The notes under the pieces: generated by a model
Databases searched by the model: none
Seen by the model: the letters and a program-made list of their open reading frames with translations, nothing else
Told to the model about the DNA's origin: nothing
Shown: one piece after another, positions 1-64,000 of the stretch
How the letters are laid out: each line of letters opens with the position of its first letter
Numbering within the stretch: position 1 is the first letter of the stretch
Assembly: GCF_010725485.1 (NCBI RefSeq)
Contig: NZ_AP022598.1
Span: 1,488,001 to 1,552,000, forward strand
Direction: 5' to 3'
Origin: Mycolicibacterium parafortuitum
GTDB lineage: Bacteria > Actinomycetota > Actinomycetes > Mycobacteriales > Mycobacteriaceae
DNA: 64,000 bases
Program-made: the position numbers and the translations under genes

Positions 1-641
1 TTGGTGTCGCCCATCCGGACCGGATCGAGCGAGAGTTCGCCCGGCACAAGGACATAGACCACCAGCGTGGCGATGGCGACCACGTTGTTGACCACCGGGG
101 CCCAGGCGGGTGGCCCGAAGATGTTGCGGGTGTTCAGGATTGCCATGAACACCGAGGACAGACCGTAGAAGATGATCTGCGGTAACAGCAGGTATGCGAA
201 CGCGGTGGTCAGCGAGCGGTCCACCATCGGGTCGGAGCCGAGCATCAGGTCGACCAGCAGCGGAGCGCCGACCGTCGAGACGATGGTGACCGCCAGCAGC
301 AGCGCGGTGGCGAGCGTCAAAAGCCTTCGGATGAACGCGGATCCGCCGTCGGGGTCGTCGCGTTCGGCGCGTGCCAGCACGGGCACGAAGATCGCGGTGA
401 AGGTCGCCTCGAGGACCAGCGCCGCGATCATGTTCGGCAGCTGGTTGGCCACGGTGAACGCACTCGACAGCGCGGCGCCGAGGATCGCGGCGAGCAGCAC
501 GATGCGGGCGAATCCGGTCAGCCGGCTGACCAGCGTGGCTACCGCCATCCCCCAGGATCGCGACACCACGGCCCGGTCGGACATCTCCGGACGCGGCTGC
601 GGAGGTTGGGCGGGAGCCGTGTCGCGCTGGGTCTCAGCCAT
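1..641 (-). CDS. murJ: Lipid II flippase MurJ (MviN), N-terminal part, cut by window edge
   Basis: Membrane flippase that moves lipid II across the inner membrane for peptidoglycan synthesis. Translating the minus strand from the ATG at 641 gives a short Pro-rich cytoplasmic start, then SWGMAVATLVSRLTGFARI and a series of hydrophobic segments typical of the MATE-like MurJ/MviN fold, including NQLPNMIAALVLEATFTAIF. About 213 codons are visible; the rest lies left of base 1. In M. tuberculosis the orthologue Rv3910 carries a C-terminal kinase-like extension that cannot be judged here. The start overlaps the stop of the preceding DUF6049 gene by 8 bases, so the two are probably translationally coupled. 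Identification rests on sequence recognition plus the conserved Rv3908-Rv3910 order. Confidence 0.93.
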   Translation of the reverse strand, partial: MAETQRDTAPAQPPQPRPEMSDRAVVSRSWGMAVATLVSRLTGFARIVLLAAILGAALSSAFTVANQLPNMIAALVLEATFTAIFVPVLARAERDDPDGGSAFIRRLLTLATALLLAVTIVSTVGAPLLVDLMLGSDPMVDRSLTTAFAYLLLPQIIFYGLSSVFMAILNTRNIFGPPAWAPVVNNVVAIATLVVYVLVPGELSLDPVRMGDT

Positions 642-3045
642 CGTCGCCGCCCGGTGCGGTGGGTGCGCGGCGCTTGGCGGACCGGTGGGCGCCGGTCTCG
701 TCGTCGTAGGCCAGCGCGACGTCGACCGGGTCCGGCCGGGTCGGGTCGGCCTCGAGATCGGCACGGTCGGGCTGGCCGCGGAACCGGTGCCACAGCCGCC
801 GCCCGACCAGCAGCGCCAGCACCACTGCGCCGGTCAGCGTGATGATGAACAGCACCTTGCCGTACGCGTTGGAGTGCACCGACAACCGCACCGGCTCGCC
901 GAGCGGCAGGCCGTCGGCGGTGCGCAGCGCCACGTCGACGGCGACGCGTTGGGTGAAGTGCACCTCGATGGGCACCTTCAGCGGCAGGAAGCCGGGGGGC
1001 AGCACGATCTCACCCATGTCGGTGACGGTCATCCCGGGCGGCGCGTCGATGTCCAGCCGCACCCGGATCGGCACCGGCAGGTCGTTGCGCAGCGCCAGCG
1101 GCAGCGGGCTGCGCTCGGTGGCCAGCGTGTACGAGCCGCCGGGGTTCACGATCGTCACCGCGTCGAACAGATCCTCGACGGTTCTGCGCACCGTGGTCAG
1201 CCGCTGCTGGGCCAGTCCGTTGCGGGCGTCGGGCGGAACCGACAGACTCAGCGCGCGCAGCAGGTCCTCGCGCAGCGGGGCGGTGTACTGGTTGCCGGTC
1301 AGCCCGGTGCGCTCGTCGGTGGTCAGGGCGGCGGTGAGCCCCCACAGCCGGTTCGTCGCCGCGGCGATCCCGGTGACCACACCGTCGTCGAACCTTCCTC
1401 TCGGGCTGCCCAGCGGCCCGTTCGGCGGTGCCGACTCGCGCGCGGTGGTCTGGGTTTCGGCGATCACGACCGGCAGCGGCCGGGGTACGGCGAGGCGGGC
1501 CCGGATCGCGGTCGCGACAGCCGACAGGATCGCCTGCGCGTCCGGCGGGGTCAGGTTCCACATCAGCGGAGGCATCAGGATCTGGGTGCGCGGCGCGACG
1601 TCGGGTCGCAGGCCGTGCCACAGCAGCGAGCCGAGCGCCGACTGCAGGCGCGCCGCGGGTGAGTCCTGTTTGACGGCGATGTCGAGCGACGGGTCCACGT
1701 AGGACGGCGTCTCCGGGGTCGGACCCACCCCGGCCAGCGCCGCACCGACAGCCGGGTCGAACGGCGCGGCCACCACGTTCGCGGTGTAGCGCACCGGCGC
1801 GGTGTCGGCGGTCTCGGCGACGGTGTACTCGCCGTCCTGCGGACCGACCAGGTTGGCGGCCCCGACCGCGACCGTCGGCGCCTGACCGGACAGCAATTGC
1901 ACGGCCGGCGCGGTCAGGGGTCCGTCACCGACCAGGGTGAGCCCGCGGGTCGAGGCGATCCCGAGGATCTGGTCGACGATGCCCGCGGCCCCACCGGTGG
2001 CGATCGCGGACAGCCCCGGGTCGGCGACCCGGTTGAGCGCGTCGAGGTCGGCTTGGGCGTAGGTGGTCGGCGCGACGCACAGTCGCCGCGACAGCGTCCT
2101 GAGCCGGTTCAGCCAGTCGACGGCGGCCTGCTGACCCGCCCCCGGATGGATCGGGGTGCCGGGGCCCGCGTCGGCGGCGTCGTTGACGACGTAGCCGTTG
2201 GTCATCGCGTTGACGGTGACGAGCAGGTCGGGGTCGACGGCCAGACACAGTGCCTGCCCGACCGTGCCGTCGGGATCCACGTCCGGGCTCGTCGCGAAGT
2301 CCACCGCGCTGAGCATGGTGTCCAGCCGGCCACCCGGGGCCAGCGACGTCGCGAGGTCGTCGTCGATCAACCGCACCGGGGTGGTGCCGCCGGGAGCGCC
2401 CGCGGCCAGCCGCGGCTTGTCGGCAAGCGGCCAGAACATGGTCAGCCCGACGGGGCGGGTGGTGTCCGGCGCGACCGTGGAGTCCAGGGCGTCACCGGCG
2501 GAGTCCGATCCCTGTTGCGGGGGCACGCCGAGCACCGGCAGCAGGAACCGGGAATCGTCGAGCCGGGCCGCTGACCCGTAGTCGGGGGTGCCGTTGACGT
2601 TGACCATCAGGGGGTACACACCGGGTTCGTCGATCCGCATCGACGAACCCTCGTCGGCGCGCAGCGGATAGGCGAGCCGGAACGGGACCTTCTGCCCGCG
2701 GGCGAGTTCCGGTGCGGCGGTGATGAAGTCGGCGACGGGGGAGTACTGGTCGACGTTGCCCGCGAGGTCGGTGCGCAACTGGCTGGACGACGTCACGGCG
2801 CCGGCGCGCTCGAGTCGCACCACGATGTCGCGCACCGGTCGATCGCCGACGTTGCTGATGGTTCCGGTGACGATCACCGTCGGGTTGCTGGTCGTGGTGA
2901 CGATGTCCGGGGTGACGTTGTCGATCTGCACCTTCAGGAACGGCATCGATCCCGGCTGGGCGTACGCGGTCGGAGGTGCGACAGCGGGGGCGACGGCGAA
3001 CAGCAGCGCGACGACCGCGGCGAGCAGCCGCGCAGCGCGGCTCAC
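634..3045 (-). CDS. DUF6049 secreted/membrane-anchored protein (Rv3909 orthologue)
   Basis: Protein of 803 residues of unknown biochemical role, conserved next to murJ in mycobacteria. It has an N-terminal signal peptide (hydrophobic [19 protein letters not shown]), a long extracytoplasmic region with beta-rich segments, and one C-terminal membrane helix ([18 protein letters not shown]) followed by a charged cytoplasmic tail. The GTG at 3045 is the preferred start because it places the signal peptide at the N terminus and gives a GTGA overlap with the Nudix gene stop; a longer reading frame upstream is the Nudix gene in another frame. Its place between mutT4 and murJ suggests an envelope or peptidoglycan role, which is inference only. 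Confidence 0.88.
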
Positions 3046-3863
3046 GGCCCTTGACCGCAGCCGTTCGTCCTCCGGCCGGGCTGTTGTTGGGTGGTCGGAT
3101 CCGGTCTGTTCCTGCGTGTGTGGGAGTGGGTCTGGCCGCGCCGGCGCGGCGTCGAGTGGGGCAGCGGAGGAAGGGCGCCGGGGCCGTCGGTGTGCAGTTT
3201 GTCGATGAGTTCGTCGGCGACCTCGGCGAGCTTGCGTTCGTCGGCGTAGGCCAGCCGCGACGGCAGCTCCTTGAGCGGCACCCACGCGACCTCGCTGACT
3301 TCGACGTCCTCGTCGGAGAGCTCGCCGCCACGGAATCGCATCAGGTAATGGTGCACGGTCTTGTGCACGCGCCTGCCCTCGGTCACGAACCAGTAGTCGA
3401 TGCTGCCGAGCGCGGCCAGCACGGTGCCCTCGATCCCGGTCTCCTCGGCGACCTCGCGGATCGCGGTCTGCTCGGCCGTCTCACCCATCTCGATGTGACC
3501 CTTCGGCAGCGACCACAGCATCCGGCCGCGCCGGTCGATGCGCCCGATCAGCGCCGCGACCTGGTTGTCCTTCGGCCCGTCGAGCCCGTCGATGACCAGG
3601 CCGCCCGCGGACGTCTCGTGCACGGTGCGCAGGCGTTCCTGCGGGCGCCGGGCCCTGCTCTTCTGGGGCTTGGGGGTCTGGGCCGACTTGTCGGCTGCCG
3701 CCGGTTTGTTGGCTGCCGCCGGTTTGTGGGAGGACGAGCTACCCGAGTTCTGCTGCTTACGGTTGGCGGCCTGCTCGGCCCCGGCCTCGGGCGGACCTGC
3801 AGCGCGTCGGCCGCGGCGGCGCCCTCGACGCCGTCGTGGTTTGGCCTGCTCGCCGTCCGACAC
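3042..3863 (-). CDS. mutT4: Nudix hydrolase MutT4 (Rv3908 orthologue)
   Basis: Nudix hydrolase of 273 residues, expected to hydrolyse a nucleoside diphosphate-linked or oxidised nucleotide substrate; the exact substrate is not shown by the sequence. The Nudix box fits GX5EX7[20 protein letters not shown] followed by [11 protein letters not shown]. An unusual N terminus of about 90 residues is very basic and Ala/Lys-rich ([11 protein letters not shown], then [12 protein letters not shown] repeats), as in other mycobacterial MutT4 proteins. The GTG at 3863 was chosen because upstream codons run into pcnA on the other strand. Divergent from pcnA with 103 bp between the starts, and it heads the mutT4-DUF6049-murJ unit with overlapping stops and starts. 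Confidence 0.9.
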
Positions 3864-3966
3864 CCAAGCGATAGTAGCTGGCACCGGTACCACCAATTGC
3901 CGCACTCGCCGGTCAGTGACATGGCTGTGACCAGTGGGCTCGCTCGGACCAGTAGGCTCACCGGAC

Positions 3967-5424
3967 GTGCCCGACCCCATCTCCGACGCCGAACGCCTGG
4001 CGACAGCGCAAGTCGCGCTGAACCGCCGCGGCGAAGTGCTGCGTGATCTCGGCCGGGTGTTCGCCGACCACGGCCACGAGCTGTACCTGGTGGGCGGTCC
4101 GGTCCGCGACGCGCTGCTGGGCCGCTTCAATCCGGACGCCAACGACCTGGACTTCACCACCGACGCCCGCCCCGACCAGATGCAGCGATTCCTGCGCGGC
4201 TGGGGTGACGGGCTGTGGGACACCGGCATCGAGTTCGGCACGCTCGGCGTGGCCAAGGGCGACGACCGGCTGGAGATCACCACTTTCCGGGCCGACTCCT
4301 ACGACCAGGTGTCACGCAATCCGGAGGTCCGGTTCGGCGACAATCTGGCCGACGATCTGGTGCGCCGCGACTTCACCGTGAACGCGATGGCCGTGCGGGT
4401 CACCGCCGACGGGCCGACCGAATTCCTGGACCCGCTCGACGGGCTGTCCGCGCTGCGCGACCGGGTGCTCGACACCCCCGCCGCGCCGGAGGTGTCGTTC
4501 GGTGACGACCCGCTGCGGATGCTGCGCGCGGCGCGGTTCGTCTCGCAGCTCGGGTTCACCGTCGCGCCGCGGGTGCGTACCGCGTTGCAGGAGATGGCCC
4601 CGCAGCTGGCGCGCATCACCGCCGAACGGGTCGCCGCGGAGCTGGACAAACTGCTGCTCGGGCAAGACCCGGTGGCGGGGCTGGATCTGATGGTCGAGAC
4701 CGGCCTCGGGGACGTGGTGCTGCCCGAGATCGGTGCGATGCGGATGGCGATCGACGAGCACCACCAGCACAAGGACGTCTATCAGCACTCGCTGACGGTG
4801 CTGCGGCAGGCGATCGACCTCGAAGAGGACGGCCCCGACCTGGTGTTGCGCTGGGCGGCACTGCTGCACGACATCGGCAAGCCCGCGACCCGCAGGCACG
4901 AACCGGACGGCGGGGTGAGCTTCCATCACCACGAGGTGGTCGGGGCGAAGATGGCGCGCAAGCGGATGCGTGAGCTGAAGTACTCGAAGCAGATGATCAC
5001 CGACGTCTCTCAGCTGGTGTATCTGCACCTGAGGTTCCACGGCTACGGCGACGGCCGGTGGACGGACTCGGCGGTGCGGCGCTACGTCACCGACGCGGGG
5101 CCACTGCTGAGCCGGCTGCACAAGCTGGTGCGCGCGGACTGCACGACCCGCAACAAGCGCCGCGCGGCGCGACTGCAGGCCAACTACGACGATCTCGAGC
5201 GGCGCATCGCGGAGTTGGCCGAGAAGGAAGACCTCGCGCGGGTGCGCCCCGACATCGACGGCAACGAGATCATGTCGATCCTCGGGATCCCGCCGGGACC
5301 GCAGGTCGGCAAGGCGTGGAGCTATCTCAAGGAGCTGCGGATGGAGCGCGGACCGCTCGATCACGACGAGGCGGTGCAGGAACTGTTGACGTGGTGGAAC
5401 CAGCAGGGCGAGCCGCGCGTCTGA
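3967..5424 (+). CDS. pcnA: CCA-adding tRNA nucleotidyltransferase (PcnA type)
   Basis: Class II nucleotidyltransferase that adds or repairs the 3' CCA end of tRNAs; 485 residues, close to the usual actinobacterial length. Visible motifs are the nucleotidyltransferase [12 protein letters not shown] with the catalytic pair in [11 protein letters not shown], the [10 protein letters not shown] motif, and a C-terminal HD-type domain with [11 protein letters not shown]. The GTG at 3967 (VPDPISDAE) is favoured because it matches the usual N terminus; an in-frame ATG at 3934 would add 11 residues. No clear Shine-Dalgarno sequence precedes the GTG, so the mRNA may be leaderless. Divergent from mutT4, as in M. 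tuberculosis Rv3907c-Rv3908. Confidence 0.95.
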
Positions 5425-5430
5425 ACAGGT

Positions 5431-5934
5431 GTGGAGTATTGCCTGGGTGATCCGGACGGTTCGGCCACGATGTGGAGCGCCGGCCTCGACACCGATCTGG
5501 ACGGGGACGGGGTGTTCGACGCGCTCGGCATCGACCTCGACGACGACGGGTTGGCCGACGACGCGCTGACCGATCTGGACGGCGACGGGACGGCCGATCA
5601 TGCGGCGCTGGACCTTGACGGCGACGGGGCGCGGGAGGCCTATTTCACCGACGACGGCACCGGCACCTGGTCGGTCGGGGCGGATCGGATCGGCGGCGCG
5701 CTGCGCTGGTTCGGTCTCGACGGTGTCGAGCAGCCCGCGTCGGCGCAACCCGTGGACATCGACGGCGACGGCGCCCCGGAGCGGTTGGCCGACGCCGACG
5801 GTGACGGTCTGGCCGACCGGGCTTTCGGCACCGGCCAGGCCTGGGCGGACACCGACGGCGACGGCAGCTGGGACGTCCGGCTCGTCGACTCCGACGGTGA
5901 CGGCGCCGCCGACAGCGCCGAAACCCTGCGGTGA
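5431..5934 (+). CDS. Small acidic protein of DxDxDG calcium-type repeats
   Basis: Hypothetical protein of 167 residues, 6 bases after the pcnA stop. It is almost entirely Asp/Gly-rich repeats of the form D-x-D-x-D-G (for example DTDLDGDGVFD, DLDGDGTADH, DADGDGLADR, DSDGDGAADS), the pattern of thrombospondin type 3 or EF-hand-like calcium-binding loops. A central segment (WSVGADRIGGALRWFGLDG) breaks the repeats. No signal peptide or membrane helix is visible. The start is taken as GTG at 5431. The tight spacing suggests co-transcription with pcnA. Function is unknown; calcium binding is inferred from the repeat pattern alone. Confidence 0.75.
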   Translation: MEYCLGDPDGSATMWSAGLDTDLDGDGVFDALGIDLDDDGLADDALTDLDGDGTADHAALDLDGDGAREAYFTDDGTGTWSVGADRIGGALRWFGLDGVEQPASAQPVDIDGDGAPERLADADGDGLADRAFGTGQAWADTDGDGSWDVRLVDSDGDGAADSAETLR

Positions 5935-5952
5935 CCGGCGGTCCCGTCGCCC

Positions 5953-6034
5953 CGCGAGCGCGCATGTCTGCACGCCGACGCGCCGCCGATTCCGGACGAC
6001 AGCGCGCATTCGTCAGCGGCGAGCGCGCGTGAAC
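5953..6034. repeat. Intergenic repeat-like element between convergent genes
   Basis: This stretch holds two direct copies of a cgagcgcgc(a/g)tg core (near 5955 and 6021) flanking GC-rich sequence. It resembles the extragenic repeats seen between mycobacterial genes and shares words such as gtctg and acgccg with the inverted repeat at 21793-21854. It separates the convergent repeat-protein gene and the DinB-type gene. A role as terminator or REP-like element is inference. Confidence 0.35.
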
Positions 6035-6808
6035 CTAATCGCGGCCGGCGCCCGGCGGTCCGGCGAACGCCTGCGCGATCGTCAGCCACCGCTCGGCATC
6101 GGCTCCGGTCGCGACGACGTCCAGCGCGCCACGTGGCCGCCGCTGGGTGACGAGCATGCAGAAGTGCTCGGCCGATCCGGTCACCCGCTGCGCCGCATCC
6201 GGCGGACCCCACTCCCAGGTGGCGCCGTCCGGTGCACTCAGTTTCACGTGGAACGGTTCCGCGGGCGGGGTCAGCCCGTGCACCGAGAATGCGAATTCAC
6301 GGGTGCGGACCCCGATGTGCGCGACCGAGCGCAGCCGTGACGTCGGCGCCCGGGTCACCCCGAGGGCGTCGGCGACGTCGAGCCCGTGCGCCCAGGTCTC
6401 CATCAGCCGCGCGGTCGCCATCGACGCGGCGCTCATCGGCGGACCGAACCAGGGCAGTTTGCGGCCGTCGGCGACGGCGACGAGTTCGTCGTGCAGCGCG
6501 GTACGTGCTTCGCGCCAGTCGGCCAGCAACACCGCAGGCGGTGTGGCTGCCAGTTGCGCGGCGCCGTCGTCGACGAAGTGCGGGTTGTGCGCCGAGTCCG
6601 CGACGACGGCGGCGAAGGCCGCCTCATCGGTCACGGCCAGCAGCGCGACGCGATCGGTCCACAGCAGGTGGGCGATCTGATGGGCGATGCTCCAGCCCGC
6701 CGCCGGGGTGTCGGCCGCCCACCGGCCGGGTTCCAGGCCCGCGACCAGCGTGTCGAGCTCGTCGCTTTCGGCCCGCAGTTCGGCGACCAATGAGGCGGCT
6801 GTGGCCAT
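6035..6808 (-). CDS. TIGR03084-type DinB/mycothiol-dependent metal-binding protein (Rv0036c orthologue)
   Basis: Protein of 257 residues related to the mycothiol-dependent maleylpyruvate isomerase/DinB fold. The N-terminal half has the [15 protein letters not shown] segment with conserved His residues of the metal-binding four-helix bundle, and [14 protein letters not shown] supplies another His/Asp cluster. The C-terminal part is a small domain of the SCP2-like type seen in this family. The ATG at 6808 is preferred because AGGG lies about 9 bases upstream; an in-frame GTG at 6817 would be too close to it. It lies 10 bases after the MFS carrier stop, so both form an operon as Rv0037c-Rv0036c do. 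The substrate is unknown. Confidence 0.85.
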
Positions 6809-6818
6809 GCGGCTCACC

Positions 6819-8105
6819 CTAGCCGCGTCGCGCGCGCCGTCCTACCGTCGCGTGGATCGCCAGGCCCACCAGATAAAGCACCGAGCCGGCCACCGCCAGG
6901 CCGGGGGAACGGCCGTCGGCGGGGATCACCGCGGCTGCGCAGGAGATCGCAGCGATGAACGCCATCCAGAACAGCGCGTCCTGCACCGCGAACAGGTGGC
7001 CGCGCAGCGCGTCGGCGACATCGATCTGCATCGCCGAGTCGACGCACAGCTTGACCACCTGACCGGCCGCGCCGAGCACCAGGCCGCAGACGATCATCAC
7101 CGGCAGTTGCAGTGTGGCGCCGCACAATTGCACGCAGGCCGCCAGCAGCAGCGCGCCGTTCGGCGTCGCGTATCGGCCCCACTTCCTGATCAGCGCGGGC
7201 GTGGCGATGGTCGCGAGGAACTGTCCGGTGCCGCCGGCCATCACGAACAGCACCGTGATGCCGAACCCGGCGACCGTGGCATCCTCGACGTGGCGGACCA
7301 TCACCAGCATCAGCAGTGTGTTGATCCCGAACACCATCCGGTGCGATGCGAGCCCGGCCAGTGTCGAGGCCACCGTCGGGACGGCGATCACGGTGCGCGC
7401 TCCGTGCAGCCATCCTGTCGCGACGGCGTAGACGACCGACCCGTGCACCGCGGCCGCGGAGGGGTCGGGGCCGAGGAGCCGGGGCGGGAACCGCATCGAC
7501 AGCCACAGTGCGCCCGCGACCGGAACCGCGACCATCAGAATCGTGATCGATGATCCCGAATCGCCTGCGCCGAACAGCCAGCGCGGCAGCAGCATGAAGA
7601 TCGCGCCCGTGAACGCGCCGATCGAGCTGGTCAGCGTTGCCACCGAGTTCATCGCGATCACCTGATCGCGCGGCACGACGTGCGGCAGCGCCGCCGACAG
7701 GCCGGCGGACACGAACCGGGTGAAACCGTTGGCGACCAACGCGCTCAACAGGATCGGGATGTCGCCGGCCCCGGCTGCCAGCAGCGCCCCGACCACCAGG
7801 ATCACCGCCACCCGCCCGGTGTTGGCGCCGATGAGCACCAGTCGGCGGTCCCAGCGGTCCAGCAGCGCACCGGCGAACGGGCCGAGCAGCGAGTAGGGCA
7901 GGAACAGCGCGGCGAACGCACCGGCGATGGCCCACGGATCGGCCTCGCGTTCCGGGTTGAACAGCAGCGCGCCGGCAATGCCCGCCTGGAACAGTCCCTC
8001 GGCGAACTGGCTGACTGCCCGCAGTTCCAGCAGTCTGCGGAAGTCGGGCAGCGCCCGCACCGCACGCCATGACGTCCGGGTTGCGTCGTCTGGCACGAAG
8101 GTCAC
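6819..8105 (-). CDS. Major facilitator superfamily transporter (Rv0037c orthologue)
   Basis: Integral membrane carrier of 428 residues with about 12 hydrophobic segments. The cytoplasmic loop after helix 2 has the MFS-type [15 protein letters not shown] signature and the first half shows [15 protein letters not shown]. The substrate cannot be told from the sequence; family members are usually efflux or uptake carriers driven by the proton gradient. The GTG at 8105 ([13 protein letters not shown]) was chosen because upstream codons lack family character and a purine-rich stretch (CCAGGA) precedes it. Divergent from the yqgE gene, with 125 bp between them, and probably co-transcribed with the downstream DinB-type gene. 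Confidence 0.88.
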
Positions 8106-8230
8106 GTCCTGGGGCGGGGAGCCGGGTCGGGGTCGGATGTTTCGGGGGAGAACCCGACCCACAGTACAAATATCGGGCCGGGCTGTGCTCGTTCGCCACG
8201 ATCTGCCAAGGGTGGTGACATGATGGATGA

Positions 8231-8845
8231 ATGGGCCAGCCCGACGATCCGGAGGAGTACCAGGACAGGGCCGCACCGATCGCGCCCCGGGTCCGCGCGG
8301 GGACGTTGCTGCTGGCCGACACCGACCTGCTGGAGCCGACCTTCCGGCGCAGCGTCATCTACGTCGTCGAGCACAACGACGGCGGCACCCTCGGGGTGGT
8401 GCTGAACCGGCCGAGCGAGACGCCGGTCTATAACGTGCTGCCGCAGTGGGCGAAGCTGGCGGCCAAACCGAAGACGATGTTCATCGGCGGGCCGGTGAAA
8501 CGCGATTCGGCGCTGTGCCTGGGAACCCTGCGCGAGGGCGCCGATCCGTCCGGGGCGGCAGGCCTGCGCCACGTGCAGGGCCGGGTGGTGATGGTCGATC
8601 TGGACGCCGACCCGGATTCGTTGGCCCCGATGCTTCAGGGAGTCCGGATCTTCGCGGGCTATTCGGGCTGGACCATCGGACAGCTCGAAGGTGAGATCGA
8701 GCGTGACGACTGGATCGTGTTGTCCGCGTTACCTTCTGACGTTCTGGTAGAGCCGCGGGTCGATCTGTGGGGCCGGATCCTGCGCCGCCAGCCGATGCCG
8801 CTGTCGCTGCTGGCGACCCATCCGATCGACCTGAGCCGGAACTAG
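8231..8845 (+). CDS. YqgE/AlgH family protein (Rv0038 orthologue)
   Basis: Protein of 204 residues of the UPF0301/YqgE/AlgH family, whose molecular function is not established. Family hallmarks are visible: [37 protein letters not shown], the FIGGPV strand, and [18 protein letters not shown]. No signal peptide or membrane helix is present, consistent with a cytoplasmic protein. The ATG at 8231 is the first start in frame. It ends 16 bases before the stop of the convergent Cys-tailed membrane protein gene, so little room exists for separate terminators. Confidence 0.92.
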
Positions 8846-8861
8846 ACCCCGACCAGTACGA

Positions 8862-9236
8862 CTAGCTACCGCACGTCAGCGTGCACGACCCGCACGTACT
8901 CCCGCATCCGCCGGTGCTCTTCGCGGCGGCTTGGCGCGCGTTCTGCAGCGTGACCACCTTGGCGTTCTGCCAGCAGCCGGCGGCCACGGTGCCGATCGCG
9001 CCGAGGACGCACACGCCGAGGATGACGGCGGCGAGCTGGCTCTGGGTCGATTGCCGCGCCGCCAGTGCGACGGCCCCACCGACCGCGAGCATCGCAGCGG
9101 CGGCGAGCTGGGTGGGCGCGAGCGCGCGCAGCACCTGCTGAACGAAATCGGTGGAGGGGCGGCGGCGCAGCGACCAGATTCCGGAAGCAGCGGTCGCGAC
9201 GGCCGCGCACAGACAGAGAATCGCGGCGACCAGCAT
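8862..9236 (-). CDS. Small membrane protein with cysteine-rich tail (Rv0039c orthologue)
   Basis: Protein of 124 residues with three hydrophobic stretches (MLVAAILCLCAAVATAA, LAAAAMLAVGGAVALAA, LAAVILGVCVLGAIGTVAA) and a cysteine-rich C-terminal tail, GGCGSTCGSCTLTCGS, holding four cysteines in 16 residues. The tail looks like a metal-binding or redox motif, but no known family with function was recognised. It lies downstream of, and on the same strand as, the mtc28-type gene. The same gene order occurs around Rv0039c. Topology, and the side of the membrane on which the tail lies, cannot be settled from the sequence. Confidence 0.78.
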   Translation of the reverse strand: MLVAAILCLCAAVATAASGIWSLRRRPSTDFVQQVLRALAPTQLAAAAMLAVGGAVALAARQSTQSQLAAVILGVCVLGAIGTVAAGCWQNAKVVTLQNARQAAAKSTGGCGSTCGSCTLTCGS

Positions 9237-9268
9237 GAGGCGAGTTTACGGGGTCCGGGCAGGGCCGC

Positions 9269-9302
9269 CGTCCCCCGGGCGCCAGGCTTCGCCCGGGGGA
9301 CG
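9269..9302 (-). terminator. Hairpin after the mtc28-type gene
   Basis: A perfect 13-bp inverted repeat (arms 9269-9281 and 9290-9302, cgtcccccgggcg against its complement) with an 8-base loop sits 7 bases after the stop of the minus-strand mtc28-type gene. There is no U-tract, as is common for mycobacterial intrinsic terminators. Termination is inferred from position and stem strength. Confidence 0.55.
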
Positions 9303-9308
9303 ACGTTG

Positions 9309-10256
9309 TTATCCCTGCAATCCCAGCAGCTGTGGCGGGGGAGCCGCTGCCGGAACGCTGGGAGCTTGGGGTGCGGCCGCGGGTAGCGGCAGCGCGGGGG
9401 TGCCGGGAAGCGGCATCACCGGTGCTGGGCCGGGGATGCCGACCTTGAAGCCGTTGACGATCGCATCTGTGGCGTCGGCGGCCGCGACCACCTGGTCGAC
9501 ACTGGTGGTCACCGCCAGCGACACCAGGTACCGGTCGGCTCCGGCGGTCGCGATGACGTGGCGCCGCGAGGTGTTCAGCGTCAGGGTGTTCTCGCGGTAG
9601 GTGCCCTCGATCAGCGCCGACGGCATCCCGCCGAAGTCGGCCATCGACGCGTCGGTGGAGCGCCACGCGGGCAGCTTCTGGCTGTCGACGAAGCCGTGGC
9701 TGATGGCTTCCTTCGGGTCGAACTCGCCGACCAGCTTGTAGACCTTCACCTGCGCGTTCGACGAGTACAGCCCGTTGCCGCCGACACGGTCGGCCAGCAC
9801 GGCGAACGCGTCGGGCACGTTCGGGTCGGGGATGTGTTCCCAGCCCCGCGGCTTCGGCAACACGATGTTCAGCGCCCTGAAGTCGGTGGCGCTTTGCGGT
9901 TCCATCGCGACGCCCTTGGCCGCGAAGAACTCGGCGAGGGTGCCCGAGGTCGCGGGCACGATGGTGGTCACCGGGCGCGGCGGCACCACGGGGGCGGCGC
10001 TGGCCGCCGCGGGTACCGCGACCGCGGCGGCGGGTGCGCCTGTGGGGGCGGCTACCGGGGCCTGCAACGCGGGGGCCGCGGCGTTCGGGGTGACGGTGAC
10101 TGTCTGGGTCACCGTGGCCGGTGCGGGTAGCGCGGGCTGGGGTGACACGGGCTGAGCGGAAGCCGTCGACGTGACACCCAGCACACCGGTGACACCGGCG
10201 GCCAATGCGCCGATCCCCCCTGCCAGAGTCCGCCAGCGACGGGCGTTTTCGCTCAT
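9309..10256 (-). CDS. mtc28: Secreted proline/alanine-rich Mtc28-like protein, LpqN/LpqT domain
   Basis: Secreted protein of 315 residues, orthologous in position and layout to M. tuberculosis Mtc28 (Rv0040c). It has a signal peptide ([19 protein letters not shown], cleavage near STASAQP), an Ala/Pro-rich linker to about residue 100, then a folded domain of the LpqN/LpqT type ([56 protein letters not shown]). A second Pro/Ala-rich tail follows. Unlike LpqN itself there is no lipobox cysteine, so it should be released or wall-associated. The function is unknown beyond antigenicity of the M. tuberculosis protein. Divergent from leuS. Confidence 0.88.
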
Positions 10257-10415
10257 TGTCGGTGCTGTCCTTCCCGGTCCGAGGGGCTGTCAGGCGACGA
10301 ATGTATCCACGCCCCGCACGGACCCACCAGCGCCGGTATCGACCTGGAATCAACCCCTGATGCATCCGCAACGGAACCGAGACCAACCCGTGGCCGGGAA
10401 ATCGGAGAAGTAGGT

Positions 10416-10435
10416 GCTTATACCCTGGTGGGGTG
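10416..10435 (+). promoter_or_regulatory. Putative -10 element for leaderless leuS
   Basis: TATACC at 10419-10424 lies 8 bases upstream of the leuS GTG at 10433. A transcript starting 7 bases after this -10 would begin almost at the start codon, giving a leaderless mRNA, which is common in mycobacteria. No clear -35 or Shine-Dalgarno sequence is visible. Assignment is by pattern only. Confidence 0.4.
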
Positions 10436-13288
10436 ACTGAAACGCCGAATCGATCCGCTGTGGCCGACGACACTCCCCGGTTCCGCTACACCGCGGAGCT
10501 CGCCGGTGAGATCGAGCGCGCGTGGCAGCAGCAGTGGGCGCAGGACGGCACCTTCCATGTCGACAACCCGGTGGGGGCGCTCGCGCCGGCCGACGGCGGC
10601 CAGGTGCCCGCGGACAAGATGTTCGTCCAGGACATGTTCCCGTACCCGTCGGGCGAGGGTCTGCACGTCGGGCACCCGCTCGGCTACATCGCGACTGATG
10701 TATACGCCCGCTACTACCGGATGGCCGGTCGTAATGTGTTGCACGCGTTGGGGTTCGACGCGTTCGGCCTGCCCGCCGAGCAGTACGCGATCCAGACCGG
10801 CACGCATCCGCGCACGCGCACCGAGGCCAACATCGTCAACTTCCGCCGCCAGCTCGGCCGGCTGGGGCTCGGCCACGACTCACGGCGCAGCTTCTCCACC
10901 ACCGACGTCGACTTCTACAAGTGGACGCAATGGATCTTCCTGCAGATCTTCAACGCGTGGTTCGACCCGGAGCAGAACAAGGCCCGCCCGATCTCGGAGC
11001 TGATCGCCGAGTTCGAGGCCGGTACGCGTGAGGTCGGCGACGGGCGCAAATGGGCGGACCTCGACGCGGGCGCGCGCGCCGACGTCGTCGACTCGCACCG
11101 GCTGGTCTACCTTGCCGATTCGGTGGTCAACTGGTGCCCCGGGCTGGGCACGGTGCTGGCCAACGAGGAGGTCACCGCCGACGGCCGCAGCGAGCGCGGC
11201 AACTTCCCGGTGTTCAGAAAGCGCTTGCGGCAGTGGATGATGCGGATCACCGCGTACTCCGACCGGTTGCTGGACGACCTGGAGCTGCTGGACTGGCCGG
11301 ACAAGGTCAAGACGATGCAGCGCAACTGGATCGGGCGTTCGACGGGCGCCTCCGTCCAATTCGGCACCGACGCAGGCGATATCGAGGTGTTCACCACCCG
11401 CCCCGACACGTTGTTCGGAGCGACGTACATGGTGCTGGCACCCGAGCACGACCTGGTGGACCGGTTGGTCGCGCAGGCCTGGCCCGAGGGCACCGACGAG
11501 CGGTGGACGTTCGGGGCGGCCACCCCGGTCGAGGCGGTCGCGGCCTACCGGGCGTCGATCGCGGCCAAGTCCGATCTGGAGCGGCAGGAGAACAAGTCCA
11601 AGACCGGTGTGTTCCTGGGCTCCTATGCGACGAATCCCGCCAACGGGCAACAGGTTCCGGTGTTCATCGCCGACTACGTGCTGGCCGGTTACGGCACCGG
11701 CGCGATCATGGCGGTGCCCGGCGGTGATCAGCGCGACTGGGATTTCGCCACCGCGTTCGGGTTGCCGATCGTCGAGGTGGTCAGCGGCGGGGACGTGTCG
11801 GTGGAGGCGTACACCGGTGACGGTGTGATGGTGAACTCCGGCTTCCTGGACGGGATGGACGTCACGTCGGCGAAGCAGGCGATGACCGAGCGGCTGACCG
11901 CCGACGGGCGGGGCCGCGAGCGCGTCGAATACAAGCTGCGGGACTGGCTTTTCGCGCGGCAGAGATACTGGGGTGAGCCGTTCCCCGTCGTCTACGACAG
12001 CGACGGCCGCGCCCACGGCCTGCCTGAGCACATGCTGCCGGTCGAACTGCCCGACGTGCCGGACTACTCGCCGGTGTCGTTCGACCCGAACGACGCCGAC
12101 AGCGAGCCGTCACCGCCGCTGGCGAAGGTGACCGACTGGGTCACCGTCGAGCTCGATCTCGGCGATGGTCCCAAGCAGTACACGCGCGACACCAACGTGA
12201 TGCCGCAATGGGCGGGTAGCTCCTGGTACGAGCTGCGCTACACCGACCCGACCAACACAGAGGCGATGTGCGCCAAGGAGAACGAGGCGTACTGGATGGG
12301 TCCCCGGCCCGCCGAGCACGGGCCCGACGATCCGGGCGGCGTCGACCTGTACGTGGGCGGTGTCGAGCACGCGGTGCTTCACCTGCTGTACTCGCGGTTC
12401 TGGCACAAGGTGCTCTACGACCTGGGCCATGTCAGCTCGCGCGAGCCGTATCGCCGGCTGGTGAACCAGGGCTACATCCAGGCTTTCGCGTACACGGACT
12501 CCCGCGGTGCCTACGTGCCCGCCGCAGAGGTGACCGAGCGTGACCGAAAGTTCTACTGGACCGGCCCCGACGGGGAGATCGAGGTCAACCAGGAGTTCGG
12601 CAAGATCGGCAAGAGCCTGAAGAACTCGGTGTCGCCGGACGAGATCTGCGACAACTACGGCGCGGACACGCTGCGCGTCTACGAGATGTCGATGGGCCCG
12701 CTGGAGGCGTCCCGGCCGTGGGCCACCAAGGACGTCGTCGGCGCGTACCGGTTCCTGCAGCGGGTGTGGCGGTTGGTGGTCAACGAGGACTCGGGGGAGA
12801 CGATCGCGACGGACGATGCGCTCGACGACGACACGTTGCGGTTGCTGCACCGCACCATCGCCGGGACGGCGGAGGATTACGCGGCGCTGCGCAACAACAC
12901 CGCCGCGGCCAAGCTCATCGAGTACACCAATCACCTGACCAAGCAGTCGGTGACGGCGCGGGCCGCGCTGGAACCCCTGGTGCTGATGCTGGCTCCGCTG
13001 GCCCCGCACCTGGCTGAGGAACTGTGGAAGCGGCTGGGCCACGACTCGTCGCTGGCGCACGGACCGTTCCCGGTGGCCGACGAGCGCTACCTCGTCGAAG
13101 ACACCGTCGAGTACCCGGTCCAGGTCAACGGCAAGGTCCGCGGCCGGGTCACGGTGCCCGCGGACGCGGCCGCCGACGCGGTCGAGGCGGTCGCGCTGGC
13201 CGACGAGAAGGTCGTCGCGTTCCTCGACGGCAAGGCCCCGAAGAAGGTCATCGTGGTGCCCGGCCGGCTGGTCAACGTGGTGGTCTGA
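10433..13288 (+). CDS. leuS: Leucyl-tRNA synthetase
   Basis: Class Ia aminoacyl-tRNA synthetase of 951 residues that charges tRNA-Leu. The HIGH-type motif is present as [10 protein letters not shown] (near residue 80) and the KMSKS-type loop as [14 protein letters not shown] (near residue 724), the usual mycobacterial form. The CP1 editing domain is recognisable from [19 protein letters not shown] and [19 protein letters not shown]. The C-terminal anticodon-binding domain and a final small domain ([16 protein letters not shown]) complete the bacterial layout. The GTG at 10433 (VTETPNRSA) is the start, probably leaderless. It is divergent from mtc28, as in M. tuberculosis (Rv0040c-Rv0041). Confidence 0.97.
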
Positions 13289-13318
13289 ACCCTTTCGGGC
13301 GGCAAGAGTAGGGCGTAG

Positions 13319-15783
<2,465 letters not shown>

Positions 15784-15839
15784 ACCTGAAACCCTACCGA
15801 CCTGCACTGAGCGCAAAGTCGTCGCATCATAAGGGAACA

Positions 15840-17180
15840 ATGCCCCACGATCCGAGCTTCACCCCCACCCAGCTGGCGGCCCGCGCCGCCTATCTGTTGC
15901 GCGGTAACGACCTCGGCACCATGACGACGGCGGCCCCGTTGCTGTACCCGCACATGTGGAGCTGGGACGCCGCGTTCGTCGCGATCGGACTGGCGCCGCT
16001 GTCGGTGGAACGGGCGGTGGTGGAACTGGACACGCTGTTGTCGGCGCAGTGGGGCAACGGCATGATCCCGCACATCGTGTTCGCCAACGGCGTCGACGGC
16101 TACTTTCCGGGACCGGCCCGCTGGGCGTGTTCGGCGCTGTCGGCGGATGCGCCGCGCAACCGGCATACCTCGGGCATCACCCAGCCACCCGTGCACGCGA
16201 TCGCGGTCCAGCGCATCCTCGACCACGCCAGGACCCGCGGCCGCTCGACGCGCGCCGTGGCGGAGGCCTTCCTGGACCGGCGCTGGAACGACCTGGTGCG
16301 GTGGCACCGATGGCTGGCCGAGTGCCGGGACCCGGACGCACGCGGCCGGGTCACGATGTACCACGGCTGGGAATCGGGCATGGACAACTCGCCGCGCTGG
16401 GACGGCGCCTACGCCAACGTGATTCCCGGCGACGTCCCCGAGTATCAGCGTGAGGACAACAAGATCAACACGGACGCGACCCAGCGGCCGTCGGACCTGG
16501 AGTACGACCGCTACCTGTGGCTGGTCGAGGAGATGAAAGCCGCCCGCTACGACGACGAATTGCTCTCCAAGACAGTCAGTTTCGCGGTCGAGGACGTCTT
16601 CGTCTCGGCGATCCTGTCGGTGGCCTGCCAGGTGCTCGCCGAGATCGGGGAGGATCACAAGCGCCCCCGCTCCGACGTTCGGGACCTGTATGCGTGGGCA
16701 GACCGCTTCCGCGCCGGGGTGATCGAGACAACGGACGAAAGAACCGGTGCGGCCAAGGATTACGATCTGCGCGCGGAGAAGTGGATCGTCACCGAGACGG
16801 TGGCGCAGTTCGCGCCGCTGCTGTGCGGCGGGTTGCCGCACGAGCGCGAACGCGCGCTGCTGCGCCTGCTGGAGGGGCCGCGGTTCTGCGGGCATCCCGA
16901 CCTCGCCTACGCGCTGATCCCGTCGACGTCGCCGGTGTCGCGGGACTTCCGGCCGCGTGAGTACTGGCGCGGGCCGGTGTGGCCGGTGATGACGTGGCTG
17001 TTCTCGTGGTGCTTCGCGCGGCGCGGCTGGGCCGAACGGTCGGCGACGTTGCGCAGGGAAGGACTTCGGCAGGCCAGCGACGGTACGTTCGCCGAGTACT
17101 ACGAGCCGTTCACCGGAGAGCCGCTGGGCAGCATGCAACAGTCGTGGACCGCCGCGGCGGTGCTGGACTGGCTGGGCTGA
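15840..17180 (+). CDS. ggh: Glucosylglycerate hydrolase (GH63)
   Basis: Hydrolase of 446 residues matching the mycobacterial glucosylglycerate hydrolase GgH, which releases glucose and glycerate from glucosylglycerate, a solute accumulated under nitrogen limitation. The length equals that of the characterised M. hassiacum enzyme, and the reported catalytic acids fall at the same numbers: Asp182 (WESGMDNSPRWDG) and Glu419 (GTFAEYYEP). Substrate-loop motifs PHMWSWDAAF and GSMQQSWTAA are also present, giving an (alpha/alpha)6 barrel. The ATG at 15840 is the start. The gene is absent from M. tuberculosis, supporting a fast grower. It ends 3 bases before the convergent MarR stop. Confidence 0.92.
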   Translation: MPHDPSFTPTQLAARAAYLLRGNDLGTMTTAAPLLYPHMWSWDAAFVAIGLAPLSVERAVVELDTLLSAQWGNGMIPHIVFANGVDGYFPGPARWACSALSADAPRNRHTSGITQPPVHAIAVQRILDHARTRGRSTRAVAEAFLDRRWNDLVRWHRWLAECRDPDARGRVTMYHGWESGMDNSPRWDGAYANVIPGDVPEYQREDNKINTDATQRPSDLEYDRYLWLVEEMKAARYDDELLSKTVSFAVEDVFVSAILSVACQVLAEIGEDHKRPRSDVRDLYAWADRFRAGVIETTDERTGAAKDYDLRAEKWIVTETVAQFAPLLCGGLPHERERALLRLLEGPRFCGHPDLAYALIPSTSPVSRDFRPREYWRGPVWPVMTWLFSWCFARRGWAERSATLRREGLRQASDGTFAEYYEPFTGEPLGSMQQSWTAAAVLDWLG

Positions 17181-17183
17181 GCC

Positions 17184-17624
17184 CTATTCGGCGATCCGCT
17201 CCAGCGGGGCCAGCGCCTTGGTCAGCGCATCGAGTTCGTCGCAGCTGAGCTTGCTGAGCAGAGACGCCAGGTGGGCCTGGCGGGTGGCCAGCGCCTCCTG
17301 ATGCTGGGCCAACCCCTCCGGCGTGATGTCGACCAGGACGGCGCGCAGGTCGGACGGGTCGCGGTCCCGTTTGACCAGGCCCAGCTTCTCCAGCCGGCGG
17401 ATCGCCACCGTGGTGGTCGGGGTGCGGACCTTCTCGTGGGCCGCGAGCTCGGTCATCCGCATCGGACCCTGGTCGATCAGTGTGAGCAGGATGGACAGCT
17501 GCGCCAGCGTCAGATCACCGGAGGTCGGTGTGCGACCGGTGTGCCGCATGACCGACAACACCTTGGACAGCACGCGCTGCAGTTCCCCTGCCAGCTCGCT
17601 GACCTGCGCTTCCGTCGCAACCAT
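17184..17624 (-). CDS. MarR family transcriptional regulator (Rv0042c orthologue)
   Basis: Winged helix-turn-helix regulator of 146 residues. The DNA-binding region shows LTLAQLSILLTLIDQGPM, MTELAAHEKVRTPTTTVAIR as recognition helix area and the wing KRDRDPSDLRAVLVDITPEG, all characteristic of MarR. Terminal helices would form the dimer interface. The ATG at 17624 is the start (MVATEAQVSE). It lies 78 bp after the ABC transporter ATPase gene on the same strand. In M. tuberculosis the orthologue directly neighbours leuS; here three genes (ctaD, SDR, ggh) lie between. Ligand and targets are unknown. Confidence 0.9.
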   Translation of the reverse strand: MVATEAQVSELAGELQRVLSKVLSVMRHTGRTPTSGDLTLAQLSILLTLIDQGPMRMTELAAHEKVRTPTTTVAIRRLEKLGLVKRDRDPSDLRAVLVDITPEGLAQHQEALATRQAHLASLLSKLSCDELDALTKALAPLERIAE

Positions 17625-17702
17625 AATTCAGCCAGTCTAACCTGTGGCCCCGGTGTCGGGGTGATTTGTCGGGGTAATCCCGCTGAACCTGCGGCGGCCG
17701 TG

Positions 17703-18434
17703 CTAGAGCACCTGGGACAGGAATCGCCGCAGCCGGTCCGTCTCGGCGGCCTCGAAGAGCTGGTCCGGCGGTCCGGCCTCGACGACCTGGCCGTGATCCA
17801 TGAACACCACCGAATCCGCGGTCGACCGGGCGAAGCCCATCTCGTGGGTGACCATGACCATCGTCATCCCGTCGGCGGCGAGGTCGGCGATCAACGCCAG
17901 CACGCCCTTGACCAACTCGGGGTCGAGCGCCGAGGTGGCCTCGTCGAAGAACATCACCTGGGGCGCCATCGCCAGCGCGCGCGCGATCGCGACGCGCTGC
18001 TGCTGGCCGCCGGACAGCGTCGACGGGCGCACTTCGGCCTTGTGCCGCAGCCCGACCCGCTCCAGTTGCGCCAGGCCGAGCTCGCGGGCCTGCGCGGCGT
18101 CCATCCGCTTGAGTTTGCGCGGGCCGAGCGTGACGTTGTCGAGCACCGTCTTGTGCGGAAACAGCTGGAACTGTTGGAACACCATGCCGATTCGCTGCCG
18201 CAGCGCGTTCGGGTCGTCCTTGAGCACCGAGCGGCCGTCGAGCAGGATGTCGCCGCGGTCCGGTTCGTAGAGCCGGTTCAACGTGCGCAGCAGCGTCGAC
18301 TTCCCGGACCCGGACGGGCCGATCACGGCTGTGCTGGTGCCCGCCGCAACGTCGAGGCCGACGCCGCGCAGTACCTTGGTCTTGCCGAACGAAAGATGGA
18401 TGTCCTTGGCGGCCAACGACACTGCGGCGGTCAT
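17703..18434 (-). CDS. Polar amino acid ABC transporter ATPase (GlnQ-like)
   Basis: ABC ATPase of 243 residues powering the adjacent amino acid importer. Walker A is GPSGSGKST, the Q-loop lies in MVFQQFQLFPHKTV, the signature is LSGGQQQRVAIARAL, Walker B is VMFFDEATSALD and the switch His is in VTHEMGF. The overall pattern is that of the GlnQ/ArtP/HisP group. The ATG shares one base with the stop of the upstream binding protein-permease gene (TGATG), so the two are translationally coupled. The imported amino acid cannot be read from the sequence; glutamine or glutamate is the common case for this group. Confidence 0.92.
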   Translation of the reverse strand: MTAAVSLAAKDIHLSFGKTKVLRGVGLDVAAGTSTAVIGPSGSGKSTLLRTLNRLYEPDRGDILLDGRSVLKDDPNALRQRIGMVFQQFQLFPHKTVLDNVTLGPRKLKRMDAAQARELGLAQLERVGLRHKAEVRPSTLSGGQQQRVAIARALAMAPQVMFFDEATSALDPELVKGVLALIADLAADGMTMVMVTHEMGFARSTADSVVFMDHGQVVEAGPPDQLFEAAETDRLRRFLSQVL

Positions 18435-20230
18435 CAGTTCATCTCCTGAGAGGTCGAGAGCACCAGCGGATCCTCCTCGTCAGGCCGTCGGCCACGCCGC
18501 AGCCGGGCGTCGATGAAGTTCACCAGATGTGTCAGCGGAATCGTCAACGCCAGGTAGAACAGGCCCGCGGCGACCAACGGGGACAGATTTCCGGTCTGCG
18601 CGTTGAGGTCGCGGCCGACCTGGAAAAGCTCGCGCTGATTGGCGATCAGGCCGAGGAAGTACACCAGCGACGACGCCTTCAGCAGCGAGATGAACTGGTT
18701 CATCAACGCGGGCAATACCCGTCGGACGCCCTGCGGGATCACGACCAGCCGCATCGACGTCGAATAGCTGAAGCCCAGTGCCCGCGACGCTTCCAACTGG
18801 CCCGGATCGACGCTCTGGATGCCGGACCGGAAGATCTCCCCGATGTAGGCCGCGGCCATCAAGCCGAGCGCGGCGATACCGAGCGGGTACGGGTTGTTGC
18901 CGGTGAGGTGCCCCACGACCGGCCCGACGCCGAGGCCGATCAGCAGGATGATCACCACTTCGGGCAGACCGCGGAAGATGTCGGTGTAGACACGCGCCGG
19001 CCAGCGCAGCCAGCGCGACCGCGAGATGCCGGCCACCGCGAGCGCCATGCCGAGCACCAAGCCGATGATGCTCGCCGACACCGTCAGGATCAGGGTGTTC
19101 GGCAGCCCGGTCTTGAACAGGTCCGGGATGGCCTGCTTGTACAGATCCCAGTCCAGGAACGCGGCGCCCAGCTGGGACAGTGTCGATTTCGTTTCGACGG
19201 GACCGGCCGGGGCGGCGCTGTCCTGGTTGCGTTCGGCCAGTGCGGTGAAGTCGGGCAGTTGCGGTTCGGGTGCGGCCTTGGACCCCGGTTTCCAGCCCGG
19301 CGGCAATGCGCGCGGCACCCAGTCGGTGTACAGCCGCGCCCAGGTGCCGTCGGCGATGATCGCGTCGAGCCCGGAGTTCAGCGCGTCGATCAACGGCTGG
19401 TTGTCCAGCGCCACCGCCCACGCGATGAAATTGTCGAGACTGAAGGTGTTTTCGATGATCTCCGCGGGATCGCCGGGTTGTACGGTGCCCTGCGCCTGCT
19501 GCGACGGGGCCACCCACGCGTCGAGCTGACCGGACTTCAGGCTCGCGTACACGGTGTTGTAGTCGGGGTACTTCACCGGTTGAAGCTTCAGTGTGTCGAT
19601 CACGTAGGCCTCTTGCACCGTGCCCTGCACGACACCGATGCGTTGCCCTTCGGCGAGCTTGTCGAAGCCGGTGATCGGCGAGCCCTGCGGCACGACAAGG
19701 GAGAAGTAGCCGAAGTCGTAGCCGTTGGTGAAGCCGACGGTGCGGCGGCGGGCGTCGGTGGTGGTGATCGACGAGGAGCCGACGTCGAAGCGCCGCGCCG
19801 CCACCTGGGCCAGCAGCCCGGAGAACTCGGTGCCGACGAAGTTGATCCGCAACCCGAGCTTGTCGGCGACTGCGCGCAGCAGCTCGTTGTCGAATCCGGT
19901 GAACTGTCCGGCGGAGTCGATGCAGATGCTGGGGGGCGCGTCAGACAGCGTGCCGACCGTCAGCGTTCCCGGTTGGCTCAGCCCGAGCGCGTTGACGTCG
20001 ATGGAGTCCAGCGGTGGGACGTTCGGCGTGGTGTATTTGTCGGTCTCAGGGCCGGTGGCCGCGGTGGCCAGGTTGGTCGGCAGCGCGCTGGCGCTGTCGG
20101 GGCCGGGCGGTGAGCACTGGTCCGTCTGCGCGGCGGCCGGCGCGGCCAGGCCCATCGCGGCGATCATCCCGATGATCAGTGCCAGGGCGAACGTCTTCAC
20201 GGACAAGGGCGATACCCGAAGGCTGCTCAT
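18434..20230 (-). CDS. Amino acid ABC transporter, fused substrate-binding protein and permease
   Basis: Fusion protein of 598 residues. Residues 1-35 form a signal peptide ending near PAAAQ. Residues about 85-310 are a periplasmic binding protein of the amino acid type (GTLTVGTLSDAPPSICID, FTGFDNELLRAVADKLGL, RRRTVGFTNGYDFGYFSLV). After a Pro-rich linker, residues about 345-580 are a HisM/GlnP-type permease with helix TLILTVSASIIGLVLGMAL and the EAA loop EASRALGFSYSTSMRLVVIP. Such fusions tether the receptor to the channel. GntR lies upstream on the same strand and the ATPase follows. This transporter interrupts the Rv0042c-Rv0043c order and is therefore accessory. Confidence 0.92.
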   Translation of the reverse strand: MSSLRVSPLSVKTFALALIIGMIAAMGLAAPAAAQTDQCSPPGPDSASALPTNLATAATGPETDKYTTPNVPPLDSIDVNALGLSQPGTLTVGTLSDAPPSICIDSAGQFTGFDNELLRAVADKLGLRINFVGTEFSGLLAQVAARRFDVGSSSITTTDARRRTVGFTNGYDFGYFSLVVPQGSPITGFDKLAEGQRIGVVQGTVQEAYVIDTLKLQPVKYPDYNTVYASLKSGQLDAWVAPSQQAQGTVQPGDPAEIIENTFSLDNFIAWAVALDNQPLIDALNSGLDAIIADGTWARLYTDWVPRALPPGWKPGSKAAPEPQLPDFTALAERNQDSAAPAGPVETKSTLSQLGAAFLDWDLYKQAIPDLFKTGLPNTLILTVSASIIGLVLGMALAVAGISRSRWLRWPARVYTDIFRGLPEVVIILLIGLGVGPVVGHLTGNNPYPLGIAALGLMAAAYIGEIFRSGIQSVDPGQLEASRALGFSYSTSMRLVVIPQGVRRVLPALMNQFISLLKASSLVYFLGLIANQRELFQVGRDLNAQTGNLSPLVAAGLFYLALTIPLTHLVNFIDARLRRGRRPDEEDPLVLSTSQEMN

Positions 20231-20285
20231 TCAAAGCAACGTAGCGCGCCGCCGGTCCGGCCCCAAGGGGGATCGGGCGAGTGGG

Positions 20286-20939
20286 TCAGCCGTGCAGCAC
20301 CCCGCGCCGCACCAGGTCGGCCATCAGGATTCGTGCCATCGTCTCGGACCACTGCGCACACGCGTTGCGCGCCGACTCGGGGTCGCGGCCGCGGATGGCC
20401 GTGAGCTCGGTCTCGTAGAAGGGCAGCATCGCGTCTCGGTGCTGCAGGTAGGAGTGCCAGAAGGCGTGGGGGATGAACATCTGGGAAGAGTCGATCGCGG
20501 CTTGGAGCCGGGGTCCGGCGTACTCGGCGTTGATGGTGGCGCGGAACCTCGAGGTGTGAGTGTCGAACTGGCGGCAGTCACATCCGTTGCGCATCTGGAT
20601 GATCTCGTCGGTGAGTTCGGCGACGATCGCCGGGTCCGCCGCGGCGGCGGCCCGCGCCGAGGCCAGTCCGCTGAGAACGCCGTAGAGCTCGTGATGCTCC
20701 CGCAGGGTGTACTCGTCGAATCTCTCCACATACGCGCCACGGTGGTAACGGGTGGTCAGGATGCCGTCGTGCTCGAGCTGGACCACCGCCTCCTGCACCG
20801 GGACCCGGCTCAGGCCCAGAGTATGGGCGATTTCGTTGCGGTCCAGGCGATCTCCGGTGCGGAGCCGACCGCTCAGCACCATATCGACCACGTGGGAGAC
20901 CACCAGGTCCTTCTCTTTCAACCCGTACTTCTTGGGCAT
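20286..20939 (-). CDS. GntR family regulator, FCD type (Rv0043c orthologue)
   Basis: Regulator of 217 residues. The N-terminal winged helix shows GRLRTGDRLDRNEIAHTLGL and SRVPVQEAVVQLEHDGILT, the classic GntR DNA-binding motif. The C-terminal all-helical FCD domain carries likely metal/ligand His residues (REHHELYGVLSG and HAFWHSYLQHRDAM). The ATG at 20939 begins MPKKYGLKEKDLV. It lies 55 bp upstream of the transporter operon and 26 bp downstream of... the F420 enzyme gene starts on its far side, so it could be co-transcribed with either neighbour. The effector is unknown. Synteny with Rv0043c-Rv0044c supports the call. Confidence 0.9.
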   Translation of the reverse strand: MPKKYGLKEKDLVVSHVVDMVLSGRLRTGDRLDRNEIAHTLGLSRVPVQEAVVQLEHDGILTTRYHRGAYVERFDEYTLREHHELYGVLSGLASARAAAAADPAIVAELTDEIIQMRNGCDCRQFDTHTSRFRATINAEYAGPRLQAAIDSSQMFIPHAFWHSYLQHRDAMLPFYETELTAIRGRDPESARNACAQWSETMARILMADLVRRGVLHG

Positions 20940-20965
20940 GGCGGCGCCAGTCTCTCACTTGGGGG

Positions 20966-21775
20966 TCAGTCGGTACCGGCGCGACGGTCGCGCCAGCGGC
21001 ACAGCGCCTCGGCCTGGGACAGGTCGTAGTCGGGGCCGTTCACGCCGACGGTCAGCATCGTGATGCCCAGCGATGCCAGTGCCTCGGCGTTCTCCAGCAG
21101 CGCGTCCTCGGTGCGGCCCTTGGCCTCGGCGGCGCGCTCGACGGTCGCGGGATCGCGGCCGACGTCGGCGCAGTGGCGCGCCAGGATCTCCGACTTGCGC
21201 GGGTAGGTCTCGGTGTCGGAGAAGGAATGCCAGATGTGGGCGTGCTGGGCGACGAGCCGCAGCGTCTTCTTCTCGCCGCCGCCGCCGATCAGGACCGGGA
21301 TGTCGCGCAGCGGTTGCGGATTGAGCTTCCCCATCCGGCTCTCGATCCGCGGTAGCGCCGCCGCGAGTTCGTCGAGGCGGCTGCCCGCCGTGCCGAACTC
21401 ATAGCCGTACTCGTCGTAGTCCTTCTGCTTCCATCCCGACCCGATGCCGAGGATCAGCCGCCCGTCGCTGATGTGGTCGACGGTGCGCGCCATATCGGCC
21501 AGCAGCTCGGGGTTGCGGTAGGAGTTGCAGGTGACCAGCGCGCCGATCTCGATGCGCGACGTCTGTTCGGCCCACGCGGCGAGCATGGTCCAGCATTCGA
21601 AGTGCGCGCCGTCGGGGTCGCCGTAGAGCGGAAAGAAGTGGTCCCAGTTGAAGGCCACGTCGACGCCGAGGTCCTCGCAGCGCCGCGTCGCGTCGCGGAT
21701 CAGGTCGTAGCGGGGGGAGTGTTGGGGTTGGAGTTGGACGCCGATGCGGACGGGTCCGCTGGTCTCGGAGGTCAT
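20966..21775 (-). CDS. LLM-class F420-dependent oxidoreductase (Rv0044c orthologue)
   Basis: Luciferase-like monooxygenase fold protein of 269 residues, expected to use coenzyme F420. Visible family features are VRIGVQLQPQHSPRYDLIRD, the DHFFPLYGDPDG loop, IEIGALVTCNSYRNPELLA, GRLILGIGSGWKQKDYDEYG and IPVLIGGGGEKKTLRLVAQ. The ATG at 21775 (MTSETSGPV) was chosen because everything upstream in this frame is out-of-frame PhoX sequence. Its stop lies 26 bp before the GntR start on the same strand. The substrate is unknown; enzymes of this group act on a wide range of small molecules. Confidence 0.9.
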   Translation of the reverse strand: MTSETSGPVRIGVQLQPQHSPRYDLIRDATRRCEDLGVDVAFNWDHFFPLYGDPDGAHFECWTMLAAWAEQTSRIEIGALVTCNSYRNPELLADMARTVDHISDGRLILGIGSGWKQKDYDEYGYEFGTAGSRLDELAAALPRIESRMGKLNPQPLRDIPVLIGGGGEKKTLRLVAQHAHIWHSFSDTETYPRKSEILARHCADVGRDPATVERAAEAKGRTEDALLENAEALASLGITMLTVGVNGPDYDLSQAEALCRWRDRRAGTD

Positions 21776-21792
21776 GCCCGAGGTTAGCCCCC

Positions 21793-21854
21793 CGCGAGCA
21801 GACACAAACTCGCAACGACACGCGGCGACACGCCGGAGTTTATGTCTGCTCGCG
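21793..21854. repeat. Extragenic inverted repeat
   Basis: Arms at 21793-21811 and 21836-21854 are 19 bases each with one mismatch (cgcgagcagac and its complement at the outer ends), separated by 24 bases containing two acacgc(c/g)g-type words. It lies between the PhoX stop (21871) and the F420 enzyme start (21775). It may terminate the PhoX transcript, or be one member of a dispersed mycobacterial extragenic repeat; a related but decayed element is near 5953-6034. Confidence 0.6.
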
Positions 21855-21870
21855 AGGGAGAACGCGGGGC

Positions 21871-23943
21871 CTACACGCCGATGTTGCCGCCTGTCTTCCA
21901 CACCGCCACCACCGACGGCCGTGCCGTGCCGTTTCCGCCTTCGGGCCAGCGGGATTGCGGACTGTCGATGGTGTTCTCGTCGTTCTCCCCGGGGTGCTGC
22001 ACGCACACGGTGACGAGGTCGTCGGTGACGACGGGTCCGCAGGTCTCTGCGCCGAGCGGCACGGTCAGGAACTGTTTGGTCTCGCCGCGGTTCGGGCCGT
22101 CCAGCGCCACGGCGAACAGACCGTCGTTGGAATCCAGCGCGTTGCCGTCGGTGGAGATCCACAGGTTGCCGTGGCTGTCGAAGGCGAGGTTGTCCGGGCA
22201 GGAGATCGGACTGACCTTCGTCTTGTCGAATCCGCCGTAGTAGGTGTCCGCGGCGGCCGGATCTCCGCAGACCAGCAACAGATCCCAGGTGAACGTCGTG
22301 CCGGCGTGGTCGTCGGTGATCTCCAGGATCTGGCCACTCTTGTTGTCGTTGCGGGGATTCGGCGCATCGGCGGGTGCCTTGCCGTCCGCGCCACGCCGGT
22401 CGTTGTTGGTCAGCGCGACGTAGACCTTGCCGGTCTTCGGGTTGGTCTCGATGTCCTCCGGGCGGTCCATCTTGGTGGCACCGACCTTGTCGGCGGCCAT
22501 CCGGGTGAACACGGCGGCCTCCGCGGCGGTGACCCCGCCGACCAGGGATTGGGCCTGCCCGTCCGGTCCCGACCGCAGCAGCGGAATCCACGTGCCGGAG
22601 CCGGCGAACGACCCATTCGCCGGCAAGGCGCCCGAGCCGTCGATCTCGTCGGCCGGGATCTCGCTGGAGAGCTTGGCGACGTAGAGGGTGCCCTCGTCGA
22701 GGATGGCCATGTTGTTCGCCATCGCGGCGGGATCGGTGCCGGGCTGAATTCTGCGGGAGGAGACGAACTTGTACATGTAGTCGAAGCGCTCGTCGTCGCC
22801 GGTGTAGGCCACGACGGTGCCGTCGGCGGTCACGTGGATGGTGGCACCCTCGTGTTTGAGCCGCCCCAGCGCGGTGTGCTTGACCGGCGTGGACGTCGGG
22901 TCCCACGGATTCAGCTCCACCACGTAACCGAAGCGGTTGACCTCGTTGGGTGTCTCGTCCAGGTCGAACCGGGGATCGAAGGTCTCCCAGAGCAATTCAG
23001 AGGGTTCGTACGAGATGCCGTACCGGCGCCGGCGGTCGGCGTCGACGGGTGTGGGCGCGGCGGAGCCTTCCGCCGCGCCGAAATAGCCGTGGAAGTTCTC
23101 CTCCCCGGACAGCACGGTGCCCCACGGTGTCACCCCGCCGGCACAGTTGGCGATGGTGCCGAGGACGGTGCGGCCGTCCGGGTCGGCCTGGGTCTTGACG
23201 AGCGGGGTGCCGGCCGCCGGTCCGGTGAGCAGGAACGGGCTGTCGCCGGTGATGCGGCGGTTGTAGCGCCCCATCACAGGCCTCAGGCCGCCGCCAGGTG
23301 TGCGTTCGACCTCCACGACACCCATCCCCATCGAGGCGATCTCGACGTCGAACTGATCCCGCGTCGGAGCGGCGGCGTCATAGCCGGGGAACATGAATTG
23401 TGGTGTGGCGTACTCGAAGTTGGTGACCAGCAGGAAGCGGTCCGACTGTCCGGGGACCGGCAGCAACCCGGCGAAGTCGTTGTTGAAGCCGAACTGCGTG
23501 CGCTGGGTGGCGCCGGTCTGCTTGGTGACGTCGAAGGCCGGGGCGCCGGGCAGGACGGGGTCGCCCCAGCTGATGACCACGGCCTGCTGGTAGCCGTCGG
23601 CGACGACGACGGCGTCCTCACTGTTGGGGGCGACCGACACGAAGTTCATGCCGGCCGGCGGCTGGGCAGCAGCGGACGCCGACGAGGTCGTCGGCGCGGG
23701 CTCGGAGGTGTTCGAGCATGCGGCCAGGACGGAACCGGCTCCGACGGCGAGCACGGCGACGCCGCCGGCCTGCAGGACGGCGCGGCGCGAGACGGCCTTG
23801 GCGATGTCGCCGAAGTACTCGTTGCCGCTCGTGTTCGGCGCCGGCTTCGAACACGCGTTACCGCACTTGTGGACACAGGTCACGTGCTGGCGCTTCGATT
23901 TGCCGTCATGGGTGACAAGGAGATTGAGCGGCACGAGCGCCAT
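21871..23943 (-). CDS. PhoX-type (DUF839) phosphatase-like lipoprotein, Tat-exported
   Basis: Protein of 690 residues of the PhoX/DUF839 family, calcium/iron-dependent alkaline phosphatases with a beta-propeller. The Tat motif SRRAVLQAGG lies near residue 52, followed by a hydrophobic core and lipobox LAAC, so the mature protein should be a lipoprotein. About 50 residues precede the twin arginines and contain a Cys cluster (VTCVHKCGNAC) seen in actinobacterial members. Propeller segments include ANCAGGVTPWGTVLSGEENF, FGYVVELNPWDP, RLKHEGATIHV, RPEDIETNPKTGKVYVALTN and CPDNLAFDSHGNLWISTDG. Activity is inferred from family. It is an accessory insertion between Rv0044c and Rv0045c orthologues. 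Confidence 0.88.
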   Translation of the reverse strand: MALVPLNLLVTHDGKSKRQHVTCVHKCGNACSKPAPNTSGNEYFGDIAKAVSRRAVLQAGGVAVLAVGAGSVLAACSNTSEPAPTTSSASAAAQPPAGMNFVSVAPNSEDAVVVADGYQQAVVISWGDPVLPGAPAFDVTKQTGATQRTQFGFNNDFAGLLPVPGQSDRFLLVTNFEYATPQFMFPGYDAAAPTRDQFDVEIASMGMGVVEVERTPGGGLRPVMGRYNRRITGDSPFLLTGPAAGTPLVKTQADPDGRTVLGTIANCAGGVTPWGTVLSGEENFHGYFGAAEGSAAPTPVDADRRRRYGISYEPSELLWETFDPRFDLDETPNEVNRFGYVVELNPWDPTSTPVKHTALGRLKHEGATIHVTADGTVVAYTGDDERFDYMYKFVSSRRIQPGTDPAAMANNMAILDEGTLYVAKLSSEIPADEIDGSGALPANGSFAGSGTWIPLLRSGPDGQAQSLVGGVTAAEAAVFTRMAADKVGATKMDRPEDIETNPKTGKVYVALTNNDRRGADGKAPADAPNPRNDNKSGQILEITDDHAGTTFTWDLLLVCGDPAAADTYYGGFDKTKVSPISCPDNLAFDSHGNLWISTDGNALDSNDGLFAVALDGPNRGETKQFLTVPLGAETCGPVVTDDLVTVCVQHPGENDENTIDSPQSRWPEGGNGTARPSVVAVWKTGGNIGV

Positions 23944-24175
23944 GGGATGTGATTCCTTCCAGCGGGGAGTTCGACCGGGGCTGGTCGGCCGAATGTGCGG
24001 AAGTTACGGCAGCCAGACCAGCAGCAGGCGGATTACGGGTGAACAGCAGTCGACGGACCGGTGTTCGCGCCGCTCCCTCGCCGGTCTGAGCCGCCCGAGG
24101 AATCTATGCGGAATTTGCTGACAGATGACAAAGCGGTGCGGTAGCGTCCCGCCCAGACTGTCGAGGGGGTCAATT

Positions 24176-24361
24176 ATGTCGCAGCCGCGCGCGAAACGAC
24201 CACGGATAAAACAAGATCAAAGTCCGCGGCGCGTGGCAGACCTCCCGGTTCGGCAGTGGCTGAAACTCGGCGCAGCTTCTGCGGGCATGGGCGCGGCATT
24301 GCTGGGCTTCACTCGCGAGCAGTCACTGGATCACGGTCATCGCAACATGGAAAACACATAG
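24176..24361 (+). pseudogene. Truncated copy of the tandem secreted-protein family: N-terminal signal region only
   Basis: An open frame of 61 codons starting at ATG 24176, with GAGGGGG 7-13 bases upstream. It encodes a basic start and the segment LPVRQWLKLGAASAGMGAA, then LLGF and an unrelated tail ending TAG at 24361. The segment WLKLGAASAGMGAALLGF is identical to that of the gene at 26278 and close to that of the gene at 24373. The similarity stops right after the codons for LLGF, so it looks like a deletion remnant. Its stop is 11 bases before the next ATG and its last bases supply the purine-rich AGGGGG site, so it may also work as a leader ORF. Confidence 0.65.
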
Positions 24362-24372
24362 GGGGCCGACAA

Positions 24373-26211
24373 ATGTCCACAGCCAGGCATCGCAAGGCAC
24401 GCAGGTCCGAAGATTTCGCGGTACGCCGCTGGTTGCACGCCGGCGCCGTGACGGCGGGCATGGGGGCCGCTCTGCTCGGCTTCGGTGTGCTCGGTGCGGA
24501 GATCGCCACCGCGGCAGCCGATACCGGCAGCGAGTCCGCGTCCTCAGGTGCGACCAACGCGGGCCCCTCCGCCGCAAACGATGCGGCGGGCTCCGCGGCG
24601 TCGGATGCTGCGTCGGATTCCGGGTCGGGCGCCACCGGCACGGCAGATGACGCCGACCCCGACGCCGACGCCGACACCGACGACGACACCGACGACGACG
24701 AGGCCGACGCCGACGCCGACGCCGTCGCCGAACGAGTGTCGGTCAAGCCGAAATCCCACCGGGCCACCGCGGCGGCCGAAACTGAGTCCGACGACGCCAC
24801 CGCGGAATCCGAGGACGCCGCCGCAGAAGCCGACGACGGGGCAGCGGCCGACAGTGACGACACCACCGCCGTCGCGGAGCCGCCAGTCCGGTCCACCGCG
24901 AACGTCGACAGCGATGAGGAACCGGCCGACGAGGACGAGTACGACTGGCCTGTGGCGCCGGCGCCGTACGTCTCGCCGCAGAGCGCGTATCAGATCCGGG
25001 TCGCGGAGATCCTCGACGATTGGACCGCCCGACACCAGGAGTGGGTCGACTCGCTGCAGATCTCGGACGAGCGCAAGGAGCGCATGCAGGAGTCGTTTTT
25101 GGCGATGCGCCGCACGTTCTTCAATCAGGCCCCAACGGTGGCGCCGGTCCAGATCACCGGCGTCCTCACCGGAGCGGTGACGGGCAATCTCGGCGGCGAC
25201 GACCCCGACGGGGACCGCCTGGTGTACATCCTGACCAAAGCCCCGACGTCAGGATCGGTGACGATCAATCGGGACGGCACGTATTCCTACACTCCCGGTG
25301 ACGATTTCAACGGCGTCGACACCTTCCGGGTCGCCGCGATCGATCTGGGGCTGCACATGAACCTGCTCCAGTTACTGCGTCCGGTGAGTAGCGGTGTGGC
25401 GACCTCCCTGATCAACCAGGGCGCCATCAAATTGGAGTTCACCGACAAGACGTCGTCGGACGACTGGAACGCAGAACGCCTGGCCGCATTGCGTGGAGCG
25501 GCGGAGGAACTGATCGAGTACTTCCGGGTGACGGCGCCGGTGACGTTGACCTATGACCTCACCGAAGACGACGATGACGACGACAGCACGCTGGCGTCCG
25601 CCGGCAGCGCTCTCGTCCAGAGCACCCCGGGCTTCTGGAAATCGGTGGTGCAGCAGAAGCTTCAGGACGGAGTCGACGCCAACGGCGACGCCGCCGACGG
25701 CGAGATCGAATGGAACTGGAACGAATCCTGGGGGCTGGGCGACGATATCGCCGACGACGAGTACGACTTCAAGGCCGTGCTGCGGCACGAGATGTTGCAC
25801 TCGTTCGGATTCACCGGCAGGATCAGGACGCCCGATGTGTACACCAAGCGCAACTGGTCCACCTATGCCAGCTTCGTGTCCGACAAGGACGGGGAGTTCG
25901 CCATCGGCGAGGACTTCCGGTGGGACAGCGCGTTCAATCCCAACCTCACCGGCGGCAACGGGGGCCTGTTCTTCGGCGGTCCCACCGCGGTTGCCGTGTA
26001 CGGCCGGCCGGTTCCGCTGTTCACCCCGGACCCGTTCGAGAACGGTTCGTCGACCAGTCACACCGATGACGAGACCTTCAAGGAGCCGCATCAGTTGCTG
26101 ATGAACCATGCAACCGGCAAGGGCCCGTCGGTCAGGGAGATCAGCGCCATCGAGGCCGGCATCCTGATCGACCTCGGGTACATCGTGGTGCAGCGACACG
26201 AGGTCGATTAG
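24373..26211 (+). CDS. Secreted HExxH metalloprotease-like protein with Ig/cadherin-like domain, tandem copy 1
   Basis: Protein of 612 residues, not matched to a named family. Residues 1-48 hold a basic start and a signal-like segment (FAVRRWLHAGAVTAGMGAAL) ending near ATAAADTG. Residues about 50-195 are an Ala/Asp/Ser-rich acidic linker. A conserved block (WVDSLQISDERKERMQESFL) leads to an Ig/cadherin-like repeat (GGDDPDGDRLVYIL ... GTYSYTPGDDFNGVDTFRVA). The C-terminal domain has RHEMLHSFGF with HExxH at 472-476 and ends with IEAGILIDLGYIVV, as in secreted zincins. No third His follows at the usual metzincin position. ATG 24373 was preferred over an upstream in-frame start because of AGGGGG before it. 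Confidence 0.8.
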   Translation: MSTARHRKARRSEDFAVRRWLHAGAVTAGMGAALLGFGVLGAEIATAAADTGSESASSGATNAGPSAANDAAGSAASDAASDSGSGATGTADDADPDADADTDDDTDDDEADADADAVAERVSVKPKSHRATAAAETESDDATAESEDAAAEADDGAAADSDDTTAVAEPPVRSTANVDSDEEPADEDEYDWPVAPAPYVSPQSAYQIRVAEILDDWTARHQEWVDSLQISDERKERMQESFLAMRRTFFNQAPTVAPVQITGVLTGAVTGNLGGDDPDGDRLVYILTKAPTSGSVTINRDGTYSYTPGDDFNGVDTFRVAAIDLGLHMNLLQLLRPVSSGVATSLINQGAIKLEFTDKTSSDDWNAERLAALRGAAEELIEYFRVTAPVTLTYDLTEDDDDDDSTLASAGSALVQSTPGFWKSVVQQKLQDGVDANGDAADGEIEWNWNESWGLGDDIADDEYDFKAVLRHEMLHSFGFTGRIRTPDVYTKRNWSTYASFVSDKDGEFAIGEDFRWDSAFNPNLTGGNGGLFFGGPTAVAVYGRPVPLFTPDPFENGSSTSHTDDETFKEPHQLLMNHATGKGPSVREISAIEAGILIDLGYIVVQRHEVD

Positions 26212-26277
26212 TGAGCACGTGCTAGAGCAGGGGTGTCACCGGCATCAGGTCGATCAGTGCGGATGAAGGGAAGTGAT

Positions 26278-28074
26278 GTGACGGCGGGTTGCGCGTCGCA
26301 CAGGGGACCGGCGCCAACGGGCGGCCGTCATCGCAAATCGGATGGCTTCGCGGTCCGGCGTTGGTTGAAGCTCGGTGCGGCCTCGGCGGGTATGGGGGCG
26401 GCGTTGCTCGGCTTCAGCCTCTTGAGTCCCGAACTCGGCGTAGCCGCGGCCGACTCAGGCAGCGAATCGGCGGCCGCGTCGGACTCCAGCGGGCCGGCAA
26501 AGCCGAGACGGTCGACGGATACGACCGAGGCGACGGAGGCCGGCGAAAAAGCCGACCAGGCTCGGGAATCCGACGACGACGCCGCTCAGACAGGGGTACG
26601 TCGGGCCGAAGACAAGCCCGACACGACCGGTGAGTTCGATACGACCGGCGAGGACGCAGATCTCGACGAGGTCGGCGACGACGCCACCGCAGAGGCCATC
26701 GTGCGGGGAAAGCCCGCTGCGACTGCGGCCACCGTGACCGTCGATCCGGATGTCGAGGACGATACCGAGCAGGTCGAATCCTCCAGCGCGGCAGCCGAAT
26801 CGCCCGCCCTGGTGCCGGCGACGGCGGCCGCACCGCCTCAGCCGCCCTACATTTCCGAGCAGAGCGAGTACCAGAAGTGGGTGGCGACGGTCCTCGACGA
26901 GTGGACCGAGAGGAACCAGGAGTGGGTGGACTCGCTGCAAGTCTCCGAGGAGAAGAAGCAGCGGTTGCAGGCGTCGTTCCTCGCGATGCGACGCACGTTG
27001 TTCAATCAGGCGCCGACGGTAGCGCCGATCCAGATCGCCGGCGTCATTTCCGGACCGGTCGTCGGTAGTCTCGGCGGCGTGGATCCCGACGGGGATCGTT
27101 TGATCTACGTGATGACCAGGGCGCCGAAGACAGGCACGGTGAAGTTCCACGCCGACGGCACCTACACCTATACTCCCGGCGAGGATTTCAGCGGAGTGGA
27201 CACATTCCACATCGCAGCGGTCGACATCGGACTGCACCTCAACCTGCTGCAACCGTTCCGCCCGGTCGCCAGCGGACTCGCGACGTCTCTGATCAACCAG
27301 GGCGCGGTGACTTTCGACTTCGCCTACACCTCAGGCAGCGACCACTGGGACGACGACAAGAAAGCCGCACTGCAGCGCGCCGCCGAGAAACTGATCCAGC
27401 ACTTCCGAGTCGTCAAACCCGTGGTACTCACTTATGACGTGACGGGATTCTACGATCCGTCGGTCGGCACGCTGGCGAACGCATACGGCCTGTTGATCAG
27501 CGACCAGGACGGCTTCTGGCCCAGCCGAATCATGCACGAGATCATCACCGGTGAGGACTCCAACGGTGCTGAAGCCGACGGCTACATCAACGTGAACTTC
27601 GCCAAGCCGTTCGCCTTCGGCGATGAGGTCCCCGGTGATCAGTTCGACTTCACGACGACGATCATGCACGAGCTCATCCACTCATTCGGCTTCGCACTCG
27701 GTTCCGGCGTCAACCGCAGGTGGCACTACTTCGGCAAATTCATGGTCAACGATGAAGCGAAAAGCCTGTTCAACGGTGATTACACGATCAACACCCAATA
27801 CGAGGGCAACATAACCGGAGCCAACAACGGCCTTTTCTTCGGCGGCGCGCATGCCGTCGCGGCCAACAACGGTCAGCTCGTGCGAATCTACACCCCGAAT
27901 CCTCTAGAGCCGGGCAGTTCGCTGACTCACCTGGACCTGCAGACGTTCCGCCATCTGATGATGAGCCCGGAGCTGGCCTTTGGCCCGGGGGTACGCACGC
28001 TGAGCGTCCTGGAACTCGCGATCATGCGAGACCTGGGCTACACGGTGGTCCCGGTGATGACGCTCAGGTCTTGA
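26278..28074 (+). CDS. Secreted HExxH metalloprotease-like protein with Ig/cadherin-like domain, tandem copy 2
   Basis: Protein of 598 residues, paralogue of the preceding gene along its length. The N terminus has FAVRRWLKLGAASAGMGAAL and a signal end near LGVAAADSG. The acidic linker is less Asp-rich than in copy 1. Shared blocks are EWVDSLQVSEEKKQRLQASF, NQAPTVAPIQIAG, DPDGDRLIYVMTRAPKTG and GTYTYTPGEDFSGVDTF. The zinc motif is MHELIHSFGF with HExxH at 464-468, and the end is SVLELAIMRDLGYTVV. The GTG at 26278 is favoured because AAGGGA lies 6 bases upstream; ATG 26263 and GTG 26233 are alternatives. It overlaps the convergent esterase gene by 11 bases. Peptidase activity is inferred from the motif. 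Confidence 0.8.
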   Translation: MTAGCASHRGPAPTGGRHRKSDGFAVRRWLKLGAASAGMGAALLGFSLLSPELGVAAADSGSESAAASDSSGPAKPRRSTDTTEATEAGEKADQARESDDDAAQTGVRRAEDKPDTTGEFDTTGEDADLDEVGDDATAEAIVRGKPAATAATVTVDPDVEDDTEQVESSSAAAESPALVPATAAAPPQPPYISEQSEYQKWVATVLDEWTERNQEWVDSLQVSEEKKQRLQASFLAMRRTLFNQAPTVAPIQIAGVISGPVVGSLGGVDPDGDRLIYVMTRAPKTGTVKFHADGTYTYTPGEDFSGVDTFHIAAVDIGLHLNLLQPFRPVASGLATSLINQGAVTFDFAYTSGSDHWDDDKKAALQRAAEKLIQHFRVVKPVVLTYDVTGFYDPSVGTLANAYGLLISDQDGFWPSRIMHEIITGEDSNGAEADGYINVNFAKPFAFGDEVPGDQFDFTTTIMHELIHSFGFALGSGVNRRWHYFGKFMVNDEAKSLFNGDYTINTQYEGNITGANNGLFFGGAHAVAANNGQLVRIYTPNPLEPGSSLTHLDLQTFRHLMMSPELAFGPGVRTLSVLELAIMRDLGYTVVPVMTLRS

Positions 28075-28960
28075 GTACACCTCGCAACAGGTCGACCAGC
28101 ACCCGCGGCTGGTCGCTCTGTACCGAGTGCCCGGAGTCGGCGACGATGTGGACCCCCTGGAAACCCGGTGCAGTGCGCGCGAACTCGTCGGCGTCGTCGT
28201 CGTTGACGAAGAACGAGTTGGCGCCGCGGATCAGCGTGGTCGGGGTGGTGAGCTTGGGGACGTCGTCCCACAGTCCTTCGAAGCCCTCGCCTTTGCGGAT
28301 GCTGTCGTAGCGCCAGGTCCACGTGCCGTCATCGAGTCGTTTGGCGTTGTGGAACACCCCGCGCCGCAACGACTCCCGGTCCCGGTGCGGGGCGGCGGCC
28401 ACGGTCACCTCGAGCATCGCGTCGAACGACGGGAACGTCCGGTCGCCCTGCACCAGCGCGACGGTGCCCTTCTGCGCGTCGGTCATCTCGGTGTGCCGTT
28501 CGGGTGCCGACGGTGTCACGTCGACCAGGACAAGTCTGCGCACCAGGTCCGGCGCCGTGACGGCCAGCCGCAGCGCCGTCAGCCCGCCCAGCGACATCCC
28601 GACGACGAGCTCGGCGTCGGGGGCCAGGTCGCGGATCACCGGCTCGAGCGCCTCGGCGTTGAGCTTCGGCCCGTAGTCACCGTCTTCGCGCCATCCGGAG
28701 CGGCCATGTCCCGGCAGATCCAGCGCCAGCGCCGGCATACCGAGGCCGAGGATCACGGTGTCCCAGGTGTGTGCGTTCTGTCCGCCGCCGTGCAGGAAGA
28801 CGACCTGCGGATCGTCGGCGCCGAACCTCACCCCGCTGATCGGCCCGTGATCGACCCTGGTGGCGGTGGGCAGGGGACCGGTCACGCCCGCCTGGCGGGC
28901 GTTCTCCTGCAGGAAGATGAACTCGGACAGGCTGGCCAGCTCGTCATCGGTGTCGTCCAT
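28064..28960 (-). CDS. Alpha/beta hydrolase (Rv0045c esterase orthologue)
   Basis: Serine hydrolase of 298 residues, the same length as M. tuberculosis Rv0045c, an esterase active on short ester substrates. The oxyanion motif is FLHGGGQNAHTWD, the nucleophile elbow is VVGMSLGGLTALRLA, the acid lies in the region after TTLIRGANSFFV and the catalytic His in VADSGHSVQSDQP. There is no signal peptide, so it is cytoplasmic. The ATG at 28960 begins MDDTDDELASLSEF. The gene is divergent from the Eis-type gene with 66 bp between starts, and its 3' end overlaps the convergent metalloprotease-like gene. Confidence 0.92.
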   Translation of the reverse strand: MDDTDDELASLSEFIFLQENARQAGVTGPLPTATRVDHGPISGVRFGADDPQVVFLHGGGQNAHTWDTVILGLGMPALALDLPGHGRSGWREDGDYGPKLNAEALEPVIRDLAPDAELVVGMSLGGLTALRLAVTAPDLVRRLVLVDVTPSAPERHTEMTDAQKGTVALVQGDRTFPSFDAMLEVTVAAAPHRDRESLRRGVFHNAKRLDDGTWTWRYDSIRKGEGFEGLWDDVPKLTTPTTLIRGANSFFVNDDDADEFARTAPGFQGVHIVADSGHSVQSDQPRVLVDLLRGVLKT

Positions 28961-29026
28961 GGTCTGACAGTACGCAGTCGATATTCGGATGCGGGCGCAG
29001 GTCCTGATGTGCCACGGTCGAATGTT

Positions 29027-30229
29027 GTGACAGCAGAACGAAGCGAACTGACAATCCGTACCGCCGACGAGGCGGACTGGCCCGGCATCGGGTTGGTCGC
29101 CGCGACGGGATTCGGGGTGTGGCGGCCCGAGGAGGCCGGGCAGGTCTGGCGGTCGATGATGCCGCCCGGCAGCGCCGTCATCGCGTGCGACGGCGACCAG
29201 GTCGTCGGCGTCTCGTTGTTCTTGGACCTGCAGCTGACCGTGCCCGGCGGTGCGGTGCTGCCGATGGCGGGGGTGTCGTTCGTGGCGGTGCTGCCCACGC
29301 ATCGGCGCCGCGGCGTGTTGACCGGAATGCTGGCCGAACTGCACCACCGCATGGGGGACTACCCGATCGCCGGGCTGGAGGCCAGCGAGGCGGAGATCTA
29401 CGGGCGGTTCGGCTACGGCCCCGCCACGGTGTGGGACAGCGTGTCGGTCGAACGGGAGCGGGCGCGGGTGCGGCCGGAGGTCCCGAATCCGGGTGGGGTG
29501 CGGGTGGTGCGGTCCGCCGAGCACCGCGCGCAGCTCGAGGACATCTATGAGCGGTGGCGGCTACAGACACCCGGCGGGCTACACACCCCGGCCCGGCTGT
29601 GGGACGAGATCCTCGCCGACCGGGAGAGTTCCCGCGACGGGGGCAGCGCGTTCTTCTGTCTGCTACACCCCGACGGGTTCGCGATGTACCGGGTGCACAG
29701 CGGCGACCGCAAGGACCGGGCCCAGGTCACCATGCTGGCCGCGGTGACCCCGGAGGCCTACATCGCGTTGTGGCGCACCCTGCTCGGGCTCGACCTGGTG
29801 GCGACGATCGACGTGGTGACCCATCCGGGCACGCTGCTGCCGTATCTGCTCACCGACCCGCGCCTGGTACATAGCGCCTACACCCGGGACGGGCTGTGGC
29901 TGCGGATGCTCGACATCCCGACGGTGCTGCAGGCCCGCACCTACAACGCGGATCTGTCTGTGGTGCTGGAGGTTTCGGATCCGTTGCTCGGTGGCGGCGG
30001 GCGCTTCGCGCTACAGGTGCGTGACGGCCGGGCCCGATGCGTGCCGACCGACGCTCCCGCCGACGTGCACATCGATCTGTCGGTGCTGGGCAGCCTCTAC
30101 CTCGGCGCACACCGGGCGTCGTCGTTCGCCGCGGCGCAGCGCCTGCGGTGTGCCGACCCGACCCAGGTGGCCGCGCTGGACGCGGCGTTCGCGTCGGACG
30201 TCCCCGCCGAGCTCAGCTACGGTTTCTGA
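29027..30229 (+). CDS. Eis-type GNAT N-acetyltransferase
   Basis: Protein of 400 residues with the three-part layout of the Eis family: an N-terminal GNAT domain (GVSFVAVLPTHRRRGVLTGM as acetyl-CoA loop with RRRG), a second GNAT-like domain, and a C-terminal SCP2-like domain (PADVHIDLSVLGSLYLGAHR). The C-terminal residue is Phe, as in Eis where the terminal carboxylate takes part in catalysis. Eis proteins acetylate aminoglycosides and other amines; which substrate applies here is unknown. The GTG at 29027 begins VTAERSELTIRTADE. It sits between the Rv0045c and ino1 orthologues, where M. tuberculosis has no such gene, so it is a lineage-specific insertion or a loss in M. tuberculosis. Confidence 0.88.
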   Translation: MTAERSELTIRTADEADWPGIGLVAATGFGVWRPEEAGQVWRSMMPPGSAVIACDGDQVVGVSLFLDLQLTVPGGAVLPMAGVSFVAVLPTHRRRGVLTGMLAELHHRMGDYPIAGLEASEAEIYGRFGYGPATVWDSVSVERERARVRPEVPNPGGVRVVRSAEHRAQLEDIYERWRLQTPGGLHTPARLWDEILADRESSRDGGSAFFCLLHPDGFAMYRVHSGDRKDRAQVTMLAAVTPEAYIALWRTLLGLDLVATIDVVTHPGTLLPYLLTDPRLVHSAYTRDGLWLRMLDIPTVLQARTYNADLSVVLEVSDPLLGGGGRFALQVRDGRARCVPTDAPADVHIDLSVLGSLYLGAHRASSFAAAQRLRCADPTQVAALDAAFASDVPAELSYGF

Positions 30230-30236
30230 AACGAAA

Positions 30237-30301
30237 CCGCCGAAATTGCGTTCCAGCAGCCGAACTTCGAGAAGCGGTCTGCTGGAACGCAATTTCGGCG
30301 G
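30237..30301. terminator. Perfect 23-bp inverted repeat between convergent genes
   Basis: Arms 30237-30259 and 30279-30301 are perfectly complementary (outer ends ccgccgaaattgcg and its complement), with a 19-base loop. The element sits between the Eis-type gene stop (30229) and the ino1 stop (30310), so it can act as a bidirectional terminator. The AT-containing, highly conserved arms also look like a dispersed extragenic palindrome. Confidence 0.7.
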
Positions 30302-30309
30302 AAGGAAAA

Positions 30310-31398
30310 CTAGCCCTCGATGAACTTCTCGAGCTGCTCGCGGGCGATGTCGTCGGCGATCTGCTTCGGCGGGCTCTTCATCAGGTAGGCCGAAGCCGCC
30401 TCGACGGGGCCGCCGATGCCGCGGTCCTTGGCGATCTTGGCGGCGCGCACCGCGTCGATGATGACGCCGGCCGAGTTCGGGGAGTCCCACACCTCGAGCT
30501 TGTACTCCAGGTTCAACGGCACGTCGCCGAAGGCGCGGCCTTCCAGGCGCACGTAGGCCCACTTACGGTCGTCGAGCCACGCGACGTGATCGGACGGGCC
30601 GATGTGGACGTTCTTGTCCTCGACCTTGCCGGCCAGCGAGCCGGTCAGGTTCGAGGTGACGGCCTGGGTCTTGGAGACCTTCTTCGACTCCAGGCGCGAG
30701 CGCTCGAGCATGTTGAGGAAGTCCATGTTGCCGCCGACGTTGAGCTGGTAGGTGCGGTCCAGCGTGACGCCGCGGTCCTCGAACAGCTTGGCCATCACGC
30801 GGTGGGTGATGGTCGCGCCGACCTGGCTCTTGATGTCGTCGCCGACGATCGGCACACCGGCGTCTTCGAACTTCTTGGCCCACACCGGATCCGAGGCGAT
30901 GAACACCGGCAGCGCGTTGACGAACGCCACGCCGGCGTCGATCGCGCACTGGGCGTAGAACTTGTCGGCCTCTTCCGAACCCACCGGCAGGTAGGACACG
31001 AGCACGTCGACCTCGGCGTCCTTGAGGACCTTGACCACGTCGACGGCTTCGGCGTCGGAGACCTCGATGGTGTCGGCGTAGTACTTGCCGATGCCGTCGA
31101 GTGTCGGGCCGCGCTGCACGATGACGTCGGTCGGCGGCACGTCGGCGATCTTGATGGTGTTGTTCTCGGAGGCGAAGATCGCCTCGGACAGGTCGAAGCC
31201 GACCTTCTTGGCGTCCACGTCGAACGCGGCGACGAACTTCACGTCGCGGACGTGGTACTGGCCGAGCTTGACGTGCATCAGGCCGGGAACGCTGGCGTTC
31301 TCATCGGCGTCCTTGTAGTACTGAACGCCCTGCACGAGCGAGGACGCGCAGTTGCCCACGCCGACGATCGCGACCCTGACGTCATTGCTTGCGGTCAT
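30310..31398 (-). CDS. ino1: Myo-inositol-1-phosphate synthase
   Basis: NAD-dependent enzyme of 362 residues converting glucose 6-phosphate to inositol 1-phosphate, the first step to phosphatidylinositol, PIMs and mycothiol. The N-terminal Rossmann motif is [13 protein letters not shown]. Family motifs include [75 protein letters not shown] and [15 protein letters not shown]. Length and order match Rv0046c. The ATG at 31398 is the start. PadR lies 70 bp upstream on the same strand, the conserved Rv0047c-Rv0046c arrangement, so PadR may be co-transcribed or may control this gene. Confidence 0.97.
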
Positions 31399-31468
31399 GA
31401 CGGCTTCTCCTCTGTCCTATCTTTCTTGCCTGAGTTTTGGTCTTGCTGGTAGCAACTCGCGAGATTGC

Positions 31469-32014
31469 TCACGTCTGTTCGGCGCGCCCCTGCGCCGACT
31501 TCTCTGCCGCGATCAACTCGTTGAGCCAGGTGACTTCGCGTTCACTGGACTCAAGACCCAGCTGATGAAGCTGCCGGGTGTACCGGTCGAATGAATTGCT
31601 CGCCCGCGCAATGGCTTCACGCAGGCCTTCGCGACGTTCTTCCACCTGGCGGCGACGGCCCTCCAGGATGCGCATCCGGGCCTCGGCCGGGGTGCGATTG
31701 AAAAATGCGAGATGCACTCCGAAGCCGTCGTCGGAGTAGTTCTGCGGACCGGTGTCGGCCACCAGCTCGGTGAAGCGCTGCTTACCGGCCTCGGTGAGCT
31801 GGTACACGCGGCGGGCGCGGCGCACCTTGACCGTGCCCTCGGGTGCGGCGTCCTCGACGATCAAGCCGTCGGCCTGCATCCGGCGCAGCGCGGGGTACAG
31901 GGAGCCGTACGAGAACGCCCGGAACGCCCCGAGTAGACCGGTCAGGCGTTTCCGCAGTTCGTAGCCGTGCATCGGCGACTCCTGGAGCAGGCCCAGAATG
32001 GCGAGCTCAAGCAT
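31469..32014 (-). CDS. PadR family transcriptional regulator (Rv0047c orthologue)
   Basis: Regulator of 181 residues. The winged helix begins MLELAILGLLQESPMHGYEL and continues through AFSYGSLYPALRRMQADGLI and RRVYQLTEAGKQRFTELV, the PadR-N pattern. A C-terminal helical domain (RMRILEGRRRQVEERREGLR) is of the PadR-C/Vir-like type and would mediate dimerisation. The ATG at 32014 is at the very start of the domain. Position next to ino1 is conserved in mycobacteria. The ligand and targets are not shown by the sequence. Confidence 0.92.
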   Translation of the reverse strand: MLELAILGLLQESPMHGYELRKRLTGLLGAFRAFSYGSLYPALRRMQADGLIVEDAAPEGTVKVRRARRVYQLTEAGKQRFTELVADTGPQNYSDDGFGVHLAFFNRTPAEARMRILEGRRRQVEERREGLREAIARASNSFDRYTRQLHQLGLESSEREVTWLNELIAAEKSAQGRAEQT

Positions 32015-32153
32015 CTGGACACCTCCCGTTTGTGAGCGTTCCGATAGTTTCCCGATAGTTACGGCCGCTACGACGGCTCGACACCTCGCAGAATTGTATC
32101 GCGCCGATATATTGGGCGCGACAGTTGTCCCCCGCAGAACCGAAAACCGCAGG

Positions 32154-33032
32154 TCAGCGGTTCGCGGGCCAGATCGCCTTGGTGTCCCCGTTCGGGTACA
32201 GCTCGATGCGGCCGTTCCCGAACTCGCTGTTGACGATGATCTCGACGTTCACCGCGTCCGGCGTCGCCGGGTCCTCCGACGGGCCGATCCGCAGCCACGT
32301 GTCGTCGACGTCGGCGCGCGCGATGCCGACGGTGTCCGGGGCCCCGCGCAGGATGGCCAGGGTCTTCTCGTAGTCGAATTTCGACAGATCGACCAGCCGG
32401 TCGTCTGCGTCGACCGTCGACGGCGAACCGGACGGGTCACCCCAGCCGCCGCGGTAGTAATAGGTCTGCGAGCGCCGGTTGTCCTGCGGGTCCGGCCGGT
32501 CCAGGTAGGCCATGTCGCGGTGGATGTCGAGCTCGTAGCCCATCGTGCTGCCGAACTTCTTGCGCATCTGCTCGAACAGGCCGGTGAACCCGCCGAGGGA
32601 CTGCAGCTGCCGCGGCGGGGTCAGCACCTGGGCGGCGATGCCGTCGTCCTTGGCGCCGGGATCGGTCTGGAAGCTCAGCGGAGACGGCGAATTGCCGTAC
32701 AGCCCCCAGCCGATCGCGATGCCGAGCACCACCAGCACCGCGGCGATCGCGACCTTGATACCCCAGCCGGGCTGGGCCGAGACGTGGCGGTTGATCACCT
32801 TGGTGATCACCGGCGGTTCGGCCAGCTTCTTGCCGGTCTGCAGATCCGACACCAGATCCTGCAGCTGGCCCAGCGTCGAGGCGGTCGTCGCCGTCTTCAC
32901 CCGCTCGCCGTGCTCGGCCATCGACAGCTGACCGTCGGCCAGCGCCTCGTCCAGGATCTGGCACGTCTCGGTGCGATCGCTGTCCTTTGCTCTCGTCCAC
33001 GATGTGCGACGTGCTGAGCTCCCCGAGGCCAC
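32154..33032 (-). CDS. DUF1707 domain membrane protein (Rv0048c orthologue)
   Basis: Protein of 292 residues of unknown function. Residues about 14-70 form a DUF1707-type domain (AKDSDRTETCQILDEALADG, SMAEHGERVKTA, LGQLQDLVSDLQ). One membrane helix follows (VAIAAVLVVLGIAIGWGLY), then an extracytoplasmic region of about 180 residues ending AIWPANR. The GTG at 33032 was taken as start; a TTG at 33038 would add two residues. A TACGAT-like -10 lies just upstream, suggesting a leaderless transcript. It is divergent from the DUF5318 gene, as Rv0048c is from Rv0049. Confidence 0.82.
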   Translation of the reverse strand: MASGSSARRTSWTRAKDSDRTETCQILDEALADGQLSMAEHGERVKTATTASTLGQLQDLVSDLQTGKKLAEPPVITKVINRHVSAQPGWGIKVAIAAVLVVLGIAIGWGLYGNSPSPLSFQTDPGAKDDGIAAQVLTPPRQLQSLGGFTGLFEQMRKKFGSTMGYELDIHRDMAYLDRPDPQDNRRSQTYYYRGGWGDPSGSPSTVDADDRLVDLSKFDYEKTLAILRGAPDTVGIARADVDDTWLRIGPSEDPATPDAVNVEIIVNSEFGNGRIELYPNGDTKAIWPANR

Positions 33033-33166
33033 GGTCAAGATCGTAAGAGTTCGCGCGGTTCCGGCGCAGGCCAGAGGAGATCCTGACCGTTCTCGGCGTG
33101 TCCGGCCGCGGTCCCGCGCCGCACGTCGAGGGTCGGTGCCGTCGGCGTGGACGTACTCTGGTCCAC

Positions 33167-33601
33167 GTGCGATTGCAGCGACAGGTGGTGGATTACGCCC
33201 TGCGGCGGCGATCCCTGCTCGCCGAGGTCTACTCGGGGCGCACCGGTGTCTCGGAGGTCTGTGACGCCAACCCCTATCTTCTGCGGGCGGCCAAGTTCCA
33301 CGGCAAGCCGAGTTCTGTGATGTGCCCGATATGCCGCAAAGAGCAGCTGACCCTGGTCTCGTGGGTATTCGGCGATCACCTCGGCGCGGTGTCGGGGTCC
33401 GCGCGCACCGCCGAGGAGCTTGTCTTGCTGGCCACCAAATACGACGAATTCTCCGTACACGTGGTGGAGGTGTGCCGCACGTGCAGCTGGAATCACCTGG
33501 TCAAGTCGTATGTGCTCGGCGCGGTGCCGCCCCCGAAGGGGTCACGCGGCCCGCGTCGCACCCAGACCGCGCGCGGTGCGGCGCGCACGGCCAGTGAATA
33601 G
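33167..33601 (+). CDS. DUF5318 protein with two CxxC pairs (Rv0049 orthologue)
   Basis: Small cytoplasmic protein of 144 residues. It opens VRLQRQVVDYALRRRSLLAE and carries two CxxC motifs, MCPICRKEQ and VCRTCSWNH, spaced as a zinc ribbon. No catalytic motif is seen and the role is unknown. The GTG at 33167 is favoured because it matches the compact family start; no Shine-Dalgarno sequence precedes it, so the transcript may be leaderless. Its last 8 bases overlap the start of ponA1, a conserved arrangement implying translational coupling to the penicillin-binding protein gene. Confidence 0.85.
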   Translation: MRLQRQVVDYALRRRSLLAEVYSGRTGVSEVCDANPYLLRAAKFHGKPSSVMCPICRKEQLTLVSWVFGDHLGAVSGSARTAEELVLLATKYDEFSVHVVEVCRTCSWNHLVKSYVLGAVPPPKGSRGPRRTQTARGAARTASE

Positions 33602-36206
33602 CGAAGGGCGCCACCACTCGTCGGCCGATGACGCTCAGGATGGGCGTCGCGCGGCCGAGAGCATCGGCGCCAGAAGACCCAACCCGCGGCCCAACGTGCC
33701 GCCCCCACCCCGTCCTGCCGGCCCCGGGGGACCTCCGCGTCCACCGAGGCCCGACGAGCAGCGCCGCTCACCGGGCGTGCCGCCCGATGACCGGCACACC
33801 CAGGTGCTGCCTCCGGTGCGCGACGGCGCGCCGCCGCCACCGACCCGCGACCCGATCGACGCCGTCAAGAGCGCGCTGGACTCCCGGGCCCGGCGCAGGC
33901 CCGCGCGCCAACCGGACCGGCCCGCGCCGCCGTCACCTCCGGCGCCGCCGCCGCCCCCCGGCCGCGGTGGCGGTGGTGGCCCGACCGACGGCGACGGTCC
34001 GTCCGGTCCGCGGCGCAGCCTGCGCGAGCAGATCAACTGGACGTGGGTCCGGCGCGGATCGCTGATCGCCGCGGTGGTGCTGATCGTGCTGCCGCTGCTG
34101 ACGTTCGGGATGGCGTACATGATCGTCGACGTCCCCAAACCCGGGGACATCCGCACCGCGCAGGTGTCGACGATCCTGGCCAGCGACGGCAGCGAGATCG
34201 CGAAGATCGTTCCGCCCGAGGGCAACCGGATCGACGTCAACATCGACCAGATCCCGGTGCACGTGCGGGATGCGGTGATGGCGGCCGAGGACCGGGACTT
34301 CTACTCCAACCCGGGGTTCTCGTTCACCGGCTTCCTTCGCGCGTTCAAGAACAACATCTTCGGCGGGGATCTGCAGGGCGGCTCGACGATCACCCAGCAG
34401 TACGTGAAGAACGCGTTGGTCGGTGACGCCCGCTCCGGTGTCGGCGGTGTCATCCGCAAGGCCAAAGAGCTGGTGATCTCGACGAAGATGTCCAGCGAGT
34501 GGTCCAAAGACCAGGTGCTGCAGTCGTACCTGAACATCATCTACTTCGGCCGCGGCGCCTACGGGGTCGCCGCCGCCGCGAAGGCCTACTTCGGCAAGCC
34601 GATCGAGGAGGTCACGGTCTCCGAGGGAGCGCTGCTGGCCGCGCTGATCCAGCGCCCGTCGGTACTCGACCCGGCGGTGGACCCGGACGCGTCCGCGGTG
34701 CGGTGGAGCTGGGTGCTCGACGGCATGGTGGAAATCGGCGCGCTGTCGCAGGAGGAGCGGGCCGCGCAGGTGTTCCCCGCGACGATCCCGCCGGATCAGG
34801 CTTTCACGCAGAACCAGACCACCGGCCCGAACGGGCTGATCGAGCGCCAGGTCGTCAACGAGTTGATGGACATCTTCGACATCAACGAGCAGACGCTGAA
34901 CACCGAGGGCCTGCAGATCACCACGACGATCGACCCGAAGATGCAGGCGGCCGCCGTCGATGCGGTCGAGGAGTATCTGGAGGGCGAGGACCCGGACATG
35001 CGATCGGCCGTCGTGTCGATCGATCCGAAGACCGGCGGGGTCAAGGCCTACTACGGCGGTTCGGACGCCAACGGCTTCGACTTCGCCCAGGCCGGCCTGC
35101 CGACCGGGTCGTCGTTCAAGGTGTTCGCGCTGATCGCGGCGCTCGAGCAGGGGATGGGGCTGGGCTACCAGGTCGACAGCTCCCCGCTGGAAGTCGACGG
35201 CATCAAGATCAGCAATGTCGAGGGCAGCAGCTGCGGCACCTGCAACATCGCCGAGGCGCTGAAGCGCTCGCTGAACACCAGCTACTACCGGCTGATGCTC
35301 AAGCTCAAGAACGGCCCGCAGGACGTCGCCGACGCCGCGCACAACGCGGGTATCGCCGAGAGCTTCCCGGGTGTCGAGCACACGCTGTCCGAGGACGGCG
35401 AGGGCGGCCCGCCCAACAACGGCATCGTGCTCGGTCAGTACCAGTCCCGGGTGATCGACATGGCGTCGGCGTACGCGACGATCGCCGCGTCGGGCACCTA
35501 CCACAAGCCGCATTTCGTGCAGAAGGTCGTCAACGCCGAGGGGCAGGTGCTCTTCGACGCCGGCCAGGAGGACGACTCCGGTGAGCAGCGCATCGACAAG
35601 GCGGTCGCCGACAACGTGATCGCCGCGATGCAGCCGATCGCCGCCTATTCCGGACGCGGCCTGTCCGGCGGCCGCCCGTCGGCGGCCAAGACCGGCACCA
35701 ACCAGCTCGGCGACACCGGCCAGAACCGCGACGCCTGGATGGTCGGGTTCACCCCGTCGCTGTCCACCGCAGTCTGGGTGGGCACGGTCGACGGCACCAA
35801 GCCGCTGGTGACCTCCGGCGGCGCGTCGGTCTACGGTTCCGGCCTGCCGGGGCAGATCTGGAAGTCGACGATGGACGGTGCGCTCGACGGCACCGACAAC
35901 GAATCGTTCCCGAAGCCCGAGGAGATCGGCGGCTACGCCGGTGTCCCGCAGGCCCCGCCCCCGCCGAGCACCACGGCGCCGCCGACCCCGTCGGAGACCG
36001 TGATCCAGCCGACGCTGGAGATCGCGCCGGGCATCACGATCCCGTGGGGCCCGCCGACCACCGTGCCCGTCGCGCCCCCGCCGGGCGGCGCGCCGCCAGG
36101 CCCGGAGGGTGTGCCCGGAGCGCCGGTACCGCCGGCCGACCAGGTGCCGCCGCCGGGAGCACCGGTGGCCCCCGGCGTGCCGCCCGGTCCGCTTCCGCCT
36201 CCGTGA
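33594..36206 (+). CDS. ponA1: Bifunctional penicillin-binding protein PonA1
   Basis: Class A penicillin-binding protein of 870 residues that polymerises glycan strands and cross-links peptides. A Pro-rich cytoplasmic N terminus of about 145 residues precedes one membrane helix (SLIAAVVLIVLPLLTFGMAY). The GT51 transglycosylase domain shows AAEDRDFYSNPG, GGSTITQQYVKN and NIIYFGRGAYGVAAAA. The transpeptidase has SSFK near residue 505, SLNTS and AKTGTNQ. A long Pro-rich tail ends the protein. The GTG at 33594 lies inside the end of the DUF5318 gene, and the stop overlaps the GT87 start (GTGA). Layout and neighbours equal Rv0050. Confidence 0.96.
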   Translation: MNSEGRHHSSADDAQDGRRAAESIGARRPNPRPNVPPPPRPAGPGGPPRPPRPDEQRRSPGVPPDDRHTQVLPPVRDGAPPPPTRDPIDAVKSALDSRARRRPARQPDRPAPPSPPAPPPPPGRGGGGGPTDGDGPSGPRRSLREQINWTWVRRGSLIAAVVLIVLPLLTFGMAYMIVDVPKPGDIRTAQVSTILASDGSEIAKIVPPEGNRIDVNIDQIPVHVRDAVMAAEDRDFYSNPGFSFTGFLRAFKNNIFGGDLQGGSTITQQYVKNALVGDARSGVGGVIRKAKELVISTKMSSEWSKDQVLQSYLNIIYFGRGAYGVAAAAKAYFGKPIEEVTVSEGALLAALIQRPSVLDPAVDPDASAVRWSWVLDGMVEIGALSQEERAAQVFPATIPPDQAFTQNQTTGPNGLIERQVVNELMDIFDINEQTLNTEGLQITTTIDPKMQAAAVDAVEEYLEGEDPDMRSAVVSIDPKTGGVKAYYGGSDANGFDFAQAGLPTGSSFKVFALIAALEQGMGLGYQVDSSPLEVDGIKISNVEGSSCGTCNIAEALKRSLNTSYYRLMLKLKNGPQDVADAAHNAGIAESFPGVEHTLSEDGEGGPPNNGIVLGQYQSRVIDMASAYATIAASGTYHKPHFVQKVVNAEGQVLFDAGQEDDSGEQRIDKAVADNVIAAMQPIAAYSGRGLSGGRPSAAKTGTNQLGDTGQNRDAWMVGFTPSLSTAVWVGTVDGTKPLVTSGGASVYGSGLPGQIWKSTMDGALDGTDNESFPKPEEIGGYAGVPQAPPPPSTTAPPTPSETVIQPTLEIAPGITIPWGPPTTVPVAPPPGGAPPGPEGVPGAPVPPADQVPPPGAPVAPGVPPGPLPPP

Positions 36207-37816
36207 CGGCCGGCGTCGACGACGAGGCCGAGCGGACGTCACCCGCGCCGGTGGCGCGAGATGCCCGCAGCCTCGACGCCCGCGACATGCCCAGCCGCAC
36301 CGACACGATCGGCGCGGCGCTGTCGGAGACCATCGGCGGGCCCGTCGGCCGGCACGCGCTGATCGGGCGCACCCGCTTCATGACGCCGCTGCGGGTGATG
36401 ATCATCATCGCGCTGGTGTTCCTGGCGCTGGGTTACTCGACCAAGGCCGCCTGCCTGCAGACCACCGGCACCGGCACCGCCGACCAGCGGGTCGGCAACT
36501 GGGAGAACCAGCGCGCGTACTACGAGCTGTGCTACTCCGACACCGTCCCGCTGTACACCGCCGAACTGCTGAACCTGGGCAAGTTCCCGTACAAGTCCAG
36601 CTGGGTGGAGACCGAGGCCGACGGCACGCCGCGCGTCCAGTACGACGGCGAACCCGCGATCCGGTACATGGAGTATCCGGTGCTGACCGGGCTCTACCAG
36701 TACTTGTCGATGACGGTGGCCAAGACGTACACGGCGCTGACCAAGCTGGTGTCGGTGCCGGTCATCGCCGAGGTGGTGATGTTCTTCAACATCGCCGCGC
36801 TGGGCCTGGCGCTGGCCTGGCTGACGACGCTGTGGGCCACGGCGATGCTGGCCGGCCCGCGCCGCATCTGGGACGCCGCGCTGGTCGCGGCCTCACCGAT
36901 CGTGATCTTTCAGATCTTCACCAACTTCGACGCGCTGGCCACCGCGTTCGCCGCCGGCGCGCTGCTGGCCTGGGCGCGGCGAAAACCGGTGCTGGCCGGG
37001 GTGCTGATCGGGCTCGGGGTGGCGGCCAAGCTGTATCCGCTGCTGCTGCTGGTGCCGCTGGCGCTGCTGGCGGTACGCACCGGGCGGCTGCGCGAGGTCG
37101 CCAAGACGACCGCGGCGGCGGTAGGCGCCTGGTTGGTGGTCAACCTGCCGATCATGGTGCTGTTCCCGCGCGGATGGTCGGAGTTCTTCCGGCTCAACAC
37201 CCGTCGCGGCGACGACATGGATTCGATCTACAACGTGGTGAAGTCGTTCACCGGCTGGCGGGGGTTCGACCCCGAGCTCGGGTTCTGGGAGCCGCCGGTG
37301 GTGCTCAACACCATCACCGCGGCGCTGTTCGCGGCGTGCTGCATCGGCGTCGGCTACATCGCGCTGACCGCGCCGCGCCGGCCCCGGGTGGCCCAGCTCG
37401 CGTTCCTGGTGGTGGCCGCGTTCCTGCTGACCAACAAGGTGTGGAGCCCGCAGTTCTCGCTGTGGCTGGTCCCGCTGGCGGTGCTGGCGCTGCCGCACCG
37501 GCGGGTGTTGTTGGCCTGGATGACGATCGACATGCTGGTCTGGGTGCCGCGCATGCTCTACCTGTTCGGCGAGCAGAACATGGGGCTGCCCGAGCAGGCG
37601 TTCACCGCAACGGTGCTGTTGCGCGACATCGCGGTGATCACGTTGTGCGGCTTGGTGATCCGCGAGATCTACCGGCCCCGGCTGGATCTGGTCCGTCAGG
37701 ACGGCGTCGACGACCCGGCCGGCGGGGTGTTCGACCGGGCGCCGGACGCGCCGCCGCGGTGGCTGCCGGACTGGCTGCGGCCGACGCCCCGGCTGGTGGC
37801 GGATCCGGCGCGCTGA
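36203..37816 (+). CDS. GT87-type membrane glycosyltransferase (Rv0051 orthologue)
   Basis: Polytopic membrane protein of 537 residues with about 10-12 hydrophobic helices, of the DUF2029/GT87 family that includes polyprenyl-phosphate-dependent mannosyltransferases. Visible features are the first helix after PLRVMIIIALVFLALGYSTK, the extracytoplasmic loop with YMEYPVLTGLYQYLSMTVAK, TNFDALATAFAAGALLAWAR, and GVAAKLYPLLLLVPLALLA, typical of GT-C folds. The GTG at 36203 shares four bases with the ponA1 stop, so both are coupled and likely work in the same envelope process. The sugar and acceptor are not known. Confidence 0.88.
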   Translation: MTAGVDDEAERTSPAPVARDARSLDARDMPSRTDTIGAALSETIGGPVGRHALIGRTRFMTPLRVMIIIALVFLALGYSTKAACLQTTGTGTADQRVGNWENQRAYYELCYSDTVPLYTAELLNLGKFPYKSSWVETEADGTPRVQYDGEPAIRYMEYPVLTGLYQYLSMTVAKTYTALTKLVSVPVIAEVVMFFNIAALGLALAWLTTLWATAMLAGPRRIWDAALVAASPIVIFQIFTNFDALATAFAAGALLAWARRKPVLAGVLIGLGVAAKLYPLLLLVPLALLAVRTGRLREVAKTTAAAVGAWLVVNLPIMVLFPRGWSEFFRLNTRRGDDMDSIYNVVKSFTGWRGFDPELGFWEPPVVLNTITAALFAACCIGVGYIALTAPRRPRVAQLAFLVVAAFLLTNKVWSPQFSLWLVPLAVLALPHRRVLLAWMTIDMLVWVPRMLYLFGEQNMGLPEQAFTATVLLRDIAVITLCGLVIREIYRPRLDLVRQDGVDDPAGGVFDRAPDAPPRWLPDWLRPTPRLVADPAR

Positions 37817-37880
37817 GCGACCGTGGGCGTCGTTTTGCGCGCCCGATCCAGCGGTGATTTCGCAGATCAGCGCCCCGGCC

Positions 37881-37968
37881 TGTAACCTGGGCGGGTTGCC
37901 GACGCAGGCGACCCTCCTGCCGCGGATACGCCGCGGCCGATCAGACCGAAGGAGGTGATGGGTTCCTT
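37881..37968 (+). promoter_or_regulatory. Promoter -10 and leader of the rpsF operon
   Basis: TAACCT at 37883-37888 is a plausible -10, with a weak TTCGCA 18 bases upstream. The resulting leader of about 75 bases contains a hairpin with ccgcgg arms (near 37921-37938) and a strong ribosome-binding site AAGGAGGTG shortly before the rpsF ATG. The hairpin is in the position where S6:S18 autoregulatory leaders occur in other bacteria; equivalence is inference. Confidence 0.4.
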
Positions 37969-38259
37969 ATGCGTCCATACGAAATCATGGTCATCCTCGA
38001 CCCCACACTTGACGAGCGCACCGTGGCTCCGTCGCTGGAGACGTTCCTGAACGTCATCCGCAAGGACGGCGGCAGTGTCGACAAGGTCGACATCTGGGGA
38101 CGTCGTCGTCTGGCGTACGAGATCAAGAAGCACGCCGAGGGCATCTACGCGATCATCGACGTCAAGGCCGAACCGGCCACCGTGTCCGAGCTCGACCGTC
38201 AGCTGAACCTGAACGAGTCCGTGCTGCGGACCAAGGTCATGCGGACCGAGAAGCACTAG
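37969..38259 (+). CDS. rpsF: 30S ribosomal protein S6 (bS6)
   Basis: Ribosomal protein of 96 residues that pairs with S18 in the platform of the small subunit. The sequence opens [19 protein letters not shown] and contains the signature [20 protein letters not shown] and VLRTKVMR. It is the first gene of the rpsF-ssb-rpsR-rplI operon, with a strong Shine-Dalgarno sequence. Order and length equal Rv0053. The gap to ssb is 92 bp. Confidence 0.98.
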
Positions 38260-38351
38260 TCGAAGTGCACTGACGGGCTGTGCTCGTCGGAGCAGTTCCG
38301 TAGGCTCGCCTGCGACTGCTCTCGCACGCCGCCAACATCCAGGAGGACCTT

Positions 38352-38855
38352 GTGGCTGGTGACACCATCATCACGGTCATCGGAAACCTGACCGCTGACC
38401 CCGAACTGCGCTTCACGCCTTCGGGCGCGGCCGTCGCGAACTTCACGGTCGCGTCGACCCCGCGCATCTTCGATCGCCAGACGAATGAGTGGAAGGACGG
38501 CGAAGCGCTGTTCCTCCGCTGCAACATCTGGCGCGAAGCAGCCGAGAACGTGGCCGAGAGCCTGGTTCGCGGTAGCCGGGTCATCGTCAGTGGCCGCCTC
38601 AAGCAGCGTTCGTTCGAGACCCGCGAGGGCGAGAAGCGCACGGTGATGGAGCTCGAGGTCGACGAGATCGGCCCGTCGTTGCGCTACGCGACGGCGAAGG
38701 TCAACAAGGCCAGCCGCAGTGGTGGCGGTGGCGGCGGATTCGGTGGCGGCGGCGGTTCACGCCAGCCCGCCAACAGCGCTCCGGCCGAGGATCCGTGGGG
38801 CAGTGCGCCCGCATCGGGGTCCTTCGGCGGCGCTGACGAAGAACCGCCCTTCTGA
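38352..38855 (+). CDS. ssb: Single-stranded DNA-binding protein
   Basis: SSB of 167 residues that coats single-stranded DNA during replication and repair. The OB fold covers about residues 1-110 ([59 protein letters not shown]). A glycine-rich linker ([15 protein letters not shown]) leads to the acidic partner-binding tip ADEEPPF, slightly different from the E. coli DDDIPF end. The GTG at 38352 is preceded by AGGAGG. Located inside the ribosomal operon as in M. tuberculosis (Rv0054), which links SSB level to growth rate. Confidence 0.98.
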
Positions 38856-38895
38856 TCAACAACCTCATCAAGTGATTTCCAGAAAGAGATAGACA

Positions 38896-39156
38896 ATGGC
38901 GAAGTCCTCCTCCACGAAGAGGCGCCCGGCTCCGGAAAAGCCGGTCAAGACACGCAAGTGCGTGTTCTGCTCCAAGAAGGGGCAGACCATCGATTACAAG
39001 GACACCCAGCTGCTGCGCACCTACATCAGCGAGCGTGGCAAGATCCGCGCCCGCCGGGTCACCGGCAACTGCGTTCAGCATCAGCGTGACATCGCGATCG
39101 CGGTGAAGAACGCACGCGAGGTCGCCCTGCTGCCGTTCAGCTCGTCGACGCGATAG
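38896..39156 (+). CDS. rpsR: 30S ribosomal protein S18 (bS18), zinc-binding form
   Basis: Ribosomal protein of 86 residues partner of S6. It reads [38 protein letters not shown] and [20 protein letters not shown]. The CxxC pair together with the later Cys and His is the C+ zinc ribbon form; mycobacteria usually carry a second, zinc-free paralogue elsewhere for zinc starvation. The ATG at 38896 lies 40 bp after ssb. Corresponds to rpsR1 (Rv0055). Confidence 0.97.
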
Positions 39157-39167
39157 GGGCCGAAGAG

Positions 39168-39623
39168 ATGAAACTGATTCTTACCGCTGAGGTCGAGCAC
39201 CTGGGCGTCGCCGGCGACGCCGTCGAGGTCAAGGATGGCTACGGCCGTAACTACCTGCTGCCCCGCGGCCTGGCGATCGTCGCCACCCGAGGTGCCCAGA
39301 AGCAGGCCGAGGACATCCGTCGCGCCCAGGAGCTCAAGGGCGTCAAGAGCCTCGAGCACGCCAACGAGCTCAAGCAGGCCATCGAGGCGCTGGAGAACGT
39401 CGAGCTGTCGGTCAAGACCGCCGGTGACTCGGGCAAGCTCTTCGGCTCGGTGACCGCTGCCGACGTCGTGGGCGCCATCAAGAAGGCCGGCGGCCCGAAC
39501 CTGGACAAGCGGACGGTCGAACTGCCCAAGGCGCACATCAAGACGACGGGCAACCACACCGTCACGGTGCGCCTGCACCCCGACGTGAACGCGTCGCTGA
39601 CGCTGAGCGTCGTCGCAGGCTAG
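39168..39623 (+). CDS. rplI: 50S ribosomal protein L9 (bL9)
   Basis: Ribosomal protein of 151 residues. The N-terminal domain shows [20 protein letters not shown] and [20 protein letters not shown], the L9 signature. The long connecting helix ([20 protein letters not shown]) and C-terminal domain ([20 protein letters not shown]) follow. The ATG at 39168 lies 11 bp after the rpsR stop with GAAGAGATG upstream. Last gene of the operon, followed by a strong hairpin. Equals Rv0056. Confidence 0.98.
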
Positions 39624-39639
39624 CCAACTTCGGCTCACA

Positions 39640-39677
39640 CGGCCGGGTGTCGATCCTTCTGGGTCGATGCCCGGCCG
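39640..39677 (+). terminator. Terminator hairpin after rplI
   Basis: Two 17-base arms (39640-39656 and 39661-39677; cggccgggtgtcgatcc against gggtcgatgcccggccg) pair with only wobble positions imperfect and enclose a TTCT loop. The hairpin starts 17 bases after the rplI stop and is followed by ttcggcgtttctc, which is moderately T-rich. It should end the rpsF-rplI transcript before dnaB. Confidence 0.75.
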
Positions 39678-39812
39678 TTCGGCGTTTCTCGTGGCGAACT
39701 TTTCTGCCCAAAGCGATCCCAGCTAACCTAACCGACTGTTAACCTGCTGGGCCCCGCGGGGAAACACAACACGCCCGAGACGGAAACCCGGCACGACACG
39801 CCGGACGATTTC

Positions 39813-39953
39813 CCATCCACAGCTGTTCACCCCGTCTATGGTCGCCTCAGCTGCGGAAACAGCTTTCACGGCGAGGTTTATCAACAGGTTTTCCCCAAGG
39901 CCTCAACATGCGCCACCAGAGCTATCCACACACCATCCACAGGATCATCAACA
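39813..39953 (+). promoter_or_regulatory. Cluster of DnaA-box-like 9-mers upstream of dnaB
   Basis: Within the gene-free 484 bp between rplI and dnaB, five 9-mers on the plus strand resemble the DnaA box TTATCCACA: CCATCCACA at 39813-39821, TTATCAACA at 39878-39886, CTATCCACA at 39922-39930, CCATCCACA at 39933-39941 and TCATCAACA at 39945-39953. Two differ from the consensus at one position and three at two. The last three start 11 and 12 bases apart, about one helical turn, and all point towards dnaB. The flanking sequence is less GC-rich than its surroundings. No supported gene lies in 39624-40080. Binding by DnaA is inference. Confidence 0.5.
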
Positions 39954-40107
39954 GGATGCGTTTGCGTCCCGCCCAGCAACGTCTAGCGTTGTCCGTCGCA
40001 GGGTTGGTTGCGCTTCCCCGCGGGGGGCTTGTCGGAGGCTGTGTCTAGCATCGCGACGGTAGCTTCGAACGTTTGTTCACATGCGATCGAGGAGGGAGAG
40101 GCGCCGC

Positions 40108-42420
40108 GTGGCTGTCGTCGATGACCGGGGTCGTCCGGGTGAGTACTCGGAGACGGAGCCGCCTCCCGGGGAAGACTTCGGGCGCCAGCCTCCGCAGGAT
40201 CCCGCGGCCGAGCAGGCCGTGCTGGGCGGCATGCTGCTGAGCAAGGACGCCGTCGCCGACGTGCTGGAGAAGCTGCGTCCGAACGACTTCTACAAGCCGG
40301 CCAACCAACTCGTCTACGACGCGATCCTCGACCTGTACGGGCGAGGGGAGCCCGCCGACGCGGTCACCGTCGCCGCCGAACTCGACCGGCGCGGTCTGCT
40401 GCGCCGGGTGGGTGGGGCGCCGTATCTGCACACGCTGATCTCGACGGTGCCGACGGCGGCCAACGCGGGGTACTACGCCGAGATCGTCTCCGAGAAGGCG
40501 CTGTTGCGTCGGCTCGTCGAGGCGGGCACCCGCGTGGTGCAGTACGGCTACGCCGGCGCCGACGGGGCCGACGTCAACGACATCGTCGACCGCGCGCAGG
40601 CCGAGATCTACGACGTCACCGAGCGCCGCGCGGCCGAGGACTTCGTGATCCTGGAGGAGATCCTCCAGCCCACGATGGACGAGATCGACGCGATCGCGTC
40701 CGAAGGCGGAGTCTCCAAGGGCGTGCCGACGGGATTCACCGACCTCGACGAGCTGACCAACGGGCTGCACCCGGGTCAGATGATCGTGGTGGCGGCGAGG
40801 CCTGGTATGGGCAAGGCGCTGAAGCTCGACACCCCGCTGCCGACGCCCACGGGATGGACCACGATGGGCGAGGTCAAGGTCGGCGACCTGCTGATCGGCG
40901 CCGACGGCGAGCCGACGCGGGTGGTCGCGGCGACCGACGTGATGGTTGGCCGACCCTGCTACGAGGTCGAATTCTCTGACGGGACGGTCATTGTCGCCGA
41001 TGCCGAGCATCAGTGGCTGACCGAGACGCGGGCGTCGCGGAAGTCCTCCGTCCGGACGACGCGCGAGCTCGCCGAGACGCTGGGTTCACATCATTCCGTC
41101 GCCAACGCCGCGCCCATTCAGGGCGCGGCAGCGGATCTGCTGATTCCGCCGTACACGTTGGGTGCGTGGCTCGCAGACGGGACATCGGCGGCCGCCCAGA
41201 TCACCACGGCCGACCCGGAGATCCTGATGCGGATCGAGGGGGAGGACCGCGGGCTGTCGAGTGCGAGCCTGCGGACGATCGGGGTCCTCGGCGACAAGCA
41301 CATCCCGATCGACTATCTGCGGGCATCGGAGGCCCAGCGCCGCGCGTTGTTGGCGGGTCTCCTCGATACGGACGGCACGGTCACCAACGGCGGTGCGATC
41401 CAGTACACCGGCACCAATCGCCGTCTGGTGGAGGACGTCGCCGAGCTGATCGTGTCGCTCGGGTACCGGTGCCAAACGATGAAGAAGTCGGTGTCCGGTC
41501 GTAGCGCTGACAGCTCGGTCGCCTACACGCTCAACTTCAGCACCGACGACGCGGTTTTCGGACTGCATCGAAAGGCTGTGCTACACAAGGAGCGTCGGCG
41601 CAGCACCAGCACCGTTCGGTCGGGCTCGAGGTTCATCACCGATGTACGCCCGGTCGCGAGTGTGCCGGTCCGGTGCGTCGAGGTGGACAACGAGGACCAC
41701 ATGTACCTGGCGGGGCGGTCCATGATCCCGACCCACAACTCCACGCTGGGCCTGGATTTCATGCGGTCCTGCTCGATCAAGCACCGGCTGCCGAGCATCG
41801 TGTTCTCGCTGGAGATGAGCAAGACAGAGATCGTGATGCGTCTGCTGTCGGCGGAGGCGAAGATCAAACTCGCCGATATGCGCTCGGGCCGGATGAGCGA
41901 TGACGACTGGACGAAGCTGGCGCGCCGCATGAGTGAGATCAGCGAAGCGCCGTTGTACATCGACGATTCGCCGAACCTGACGATGATGGAGATCCGGGCG
42001 AAGGCGCGGCGACTCAAACAGAAGGCTGACCTGCGCCTCATCGTGATCGACTACCTGCAGCTGATGACCTCCGGTAAGCGCGTCGAGTCCCGTCAGCAGG
42101 AAGTCTCCGAGTTCTCAAGGCAGATCAAGCTTTTGGCCAAGGAGCTGGAAGTTCCGGTGGTCGCGATGAGCCAGCTGAACCGTGGCCCGGAGCAGCGCAC
42201 CGACAAGAAGCCGATGCTGTCGGATCTCCGCGAGTCGGGATCGATCGAACAGGACGCCGACATGGTGATCCTGCTGCACCGGCCCGACGCTTTCGAAACC
42301 GACGATCCCCGCGGCGGTGAGGCCGACCTGATCGTGGCCAAACACCGTGCGGGACCGACGCGAACGGTCACCGTGGCGCACCAGCTGCACCTGTCGCGGT
42401 TCTCGAATATGGCGCGGTAG
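40108..42420 (+). CDS. dnaB: Replicative DNA helicase DnaB, interrupted by an intein
   Basis: Hexameric replicative helicase; precursor 770 residues, about 462 after removal of a 308-residue intein. The N-terminal collar domain shows QPPQDPAAEQAVLGGMLLSK and AVTVAAELDRRGLLRRVGGA. The RecA-like C-terminal domain has Walker A GMGK|ST (split by the intein), the VFSLEMSKTEIVMRLLSAE segment, Walker B LRLIVIDYLQLM, and GSIEQDADMVILLHRPDAF. Start taken as GTG 40108 (VAVVDDRGRPG), which matches the M. tuberculosis N terminus; ATG 40081 would add nine basic residues. The site LRESG|SIEQD, where the M. tuberculosis dnaB intein sits, is empty here. Confidence 0.96.
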   Translation: MAVVDDRGRPGEYSETEPPPGEDFGRQPPQDPAAEQAVLGGMLLSKDAVADVLEKLRPNDFYKPANQLVYDAILDLYGRGEPADAVTVAAELDRRGLLRRVGGAPYLHTLISTVPTAANAGYYAEIVSEKALLRRLVEAGTRVVQYGYAGADGADVNDIVDRAQAEIYDVTERRAAEDFVILEEILQPTMDEIDAIASEGGVSKGVPTGFTDLDELTNGLHPGQMIVVAARPGMGKALKLDTPLPTPTGWTTMGEVKVGDLLIGADGEPTRVVAATDVMVGRPCYEVEFSDGTVIVADAEHQWLTETRASRKSSVRTTRELAETLGSHHSVANAAPIQGAAADLLIPPYTLGAWLADGTSAAAQITTADPEILMRIEGEDRGLSSASLRTIGVLGDKHIPIDYLRASEAQRRALLAGLLDTDGTVTNGGAIQYTGTNRRLVEDVAELIVSLGYRCQTMKKSVSGRSADSSVAYTLNFSTDDAVFGLHRKAVLHKERRRSTSTVRSGSRFITDVRPVASVPVRCVEVDNEDHMYLAGRSMIPTHNSTLGLDFMRSCSIKHRLPSIVFSLEMSKTEIVMRLLSAEAKIKLADMRSGRMSDDDWTKLARRMSEISEAPLYIDDSPNLTMMEIRAKARRLKQKADLRLIVIDYLQLMTSGKRVESRQQEVSEFSRQIKLLAKELEVPVVAMSQLNRGPEQRTDKKPMLSDLRESGSIEQDADMVILLHRPDAFETDDPRGGEADLIVAKHRAGPTRTVTVAHQLHLSRFSNMAR
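40816..41739 (+). other. DnaB intein in the P-loop, class 3 type with LAGLIDADG homing domain
   Basis: In-frame protein-splicing element of 308 residues between Lys and Ser of Walker A; joining the flanks restores GMGKSTLGLD. It starts with Ala, not Cys or Ser (ALKLDTPLPTPTGWTTMGEV), and ends MIPTHN with Ser as +1 residue. The class 3 WCT set is visible: Trp in block B (ADAEHQWLTE), Cys in block F (VPVRCVEVDNEDHMYLAG) and Thr in block G (IPTHN). Homing endonuclease motifs are LGAWLADGT and LLAGLLDTDGTV, both with the acidic residue kept. It resembles the P-loop DnaB intein of M. smegmatis. Splicing should therefore start from the internal Cys. Confidence 0.92.
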
Positions 42421-42601
42421 GGGACAAAGCTGTAGGTTCTCACGGATCGCGGCGGACTCTGACAGGTGATGGCGGATCCGCCAGCCGCTTACCTGCGACC
42501 GCCGTGTGTGCAGCGCCTGCCCAGCCGAAGCCACTGACTGACAGCGCTGCCATAGCGCTGCATGGCGTGCGGTCGGAATCCGACAGCGCGCAAGGGTTGA
42601 T

Positions 42602-42886
42602 TCACAACGGATATGGGGGTCGGCCGGTGCCGCTGATCATCAGGTGTCCGTCAGCAGTCCGTTCGACGAGGCGTCCGAGGGCGTCGTGGTCGTCCATGCG
42701 CAACCGCACCGGCTCGCCGGCAGGCTTCACATGGTCGGGTGCGTCGAACACAGTGCCCTGCCAGTGATAGTGCCCGTCGAAGGGATTGACTGATCCCTTG
42801 AGGCGCACTCGCACCGCGTGCCGCGCCTCGCCGACGATCAGATCGGCCGCCCCGGTGTAGACGCCGTCATGGCCGACGGCACTCAC
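42602..42886 (-). CDS. DUF4873 protein
   Basis: Small protein of 94 residues matching the DUF4873 domain, a domain often found attached to or next to mycobacterial flavin or diiron oxygenases. It contains YTGAADLIVGEARHAVRVRL, NPFDGHYHWQGTVFDAPD and RTADGHLMISGTGRPPYPL. The GTG at 42886 overlaps the stop of the AurF-like gene (GTGA), so translation is coupled and the product probably serves that oxygenase. A longer frame upstream is the AurF gene in another frame. The role of the domain is not known. The 181 bp between this stop and the dnaB stop hold no gene. Confidence 0.78.
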   Translation of the reverse strand: MSAVGHDGVYTGAADLIVGEARHAVRVRLKGSVNPFDGHYHWQGTVFDAPDHVKPAGEPVRLRMDDHDALGRLVERTADGHLMISGTGRPPYPL

Positions 42887-43794
42887 AGGAAGTGGCTCCG
42901 CTTCCACATCCGGCGGGCCAACGGACCCATCAAACCCAACTCCTCCAAAAACTCGCCCAGCGATGCGAAGCCCAGCTTCTGCACATCGTGAAAGTGCTTG
43001 TTGGCCCGCGCTTGTCGTTGTGCGGCGGCTCCGTCGAGCCCGACCCGCTGATAAAGGCCGCGCCGAGTGAAGTTCTTCAGGTACAGCGTGGCGCCGAGCC
43101 CGTGCAGGTTCGCCAGGATCCATCGGGTACGCAACGGCATCTCGGCGACGTCGCGGCGGATTCCGTCACGCGCGAACTGGATGTGGCGCGCCTCCTCGGT
43201 CACGTGGATCCGCATCAGCCGCTGCACCAGCGGCTGTACTTCCTGACCGTCCTCCAGGATCCTGCGCTGTAGGGCGTCGAAGATCTCTTCGCCTACCAGC
43301 GCCGCGATCCACAGCATCGGACCGCGGAAGATGAACGGCATCGTGTTGACCGACCGCGCGTGACGTCCGGTCGGCCAGAACGGTTCCACCCCGATGCGCC
43401 TGATCGCCTTGCCGAACATGAGCATGTGTCGGGCCTCGTCACCGAGTTCGGTCAGGTCGTAGAAGGTGCTGTCCGCCGTCGGTGAGGAACGGATCATGCC
43501 CCGCAACAGTGACTGGTTGAGCATGTTCTCGAACCAGATGCCCATCGACAGGTAGTTGACGAGTTCGTGGCGCGACAGGTCGATGCGCTGCTGCACACTC
43601 ATCTGCTCCCACAGCCGCGTCCCGTACAGGGAGGACATCTGCGGCGGCAAGAAGTACTTGTCGTCGGCCAGCGGGGCGGCCCAGTCGATGTCGACGACGG
43701 GCTCGTAGGACTTCTTCGCTGACCCCTTGAGCAGCCGCACCGCAACCCCTTCCCTGTCGGGGCGGCTCACGATGGGGGCAGGAGTGGCGGTCAT
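42883..43794 (-). CDS. AurF-like diiron oxygenase
   Basis: Protein of 303 residues of the p-aminobenzoate N-oxygenase AurF family of diiron enzymes. Candidate iron ligands are in HELVNYLSMGIWFENML, ELGDEARHMLMFGKAIRR, LVGEEIFDALQRR and HVTEEARHIQFARDGI, giving the E...ExxH pairs expected of a ferritin-like bundle. The ATG at 43794 (MTATPAPIV) fits the family; a longer frame from 43881 lacks support. It is divergent from the PucR regulator with 113 bp between and coupled to DUF4873. The substrate is unknown; family members oxidise amines or hydroxylate small aromatics. Confidence 0.86.
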   Translation of the reverse strand: MTATPAPIVSRPDREGVAVRLLKGSAKKSYEPVVDIDWAAPLADDKYFLPPQMSSLYGTRLWEQMSVQQRIDLSRHELVNYLSMGIWFENMLNQSLLRGMIRSSPTADSTFYDLTELGDEARHMLMFGKAIRRIGVEPFWPTGRHARSVNTMPFIFRGPMLWIAALVGEEIFDALQRRILEDGQEVQPLVQRLMRIHVTEEARHIQFARDGIRRDVAEMPLRTRWILANLHGLGATLYLKNFTRRGLYQRVGLDGAAAQRQARANKHFHDVQKLGFASLGEFLEELGLMGPLARRMWKRSHFL

Positions 43795-43907
43795 GTCGCC
43801 ATTGTCGATGTCCAGTGGGGGCAGGGTCTCGCCCACAGCGGCTAATCTTTGGCGCCCGCATTGACCTTTTCGGTCAGTCACCCCGGGAGGGGCCCTACTA
43901 TCGCGGT

Positions 43908-45170
43908 ATGCCGGAAGCGCGCAGCGACGCGACGAGAACCGTCGAACTGCCGCTGCGGACGCTGGAGGCGATGCGTACCGGACTTCCCGCGCTCATCGAC
44001 CGGATGGTCGAAGCGGTCACCGCCGAGGTGCCGTCATTGGCCCAGGCGGCTCAGGAATCCTGGCGGCCGATCATCGACGCGTCGGCGGCCCAGCTGTTGA
44101 GTTCACTCATCGACGGCCTCCGCCCGGCGGCAGGCGCGGGTGCGGCGGTGCCGATGCAGGAGGTGCTCGACACCGCTCACCGGTTCGGCCGGCGCGAGGC
44201 CCGCAACGGTCGACCGCCGGAGGTTCAGCTGGCGGCCTATCGGGTCGGTGCCCGCGAACTGTGGCGCGACTGGAGTGCGCTGGCTGCTCACGACGGTGTG
44301 GACCGCGACCAGATCAGCGCCTTTGCCGAGATGTTCTTCGCCTACCTCGATCTGATCTCCGCGGCCGGAGTCGCGGGCCACGCCGAGGAACAGGCCAGGT
44401 CGGGTCTGGACCGTGAGCGCCGGCGCGAGCGCCTGGTTCGAATGCTGTTGGGTGACGCGACTTCCGGGGAACTCGACCTGGCAGCCGAGTACGCATCATG
44501 GGCCACACCGCGGACGTTGACCGCGGTCGCCATACCCAGCGCTCCGCAGCGCGGACGCGCCGCCGTCACGACGGATCCGCGCACGCTGCACGTCCCGCAC
44601 GACGCGATCGACTCACACATCGGTCTCCGGGTCATGCTGGTCTGCGACGTCGGAGGTGCAGCGCGCCCGTCGTTCCTGGCTTCCCTCAACGGGTCCGGTG
44701 CCGTGGTGGGGCCCGCCCGCGACTGGAAGAACGCCAAATCCTCGATTCGACGGGTGATGCGCGCTGTGCACGTGCGGTCCACCGACTCTGCGGCGGTGCT
44801 CGACACCGAAGAGTTTCTTCCGGAGTTGGTCGTCAGCGCCGACGCCGAGGCCCTCGCGGACCTTCGTACGCGCGCGCTCGCACCACTGGTCGATCTCTCT
44901 GAGGCGGCCCAAGAGCGGCTCACCGAGACATTGCGGTCGTGGTTGCTGCACCACGGGCGCAGAGACGACGTGGCCGCCGATCTGTTCGTGTCTCCGTCGA
45001 CAATCCGATATCGGCTACGACAGCTGCGTGAGGCCTACGGCGAGCGACTGCGCGATCCGCGGGTGATCGCCGAGCTGACAGTCGCTCTGGCAGCAGGGTC
45101 GGACATACAAGCGGGACGCCAGGTCACGACTCCACCGATCGAAGGAGAAGATCGATGTCCGATGCCATAG
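43908..45170 (+). CDS. PucR/CdaR-type transcriptional regulator
   Basis: Regulator of 420 residues. The N-terminal half is a helical sensor domain (AAYRVGARELWRDWSALAAH, FAEMFFAYLDLISAAGVAGH), the middle a GGDEF-like CdaR region (GLRVMLVCDVGGAARPSFLA), and the C terminus the PucR helix-turn-helix (LRSWLLHHGRRDDVAADLFV, SPSTIRYRLRQLREAYGERL). The ATG at 43908 is the start. Divergence from the AurF-DUF4873 pair makes that pair the likely target. The downstream SnoaL-like gene starts 16 bases before this stop, so both are co-translated. Confidence 0.88.
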   Translation: MPEARSDATRTVELPLRTLEAMRTGLPALIDRMVEAVTAEVPSLAQAAQESWRPIIDASAAQLLSSLIDGLRPAAGAGAAVPMQEVLDTAHRFGRREARNGRPPEVQLAAYRVGARELWRDWSALAAHDGVDRDQISAFAEMFFAYLDLISAAGVAGHAEEQARSGLDRERRRERLVRMLLGDATSGELDLAAEYASWATPRTLTAVAIPSAPQRGRAAVTTDPRTLHVPHDAIDSHIGLRVMLVCDVGGAARPSFLASLNGSGAVVGPARDWKNAKSSIRRVMRAVHVRSTDSAAVLDTEEFLPELVVSADAEALADLRTRALAPLVDLSEAAQERLTETLRSWLLHHGRRDDVAADLFVSPSTIRYRLRQLREAYGERLRDPRVIAELTVALAAGSDIQAGRQVTTPPIEGEDRCPMP

Positions 45171-45526
45171 CGAGGTTGATGCACCAGAACCTCATGGCGG
45201 TCTTCAATGAGCGCGACAAGGTCAAACGCAGGATGGCCATCGACAGCACCTATACCGCGGACGTGCGCTGGACCGACGCCGAGGGGGTCACCACCGGGCG
45301 CGAGGCGCTCGAAGCCAAATGCGCGGCGTTGCAGTCCGGTTTGGGGGATCTTCAGTTCGAACCGGACGGCTCGGTCCACGAGCTACCCGGCTTTGCCCAC
45401 CTCGCCTGGAAGTTGGTCAATCCGGCCGACGGGCAGATTCAGATGAGCGGCTTCGACGCCTTTCTCGTCGAGGACGGTCTGATCTCGGATCTGTGGACGG
45501 TACTCATTCCGCCGACGGGCGCGTAG
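45155..45526 (+). CDS. SnoaL/NTF2-like protein
   Basis: Small protein of 123 residues with the cone-shaped NTF2/SnoaL-like fold, judged by MHQNLMAVFNERDKVKRRMA, TDAEGVTTGREALEAKCAAL and HLAWKLVNPADGQIQMSGFD. Members are isomerases, hydrolases or binding proteins, and no catalytic residue can be assigned here. The ATG at 45155 overlaps the PucR stop by 16 bases, and GAAGGAGAAG lies directly upstream as a ribosome-binding site. Context links it to the AurF/PucR group. Confidence 0.8.
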   Translation: MSDAIARLMHQNLMAVFNERDKVKRRMAIDSTYTADVRWTDAEGVTTGREALEAKCAALQSGLGDLQFEPDGSVHELPGFAHLAWKLVNPADGQIQMSGFDAFLVEDGLISDLWTVLIPPTGA

Positions 45527-45569
45527 CCGCGCCCCGTCGTGCCTGCACCGCCACCCGAATGAGCGGGCC

Positions 45570-46409
45570 CTACGTAGGGAAATCCGCGCTACGAGAGAGC
45601 TTTTCACTCGCCCGGATGTCGGCCAAGGTCTGCTCCAGCGCGTCGACCACGGCGTCGTATCCGCTGTTGCCCAGAACCAGTCGAGGCGGAGACCAATCTT
45701 GTTCCATCGCGGCGATCACCGCACGGGCACCGCGGTGCGGATCGCCGGGCTGCTTACCGTCCATCTCGACGAAGGTGGCGCGCACCTGCTCGAGCATCTC
45801 GTGGTAGTCCGAAATCTGCTCCGCGACAGGCTCATCGGCGAAGCCGGCGTAGGCGTTGGTGCGGAACGCGCCTGGCTCGACTGCCAGCACCGAGATGCCC
45901 TGCCCGGCCACTTCGTCGCGCAGCGCGTCGGTGACGGCTTCGATGGCGAACTTCGTCGCGCTGTAGTAGCCGAACCCCGGTGCTGCCACCAGCCCGGCCA
46001 CCGAAGACACGTTGACGATCCACCCGCTGCCGCGGGCGCGCATCCCCGGCAGCGCCGCACGGACCACCGAGAGCACCGCTAAGAAGTTCAGCTCGAACAT
46101 CGCCCGCACCGAGGATTCGTCCATCGCCTCGATCGATCCGAACCAGCCGCGGCCGGCATTGTTCACCAGGACGTCGATGCCGCCCATGTGCTCTTCGGCT
46201 GCGCGCACCGCTTGGCGCACCTGCGCCGCGTCGGTGACGTCCAACGGCACGACCAGAGCGCGGTCGCCGTACTGGTCGGCCCATGTCGCCAGCTCGTGCG
46301 GGCGCCGGGACGTGAGCACCACGCGGTCGCCCGTCTCGAGGGCCGCCTCGGCGAACGCGACGCCGAAACCGCCGGGCGTGCCACCGGTGATGAACCATCT
46401 CCTGCTCAT
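45570..46409 (-). CDS. Short-chain dehydrogenase/reductase
   Basis: Classical SDR of 279 residues. The cofactor motif is ITGGTPGGFG, an unusual form with Thr-Pro in the glycine loop, followed by LVNNAGRGWFG, catalytic Ser in IVNVSSVAGLV and YYSATKFAIEAV with YxxxK. AVEPGAFRTNAYAGF follows as in the family. The ATG at 46409 shares four bases with the stop of the upstream SnoaL-like gene, so they form a two-gene operon. The operon faces the MerR gene and is probably under its control. Substrate unknown. Confidence 0.9.
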   Translation of the reverse strand: MSRRWFITGGTPGGFGVAFAEAALETGDRVVLTSRRPHELATWADQYGDRALVVPLDVTDAAQVRQAVRAAEEHMGGIDVLVNNAGRGWFGSIEAMDESSVRAMFELNFLAVLSVVRAALPGMRARGSGWIVNVSSVAGLVAAPGFGYYSATKFAIEAVTDALRDEVAGQGISVLAVEPGAFRTNAYAGFADEPVAEQISDYHEMLEQVRATFVEMDGKQPGDPHRGARAVIAAMEQDWSPPRLVLGNSGYDAVVDALEQTLADIRASEKLSRSADFPT

Positions 46410-46762
46410 GGCTCGATCACCACCCGGCTGATCAGCTCCCCGTCGAAGGTGAAACGGTAGTGCAGGTCGGCGACGCCGCCGGGGAAGTCGCCCTCCAGGT
46501 GCTGCCCGACCTCGACAGTCGTACCGGGCCGCCGTTCGAATACTGTCGCGCCGGTGAATTCGGTGGTGTAGGTGTACTCGCTGGCCGCAGTCGCGATCCA
46601 GTTCCCGATGTCGTCATGTCCCTTGTAGTCGTGGCCCTCGTCGGTGACGACGGCATCGATGGTGAGGGTGGCCAGCGCTTGATCCACCTGGCGGGCATCG
46701 AGCGCGGTCATGAACGTTCTTACGGTGTCCGGGAGTGCATCCCAGTGTGTGGTGTTGGTCAT
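46406..46762 (-). CDS. SnoaL-like protein, first gene of MerR-facing operon
   Basis: Protein of 118 residues of the SnoaL/NTF2-like group (TVRTFMTALDARQVDQALAT, GHDDIGNWIATAASEYTYT, VADLHYRFTFDGELISRVVI). The last strand motif is typical of ketosteroid isomerase-like proteins that bind small hydrophobic ligands. The ATG at 46762 begins MTNTTHWDALPDT. It lies only 6 bases from the presumed -10 region of its promoter, so the mRNA would be leaderless. It is coupled to the SDR gene by an ATGA overlap. No enzymatic activity can be assigned. Confidence 0.8.
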   Translation of the reverse strand: MTNTTHWDALPDTVRTFMTALDARQVDQALATLTIDAVVTDEGHDYKGHDDIGNWIATAASEYTYTTEFTGATVFERRPGTTVEVGQHLEGDFPGGVADLHYRFTFDGELISRVVIEP

Positions 46763-46768
46763 GACGCC

Positions 46769-46799
46769 ACGATGGAGGTTGCCGTAAGGGGAAGGTCAA
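46769..46799 (-). promoter_or_regulatory. MerR-type promoter of the SnoaL-SDR operon
   Basis: On the minus strand TTGACC (46799-46794) and CATCGT (46774-46769) are separated by exactly 19 bases, the overlong spacing that MerR-family activators correct. The spacer begins TTCCCCTTA, the same block as in the facing promoter. GGTTG and CAACC arms flank the element as a dyad. Inferred from spacing and context. Confidence 0.5.
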
Positions 46800-46836
46800 C
46801 CCCAGGGCGCAGAAATTTTGGCGACGCGCCGTGATG

Positions 46837-46867
46837 TTGCCCTTCCCCTAGCGGGAGAGTGCACGAT
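46837..46867 (+). promoter_or_regulatory. MerR-type promoter of the MerR regulator gene
   Basis: TTGCCC (46837-46842) and CACGAT (46862-46867) are again 19 bases apart. The spacer starts TTCCCCTAGCGGGAGAG, a near-palindrome centred on CTAG and sharing TTCCCCT with the facing promoter. The MerR gene starts 48 bases downstream. The arrangement suggests autoregulation. Confidence 0.5.
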
Positions 46868-46914
46868 GGCCTCACCCACCACGGCAGAGGCAGCCGATCG
46901 CAGAGGAGGACGCC

Positions 46915-47742
46915 ATGGGCGCACGGGTTTCGATCGGCGATTTCGCCGTGATGACCAGCCTGAGCAGAAAGGCGCTACGGCACTACCACGACATCGGGAT
47001 CCTCGAACCAGCACACATCGACGCCCACACCGGTTACCGCTTCTACGACACCAGCCAGGTCGACCATGCCCACATCATCCGCCGGTTCCGATCGCTCGGG
47101 ATGTCCATTCCCGACATCAAGGCGCTGCTGAGTACCGAGGACGCCGCGGCCCGTACGCAGATCATCACCACCCATCTCGAACAGATGGAGGCGCAGCTGC
47201 AGCAGACTCGGGACACCGTGGGCGCGCTGCGCGAGTTGCTTTCCCCTGTTCACGTGCCCGCCCACGTGGAGGTGCAGCACAAGCCGGCGCTCGCCGTGTG
47301 GTCCGTCGGTGCCACCGTCGACGTTTCCGATATCGACGACTGGTTTGGCGCGGCGTTGACCACACTGCGCGACGCGGTTGCGGCGGCGGGGAGAGAGCCT
47401 GTGCTGGTCGTGCCGGGAGGCCTCTACGACCGAGCCCTGTTTCTCGAATCACGTGGCACAGCGACGATGTTCGTCCCCGCTCCAGAATCCGCGGACCCGC
47501 CCGACGGCGTCCTCGCCGAGGTCTTGCCTCCGGCCGAGTTCGCGGTGCTCACGCACGCCGGTGGCCACGACGGCATCGACCGCAGCTACGCGGCGCTCGG
47601 ACGCTACGTGAACGAGCATCTGATCAGCCATCAGGGACCGATCCGTGAGCACTACCTCGGCGCGACGCCTTCGAATCCGATGACGTTCAGCGCCACGGAA
47701 ATCTGTTGGCCGATCTTCAGCACCACCGCGCCGCCGCACTGA
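46915..47742 (+). CDS. MerR family regulator with GyrI-like effector domain
   Basis: Regulator of 275 residues of the BmrR/TipA-like subgroup. The DNA-binding domain reads VSIGDFAVMTSLSRKALRHY then HIDAHTGYRFYDTSQVDHAH; a coiled-coil dimerisation helix (ITTHLEQMEAQLQQTRDTV) follows, and residues about 120-275 form a GyrI/effector-binding domain for small, often toxic, organic ligands. The ATG at 46915 is preceded by GAGGAGG. It faces the SnoaL-SDR operon across 152 bp that carry two promoters with 19-bp spacers. The ligand is unknown. Confidence 0.9.
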   Translation: MGARVSIGDFAVMTSLSRKALRHYHDIGILEPAHIDAHTGYRFYDTSQVDHAHIIRRFRSLGMSIPDIKALLSTEDAAARTQIITTHLEQMEAQLQQTRDTVGALRELLSPVHVPAHVEVQHKPALAVWSVGATVDVSDIDDWFGAALTTLRDAVAAAGREPVLVVPGGLYDRALFLESRGTATMFVPAPESADPPDGVLAEVLPPAEFAVLTHAGGHDGIDRSYAALGRYVNEHLISHQGPIREHYLGATPSNPMTFSATEICWPIFSTTAPPH

Positions 47743-47755
47743 AAGTCGAATCAGA

Positions 47756-48418
47756 TCAGGACTGACCGCCGAGGGTGGCGTCGACGCCGCTGAGGGTGAT
47801 CTCGAACGGCCCCTGTTGCTTGTCGAGAATGTAGACCGATATCTGGTTGATGAGCGACGGGTCCATTGTCCGCGGCGCATCGGGTGCGGGATCAAAGCGC
47901 ATCCCGACGGGCTGGAAGCCCGTGACGGGCAATTCATAGGTTCGCTGGACGCCGGCGTCGGTGGTGAAGCGCTGGATGTAGGACCAAGGCTGCCCTTCGA
48001 TGCCCGCCTCGAGGACGTAGGTCTTGCCGTCACCCTGTCCGCGCACGCGCAGCGATGTCGCGCCTGCCGCCAGTCGCCCGAGGGTGGGGTCCTGGGGGCT
48101 GCGGGCCGAGGCGAAGCCGCCGTTGTTCGCCAGCGAGATGGTGCCCGAGAACACGAGGCCACCGTCTCCGAACGCGACCTGCGAGGTGGATACACCACCC
48201 ATGACGGGGTCGTTGACCGTCGTCCAGGTGGCCACCTCGCCGGGATCGTCGAGGTCGACCAGAACGACGTCGGTCCCTTGCGATTCCGCTGTCGGCGAGG
48301 TCGTCGGCTCCTGGGCATTGGCGGGTTGCTCGGTGCCTCCGCAGGCCACCACCAGGAGTGCCGAGCAGGCGACGGCGATGCCGGCGAGCCGGCGCTGTGA
48401 CAGGTGGCCTTTGCGCAT
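47756..48418 (-). CDS. CIA30-domain lipoprotein
   Basis: Protein of 220 residues. It begins with a lipoprotein signal (LAGIAVACSALLVVACGG, lipobox VVAC) and a Thr/Ser-rich spacer, followed by a jelly-roll domain of the CIA30 type (WTTVNDPVMGGVSTSQVAF, GLVFSGTISLANNGGFAS, RVRGQGDGKTYVLEAG). In other bacteria this domain occurs in small secreted proteins, and its original name comes from a mitochondrial complex I assembly factor; a carbohydrate or cofactor role is unproven. ATG 48418 lies 2 bases after the DUF4174 stop, so the two genes form an operon. Convergent to the MerR gene. Confidence 0.85.
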   Translation of the reverse strand: MRKGHLSQRRLAGIAVACSALLVVACGGTEQPANAQEPTTSPTAESQGTDVVLVDLDDPGEVATWTTVNDPVMGGVSTSQVAFGDGGLVFSGTISLANNGGFASARSPQDPTLGRLAAGATSLRVRGQGDGKTYVLEAGIEGQPWSYIQRFTTDAGVQRTYELPVTGFQPVGMRFDPAPDAPRTMDPSLINQISVYILDKQQGPFEITLSGVDATLGGQS

Positions 48419-48420
48419 TC

Positions 48421-48891
48421 TCAACACCCACTCGGTTCGGCGGTCATCTCTCGGCTTCGCATCGGCATGCCGTCGATCACGGCGTAGATGGTGCGCAGAT
48501 CCGGGACGTCGGTGACGCGAAATTTCTCGCCGCCATCTTTCCCGATCAACACGACCGCGAAGTCGTTCCCGCCGATGCCGAATCGGTCGGCCAGGCGCTG
48601 GGTTTCCTCGGCGCCGATCACGCCACCGTCGAGCATGCTGGTGCCTTCGGTCACTACCTGGCCGAGCACCATGTCCCGAGCGACGAAGTCACAGCGGGTC
48701 GCCGCGATTCGGCTCATCGTGTCCGCGAGGCGGGGATCGGCGTCCGTCGGAGCGAACACCAGCAGGGGGCGACGCTCCCAGCGGTAGTCCTCGAGTCCGG
48801 CAGCCGCGGCGGTCGCGGATCCGAGCGCGACCGCGGCCAGGATCATGACCAGCACGAGTGCCGATCGCCGGGCGTTGAGTCGGGTCGCCAT
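48421..48891 (-). CDS. DUF4174 secreted protein
   Basis: Protein of 156 residues with a signal peptide (ALVLVMILAAVALGSATAAAA) and a DUF4174 domain (LEDYRWERRPLLVFAPTDAD, DFVARDMVLGQVV, NDFAVVLIGKDGGEKFRV), a thioredoxin-like fold without the CxxC pair. The family function is not established. The ATG at 48891 was chosen because it starts the signal peptide; the longer frame upstream is antisense to the Asp-rich lipase gene. Operon with the CIA30 lipoprotein suggests both work outside the membrane together. Confidence 0.85.
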   Translation of the reverse strand: MATRLNARRSALVLVMILAAVALGSATAAAAGLEDYRWERRPLLVFAPTDADPRLADTMSRIAATRCDFVARDMVLGQVVTEGTSMLDGGVIGAEETQRLADRFGIGGNDFAVVLIGKDGGEKFRVTDVPDLRTIYAVIDGMPMRSREMTAEPSGC

Positions 48892-49051
48892 AGTGCTTCT
48901 CGAGCTTACGCACCGAAGGCGACGGCCACCCGGCTCGCACGGTGACACAAAGATGACCAGATTCCCGAAACTGTCTGCTCCACCGCTGTGCTGCTTTACC
49001 TTGAGCCCGACTGCAGCAACGTGGTCGTCAATATCGAGGTTGGGGAAATCT

Positions 49052-50752
49052 ATGGCACAGCTGTCAGCGTGGATGGGTGCAGGCGTGGTGGCGGCGGGCG
49101 TGTCCGCGGCGTTGATCGCCGGGGCCGACACCGCAACCGCCGATACCGGCTCCGGGGCGACGGGAGGCACCGCCGGTGCGTCCGACACCGCCGCCGAGCG
49201 CCACAGCGCGAAGCCGCCGAAACGCGAAACCAAGGATGCCGACACCACGGACTCCGACACCAAGGACTCCGACACCAAAGACGCTGACGCCGACTCGGAC
49301 ACCAAAGACGACGCCGACGCCGATGCCGACGACGCATCCGGCCCGTCCGAGGAGAGCGTGGAGCCGGACGTCGAGGTCGGCCCCGGCCCGGACCCTTCCG
49401 GCGCCACGCCCGTGGTCGACGACGAAGACACGACCGAACCCGAGTCGAATGCTGCACAGCCTGTCGGCGCCACCGAGCGGCCAGAAGACCAGACCGAGGC
49501 CCCCGCTTCGACCGACCCACAACCCGCGCAAGACACTGCTTCCCCCGAGCCGCAGAGCGCTCCGTCGGTCGACCAGGTTGCCGCCCAACGGGTCTCGGCG
49601 ACCGTCGAGGCGTCGGCTACCTCGGCCGAGGCGCCGCCGCGCACGCTGCAGGACGTGCTGCAATCCCTGTTCACCGAGATCATCGGGGCGGCCATCCGGT
49701 TCGTCGCCGGCCCGCCGGTGGTCCCGGCAGGCGTCAACGTCACGGTGCGCACTTCCCGGCTGGAGATCACCGAAGGACGCTTCGTCAGCGCGCACTGGTA
49801 CTACCCGGACGGTACCGAACTGCCGGAGCGGTTCATCTACCTGCAGCACGGCTTCCGGGGCGTCGGCGCCATGTACAGCAAGACCGCATCCTGGCTGGCC
49901 GAGCGCACCAACAGCATCGTCGTGGTGCCGACGCTGTCCTCGAATCCCCTTGTCCGAGACGGGTTCTGGCTTGGCGATGACCAGGTGTACCGCGCCACCG
50001 CCGATCTTCTCCTCGGGGATCGCGACGCGCTCATGGCCAGTGCGGTGGCCGCGGGCTTCGCCCGCAAGTACGGCGCCGAGGCCACGCTGCCGCAGCGGTT
50101 CACCCTGGTCGGCCATTCACTGGGTGCGGGGGTCGCCGCGGGTGCCGCCGGCTACTACGCCGATGCGGTCGCGGCCAGCGGCGCGGTCAACCAGCTGGCC
50201 GGGATCGTCACGCTCGACGGCGCGCCCCCCGGGTCGGTGCTGGCCGATGCTCTCGACAAGCTGGAAAGTCTCGGCGCCTACGTGCCGGTGATCGAGCTCG
50301 GTGCCCCCCGGAAGGACGGCACGCCGCGCCGGGTCGATGCGGCGCTCAACGACCACCGGCCCGGGCACTTCAACGGGGTGGTTCTCGACGACGGGCAGCA
50401 TCTGGATTCGATGCAGGGCGGAAGCTGGGCCATCCAGCTCATCTCGTATCTCAACCAGGGGTTTCCGACCGAGCAGAACAAAGAGGCCGCACAGACTCTG
50501 ATCGCGGGGTGGATCAACGACATCTTCGCGGGCCGGATCGATTCGTCGACGGGTGTGTGCGCGGGCGAGGGGTGCGCGGGAATCTACGACGAGCCCGGGC
50601 AGGCGGTATCGGTGGAGACTGCGAAGGGGGCCGCCACCGGGGTGGTGATCGGTACGCAGGTCGCTCTGGAGAGGACCGAGTTCCGCCCTCCGGCGGTGAC
50701 GTCTCTGGTGTCGAGGCGCTCGACCGCGTTGCGTCTGGCGATCGCGGGGTGA
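49052..50752 (+). CDS. Secreted Asp-rich alpha/beta hydrolase (lipase-like)
   Basis: Protein of 566 residues. Residues 1-32 are a signal-type segment (WMGAGVVAAGVSAALIAGAD then TATADTG). Residues about 40-170 are an acidic low-complexity linker with repeated DTKDSDTKDADADSD-like units. The rest is an alpha/beta hydrolase: YLQHGFRGVGAMY as oxyanion region, nucleophile elbow LVGHSLGAGVAAGAAGYYAD, an Asp in GIVTLDGAPPGS or later, and His candidates in HRPGHFNGVVLDDGQHL. A short Cys pair (GVCAGEGCAG) lies near the C terminus. The signal-plus-acidic-linker layout is like that of the tandem HExxH proteins at 24-28 kb. The substrate is unknown. Confidence 0.83.
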   Translation: MAQLSAWMGAGVVAAGVSAALIAGADTATADTGSGATGGTAGASDTAAERHSAKPPKRETKDADTTDSDTKDSDTKDADADSDTKDDADADADDASGPSEESVEPDVEVGPGPDPSGATPVVDDEDTTEPESNAAQPVGATERPEDQTEAPASTDPQPAQDTASPEPQSAPSVDQVAAQRVSATVEASATSAEAPPRTLQDVLQSLFTEIIGAAIRFVAGPPVVPAGVNVTVRTSRLEITEGRFVSAHWYYPDGTELPERFIYLQHGFRGVGAMYSKTASWLAERTNSIVVVPTLSSNPLVRDGFWLGDDQVYRATADLLLGDRDALMASAVAAGFARKYGAEATLPQRFTLVGHSLGAGVAAGAAGYYADAVAASGAVNQLAGIVTLDGAPPGSVLADALDKLESLGAYVPVIELGAPRKDGTPRRVDAALNDHRPGHFNGVVLDDGQHLDSMQGGSWAIQLISYLNQGFPTEQNKEAAQTLIAGWINDIFAGRIDSSTGVCAGEGCAGIYDEPGQAVSVETAKGAATGVVIGTQVALERTEFRPPAVTSLVSRRSTALRLAIAG

Positions 50753-50761
50753 CCTGGGGCT

Positions 50762-51532
50762 TCAGAGGTCGAGCGCCTCGATCGTGGCCCCCGGGTTGGG
50801 GCCCAGCAGTGCGGCCAGCCGCGGGCTGAGATCTCGGCATGCGCCCAGCAGCGGACCCACCAGGCGCGAAAGCGCCTGAGGCCGCACGCGCTCTGCGGGT
50901 CCGGCGATCGTCATGGATCCCAACACGATTGGTGCAGTCGCCGGATTATCGGGTGCGGCCAGCAGGGGTACCGAGACGCCGTTGACACCGGGGTGATTCT
51001 CGCCGTAGGACGTTTCATACCCCCGGTCGCGAATGGCGGTGAGCTGCTGGGGCGTCACACCGTCCAAGTCGACGTCGGCAAGCTCCGTCTCGGGCAGGTA
51101 GGCCAGGATGATCCGGCCACTGGCGCCGGATGCCAGCGGTGAGCGCTCCCCGAGCACCCCGGCCGGGTCGAGGAGCGGCCCTGAGCGCGCCGGCACGCCC
51201 AACACCAGCACCCGAAAGTCGCCGGCCCGCAGGTGCACCACGGCGGCCTCCCCGCTGACGGCCGCCAGCCGGGCGACGATCGGGTGCATCAAGCGCAGCA
51301 TGGCCGGTCGCGGACCGATGACAGTCGCCAGCGCCAACGCCCGGCTGGCCAACCGGTAGCCGGACCGGCCGAGATGGTGCACGTAGCCCTCATGTTCGAG
51401 TGCCTGCAGAATGCGGAACGCGTTCGACTCCGAGAGGCCGGCGCGGGCGGCGACATCGCGCAGCGTCGCCGGTTGGCGCATCCCGGCGAGGGTCTCCAGC
51501 ACATGCAGCCCGCGCAACGCGGTCGAAGCCAC
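50762..51532 (-). CDS. IclR family transcriptional regulator
   Basis: Regulator of 256 residues. The N-terminal winged helix shows LRGLHVLETLAGMRQPATLR, DVAARAGLSESNAFRILQAL and EHEGYVHHLGRSGYRLASRA. The C-terminal effector domain includes GVPARSGPLLDPAGVLGERS and ERSPLASGASGRIILAYL, as in IclR. The GTG at 51532 places the start at the edge of the domain; a few upstream codons could belong, but no better start is seen. It is divergent from the MmgE/PrpD gene with 69 bp between them and so is its likely regulator. The convergent lipase-like gene ends 9 bases away. Confidence 0.85.
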   Translation of the reverse strand: MASTALRGLHVLETLAGMRQPATLRDVAARAGLSESNAFRILQALEHEGYVHHLGRSGYRLASRALALATVIGPRPAMLRLMHPIVARLAAVSGEAAVVHLRAGDFRVLVLGVPARSGPLLDPAGVLGERSPLASGASGRIILAYLPETELADVDLDGVTPQQLTAIRDRGYETSYGENHPGVNGVSVPLLAAPDNPATAPIVLGSMTIAGPAERVRPQALSRLVGPLLGACRDLSPRLAALLGPNPGATIEALDL

Positions 51533-51601
51533 CAGCCGATCGTACTTGCCGATTGCGCAAGTTAACTGGCGTCGGCCGCTCCAGTTCTCTGCACTGGGTG
51601 C

Positions 51602-53074
51602 ATGACCACATTCACCGAGCATCCCCCGGCAGTAGACACAACCGGCCACGGTCCCAGCGCCCCCGACGGCCCGACGGGCCGGCTGGTGAACTGGGTGGGC
51701 ACCCTGGAATGGGACCAGGTGCCCGACCCGGTCCGGACGCGGGCGGCCCACCTGGTTTTGGACGGCCTCGGCTGCGCGCTGGTCGGGGCGCAGCTGCCCT
51801 GGTCGCGCATCGCCACGGATGCCGTCTTGGGTGTCGAGGGCCACGGTGCTGCGGCCGTCATCGGGACCGGGCGGACCACCACCCCGTCCGGCGCCGCACT
51901 GCTCAACAGCACCTTCATCCAAGGCTTCGAGCTCGACGACTTTCATCCCGTGGCACCGCTGCACTCGGCCTCACTGCTGATTCCGGCACTGCTCGCGACG
52001 GCGGCGCACCTGGACCGACCGGTGAGCGGGCAGGATCTGCTTACGGCGGCGATCGTCGGCTTCGAGACCGGCCCGCGGATCGGCTACGCACTGGGCGGCA
52101 CCGAGATGTTGTCCCGCGGCTGGCATTCCGGTCCGATCTTCGGCGGGATCGCCGCCGCGCTCGCCGGCGGCAAGCTTCGCGGGCTCGACGGCGAGCAGCT
52201 CGAGGACGCGGTCGGCTTCGCCGCCACCCAATCCGCGGGACTGATGTCTGCCCAGTACGAGGCGATGGGTAAGCGGATGCAACACGGTTTCGCCGCCCGC
52301 AACGGCTTCTACTCCGCCGCGCTCGCGCAGTCCGGCTACACCGGCATCGATCAGGTCCTGGAGCGTCCCTACGGGGGCTTCCTGGCCGTCTACGGCGAAG
52401 GCCATCACCCCGAGCCCGCGGCAGTCACCCGCGGCCTCGGCGACGACTGGGAGACCACCACGATCATGGTGAAATCCTGGGCGGTGATGGGCGGCCTGCA
52501 CGGTGTGGTCGAGGCCGCCCGCACTCTTCGGGACCGCCTGGCCGGCCGCACGATCGACCGCATCGACATCCGCGTCGGCGACGTCGTCTACCACCACGGC
52601 TGGTGGCGGCCGCAACGACCGCTGACCGCGATCGGCGCCCAGATGAACATCGGCTACGCCGCCGCGGTCACGCTGCTCGACGGTGTCGCGTTACCGCAGC
52701 AGTTCACCGCCGAACGCCTCGACGCCGACGATGTGTGGCAGCTGCTGGAGCGCGTCCACGTCGAATTGGACACCGGCATCGACGAATTGGCACCCATCGA
52801 GCGCTTCCAGACACACCTCACGCTGACCTTCACCGACGGCAGCATCGAGACCGCATCGATGATCGCGCCGCACGGCAACCCGTCGGATCCGGTCACCGAC
52901 GACGAGATCGTGGACAAGTTCCACAACCTGGTCGAGCCCGTCATGCCCGGGGACCGCGCCACCGCGATCCAGCACGCGGTCCTCGGGCTACCGGAGGCCG
53001 CAGACGTCGCACCGCTGGTGGAGCTTCTGGCCGGCCCGGTCGGAAGGGCACTGGATCTGAGACGCGGCGCATGA
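51602..53074 (+). CDS. MmgE/PrpD family protein
   Basis: Protein of 490 residues of the MmgE/PrpD fold, which includes 2-methylcitrate dehydratase, cis-aconitate decarboxylase and other lyases. Features are DPVRTRAAHLVLDGLGCALV, GAALLNSTFIQGFELDDFHP, HSASLLIPALLATAAHLDRP, WHSGPIFGGIAAALAGGKLR and QYEAMGKRMQHGFAARNGFY. No prpB or prpC gene is near, so methylcitrate use is not indicated; many homologues in catabolic clusters have unknown substrates. The ATG at 51602 is the start. The stop overlaps the PEBP gene by four bases. Confidence 0.88.
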   Translation: MTTFTEHPPAVDTTGHGPSAPDGPTGRLVNWVGTLEWDQVPDPVRTRAAHLVLDGLGCALVGAQLPWSRIATDAVLGVEGHGAAAVIGTGRTTTPSGAALLNSTFIQGFELDDFHPVAPLHSASLLIPALLATAAHLDRPVSGQDLLTAAIVGFETGPRIGYALGGTEMLSRGWHSGPIFGGIAAALAGGKLRGLDGEQLEDAVGFAATQSAGLMSAQYEAMGKRMQHGFAARNGFYSAALAQSGYTGIDQVLERPYGGFLAVYGEGHHPEPAAVTRGLGDDWETTTIMVKSWAVMGGLHGVVEAARTLRDRLAGRTIDRIDIRVGDVVYHHGWWRPQRPLTAIGAQMNIGYAAAVTLLDGVALPQQFTAERLDADDVWQLLERVHVELDTGIDELAPIERFQTHLTLTFTDGSIETASMIAPHGNPSDPVTDDEIVDKFHNLVEPVMPGDRATAIQHAVLGLPEAADVAPLVELLAGPVGRALDLRRGA

Positions 53075-53610
53075 GTAACCTCGGCTGCCTGCTCCGCGGA
53101 GTTCGGGCCGGTGGTCACCGCAGCAGGCCGGCGCGGATCGACGTTCCCGAGACGATCGTCGTCACCAGCGATGCCTTCGACGATGGCGGAACCATCCCGG
53201 TCGAGTACGCCGGTAAAGGCGTGGGCGACAACCGATCACCGGCGCTGCGCTGGTCCGGTGTGCCCCACGGCACCGAGGCACTGGTGCTGATCATCGAAGA
53301 CGACGACGTACCGCTGCCCCGCCCCCTGACGCACACGATCGCGATCCTCGATCCCAGGACCGACCACATCGACGAAGGTGCACTGCAACCCATCAGCACC
53401 GAGATCCGGTTCATCAAAACCCCGCTTGGACAGGGATGTTCAGGGCCACGCCCGATACCCGGTCACGGTTGTCACCACTACCGCTTCCATCTGTTGGCAC
53501 TGAATGCCCCGGTGCCCGCGACCGTCGGCACCAAAGGCCGACTCTTGCGGTCGATGAGCGAGCACGCGATCGCTCGCGGCACGCTGACCGGTGTCTACCA
53601 GCGGCCCTGA
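53071..53610 (+). CDS. YbhB/YbcL-type PEBP family protein
   Basis: Protein of 179 residues of the phosphatidylethanolamine-binding/Raf kinase inhibitor-like family. It has IVVTSDAFDDGGTIPVEYAG, the ALVLIIEDDDVPLPRPLTHT ligand-pocket strand, GPRPIPGHGCHHYRFHLLAL and HAIARGTLTGVYQRP. The ligand is unknown. The ATG at 53071 overlaps the MmgE/PrpD stop (ATGA), indicating coupling. The first 30 residues are Arg/Gly-rich and have no clear signal character. It ends 3 bases before the convergent PucR-type gene stop. Confidence 0.87.
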   Translation: MSNLGCLLRGVRAGGHRSRPARIDVPETIVVTSDAFDDGGTIPVEYAGKGVGDNRSPALRWSGVPHGTEALVLIIEDDDVPLPRPLTHTIAILDPRTDHIDEGALQPISTEIRFIKTPLGQGCSGPRPIPGHGCHHYRFHLLALNAPVPATVGTKGRLLRSMSEHAIARGTLTGVYQRP

Positions 53611-53612
53611 CC

Positions 53613-55433
53613 TCAGTCGTCGCTCGTCGCTCCCGGCGCTCGGGTGCGTGACAGGTGCACCTTCAACGCGAGCTGCAGCGGGAACCACTCCGACGGCTCC
53701 ATCACGTCGATGCCGCTGAGTTCGGCGGCCCGAGCCAGCCGCTGAGTCAGGGTATTGCGGTGCACGATGAGCTCACGGCTGGCCACGCTCTGACTGCGGT
53801 AGTGCAGGAACACCGACAGCGTGTCGAGTAGTTCGGTGCCCTTGACCCGGTCGTACTCGGCGATCCTGGCGATTGCCGTGGCGTACCGATCACGAATGGT
53901 GTCCACTCCGGAGACGCGCATCAGCAGCATGTGATGCCCGACGTCGTCGAGGGTGAAGACGCCGTTCGGATTGTCGAGGCGGCTGCCGATCGCCATCGCG
54001 TCGCGCGCCTCGGCCAGTGCGCTCCCGAGCTCCGCCGCCGCCGACACCGGCCGCGAAACCCCGAAGGTGACGGCGTGCCCGGCAGCTCGCAACCGGGAAC
54101 ACACCTCCAGCAACGGTATTCGCAGCGCGTCCACCGACGCGTCGTCGCCGTGCCACGGCACGATCGCCACCGTCTGGTGCGGGGTCGAGGAGAACAGGGT
54201 GCCCGAGGGCAGCGCCGCGCTGTCGGCCAGCAGCTCGCCGAGTGCCGGGGTGGCCGGGCGCCGCTCTGCCGCGCGTAACGCGACGGTGGAGGTGCTGGCC
54301 ACCACGAAAACATGACCGGCCGAGGCATCCAACCCGACGGCCGCTGCGCGGGAACGTAACTCGTCGGCGCTGAGCCGTCCCGCGGTCAGATCGCGCAGGA
54401 ACCAGTTGAGCCTGTTGCGGGAGAACAGTTCATCGGTCAGCATCGCCAACCGGATCGCCAGCGCGGCCTGATGCGCCACGGCTGCGGCCAGGGCCGTCTC
54501 GGCGATGGTGAACCGCCGGGCGGTCAGTCGGTAGCAGGCGAGCACGCCGAACTCCTCGGCGCCGACGCGCACCGGGCAGCTCGTCACCGCGCCGGCGATA
54601 CCCTCGAACGCACGGTTCACCGACTGCGCGGCGCTGTGCCAGTCCGTGATCCCGTTTCGGACGTCCATGTCGACGGTGAGCAGTCGCGCGCGAAGCGTCT
54701 CGACCTCGGTTCCCGGCGCATCGGTGCGCACCTTGGTGTGCATCCGGTCCGCACCCGACGGATCGGTCACGAGGGCGACCACCACGTCCACCTCCCCGGC
54801 TTCGGCGAGGAACTCGACCGCGTAATCGACGGTCGCGCCGGTCGACGACCCCGAGGCGACCATCGACGCCAACTCGGTGAGGCCGTCGGCCACCGCGCCC
54901 AGGCGACGTCCGGCCTGACGTTCCCGCGCGGTGTCGAACACGGGCGCGACGAGTGCCGCCATCCGTTCGACGAACTCCACCTCGCCGGGCTCGAACTGAT
55001 GACCGGTGGTGGCCCACACCGTGATCGATCCCAGCGGCTCCGCGCGCGAGGAGACGATCGGCACCGAGAAGATCGCGCCGTAACGCTCCTCGCCGATACC
55101 GGGGTAGGGCAGAAATCTCGGGTCACCCGCGGGCTCGTCGGGCACCAGGTAACTCTGCTTCGTGGCGGCCACCCAGCCGGTGACGCCCTCGCCGTAGGCC
55201 AACCGCAACGCACCCACGTGCTCGGCGGCGGGGCTTTCGGTCGCGCCGGTCAGCACGAGTTCCCTTGTGGCGGTGTCGTAGACGTAGGCGTAGACATCGC
55301 GGGTGGTGCGCTGCGCCTGGATCGCCTCGGCGACACCCTGGGCGACGAGCGCCACATCGTCGGTGGAGAACAGGACCTGCGCTATGTGCTCGACGGCGCG
55401 CAGTTCCACCTGCGGTAGCGAGTCATCGGGCAT
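53613..55433 (-). CDS. GAF-domain PucR-type transcriptional regulator
   Basis: Regulator of 606 residues. An N-terminal GAF domain (TGATESPAAEHVGALRLAYG, EGVTGWVAATKQSYLVPDEP, GAIFSVPIVSSRAEPLGSIT) is followed by a second sensor-like region, a GGDEF-like CdaR segment (ALAEARDAMAIGSRLDNPNG) and the C-terminal PucR helix-turn-helix (TLSVFLHYRSQSVASRELIV then HRNTLTQRLARAAELSGI). The ATG at 55433 is the likely start. It lies 49 bp after the glutamine synthetase-like gene on the same strand and is probably co-transcribed with it, hence a candidate regulator of this cluster. Confidence 0.87.
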   Translation of the reverse strand: MPDDSLPQVELRAVEHIAQVLFSTDDVALVAQGVAEAIQAQRTTRDVYAYVYDTATRELVLTGATESPAAEHVGALRLAYGEGVTGWVAATKQSYLVPDEPAGDPRFLPYPGIGEERYGAIFSVPIVSSRAEPLGSITVWATTGHQFEPGEVEFVERMAALVAPVFDTARERQAGRRLGAVADGLTELASMVASGSSTGATVDYAVEFLAEAGEVDVVVALVTDPSGADRMHTKVRTDAPGTEVETLRARLLTVDMDVRNGITDWHSAAQSVNRAFEGIAGAVTSCPVRVGAEEFGVLACYRLTARRFTIAETALAAAVAHQAALAIRLAMLTDELFSRNRLNWFLRDLTAGRLSADELRSRAAAVGLDASAGHVFVVASTSTVALRAAERRPATPALGELLADSAALPSGTLFSSTPHQTVAIVPWHGDDASVDALRIPLLEVCSRLRAAGHAVTFGVSRPVSAAAELGSALAEARDAMAIGSRLDNPNGVFTLDDVGHHMLLMRVSGVDTIRDRYATAIARIAEYDRVKGTELLDTLSVFLHYRSQSVASRELIVHRNTLTQRLARAAELSGIDVMEPSEWFPLQLALKVHLSRTRAPGATSDD

Positions 55434-55482
55434 GACCCATCGTAATTCTCCGGATCCGTGGCCGGGCAGCATTGCCGGTGAC

Positions 55483-56889
55483 TCAGATGCGGGTCAGATA
55501 ACGCGCGGTCTCCCAATCGCTGACGGCTTCGCGGTGGCGGTCGCGCTCCCAGATGCGGGAGGCCAGATAGTGGTCGACGAACGCGTCGCCGAACGCGGTG
55601 CGGGCGGTGGTGCTGGATGCGAGCGCGTCGACGGCTTCGGCCAGCGAGCGGGGGAGTGGCGGTGCGTCGCCGTCGTAGGCGTTGCCGAGTACCGGTGCGG
55701 GCGGCTCCAGTTGGTTCTCCACGCCGTGCAGCACCCCGGCCAGGCACGCCGCCAACGCCAGATAGGGATTGGCGTCGGCGCCCGGCAGACGGTTCTCCAT
55801 CCGGCAGGCCGCTTCGTCATTGGCGATGGCGCGCAGCGCCGCGGTGCGGTTGTCGGTGCCCCACACCGCTGCGACCGGCGACCAGGACCCCGGCACACGA
55901 CGCTTGTAGGAGTTGACCGTCGGGCAGTACAGCGCGGTGAAGTCGCCCATCGTGGCCAACTGACCGGCCACCGCGTGGCGCATGAGGGCCGACGGGCCGT
56001 CGCCGGACCACATCGCGTTGCGGGCGGGCTGGGCCAGCGACTGCATGCTCTGGTGGATGTGGGCACTGGAGCCGGCCGCGTCCGTGGACACCTTAGCCAT
56101 GAAGGAGGCGAGATATCCGTGCTGCTCGGCGATCCGCCGCACACCGTTCTTGTAGATCGCCACGCGGTCGGCGGTGGTGAGCACGTCGGCGTGCTCGATG
56201 TTGATCTCGATCTGGCCGGCGCCGTACTCGGTGTTGGACGCCAGGATGGGGATGCCGCAGGCGCGCATGCCTTCCCGGATCGCCCCGATGACATGTTCGA
56301 GCGCGCTGTGCCGGTTCAGGCTGAACGTCGCGATGCCCGGTGCCGCGGGGGTGAGGTCCCGGTATCCCTTCGCGGCGGCGGTCTCCGGCGTCTCGCGGTA
56401 GAGGTAGAACTCCAGTTCGTATCCGGCTGTGAGCTGGTAGCCGAGCGTAGCGGCGCGCGCCACCTGGCGGGCCAGCACCGTGCGCGGGGCGACGGGCACC
56501 GCGGAACCGTCGGTGTGCACGACGTCGCACAGCACGAACGCGTGTCCCGGCTCCCACGGCACCGGTCGCAACGTCGTGAGGTCCGGCATCAGCACCACAT
56601 CGGAATACCCGGTGTGCCAACCGGATAGCGTGAAGCAGTCCATCAACGTGTCTTCGATGTCCCAGCCGAAAACGATGTTGGGGATCGACGATCCACGGGG
56701 TGCGATCGAGTCCAGGAAGAAGTCGGCCGGCACGAACTTGCCGCGCATCTGGCCGTCGAGATCGGTCATCCCGAACTGCACGGTGGTGATGTGATGGCGT
56801 TCGAACAGTGCACGGGCGGCGTCCACGGCGGAGCCCGCCCGTCCGTTCACCGTCCGGGTCTGCGTGCCGTCAGTGGACACGTCGGTCAT
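55483..56889 (-). CDS. Glutamine synthetase-like ligase (gamma-glutamylation type)
   Basis: Protein of 468 residues of the type III-like glutamine synthetase family that includes gamma-glutamylpolyamine and gamma-glutamylamide synthetases. The beta-grasp part shows FGMTDLDGQMRGKFVPADFF; catalytic regions are TAGYELEFYLYRETPE, EYGAGQIEINIEHADVL, SSAHIHQSMQSL and NRTAALRAIA with KRRVPGSWSP. The ATP and metal sites look intact, while Tyr adenylylation and GlnA-specific loops are not evident, so classical ammonia assimilation is unlikely. It is divergent from a creatininase-like gene with 188 bp between, suggesting amine catabolism. The substrate is unproven. Confidence 0.85.
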   Translation of the reverse strand: MTDVSTDGTQTRTVNGRAGSAVDAARALFERHHITTVQFGMTDLDGQMRGKFVPADFFLDSIAPRGSSIPNIVFGWDIEDTLMDCFTLSGWHTGYSDVVLMPDLTTLRPVPWEPGHAFVLCDVVHTDGSAVPVAPRTVLARQVARAATLGYQLTAGYELEFYLYRETPETAAAKGYRDLTPAAPGIATFSLNRHSALEHVIGAIREGMRACGIPILASNTEYGAGQIEINIEHADVLTTADRVAIYKNGVRRIAEQHGYLASFMAKVSTDAAGSSAHIHQSMQSLAQPARNAMWSGDGPSALMRHAVAGQLATMGDFTALYCPTVNSYKRRVPGSWSPVAAVWGTDNRTAALRAIANDEAACRMENRLPGADANPYLALAACLAGVLHGVENQLEPPAPVLGNAYDGDAPPLPRSLAEAVDALASSTTARTAFGDAFVDHYLASRIWERDRHREAVSDWETARYLTRI

Positions 56890-57077
56890 CGTCGAACTCC
56901 TTCCGAAGCAACGGAGTCACCTGACATCACGACGAACCTAACCCGACTGCGTCGACGCGGTCTGCGTGCAGGGTGTCCATAGTTTCATGGCATGCCGGCC
57001 GCAGGCCCCGTTCGGCGACATAGCTTCTGCTCACGGCCGAACCGGTCGTCGACGCCGCGAGCGGAGGATGACGCGGA

Positions 57078-57866
57078 ATGCCCAACTGGTGCGACATGAA
57101 TCGCGATGACGTGGCGGCGGCCGCACGTTCGGGAGCGGTCGCGGTCCTGCCGCTGGGGGCGATCGAACAACACGGCGCCCACCTGCCCACCGGCACCGAT
57201 GCCCTGCTGGCCGTCGCCGCCACGGCCGCAGCCGTCGCACGCACCGGCGACGTGCTGCTTCCCGCGGTGGCGTACGGTTGCTCGCTCGGGCACACCGCGC
57301 GGTGGCCGGGCACGGTGTCGCTGTCGGTCGAGACGTTGACCGCGATCGTCACCGACATCGGGCGCTGGGTCCTCACCTCCGGCTTCCGCAAGCTTGTGGT
57401 GATCAACTCCCACGCCACCAACGGCCCCTCGGCGCAGAGCGCGCTGCTCACACTGCGGCACGAACATCCCGCGCTACGAACCTGTTTCGCATCGCTGTAC
57501 GACATCAGCGCCGAGGCGCACGCGGGCTACTTCAGCGACGCCACCGATCCGCACGCGAACGTCGCCGAGACCTCGATGGTGCTGCATCTCGACCCGGGAC
57601 TGGTCATGCTCGACCGCGCGGTCGACGAAGAGGACCGCACCGCTGGGCGTGTGCTGACCTATCCGATGCCCGACGTGACTCACAGCGGCGTCGTCGGCCG
57701 ACCCACGTCGGCGTCCGCGCAGACCGGCACGGCCCTGTTCACCGCGGTCGTCGACGGAGTCACCCGCCTGCTGGAACGGGTCCGCGCCGAGACCGAACCG
57801 TTTCCCGATCGCACGGCGGAGTCGCCGTGGAACAACCAGCACATCCCCACGAAAGGACCGTTATGA
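57078..57866 (+). CDS. Creatininase family amidohydrolase
   Basis: Protein of 262 residues of the creatininase/creatinine amidohydrolase family. Metal ligands are visible in LPLGAIEQHGAHLPTGTD (Glu, His, Asp), VINSHATNGPSAQSAL (His) and NVAETSMVLHL (Glu). Family members hydrolyse cyclic or linear amides such as creatinine, and MftE cleaves a peptide; this protein is not next to other mycofactocin genes, so it is probably not MftE. The ATG at 57078 is the first plausible start; ATG 57096 is an alternative. The stop overlaps the following secreted hydrolase start (ATGA). Confidence 0.87.
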   Translation: MPNWCDMNRDDVAAAARSGAVAVLPLGAIEQHGAHLPTGTDALLAVAATAAAVARTGDVLLPAVAYGCSLGHTARWPGTVSLSVETLTAIVTDIGRWVLTSGFRKLVVINSHATNGPSAQSALLTLRHEHPALRTCFASLYDISAEAHAGYFSDATDPHANVAETSMVLHLDPGLVMLDRAVDEEDRTAGRVLTYPMPDVTHSGVVGRPTSASAQTGTALFTAVVDGVTRLLERVRAETEPFPDRTAESPWNNQHIPTKGPL

Positions 57867-58648
57867 ACATCCCCTTCCGCAGTCTGCTCACCTGCGCCGC
57901 ATCTGCTGCGGTGTTCCTCGCCGCGGTCGCTCCCGGCGGCCCGGCGCACGCGCAACCCGGGGAGGTGAAGAACGTCGTGCTGGTCCACGGCGCCTTCGCC
58001 GACGGGTCCGGCTGGCGGGGCGTTTACGACGATCTCGTCGGCCGGGGATACCGGGTCACGATCGTGCAGAACCCTCTCACCTCGCTGAGCGACGACATCG
58101 CCGCGACCCGCCGCGTCGTCGAACGCCAAGACGGGCCCACCCTGCTCGTCGGCCACTCTTACGGTGGTGCCGTGATCACCGCGGTCGGAGTGGACCCGAA
58201 GGTGAGCGGGCTGGTCTACGTCTCCGGACTGGCGCCCGATGCCGGCGAGACGATCGCCCAGCAGTACGCCGACTACCCCGCCCCACCCGCCTTCGTGATC
58301 GAGACCGGACCCGACGGTTTCGGGTTCCTGAACGCCGAGAAGTTCAAAGCCGGTTTCGCCGCGGACACCACCGACGAGGTCGCGGCGTTCCTGCGCGACG
58401 CCCAGGTGCCGATCAACATGTCGATTTTCCAAGACGTCTTCACCGACGCGGCCTGGCGGACCAAGCCCAGTTGGGCGGTGATCGCCACTCAGGACCAGGC
58501 GATCGACCCCAGGATGCTGCGGCAGAGCGCCGATCGGATCGGCGCACAGATCACCGAGGTCGCAGCCAGTCACGTCGCGTTCCTCACCCATCCCGGGGTC
58601 GTCGCCGACGTGATCGACAGAGCCGCCAAGGAATCGGGCCAGATGTGA
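57863..58648 (+). CDS. Secreted alpha/beta hydrolase
   Basis: Protein of 261 residues with a signal peptide (SLLTCAASAAVFLAAVAPGG, cleavage near AHAQ). The hydrolase core shows VVLVHGAFADGSGWRGVYD, the nucleophile elbow LLVGHSYGGAVITA, WAVIATQDQAIDPRML as the acid region and VAASHVAFLTHP with the catalytic His. This is the salicylate-esterase-like group of EST/HNL hydrolases common in actinobacteria. Export contrasts with the cytoplasmic creatininase-like enzyme to which it is coupled by an ATGA overlap. The natural substrate is unknown. Confidence 0.88.
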   Translation: MNIPFRSLLTCAASAAVFLAAVAPGGPAHAQPGEVKNVVLVHGAFADGSGWRGVYDDLVGRGYRVTIVQNPLTSLSDDIAATRRVVERQDGPTLLVGHSYGGAVITAVGVDPKVSGLVYVSGLAPDAGETIAQQYADYPAPPAFVIETGPDGFGFLNAEKFKAGFAADTTDEVAAFLRDAQVPINMSIFQDVFTDAAWRTKPSWAVIATQDQAIDPRMLRQSADRIGAQITEVAASHVAFLTHPGVVADVIDRAAKESGQM

Positions 58649-58670
58649 GTGTCGTCAGGGCGCCAGGCGA

Positions 58671-59540
58671 TCAACCGTAGGCTCGGTGCAGGAAGTCGTC
58701 GACCAGTGGCACCACATCGTCGAGATGGGTCTCCAGTAGCCAGTGGCCGCCACCGAGAAGATGCAGCGGTGCGCCGGGCAGGTCGCGGTGATAGGCACGG
58801 GCCGACTGCTCGGGCATATAGCCGTCGTGCGGACCCCAGACGATCAGCGCGGGAGGCTGCTGCTCACGCAGGTATGCCTGCTCGGCCGGAAACCACGCCA
58901 GGTTGGTCGGCTGATCCTCGAGCAGACGGATCAGGTTGGCGATGCGCTCGGGGGTGTTCATCAGCGACCAGTGCAGCGTCCACAGGTCGGGACCGATGCG
59001 GTCGGCGATGTCGGCGGGAAGTTCACCACGGAACTCGCTCTCGAAGCCGCCGAGCGTGACGTGCTGGGCGATCGCACGCCGTGCGCCCGGGCCGGGGTTG
59101 TTCCAAGACTCCCTGAGGAAGTCGTACTTAGGACCGAAGGTGTCCTCGTAGATGTCGCCGTTCTGGATGACGAGCCCGGCGACTCGGCCGGGATGGGCCA
59201 TTGCCAATTGCAAACCGAACTGGGAGCCGTAATCGTGGAGCCAGATGACGTAGCGGTCGAGCTTCATCGCGTCGACGAACGATTGCAGGAAGCCCGCGTA
59301 CGCGGCGAAGGTGTACTCGAAGCTGTCGACGGAAGGCGTTGCACTGTAGCCGAACCCGGGCAGGTCTGGGGCGAGGAGGCGCCATCGGTGGCCGAGTGCG
59401 GCCATCAGGTTGCGGTAGACATACGACGAGGCCGGGTAGCCGTGGGGGAGCAGCAGGACGGGGGCATCGGCAGGGCCTGCGGCGCGGTAGAACGTGTCGA
59501 CGCCGTCGACCGTGATGCGGTGGTGAGTGACGGGGCTCAT
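58671..59540 (-). CDS. Alpha/beta hydrolase (haloalkane dehalogenase/epoxide hydrolase-like)
   Basis: Protein of 289 residues. The oxyanion motif is LLLPHGYPASSYVYRNL, and the nucleophile region is VIWLHDYGSQFGLQLA, with Asp in HDYGSQ as nucleophile as in dehalogenases and epoxide hydrolases rather than Ser. LIVWGPHDGYMPEQSA supplies the acid and GGGHWLLETH the catalytic His. There is no signal peptide. The ATG at 59540 (MSPVTHHRITVDG) is preferred over an upstream frame start that is antisense to other sequence. Divergent from the F420 enzyme with 124 bp between. Confidence 0.87.
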   Translation of the reverse strand: MSPVTHHRITVDGVDTFYRAAGPADAPVLLLPHGYPASSYVYRNLMAALGHRWRLLAPDLPGFGYSATPSVDSFEYTFAAYAGFLQSFVDAMKLDRYVIWLHDYGSQFGLQLAMAHPGRVAGLVIQNGDIYEDTFGPKYDFLRESWNNPGPGARRAIAQHVTLGGFESEFRGELPADIADRIGPDLWTLHWSLMNTPERIANLIRLLEDQPTNLAWFPAEQAYLREQQPPALIVWGPHDGYMPEQSARAYHRDLPGAPLHLLGGGHWLLETHLDDVVPLVDDFLHRAYG

Positions 59541-59664
59541 GCCCGTTCCAACACGACCCGAGCCGTAGTCGTTACCGCCGAGATGGACCGCGCAGCCATG
59601 GCCCCGGAGGTGGCCGGCATTGCGCTTCGGGAATACGACCACCCTGTGACCTGTCGTACTAGCC

Positions 59665-60582
59665 GTGACCGTGAGACTTGGGCTACAGATACCGAACTTC
59701 TCCTATGGCCTACCCGTAGGCGAACTCTTCGCGGCGGTGAAGTCGCAGGTGCAGGAGGCTGAGGCCGCCGGATTCGACACCGTGTTCCTGATGGACCACT
59801 TCTATCAGCTGCCGGGCTTGGGCGCCCCGGACGAACCGATACTGGAGGCCTACACCACCTTGGGAGCGCTGAGCGCCGTCACCGACCGCGTGCAGCTCGC
59901 GACGTTGGTCACCGGGAACACCTACCGGAACCCCACGTTGCTCGCCAAGGAGATCACCACACTGGACGTGATCAACCGCGGGCGCATGATCCTGGGCGTC
60001 GGAGCGGGCTGGTTCGAGCTGGAGCATCAACAGCTCGGCTACGAATTCGGCACGTTCGCCGAGCGATTCGAGAAGCTGGAAGAAGCTCTGCAGATCATGA
60101 TTCCGATGATCCACGGAGACCGGCCGACCTTCGAGGGCAGGTGGTACCACACCGAGAGCGCCATCAACGAGCCCCGGTACCGCGACCATATCCCGGTGCT
60201 GCTCGGCGGAAGCGGCGAGAAGAAGACCTTCCGGCTGGCAGCCCGGTACGCGGACCACCTCAACATCATCGCGCCCATGGACGAGCTTCCCGCCAAGTTG
60301 CGCGTGCTCGAGGAGAGATGTGCCGAAATCGGTCGTGATCCAGCGACCTTGGAAACCAGCGGCTTTCTCACCGTGGTGATCGACGGCGAACCCTCGGTCG
60401 ACATGGAGGAAGCTACCGGCGGCCGCGCTGTCCACGGCACACCCCAACAGGTCGCCGAGGAGATCCAGCGACGTGTGTTCGACGTCGGAGTCGACGGGGT
60501 GATCATCAACCTGCCGACGCACGGCTACACGCCAGGGCTCGTCACGAAGGTGGGGGAGGCGCTGAGCCAGCTGCCCAGCTGA
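59665..60582 (+). CDS. LLM-class F420-dependent oxidoreductase
   Basis: Luciferase-like fold protein of 305 residues, probably using F420. Visible features are VRLGLQIPNFSYGLPVGELF, GFDTVFLMDHFYQLPGLG, VQLATLVTGNTYRNPTLLAK, GRMILGVGAGWFELEHQQLG and IPVLLGGSGEKKTFRLAAR. This is the TIGR03560-like group. The GTG at 59665 or the GTG at 59671 is the start. It lies 46 bp before the epoxide hydrolase-like gene on the same strand, so these form an operon. It is a distant paralogue of the gene at 20966-21775. The substrate is unknown. Confidence 0.9.
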   Translation: MTVRLGLQIPNFSYGLPVGELFAAVKSQVQEAEAAGFDTVFLMDHFYQLPGLGAPDEPILEAYTTLGALSAVTDRVQLATLVTGNTYRNPTLLAKEITTLDVINRGRMILGVGAGWFELEHQQLGYEFGTFAERFEKLEEALQIMIPMIHGDRPTFEGRWYHTESAINEPRYRDHIPVLLGGSGEKKTFRLAARYADHLNIIAPMDELPAKLRVLEERCAEIGRDPATLETSGFLTVVIDGEPSVDMEEATGGRAVHGTPQQVAEEIQRRVFDVGVDGVIINLPTHGYTPGLVTKVGEALSQLPS

Positions 60583-60628
60583 TCGCACGCCAACCGGGGC
60601 GCGATTGCCACCAACCGTAAGGGGGGCG

Positions 60629-61813
60629 ATGAACAACAGCCACCGCGGCACCGGCACGCCGGATATGCCGGCACCTTTCACGTGGCACGCCACCGACAAG
60701 CAGCTCGCCGACCTCCGCGACCGACTTCGGGCCACTCGATGGCCCGATACCCCCGATGACGTCGGGTGGTCGATCGGTGTGGACACCTCCTATCTGCGCG
60801 AGCTCGTCGAGTACTGGGCGAACGACTTCCAGTGGTCCGAACAGGAGGAAGCCCTCGCGACGTCGCCGCGCTTCTCGGTGCCGATCGACGGACTCGACAT
60901 CCATTTCGTCCACGCCCGAGCCGCGTCGCCTGACGCACTGCCCCTGGTGCTGAGTCACGGGTGGCCCGACTCGTTCTGGCGATACTCGAAAGTCATTCCA
61001 CTGCTGACCGATCCGGGCCGTTACGGGGCCGACCCGGCCGATGCGTTCGATGTCGTCGTCCCCGACCTACCCGGGTTCGGGTTCTCGCAGCGGCCACCGC
61101 AGGCCCTCGACGCCATTGAGGTCTCGCGAATGTGGGCGCGTCTCATGGAGATCCTCGGTTACCGGCGCTTCGGGGCGGTCGGCGGCGACATCGGCAGCAG
61201 CGTCAGCCGTTTTCTCGCCCTGGACTTCCCGGATCGTGTCGTCGCGGTGCATCGCATGGACGCCGGGTTGCCGACCGGCGACCCGACGGCGAACGATCTG
61301 ACACCGGCAGAGCGGCAGTGGATCGCCACGGCAACGACGTGGGGTGCCGTAGAGGGCGGGTACGCCGCGATACACCGCACCAAACCGCAGACCGCCGCCA
61401 CCGCCCTCAACGATTCGCCGGCTGGTCTGGCCGCGTGGATCGTGGAGAAGCTCCGGGCGTGGAGCGACTGCGACGGCGATATCGAGAGTGTCTTCACCAA
61501 AGACGAGATCCTCACCAACGTGTCGATCTACTGGTTCACGTCGACGATCGGCTCGTCGATGCGGATGTACCGGGCGAACGCCCAGATCGACGCCGGACAG
61601 CTTGCCCGGCGCATCGAAGCGCCCTCGGGCTATTCGTTGTTCGCCGGCGACATCGTGCGACCACCGCGCGCATGGCTGCACCGAATGAGCAATGCCGTCT
61701 ACATCAGCGAACCCGCTCACGGCGGGCACTTCGCCCCATTCGAGCAACCTCAGCTCTACGCCGCGGAATTGCGCGACTTCTTCCGTCCCTACCGACATCG
61801 CCAGCCCTGGTAG
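60629..61813 (+). CDS. Epoxide hydrolase (EHN/microsomal type)
   Basis: Protein of 394 residues. The N-terminal EHN domain shows LADLRDRLRATRWPDTPDDV and YLRELVEYWANDFQWSEQEE, the lid region of microsomal-type epoxide hydrolases. The alpha/beta core has LVLSHGWPDSFWRYSKVIPL (HGWP oxyanion), nucleophile Asp in FGAVGGDIGSSVSRFLA and catalytic His in GGHFAPFEQP. These enzymes open epoxides to diols. The ATG at 60629 is preceded by AAGGGGGG and is favoured over ATG 60605. It lies in the same transcription direction as the F420 enzyme and O-methyltransferase genes. Confidence 0.9.
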   Translation: MNNSHRGTGTPDMPAPFTWHATDKQLADLRDRLRATRWPDTPDDVGWSIGVDTSYLRELVEYWANDFQWSEQEEALATSPRFSVPIDGLDIHFVHARAASPDALPLVLSHGWPDSFWRYSKVIPLLTDPGRYGADPADAFDVVVPDLPGFGFSQRPPQALDAIEVSRMWARLMEILGYRRFGAVGGDIGSSVSRFLALDFPDRVVAVHRMDAGLPTGDPTANDLTPAERQWIATATTWGAVEGGYAAIHRTKPQTAATALNDSPAGLAAWIVEKLRAWSDCDGDIESVFTKDEILTNVSIYWFTSTIGSSMRMYRANAQIDAGQLARRIEAPSGYSLFAGDIVRPPRAWLHRMSNAVYISEPAHGGHFAPFEQPQLYAAELRDFFRPYRHRQPW

Positions 61814-61910
61814 CTGTTTTCCTAGGAAGACGGGTGCCTGTTGCGGGCGCCGCCAAACACGTTGACTCTCCGGTGACAGGGGCAATACCACCGAGCACTG
61901 GAGAGTTGTG

Positions 61911-62933
61911 ATGTCGAGTTCCATTCCGGCCGAAGTCGGGGATTACGACCGAATGATGGCACTGCTCACCGGCTACTGGGTCAGCCAGATGGTCAATGCC
62001 GCAGCAGTTTTCAACATCGCTGACCATCTCGCGGCCGGGGCGGACACGGCTGATGCGATCGCCGATGCCGAATATGCCGACCGCGACGCCATGCGCCGGC
62101 TGTTGCGGTCCTTGGCCTCGATCGGGCTTGTCACGTCCACCGACGGCGCGCGCTTCGGCGCCACGTCCTTGCTGGGCACACTCCGCAGGGACGATCCGAA
62201 CTCGCTGCGCGGCATGGTGCTCGCGATGAGTGCACGGGGGCACTGGTTGCCCTGGGGGCGGTTCGTGGACGCGGTCCGCACGGGTGACCGGCAGATCAGG
62301 GCCGCGCTCGGCTTCGAGAACGCGTTCGATTATTTCGGTGCGAACCTTGATGAGGCCGCCGTGTTCACCGAGGCCATGTCCAACCTCAGCGCCGCTGTGG
62401 CGGCCGAGATCGCCCAGGCGATCGATACGGCGGGCGTCGACCGGGCGTGGGACGTCGGCGGCGCGAACGGCGAGGTCATCCGGGCGATGATGCGGGCCAA
62501 CCCGCACCTGCGCGGGGGCGTCTTCGATCTGCCGCACGTGGTGCCTGACGCGGTCGAGGCCGCACGCCGCGACGGATTGCTCCCTCGCTTCACAGCGACC
62601 GGCGGCGACTTCTTCAGGTCGGTTCCGGGCGGCGATCTGTACGTGCTCAAGTTCATCCTGCACGACTGGGATGACGACAGCTGCATACGAATCCTCAAGA
62701 ACTGCCACGCGTCCCTGCAGGAGGGCGGCCGCGTCGTCGTCGTCGACTACCTCGTGGGTGAGACCGGCGCCGCGGGCCTGCCGCCGCTCATGGACATGAA
62801 CATGCTCGTCATGACCGGTGGGCGCGAGCGCGACATCGCCGAGTTCGATGCGATCTTCGACTCGGCCGGGCTGCGGCGTACCGGCATCAGCCGGGCCGGT
62901 CAGTTCGCCGTCATCGAGACCGTGGCCATCTAG
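61911..62933 (+). CDS. SAM-dependent O-methyltransferase
   Basis: Protein of 340 residues of the O-demethylpuromycin/hydroxyneurosporene methyltransferase type. An N-terminal dimerisation winged helix (MVNAAAVFNIADHLAAGADT, RDAMRRLLRSLASIGLVTST) precedes the SAM-binding domain (RAWDVGGANGEVIRAMMRAN, GVFDLPHVVPDAVEAARRDG). Catalytic residues lie in LKFILHDWDDDSCIRILKNC, with His-Asp of the base, and the end is ISRAGQFAVIETVAI. It methylates small hydroxylated compounds. The ATG at 61911 follows GGAGAG; the overlapping GTG at 61908 is an alternative. The MarR gene promoter starts 5 bases after its stop. Confidence 0.9.
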   Translation: MSSSIPAEVGDYDRMMALLTGYWVSQMVNAAAVFNIADHLAAGADTADAIADAEYADRDAMRRLLRSLASIGLVTSTDGARFGATSLLGTLRRDDPNSLRGMVLAMSARGHWLPWGRFVDAVRTGDRQIRAALGFENAFDYFGANLDEAAVFTEAMSNLSAAVAAEIAQAIDTAGVDRAWDVGGANGEVIRAMMRANPHLRGGVFDLPHVVPDAVEAARRDGLLPRFTATGGDFFRSVPGGDLYVLKFILHDWDDDSCIRILKNCHASLQEGGRVVVVDYLVGETGAAGLPPLMDMNMLVMTGGRERDIAEFDAIFDSAGLRRTGISRAGQFAVIETVAI

Positions 62934-62937
62934 ACGA

Positions 62938-62987
62938 TTGACAGTTTGTCTGCCACCTGACATTATTCGTCGGGTGGCAGACAAACT
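62938..62987 (+). promoter_or_regulatory. Promoter and perfect inverted-repeat operator of the marR gene
   Basis: TTGACA (62938-62943) and CATTAT (62961-62966) are 17 bases apart, a near-consensus promoter. A perfect 15-bp inverted repeat (arms 62943-62957 and 62973-62987, agtttgtctgccacc) covers the spacer, the start point and the GTG at 62974. The transcript would begin at or next to the start codon, so it is leaderless. A repressor bound here would block both polymerase binding and the start; autorepression by MarR is inferred. A hairpin in the transcript of the upstream gene is the other reading. Confidence 0.7.
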
Positions 62988-63432
62988 CGGTTCTGGGCGG
63001 CACAACACGATCGGTGCGTGGACCAAGCGGTGTTACCTCGCGGCCCGTGCCGCCATGGAGGACGCGCTGCGGCCCTACGGCCTCGGGGCAACCCAGTGGT
63101 ACGTGCTGTACCAACTCGTGAACGCCGGGCCCACCCGGCAGCGCGATCTGCAGCGCATCCTGCAGGTCGAACGCGCGACGCTGAGCGCCGTCGTCATCAC
63201 CCTGGTGAAGAAGAAGCTCGTCGAGCAGATCCCCGACGGTCGTGATCAGCGAAAGAAGCTGTTGCGTATCACCGAGACCGGGGAAGCGCTGTGGACTGAA
63301 CTGCCCGACCTGGCCCGGATTCATTCAGTGGCCTTCGACGGCCTCGATGCCGATGACATCGACGTCGCGATACGGGTGCTGCGCACCGCGACCGAACGAC
63401 TCGAACAACATCTGGGAAAGGAGCTGTCATGA
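62974..63432 (+). CDS. MarR family transcriptional regulator
   Basis: Regulator of 152 residues. The winged helix shows YGLGATQWYVLYQLVNAGPT, RQRDLQRILQVERATLSAVV and the wing EQIPDGRDQRKKLLRITETG, typical of MarR. The dimer helices are WTKRCYLAARAAMEDALRP and the last 30 residues. The GTG at 62974 lies inside the right arm of the operator-like repeat. Its stop overlaps the epimerase start (ATGA), so both are expressed together. Likely targets are itself, the epimerase and perhaps the upstream operon. Confidence 0.9.
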   Translation: MADKLGSGRHNTIGAWTKRCYLAARAAMEDALRPYGLGATQWYVLYQLVNAGPTRQRDLQRILQVERATLSAVVITLVKKKLVEQIPDGRDQRKKLLRITETGEALWTELPDLARIHSVAFDGLDADDIDVAIRVLRTATERLEQHLGKELS

Positions 63433-64000
63433 AGATCCTGGTGACCGGTGCGACGGGTCTGGTGGGTGCCCGACTACTTCCGCGCCTTGTCGAGGACGGC
63501 CACGACTGCCGCACCCTGGTGCGCCGGCGCGGGGCCGTGTCGCACGACGTGACAGAGGTGATCGGGGACCTCTCCGATCTCGAGTCGCTCACCCCCGCGG
63601 TCAGCGGTGTCGACGCAATCGTCCATCTTGCCGCGGTGTTCCGTACGGCGGACACCGAGCTGATCTGGACGACGAACCGCGACGGGTCCTGCAATCTCAT
63701 CGCCGCGGCACAGGAGCACGCACCGGATGCGCGCTTCATCATGGCGAGCACCGCGCACGTCTACGGCGCCGAGTGCGCGCGTCCGGGCCGCGAGAGCGAC
63801 GAGCTCGATCCTGGCCACGCGTACCCGGCGAGCAAGTTGGCTGCCGAAAATGCCCTGCGCAGTAGCGGACTCACGTGGGCGATTCAGCGCTACGGCTTCG
63901 TCTACGGTGACGGCGACGGTCATCTGGAGGCGCTGCCGGGTCAAGCCGCCAACGCCAACATGCATCCGGCGCAGCGGATGAGCCTCATCCACCACCGTGA
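63429..64000 (+). CDS. NAD-dependent epimerase/dehydratase (extended SDR), cut by window edge
   Basis: N-terminal 190 residues of an extended SDR protein. The sequence starts MKILVTGATGLVGARLLPRL (GxxGxxG), continues with VIGDLSDLESLTPAVSGVDA, IVHLAAVFRTADTELIWTTN, the Ser/Thr region FIMASTAHVYG, and the catalytic YxxxK as HAYPASKLAAENALRSSG. Members epimerise or dehydrate nucleotide sugars or reduce ketones such as flavonoid-like compounds; the substrate is not shown. ATG 63429 shares four bases with the MarR stop. The 3' end lies right of base 64000. Confidence 0.88.
   Translation, partial: MKILVTGATGLVGARLLPRLVEDGHDCRTLVRRRGAVSHDVTEVIGDLSDLESLTPAVSGVDAIVHLAAVFRTADTELIWTTNRDGSCNLIAAAQEHAPDARFIMASTAHVYGAECARPGRESDELDPGHAYPASKLAAENALRSSGLTWAIQRYGFVYGDGDGHLEALPGQAANANMHPAQRMSLIHHR

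Follow-up and report, generated by a model that had tools for sequence, protein, structure and literature searches.

A class 3 intein with a shortened LAGLIDADG endonuclease in the P-loop of DnaB from Mycolicibacterium parafortuitum

The dnaB gene of M. parafortuitum is interrupted in its P-loop by a class 3 intein of the DnaB-b (DnaBi1) family, which most likely still splices but probably no longer homes, its LAGLIDADG homing endonuclease (HEN) apparently being at an early stage of decay. The window, i.e., the whole 64,000-nucleotide stretch analysed here, holds a single dnaB reading frame (40081–42420) that encodes, insert included, a DnaB precursor of 779 residues; translation more probably begins with the GTG at 40108 than at 40081. 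The intein corresponds to precursor residues 246–553 and is a stop-free sequence of 308 residues (ALKLDT...MIPTHN, the translation of 40816–41739). Its class, its site, the empty second site and the redox and zinc behaviour of its relatives are all already known. The new content is modest, consisting of a decay series and a correction concerning endonucleases at site b, and no priority is claimed. The features are as follows.

40081..40815, + strand: DnaB N-extein (N-terminal domain and start of the ATPase up to the Walker A Lys; PF00772, E 8e-34, and start of PF03796)
40816..41739, + strand: class 3 intein, 308 residues, DnaB-b (DnaBi1) site
40816..41025, + strand: N-terminal splicing domain (residues 1–70, with Ala1, Cys48, His65 and Trp67; phmmer to 6rix/6bs8)
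41137..41328, + strand: first LAGLIDADG half, shortened (residues 108–171; alignment with full-length relatives, and models)
41329..41601, + strand: second LAGLIDADG half, complete, Asp186 kept (residues 172–262; PF14528, E 4.6e-8; PF05204, E 8.7e-6)
41623..41739, + strand: C-terminal splicing domain (residues 270–308, with Cys287, Val288, Tyr297 and Thr306-His307-Asn308; TIGR01443, 17.9 bits, cut-off 15.6)
41740..42420, + strand: DnaB C-extein (remaining ATPase from Ser+1, with the empty site a inside; PF03796, E 2.9e-97 for the whole protein)

Insertion site and splicing domain

The insert is flanked by GMGK and STLGLDF, starts with Ala and ends in Thr-His-Asn (THN|S). Since the codon of the Walker A Lys ends at 40815 and that of the following Ser starts at 41740, the original prediction of a 308-residue insert between these two residues is exact to the base, and the position is the P-loop insertion between Lys and Ser+1 that characterizes the DnaB-b/DnaBi1 site. 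In the Pfam search, the N- and C-terminal domains of DnaB flank the insert, with LAGLIDADG_3 and Hom_end within it. At this site b, Ser+1 is described as doubling as the Mg-coordinating Ser (PMC6195587). Site a, the insertion point of the M. tuberculosis intein, is uninterrupted here (RESG|SIEQDAD, boundary 42240/42241), and was thus correctly predicted to be empty.

Class 3 inteins are defined, in the description given by PMC5222942, by a position 1 without a nucleophile together with Trp B:12, Cys F:4 and Thr G:5. In the window intein, Ala1 (40816–40818), Trp67 (41014–41016), Cys287 (41674–41676) and Thr306 (41731–41733) align with these positions in the DnaB intein structures of M. smegmatis and M. 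chimaera (6bs8/6rix), which bears out the class that had been proposed. Cys48 (40957–40959), His65 (41008–41010) and Asn308 (41737–41739) are also present, His65 lying at the position of a proposed triad member in M. chimaera (PMC7664689). A phmmer search against the PDB retrieved the M. chimaera (E 1.8e-47) and M. smegmatis (E 4.5e-45) DnaB inteins, values that exclude a chance resemblance. The splicing domain shows 68–69% identity to 6bs8 and 6rix at 1.1–1.8 Å, and VIA-align superposed both splicing parts on 6bs8 with 1.1 Å over 125 residues at 69% identity, so that homology to the splicing domain of M. smegmatis DnaBi1 is established. Judged from its sequence, the insert is a member of this known family.

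Ala1, Cys48, Trp67, Cys287 and Thr306 are invariant in all 176 different DnaB-b inteins compared (108 from the genus and 68 from named genomes). The intein parser required an HN end and a Trp at residues 56–80, which leaves the other positions as a free test; L078, L105 and L129 gave no parsable intein, and the wrongly cut L009 was removed.

Splicing of class 3 inteins depends on the block F Cys and proceeds through a branched intermediate at block F. Family knowledge suggests that the helicase precursor would be inactive as long as the intein occupies the P-loop, and that splicing would start with the attack of Cys287 on the Lys-Ala1 bond. The acyl group would then be transferred to Ser+1 and Asn308 would cyclise, whereby the exteins are joined and GKS is restored. 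Splicing presumably takes place in the cell, as it would have to for the cell to replicate, since no second dnaB was found in the genome (a single contig of 6.04 Mb, 100% complete); the only other PF03796 match there (27.5 bits, in a 484-residue frame) spans only family positions 3–66. That the intein is a non-splicing, pseudogene-like insert while another helicase serves replication is therefore hardly conceivable, the more so as the splicing residues are kept and the splicing parts are under strong purifying selection. A TIGR01443 profile search for other inteins in the genome matched this one alone. PF14890 gave zero matches in the genome, but it also missed the present intein and hence carries no evidence on others.

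For M. smegmatis DnaBi1, H2O2 was reported to induce a Cys48-Cys118 disulfide, Cys118, Val119 and Tyr128 were reported as zinc ligands, and both oxidants and zinc were found to inhibit it reversibly (PMC6195587, PMC7360933). The four corresponding residues of the window intein, Cys48, Cys287, Val288 and Tyr297, are all present, and a response to redox or zinc is consequently likely, which keeps the originally suggested link plausible. By analogy with the M. smegmatis relative, oxidants would slow splicing reversibly through a Cys48-Cys287 disulfide, and zinc would do so when bound at Cys287, Val288 and Tyr297. As such control of DnaBi1 has already been published, it is expected here rather than new. 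Cys48, which PMC6195587 termed non-conserved, is Cys in each of the 176 inteins mentioned above; at the same position of the phage class 3 inteins, Cys occurs in four of the six examined, and Ser and Thr in the remaining two. This conservation may reflect splicing instead of regulation, because every M. smegmatis Cys48 mutant reported in PMC6195587 was splicing-negative.

The shortened endonuclease domain

In an active LAGLIDADG homing endonuclease, each half forms an alpha-beta-beta-alpha-beta-beta-alpha core. The window intein retains both LAGLIDADG acids, Asp121 and Asp186, as had been noticed originally, as well as the block D Lys161. However, the accompanying view that the homing domain is intact did not hold. 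Compared with full-length same-site relatives (403–417 residues), the first LAGLIDADG half is shorter by 84 residues, and the Asp121-Lys161 spacing is 40 residues compared with 124 in 36 full-length relatives. According to the alignment with the full-length relatives, two predicted beta-strands and a cysteine-rich insert are missing, with the deletion junction near Asp144/Arg145 (about 41247/41248). In the model of the window intein (mean pLDDT 93.2), the region of the deletion contains no strands of at least three residues, whereas the model of a full-length relative has strands 158–161 and 168–172 in the corresponding region. The second half is modelled as helix-strand-strand-helix-strand-strand-helix. 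The two-half core of an active enzyme is thus incomplete, two strands being absent from the first half, and their loss would be expected to affect endonuclease activity.

A 2016 survey described DnaB-b inteins as lacking endonucleases (PMC5050341); the window intein contains a LAGLIDADG domain. The absence of an endonuclease is no sound defining feature of the DnaB-b group, because 42 of the 85 occupied site b alleles in the census below have a length that would accommodate one in whole or in part. Same-site, HEN-bearing relatives also occur in other actinobacteria (L039, L042–L047 and others).

The full-length set comprises L110 (L115 being the same genome), L114, L116–L121, L123–L128, L130, L131 and L135. 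The cysteine-rich insert in the first LAGLIDADG half of full-length mycobacterial DnaB-b inteins is zinc-ribbon-like with several CxxC pairs, and was seen in L110 (about residues 180–235), L114, L120, L123, L124, L126, L130 and L135. A Pfam search with the L110 insert gave no domain. The Rhodococcus (L042) and Nocardioides (L054) forms carry a shorter version.

Alleles across the genus and selection on the endonuclease

A census of dnaB covered 138 genomes of the genus, each at least 95% complete. Site b is empty in 51 genomes and holds a mini-intein (138–145 residues) in 43, an intermediate form (270–341 residues) in 16 and a full form (386–417 residues) in 26, while two (L230 and L251) are uncallable; 15 rows lack a call at site a or b. 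This sequence-checked census was used instead of pattern searches (94 and 35 of 396 genomes), which miss GVGK alleles. Thus, a single site in an essential gene of one genus displays empty, full-length, partly deleted and mini stages, even between sister species (L142/L143, mini versus full-length; L122/L123, intermediate versus full-length). Such matched alleles make both the order of endonuclease decay and the persistence of HEN-less inteins, through benefit or inertia, testable, and they allow the redox/zinc switch known from the mini-inteins to be examined in forms that carry the extra domain alongside forms that lack it.

The four states of site b require 53 changes on the N-extein tree, and the label "empty" requires 34 on the host tree, where occupied and empty alleles are interleaved; the intein, host and N-extein trees are all quick searches. 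The 42 mini-inteins need two label changes on the splicing-domain tree versus 24 on a second host tree. This pattern suggests a single old lineage dispersed across hosts, with convergence possible in a quick tree of 327 columns. In L252 (G009), the dnaB N-extein frame is apparently broken (query match 10–160 only, 228-residue open frame). This row has an end branch of 9.64 on the N-extein tree, and was counted as a mini in the census and excluded from the Lys-codon comparison below.

Two associations in the census were followed up and not retained. A HEN-bearing site b intein never coincides with a site a intein (0 of 37 callable), compared with 26 of 42 genomes with a mini and 8 of 44 with an empty site b, but tree-independent pairs gave no significant mutual exclusion (at most four informative pairs per draw). 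Lys(-1) (40813–40815 in the window) is encoded by AAG in 76 of the 84 occupied alleles, compared with 22 of the 51 empty ones (Fisher 4e-9). As a footprint of homing or co-conversion this is suggestive only, since the sign test over independent pairs gave a median p of 0.125, and p of 0.0625 for HEN-bearing versus empty alleles.

Mean dN divided by mean dS was compared between domains. In the window clade (four different sequences, six pairs), this ratio is 0.108 and 0.113 for the splicing parts and 0.243 and 0.202 for the HEN halves, about twice as high; full-length alleles (11 sequences, 55 pairs) have roughly equal values in both (0.093 and 0.110 for splicing, 0.133 and 0.103 for the HEN). 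Nine alleles of 270–293 residues, each of which has lost at least one catalytic residue, gave 0.280 and 0.240 for the HEN and 0.154 and 0.139 for splicing. In the wider groups dS is near or above 1, and L035 was merged with L007 as an identical protein row. The HEN of the window clade is under relaxed constraint; it resembles the degenerate HENs more than the full-length ones, yet is far from neutral.

The genus set contains 69 HEN-bearing rows, and all three catalytic residues (both acids and the lysine) are kept in 37 of the 39 that have the strands versus 15 of the 30 that lack them (Fisher 2.9e-5, relatedness ignored). The same holds for all 134 different HEN-bearing inteins (68/80 versus 21/54; Fisher 3.7e-8, again with relatedness ignored). 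The way in which rows were fetched enriched the 69-row set for HEN-bearing alleles, and likewise the rows of the splicing-domain tree and of the second host tree, so that row counts in them are not frequencies. Because strand loss and active-site loss coincide, the pattern fits a stepwise decay in which the window intein stands at an early step. Together, the truncation and the relaxed constraint suggest that homing has probably been lost or impaired, and the allele would now be carried mainly by descent and ordinary recombination.

The original prediction instead suggested a possible active mobile element, whose endonuclease would still be able to cleave the empty dnaB site. The retention of Asp121, Lys161 and Asp186, the complete second half, the many genomes with an empty site b and the interleaving on the host tree are in line with this. 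Nevertheless, we consider it unlikely in view of the shortened first half with its two strands gone, the relaxed constraint, and the frequent loss of catalytic residues in relatives with the same strand loss.

The leftover HEN could also be kept for the sake of splicing, by stabilizing or regulating the fold, in which case the low dN/dS would reflect structural use rather than DNA cutting. The HEN ratio stays low (0.24–0.28) even in relatives that have lost catalytic residues, the second half is complete and confidently modelled, and strandless forms recur (30 of the 69 rows, in a set enriched as described). On the other hand, mini-inteins of 138–145 residues occupy site b in 43 of the 138 genomes, and HEN-free splicing is reported for the M. 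smegmatis and M. leprae forms (PMC6195587, PMC5222942). This idea is compatible with early decay, and we regard it as possible though rather doubtful.

Finally, the strandless first half with all three catalytic residues, found in 15 of the 69 HEN-bearing rows, corresponds to 11 label changes on the intein tree, at least five of them forced by well-supported (starred) branches. It might represent a recurrent, selected compact form rather than decay, which we judge to be decidedly unlikely. If true, nickases or short-site endonucleases could still promote the spread of the intein, and co-option could couple helicase maturation to the dnaB locus.

Allele history and known systems

The closest named relative in the scan of genome contigs, which may omit the species of the window itself, is M. 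parafortuitum CCUG 20999 (L034; intein 94%), and G027 (L260) shows 97.7% identity to the window over 19.5 kb. Near relatives include intermediate (G027, G139, G385), full-length (G037, G217) and empty (G141) alleles. The window intein groups with those of G027 and G139 in one clade (100/99). Divergence is faster in the intein than in the exteins, the window and G139 being 82.9% identical in the former and 90.5 and 91.0% in the latter two. These observations fit inheritance of the truncated allele within the group. The 40-residue Asp-Lys spacing and the junction residues are common to the window, G027, G139 and G385. A shared origin of the deletion in these four was nonetheless dropped, as the 69-row intein tree pairs the G385 intein with the full-length one of G037 as sisters, a pair that the 13-row tree does not resolve. 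The deletion may have arisen twice, or once with recombination afterwards.

Between the window and G027, the intein differs in 51 of 924 columns (5.5%) and the upstream region in 257 of 9313 (2.8%). A recent replacement of the intein alone was rejected, because some upstream stretches are equally divergent (lowest 300-base bin 92.7%) and the most conspicuous signal is instead the nearly identical downstream tract described below.

Among known systems, M. smegmatis DnaBi1 (6bs8, 6own) and the M. leprae DnaB intein likewise occupy P-loop site b with class 3 residues and Ser+1, and DnaBi1 also shares Cys48, the block F Cys and the zinc ligands Val and Tyr. Both are mini-inteins without an endonuclease (139 residues in 6bs8), in contrast to the 308 residues and partly deleted LAGLIDADG domain in the window. 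The M. chimaera DnaB-1 intein (6rix, 6riy) is close in sequence and also class 3, but endonuclease-free with 145–146 residues. The full-length mycobacterial DnaB-b inteins share the site, the splicing domain and the second LAGLIDADG half, and differ in their length (403–417 residues) and their complete first half with the CxxC insert. PI-SceI, a class 1 intein with a complete first HEN half, has 454 residues in its solved chains compared with 308 here. The M. tuberculosis DnaB intein and M. smegmatis DnaBi2 share the host gene, but are described as class 1 inteins at site a in motif H4 (PMC6195587), the site that is empty in the window; M. smegmatis, unlike the window, carries an intein at site a as well (PMC6195587).

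Mycobacteriophage and actinophage inteins (in TerL, exonuclease and DnaB-like genes) are class 3 with a LAGLIDADG HEN, like that of the window. Of the 744 phage records with a match, none reached 60% identity; the top-ranked is the DnaB-like helicase of Brevibacterium phage Rousseau (42.8%), and the other 39 matches listed lie in other host genes. The Rousseau intein (L215, 2001–3059) is class 3, sits behind the Walker A GK of that helicase and is followed by Thr as the +1 residue. Class 3 inteins with degenerate endonuclease remains also occupy site b in two plasmid-borne dnaB genes, one from M. avium (L258, 235 residues) and one from M. fortuitum (L259, 240 residues).

A tract nearly identical to G027 (L260) spans window positions 41656–45217, with six differences in 41740–45500. 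As the tract begins among the final 28 codons of the intein, a recombination edge lies inside the intein.
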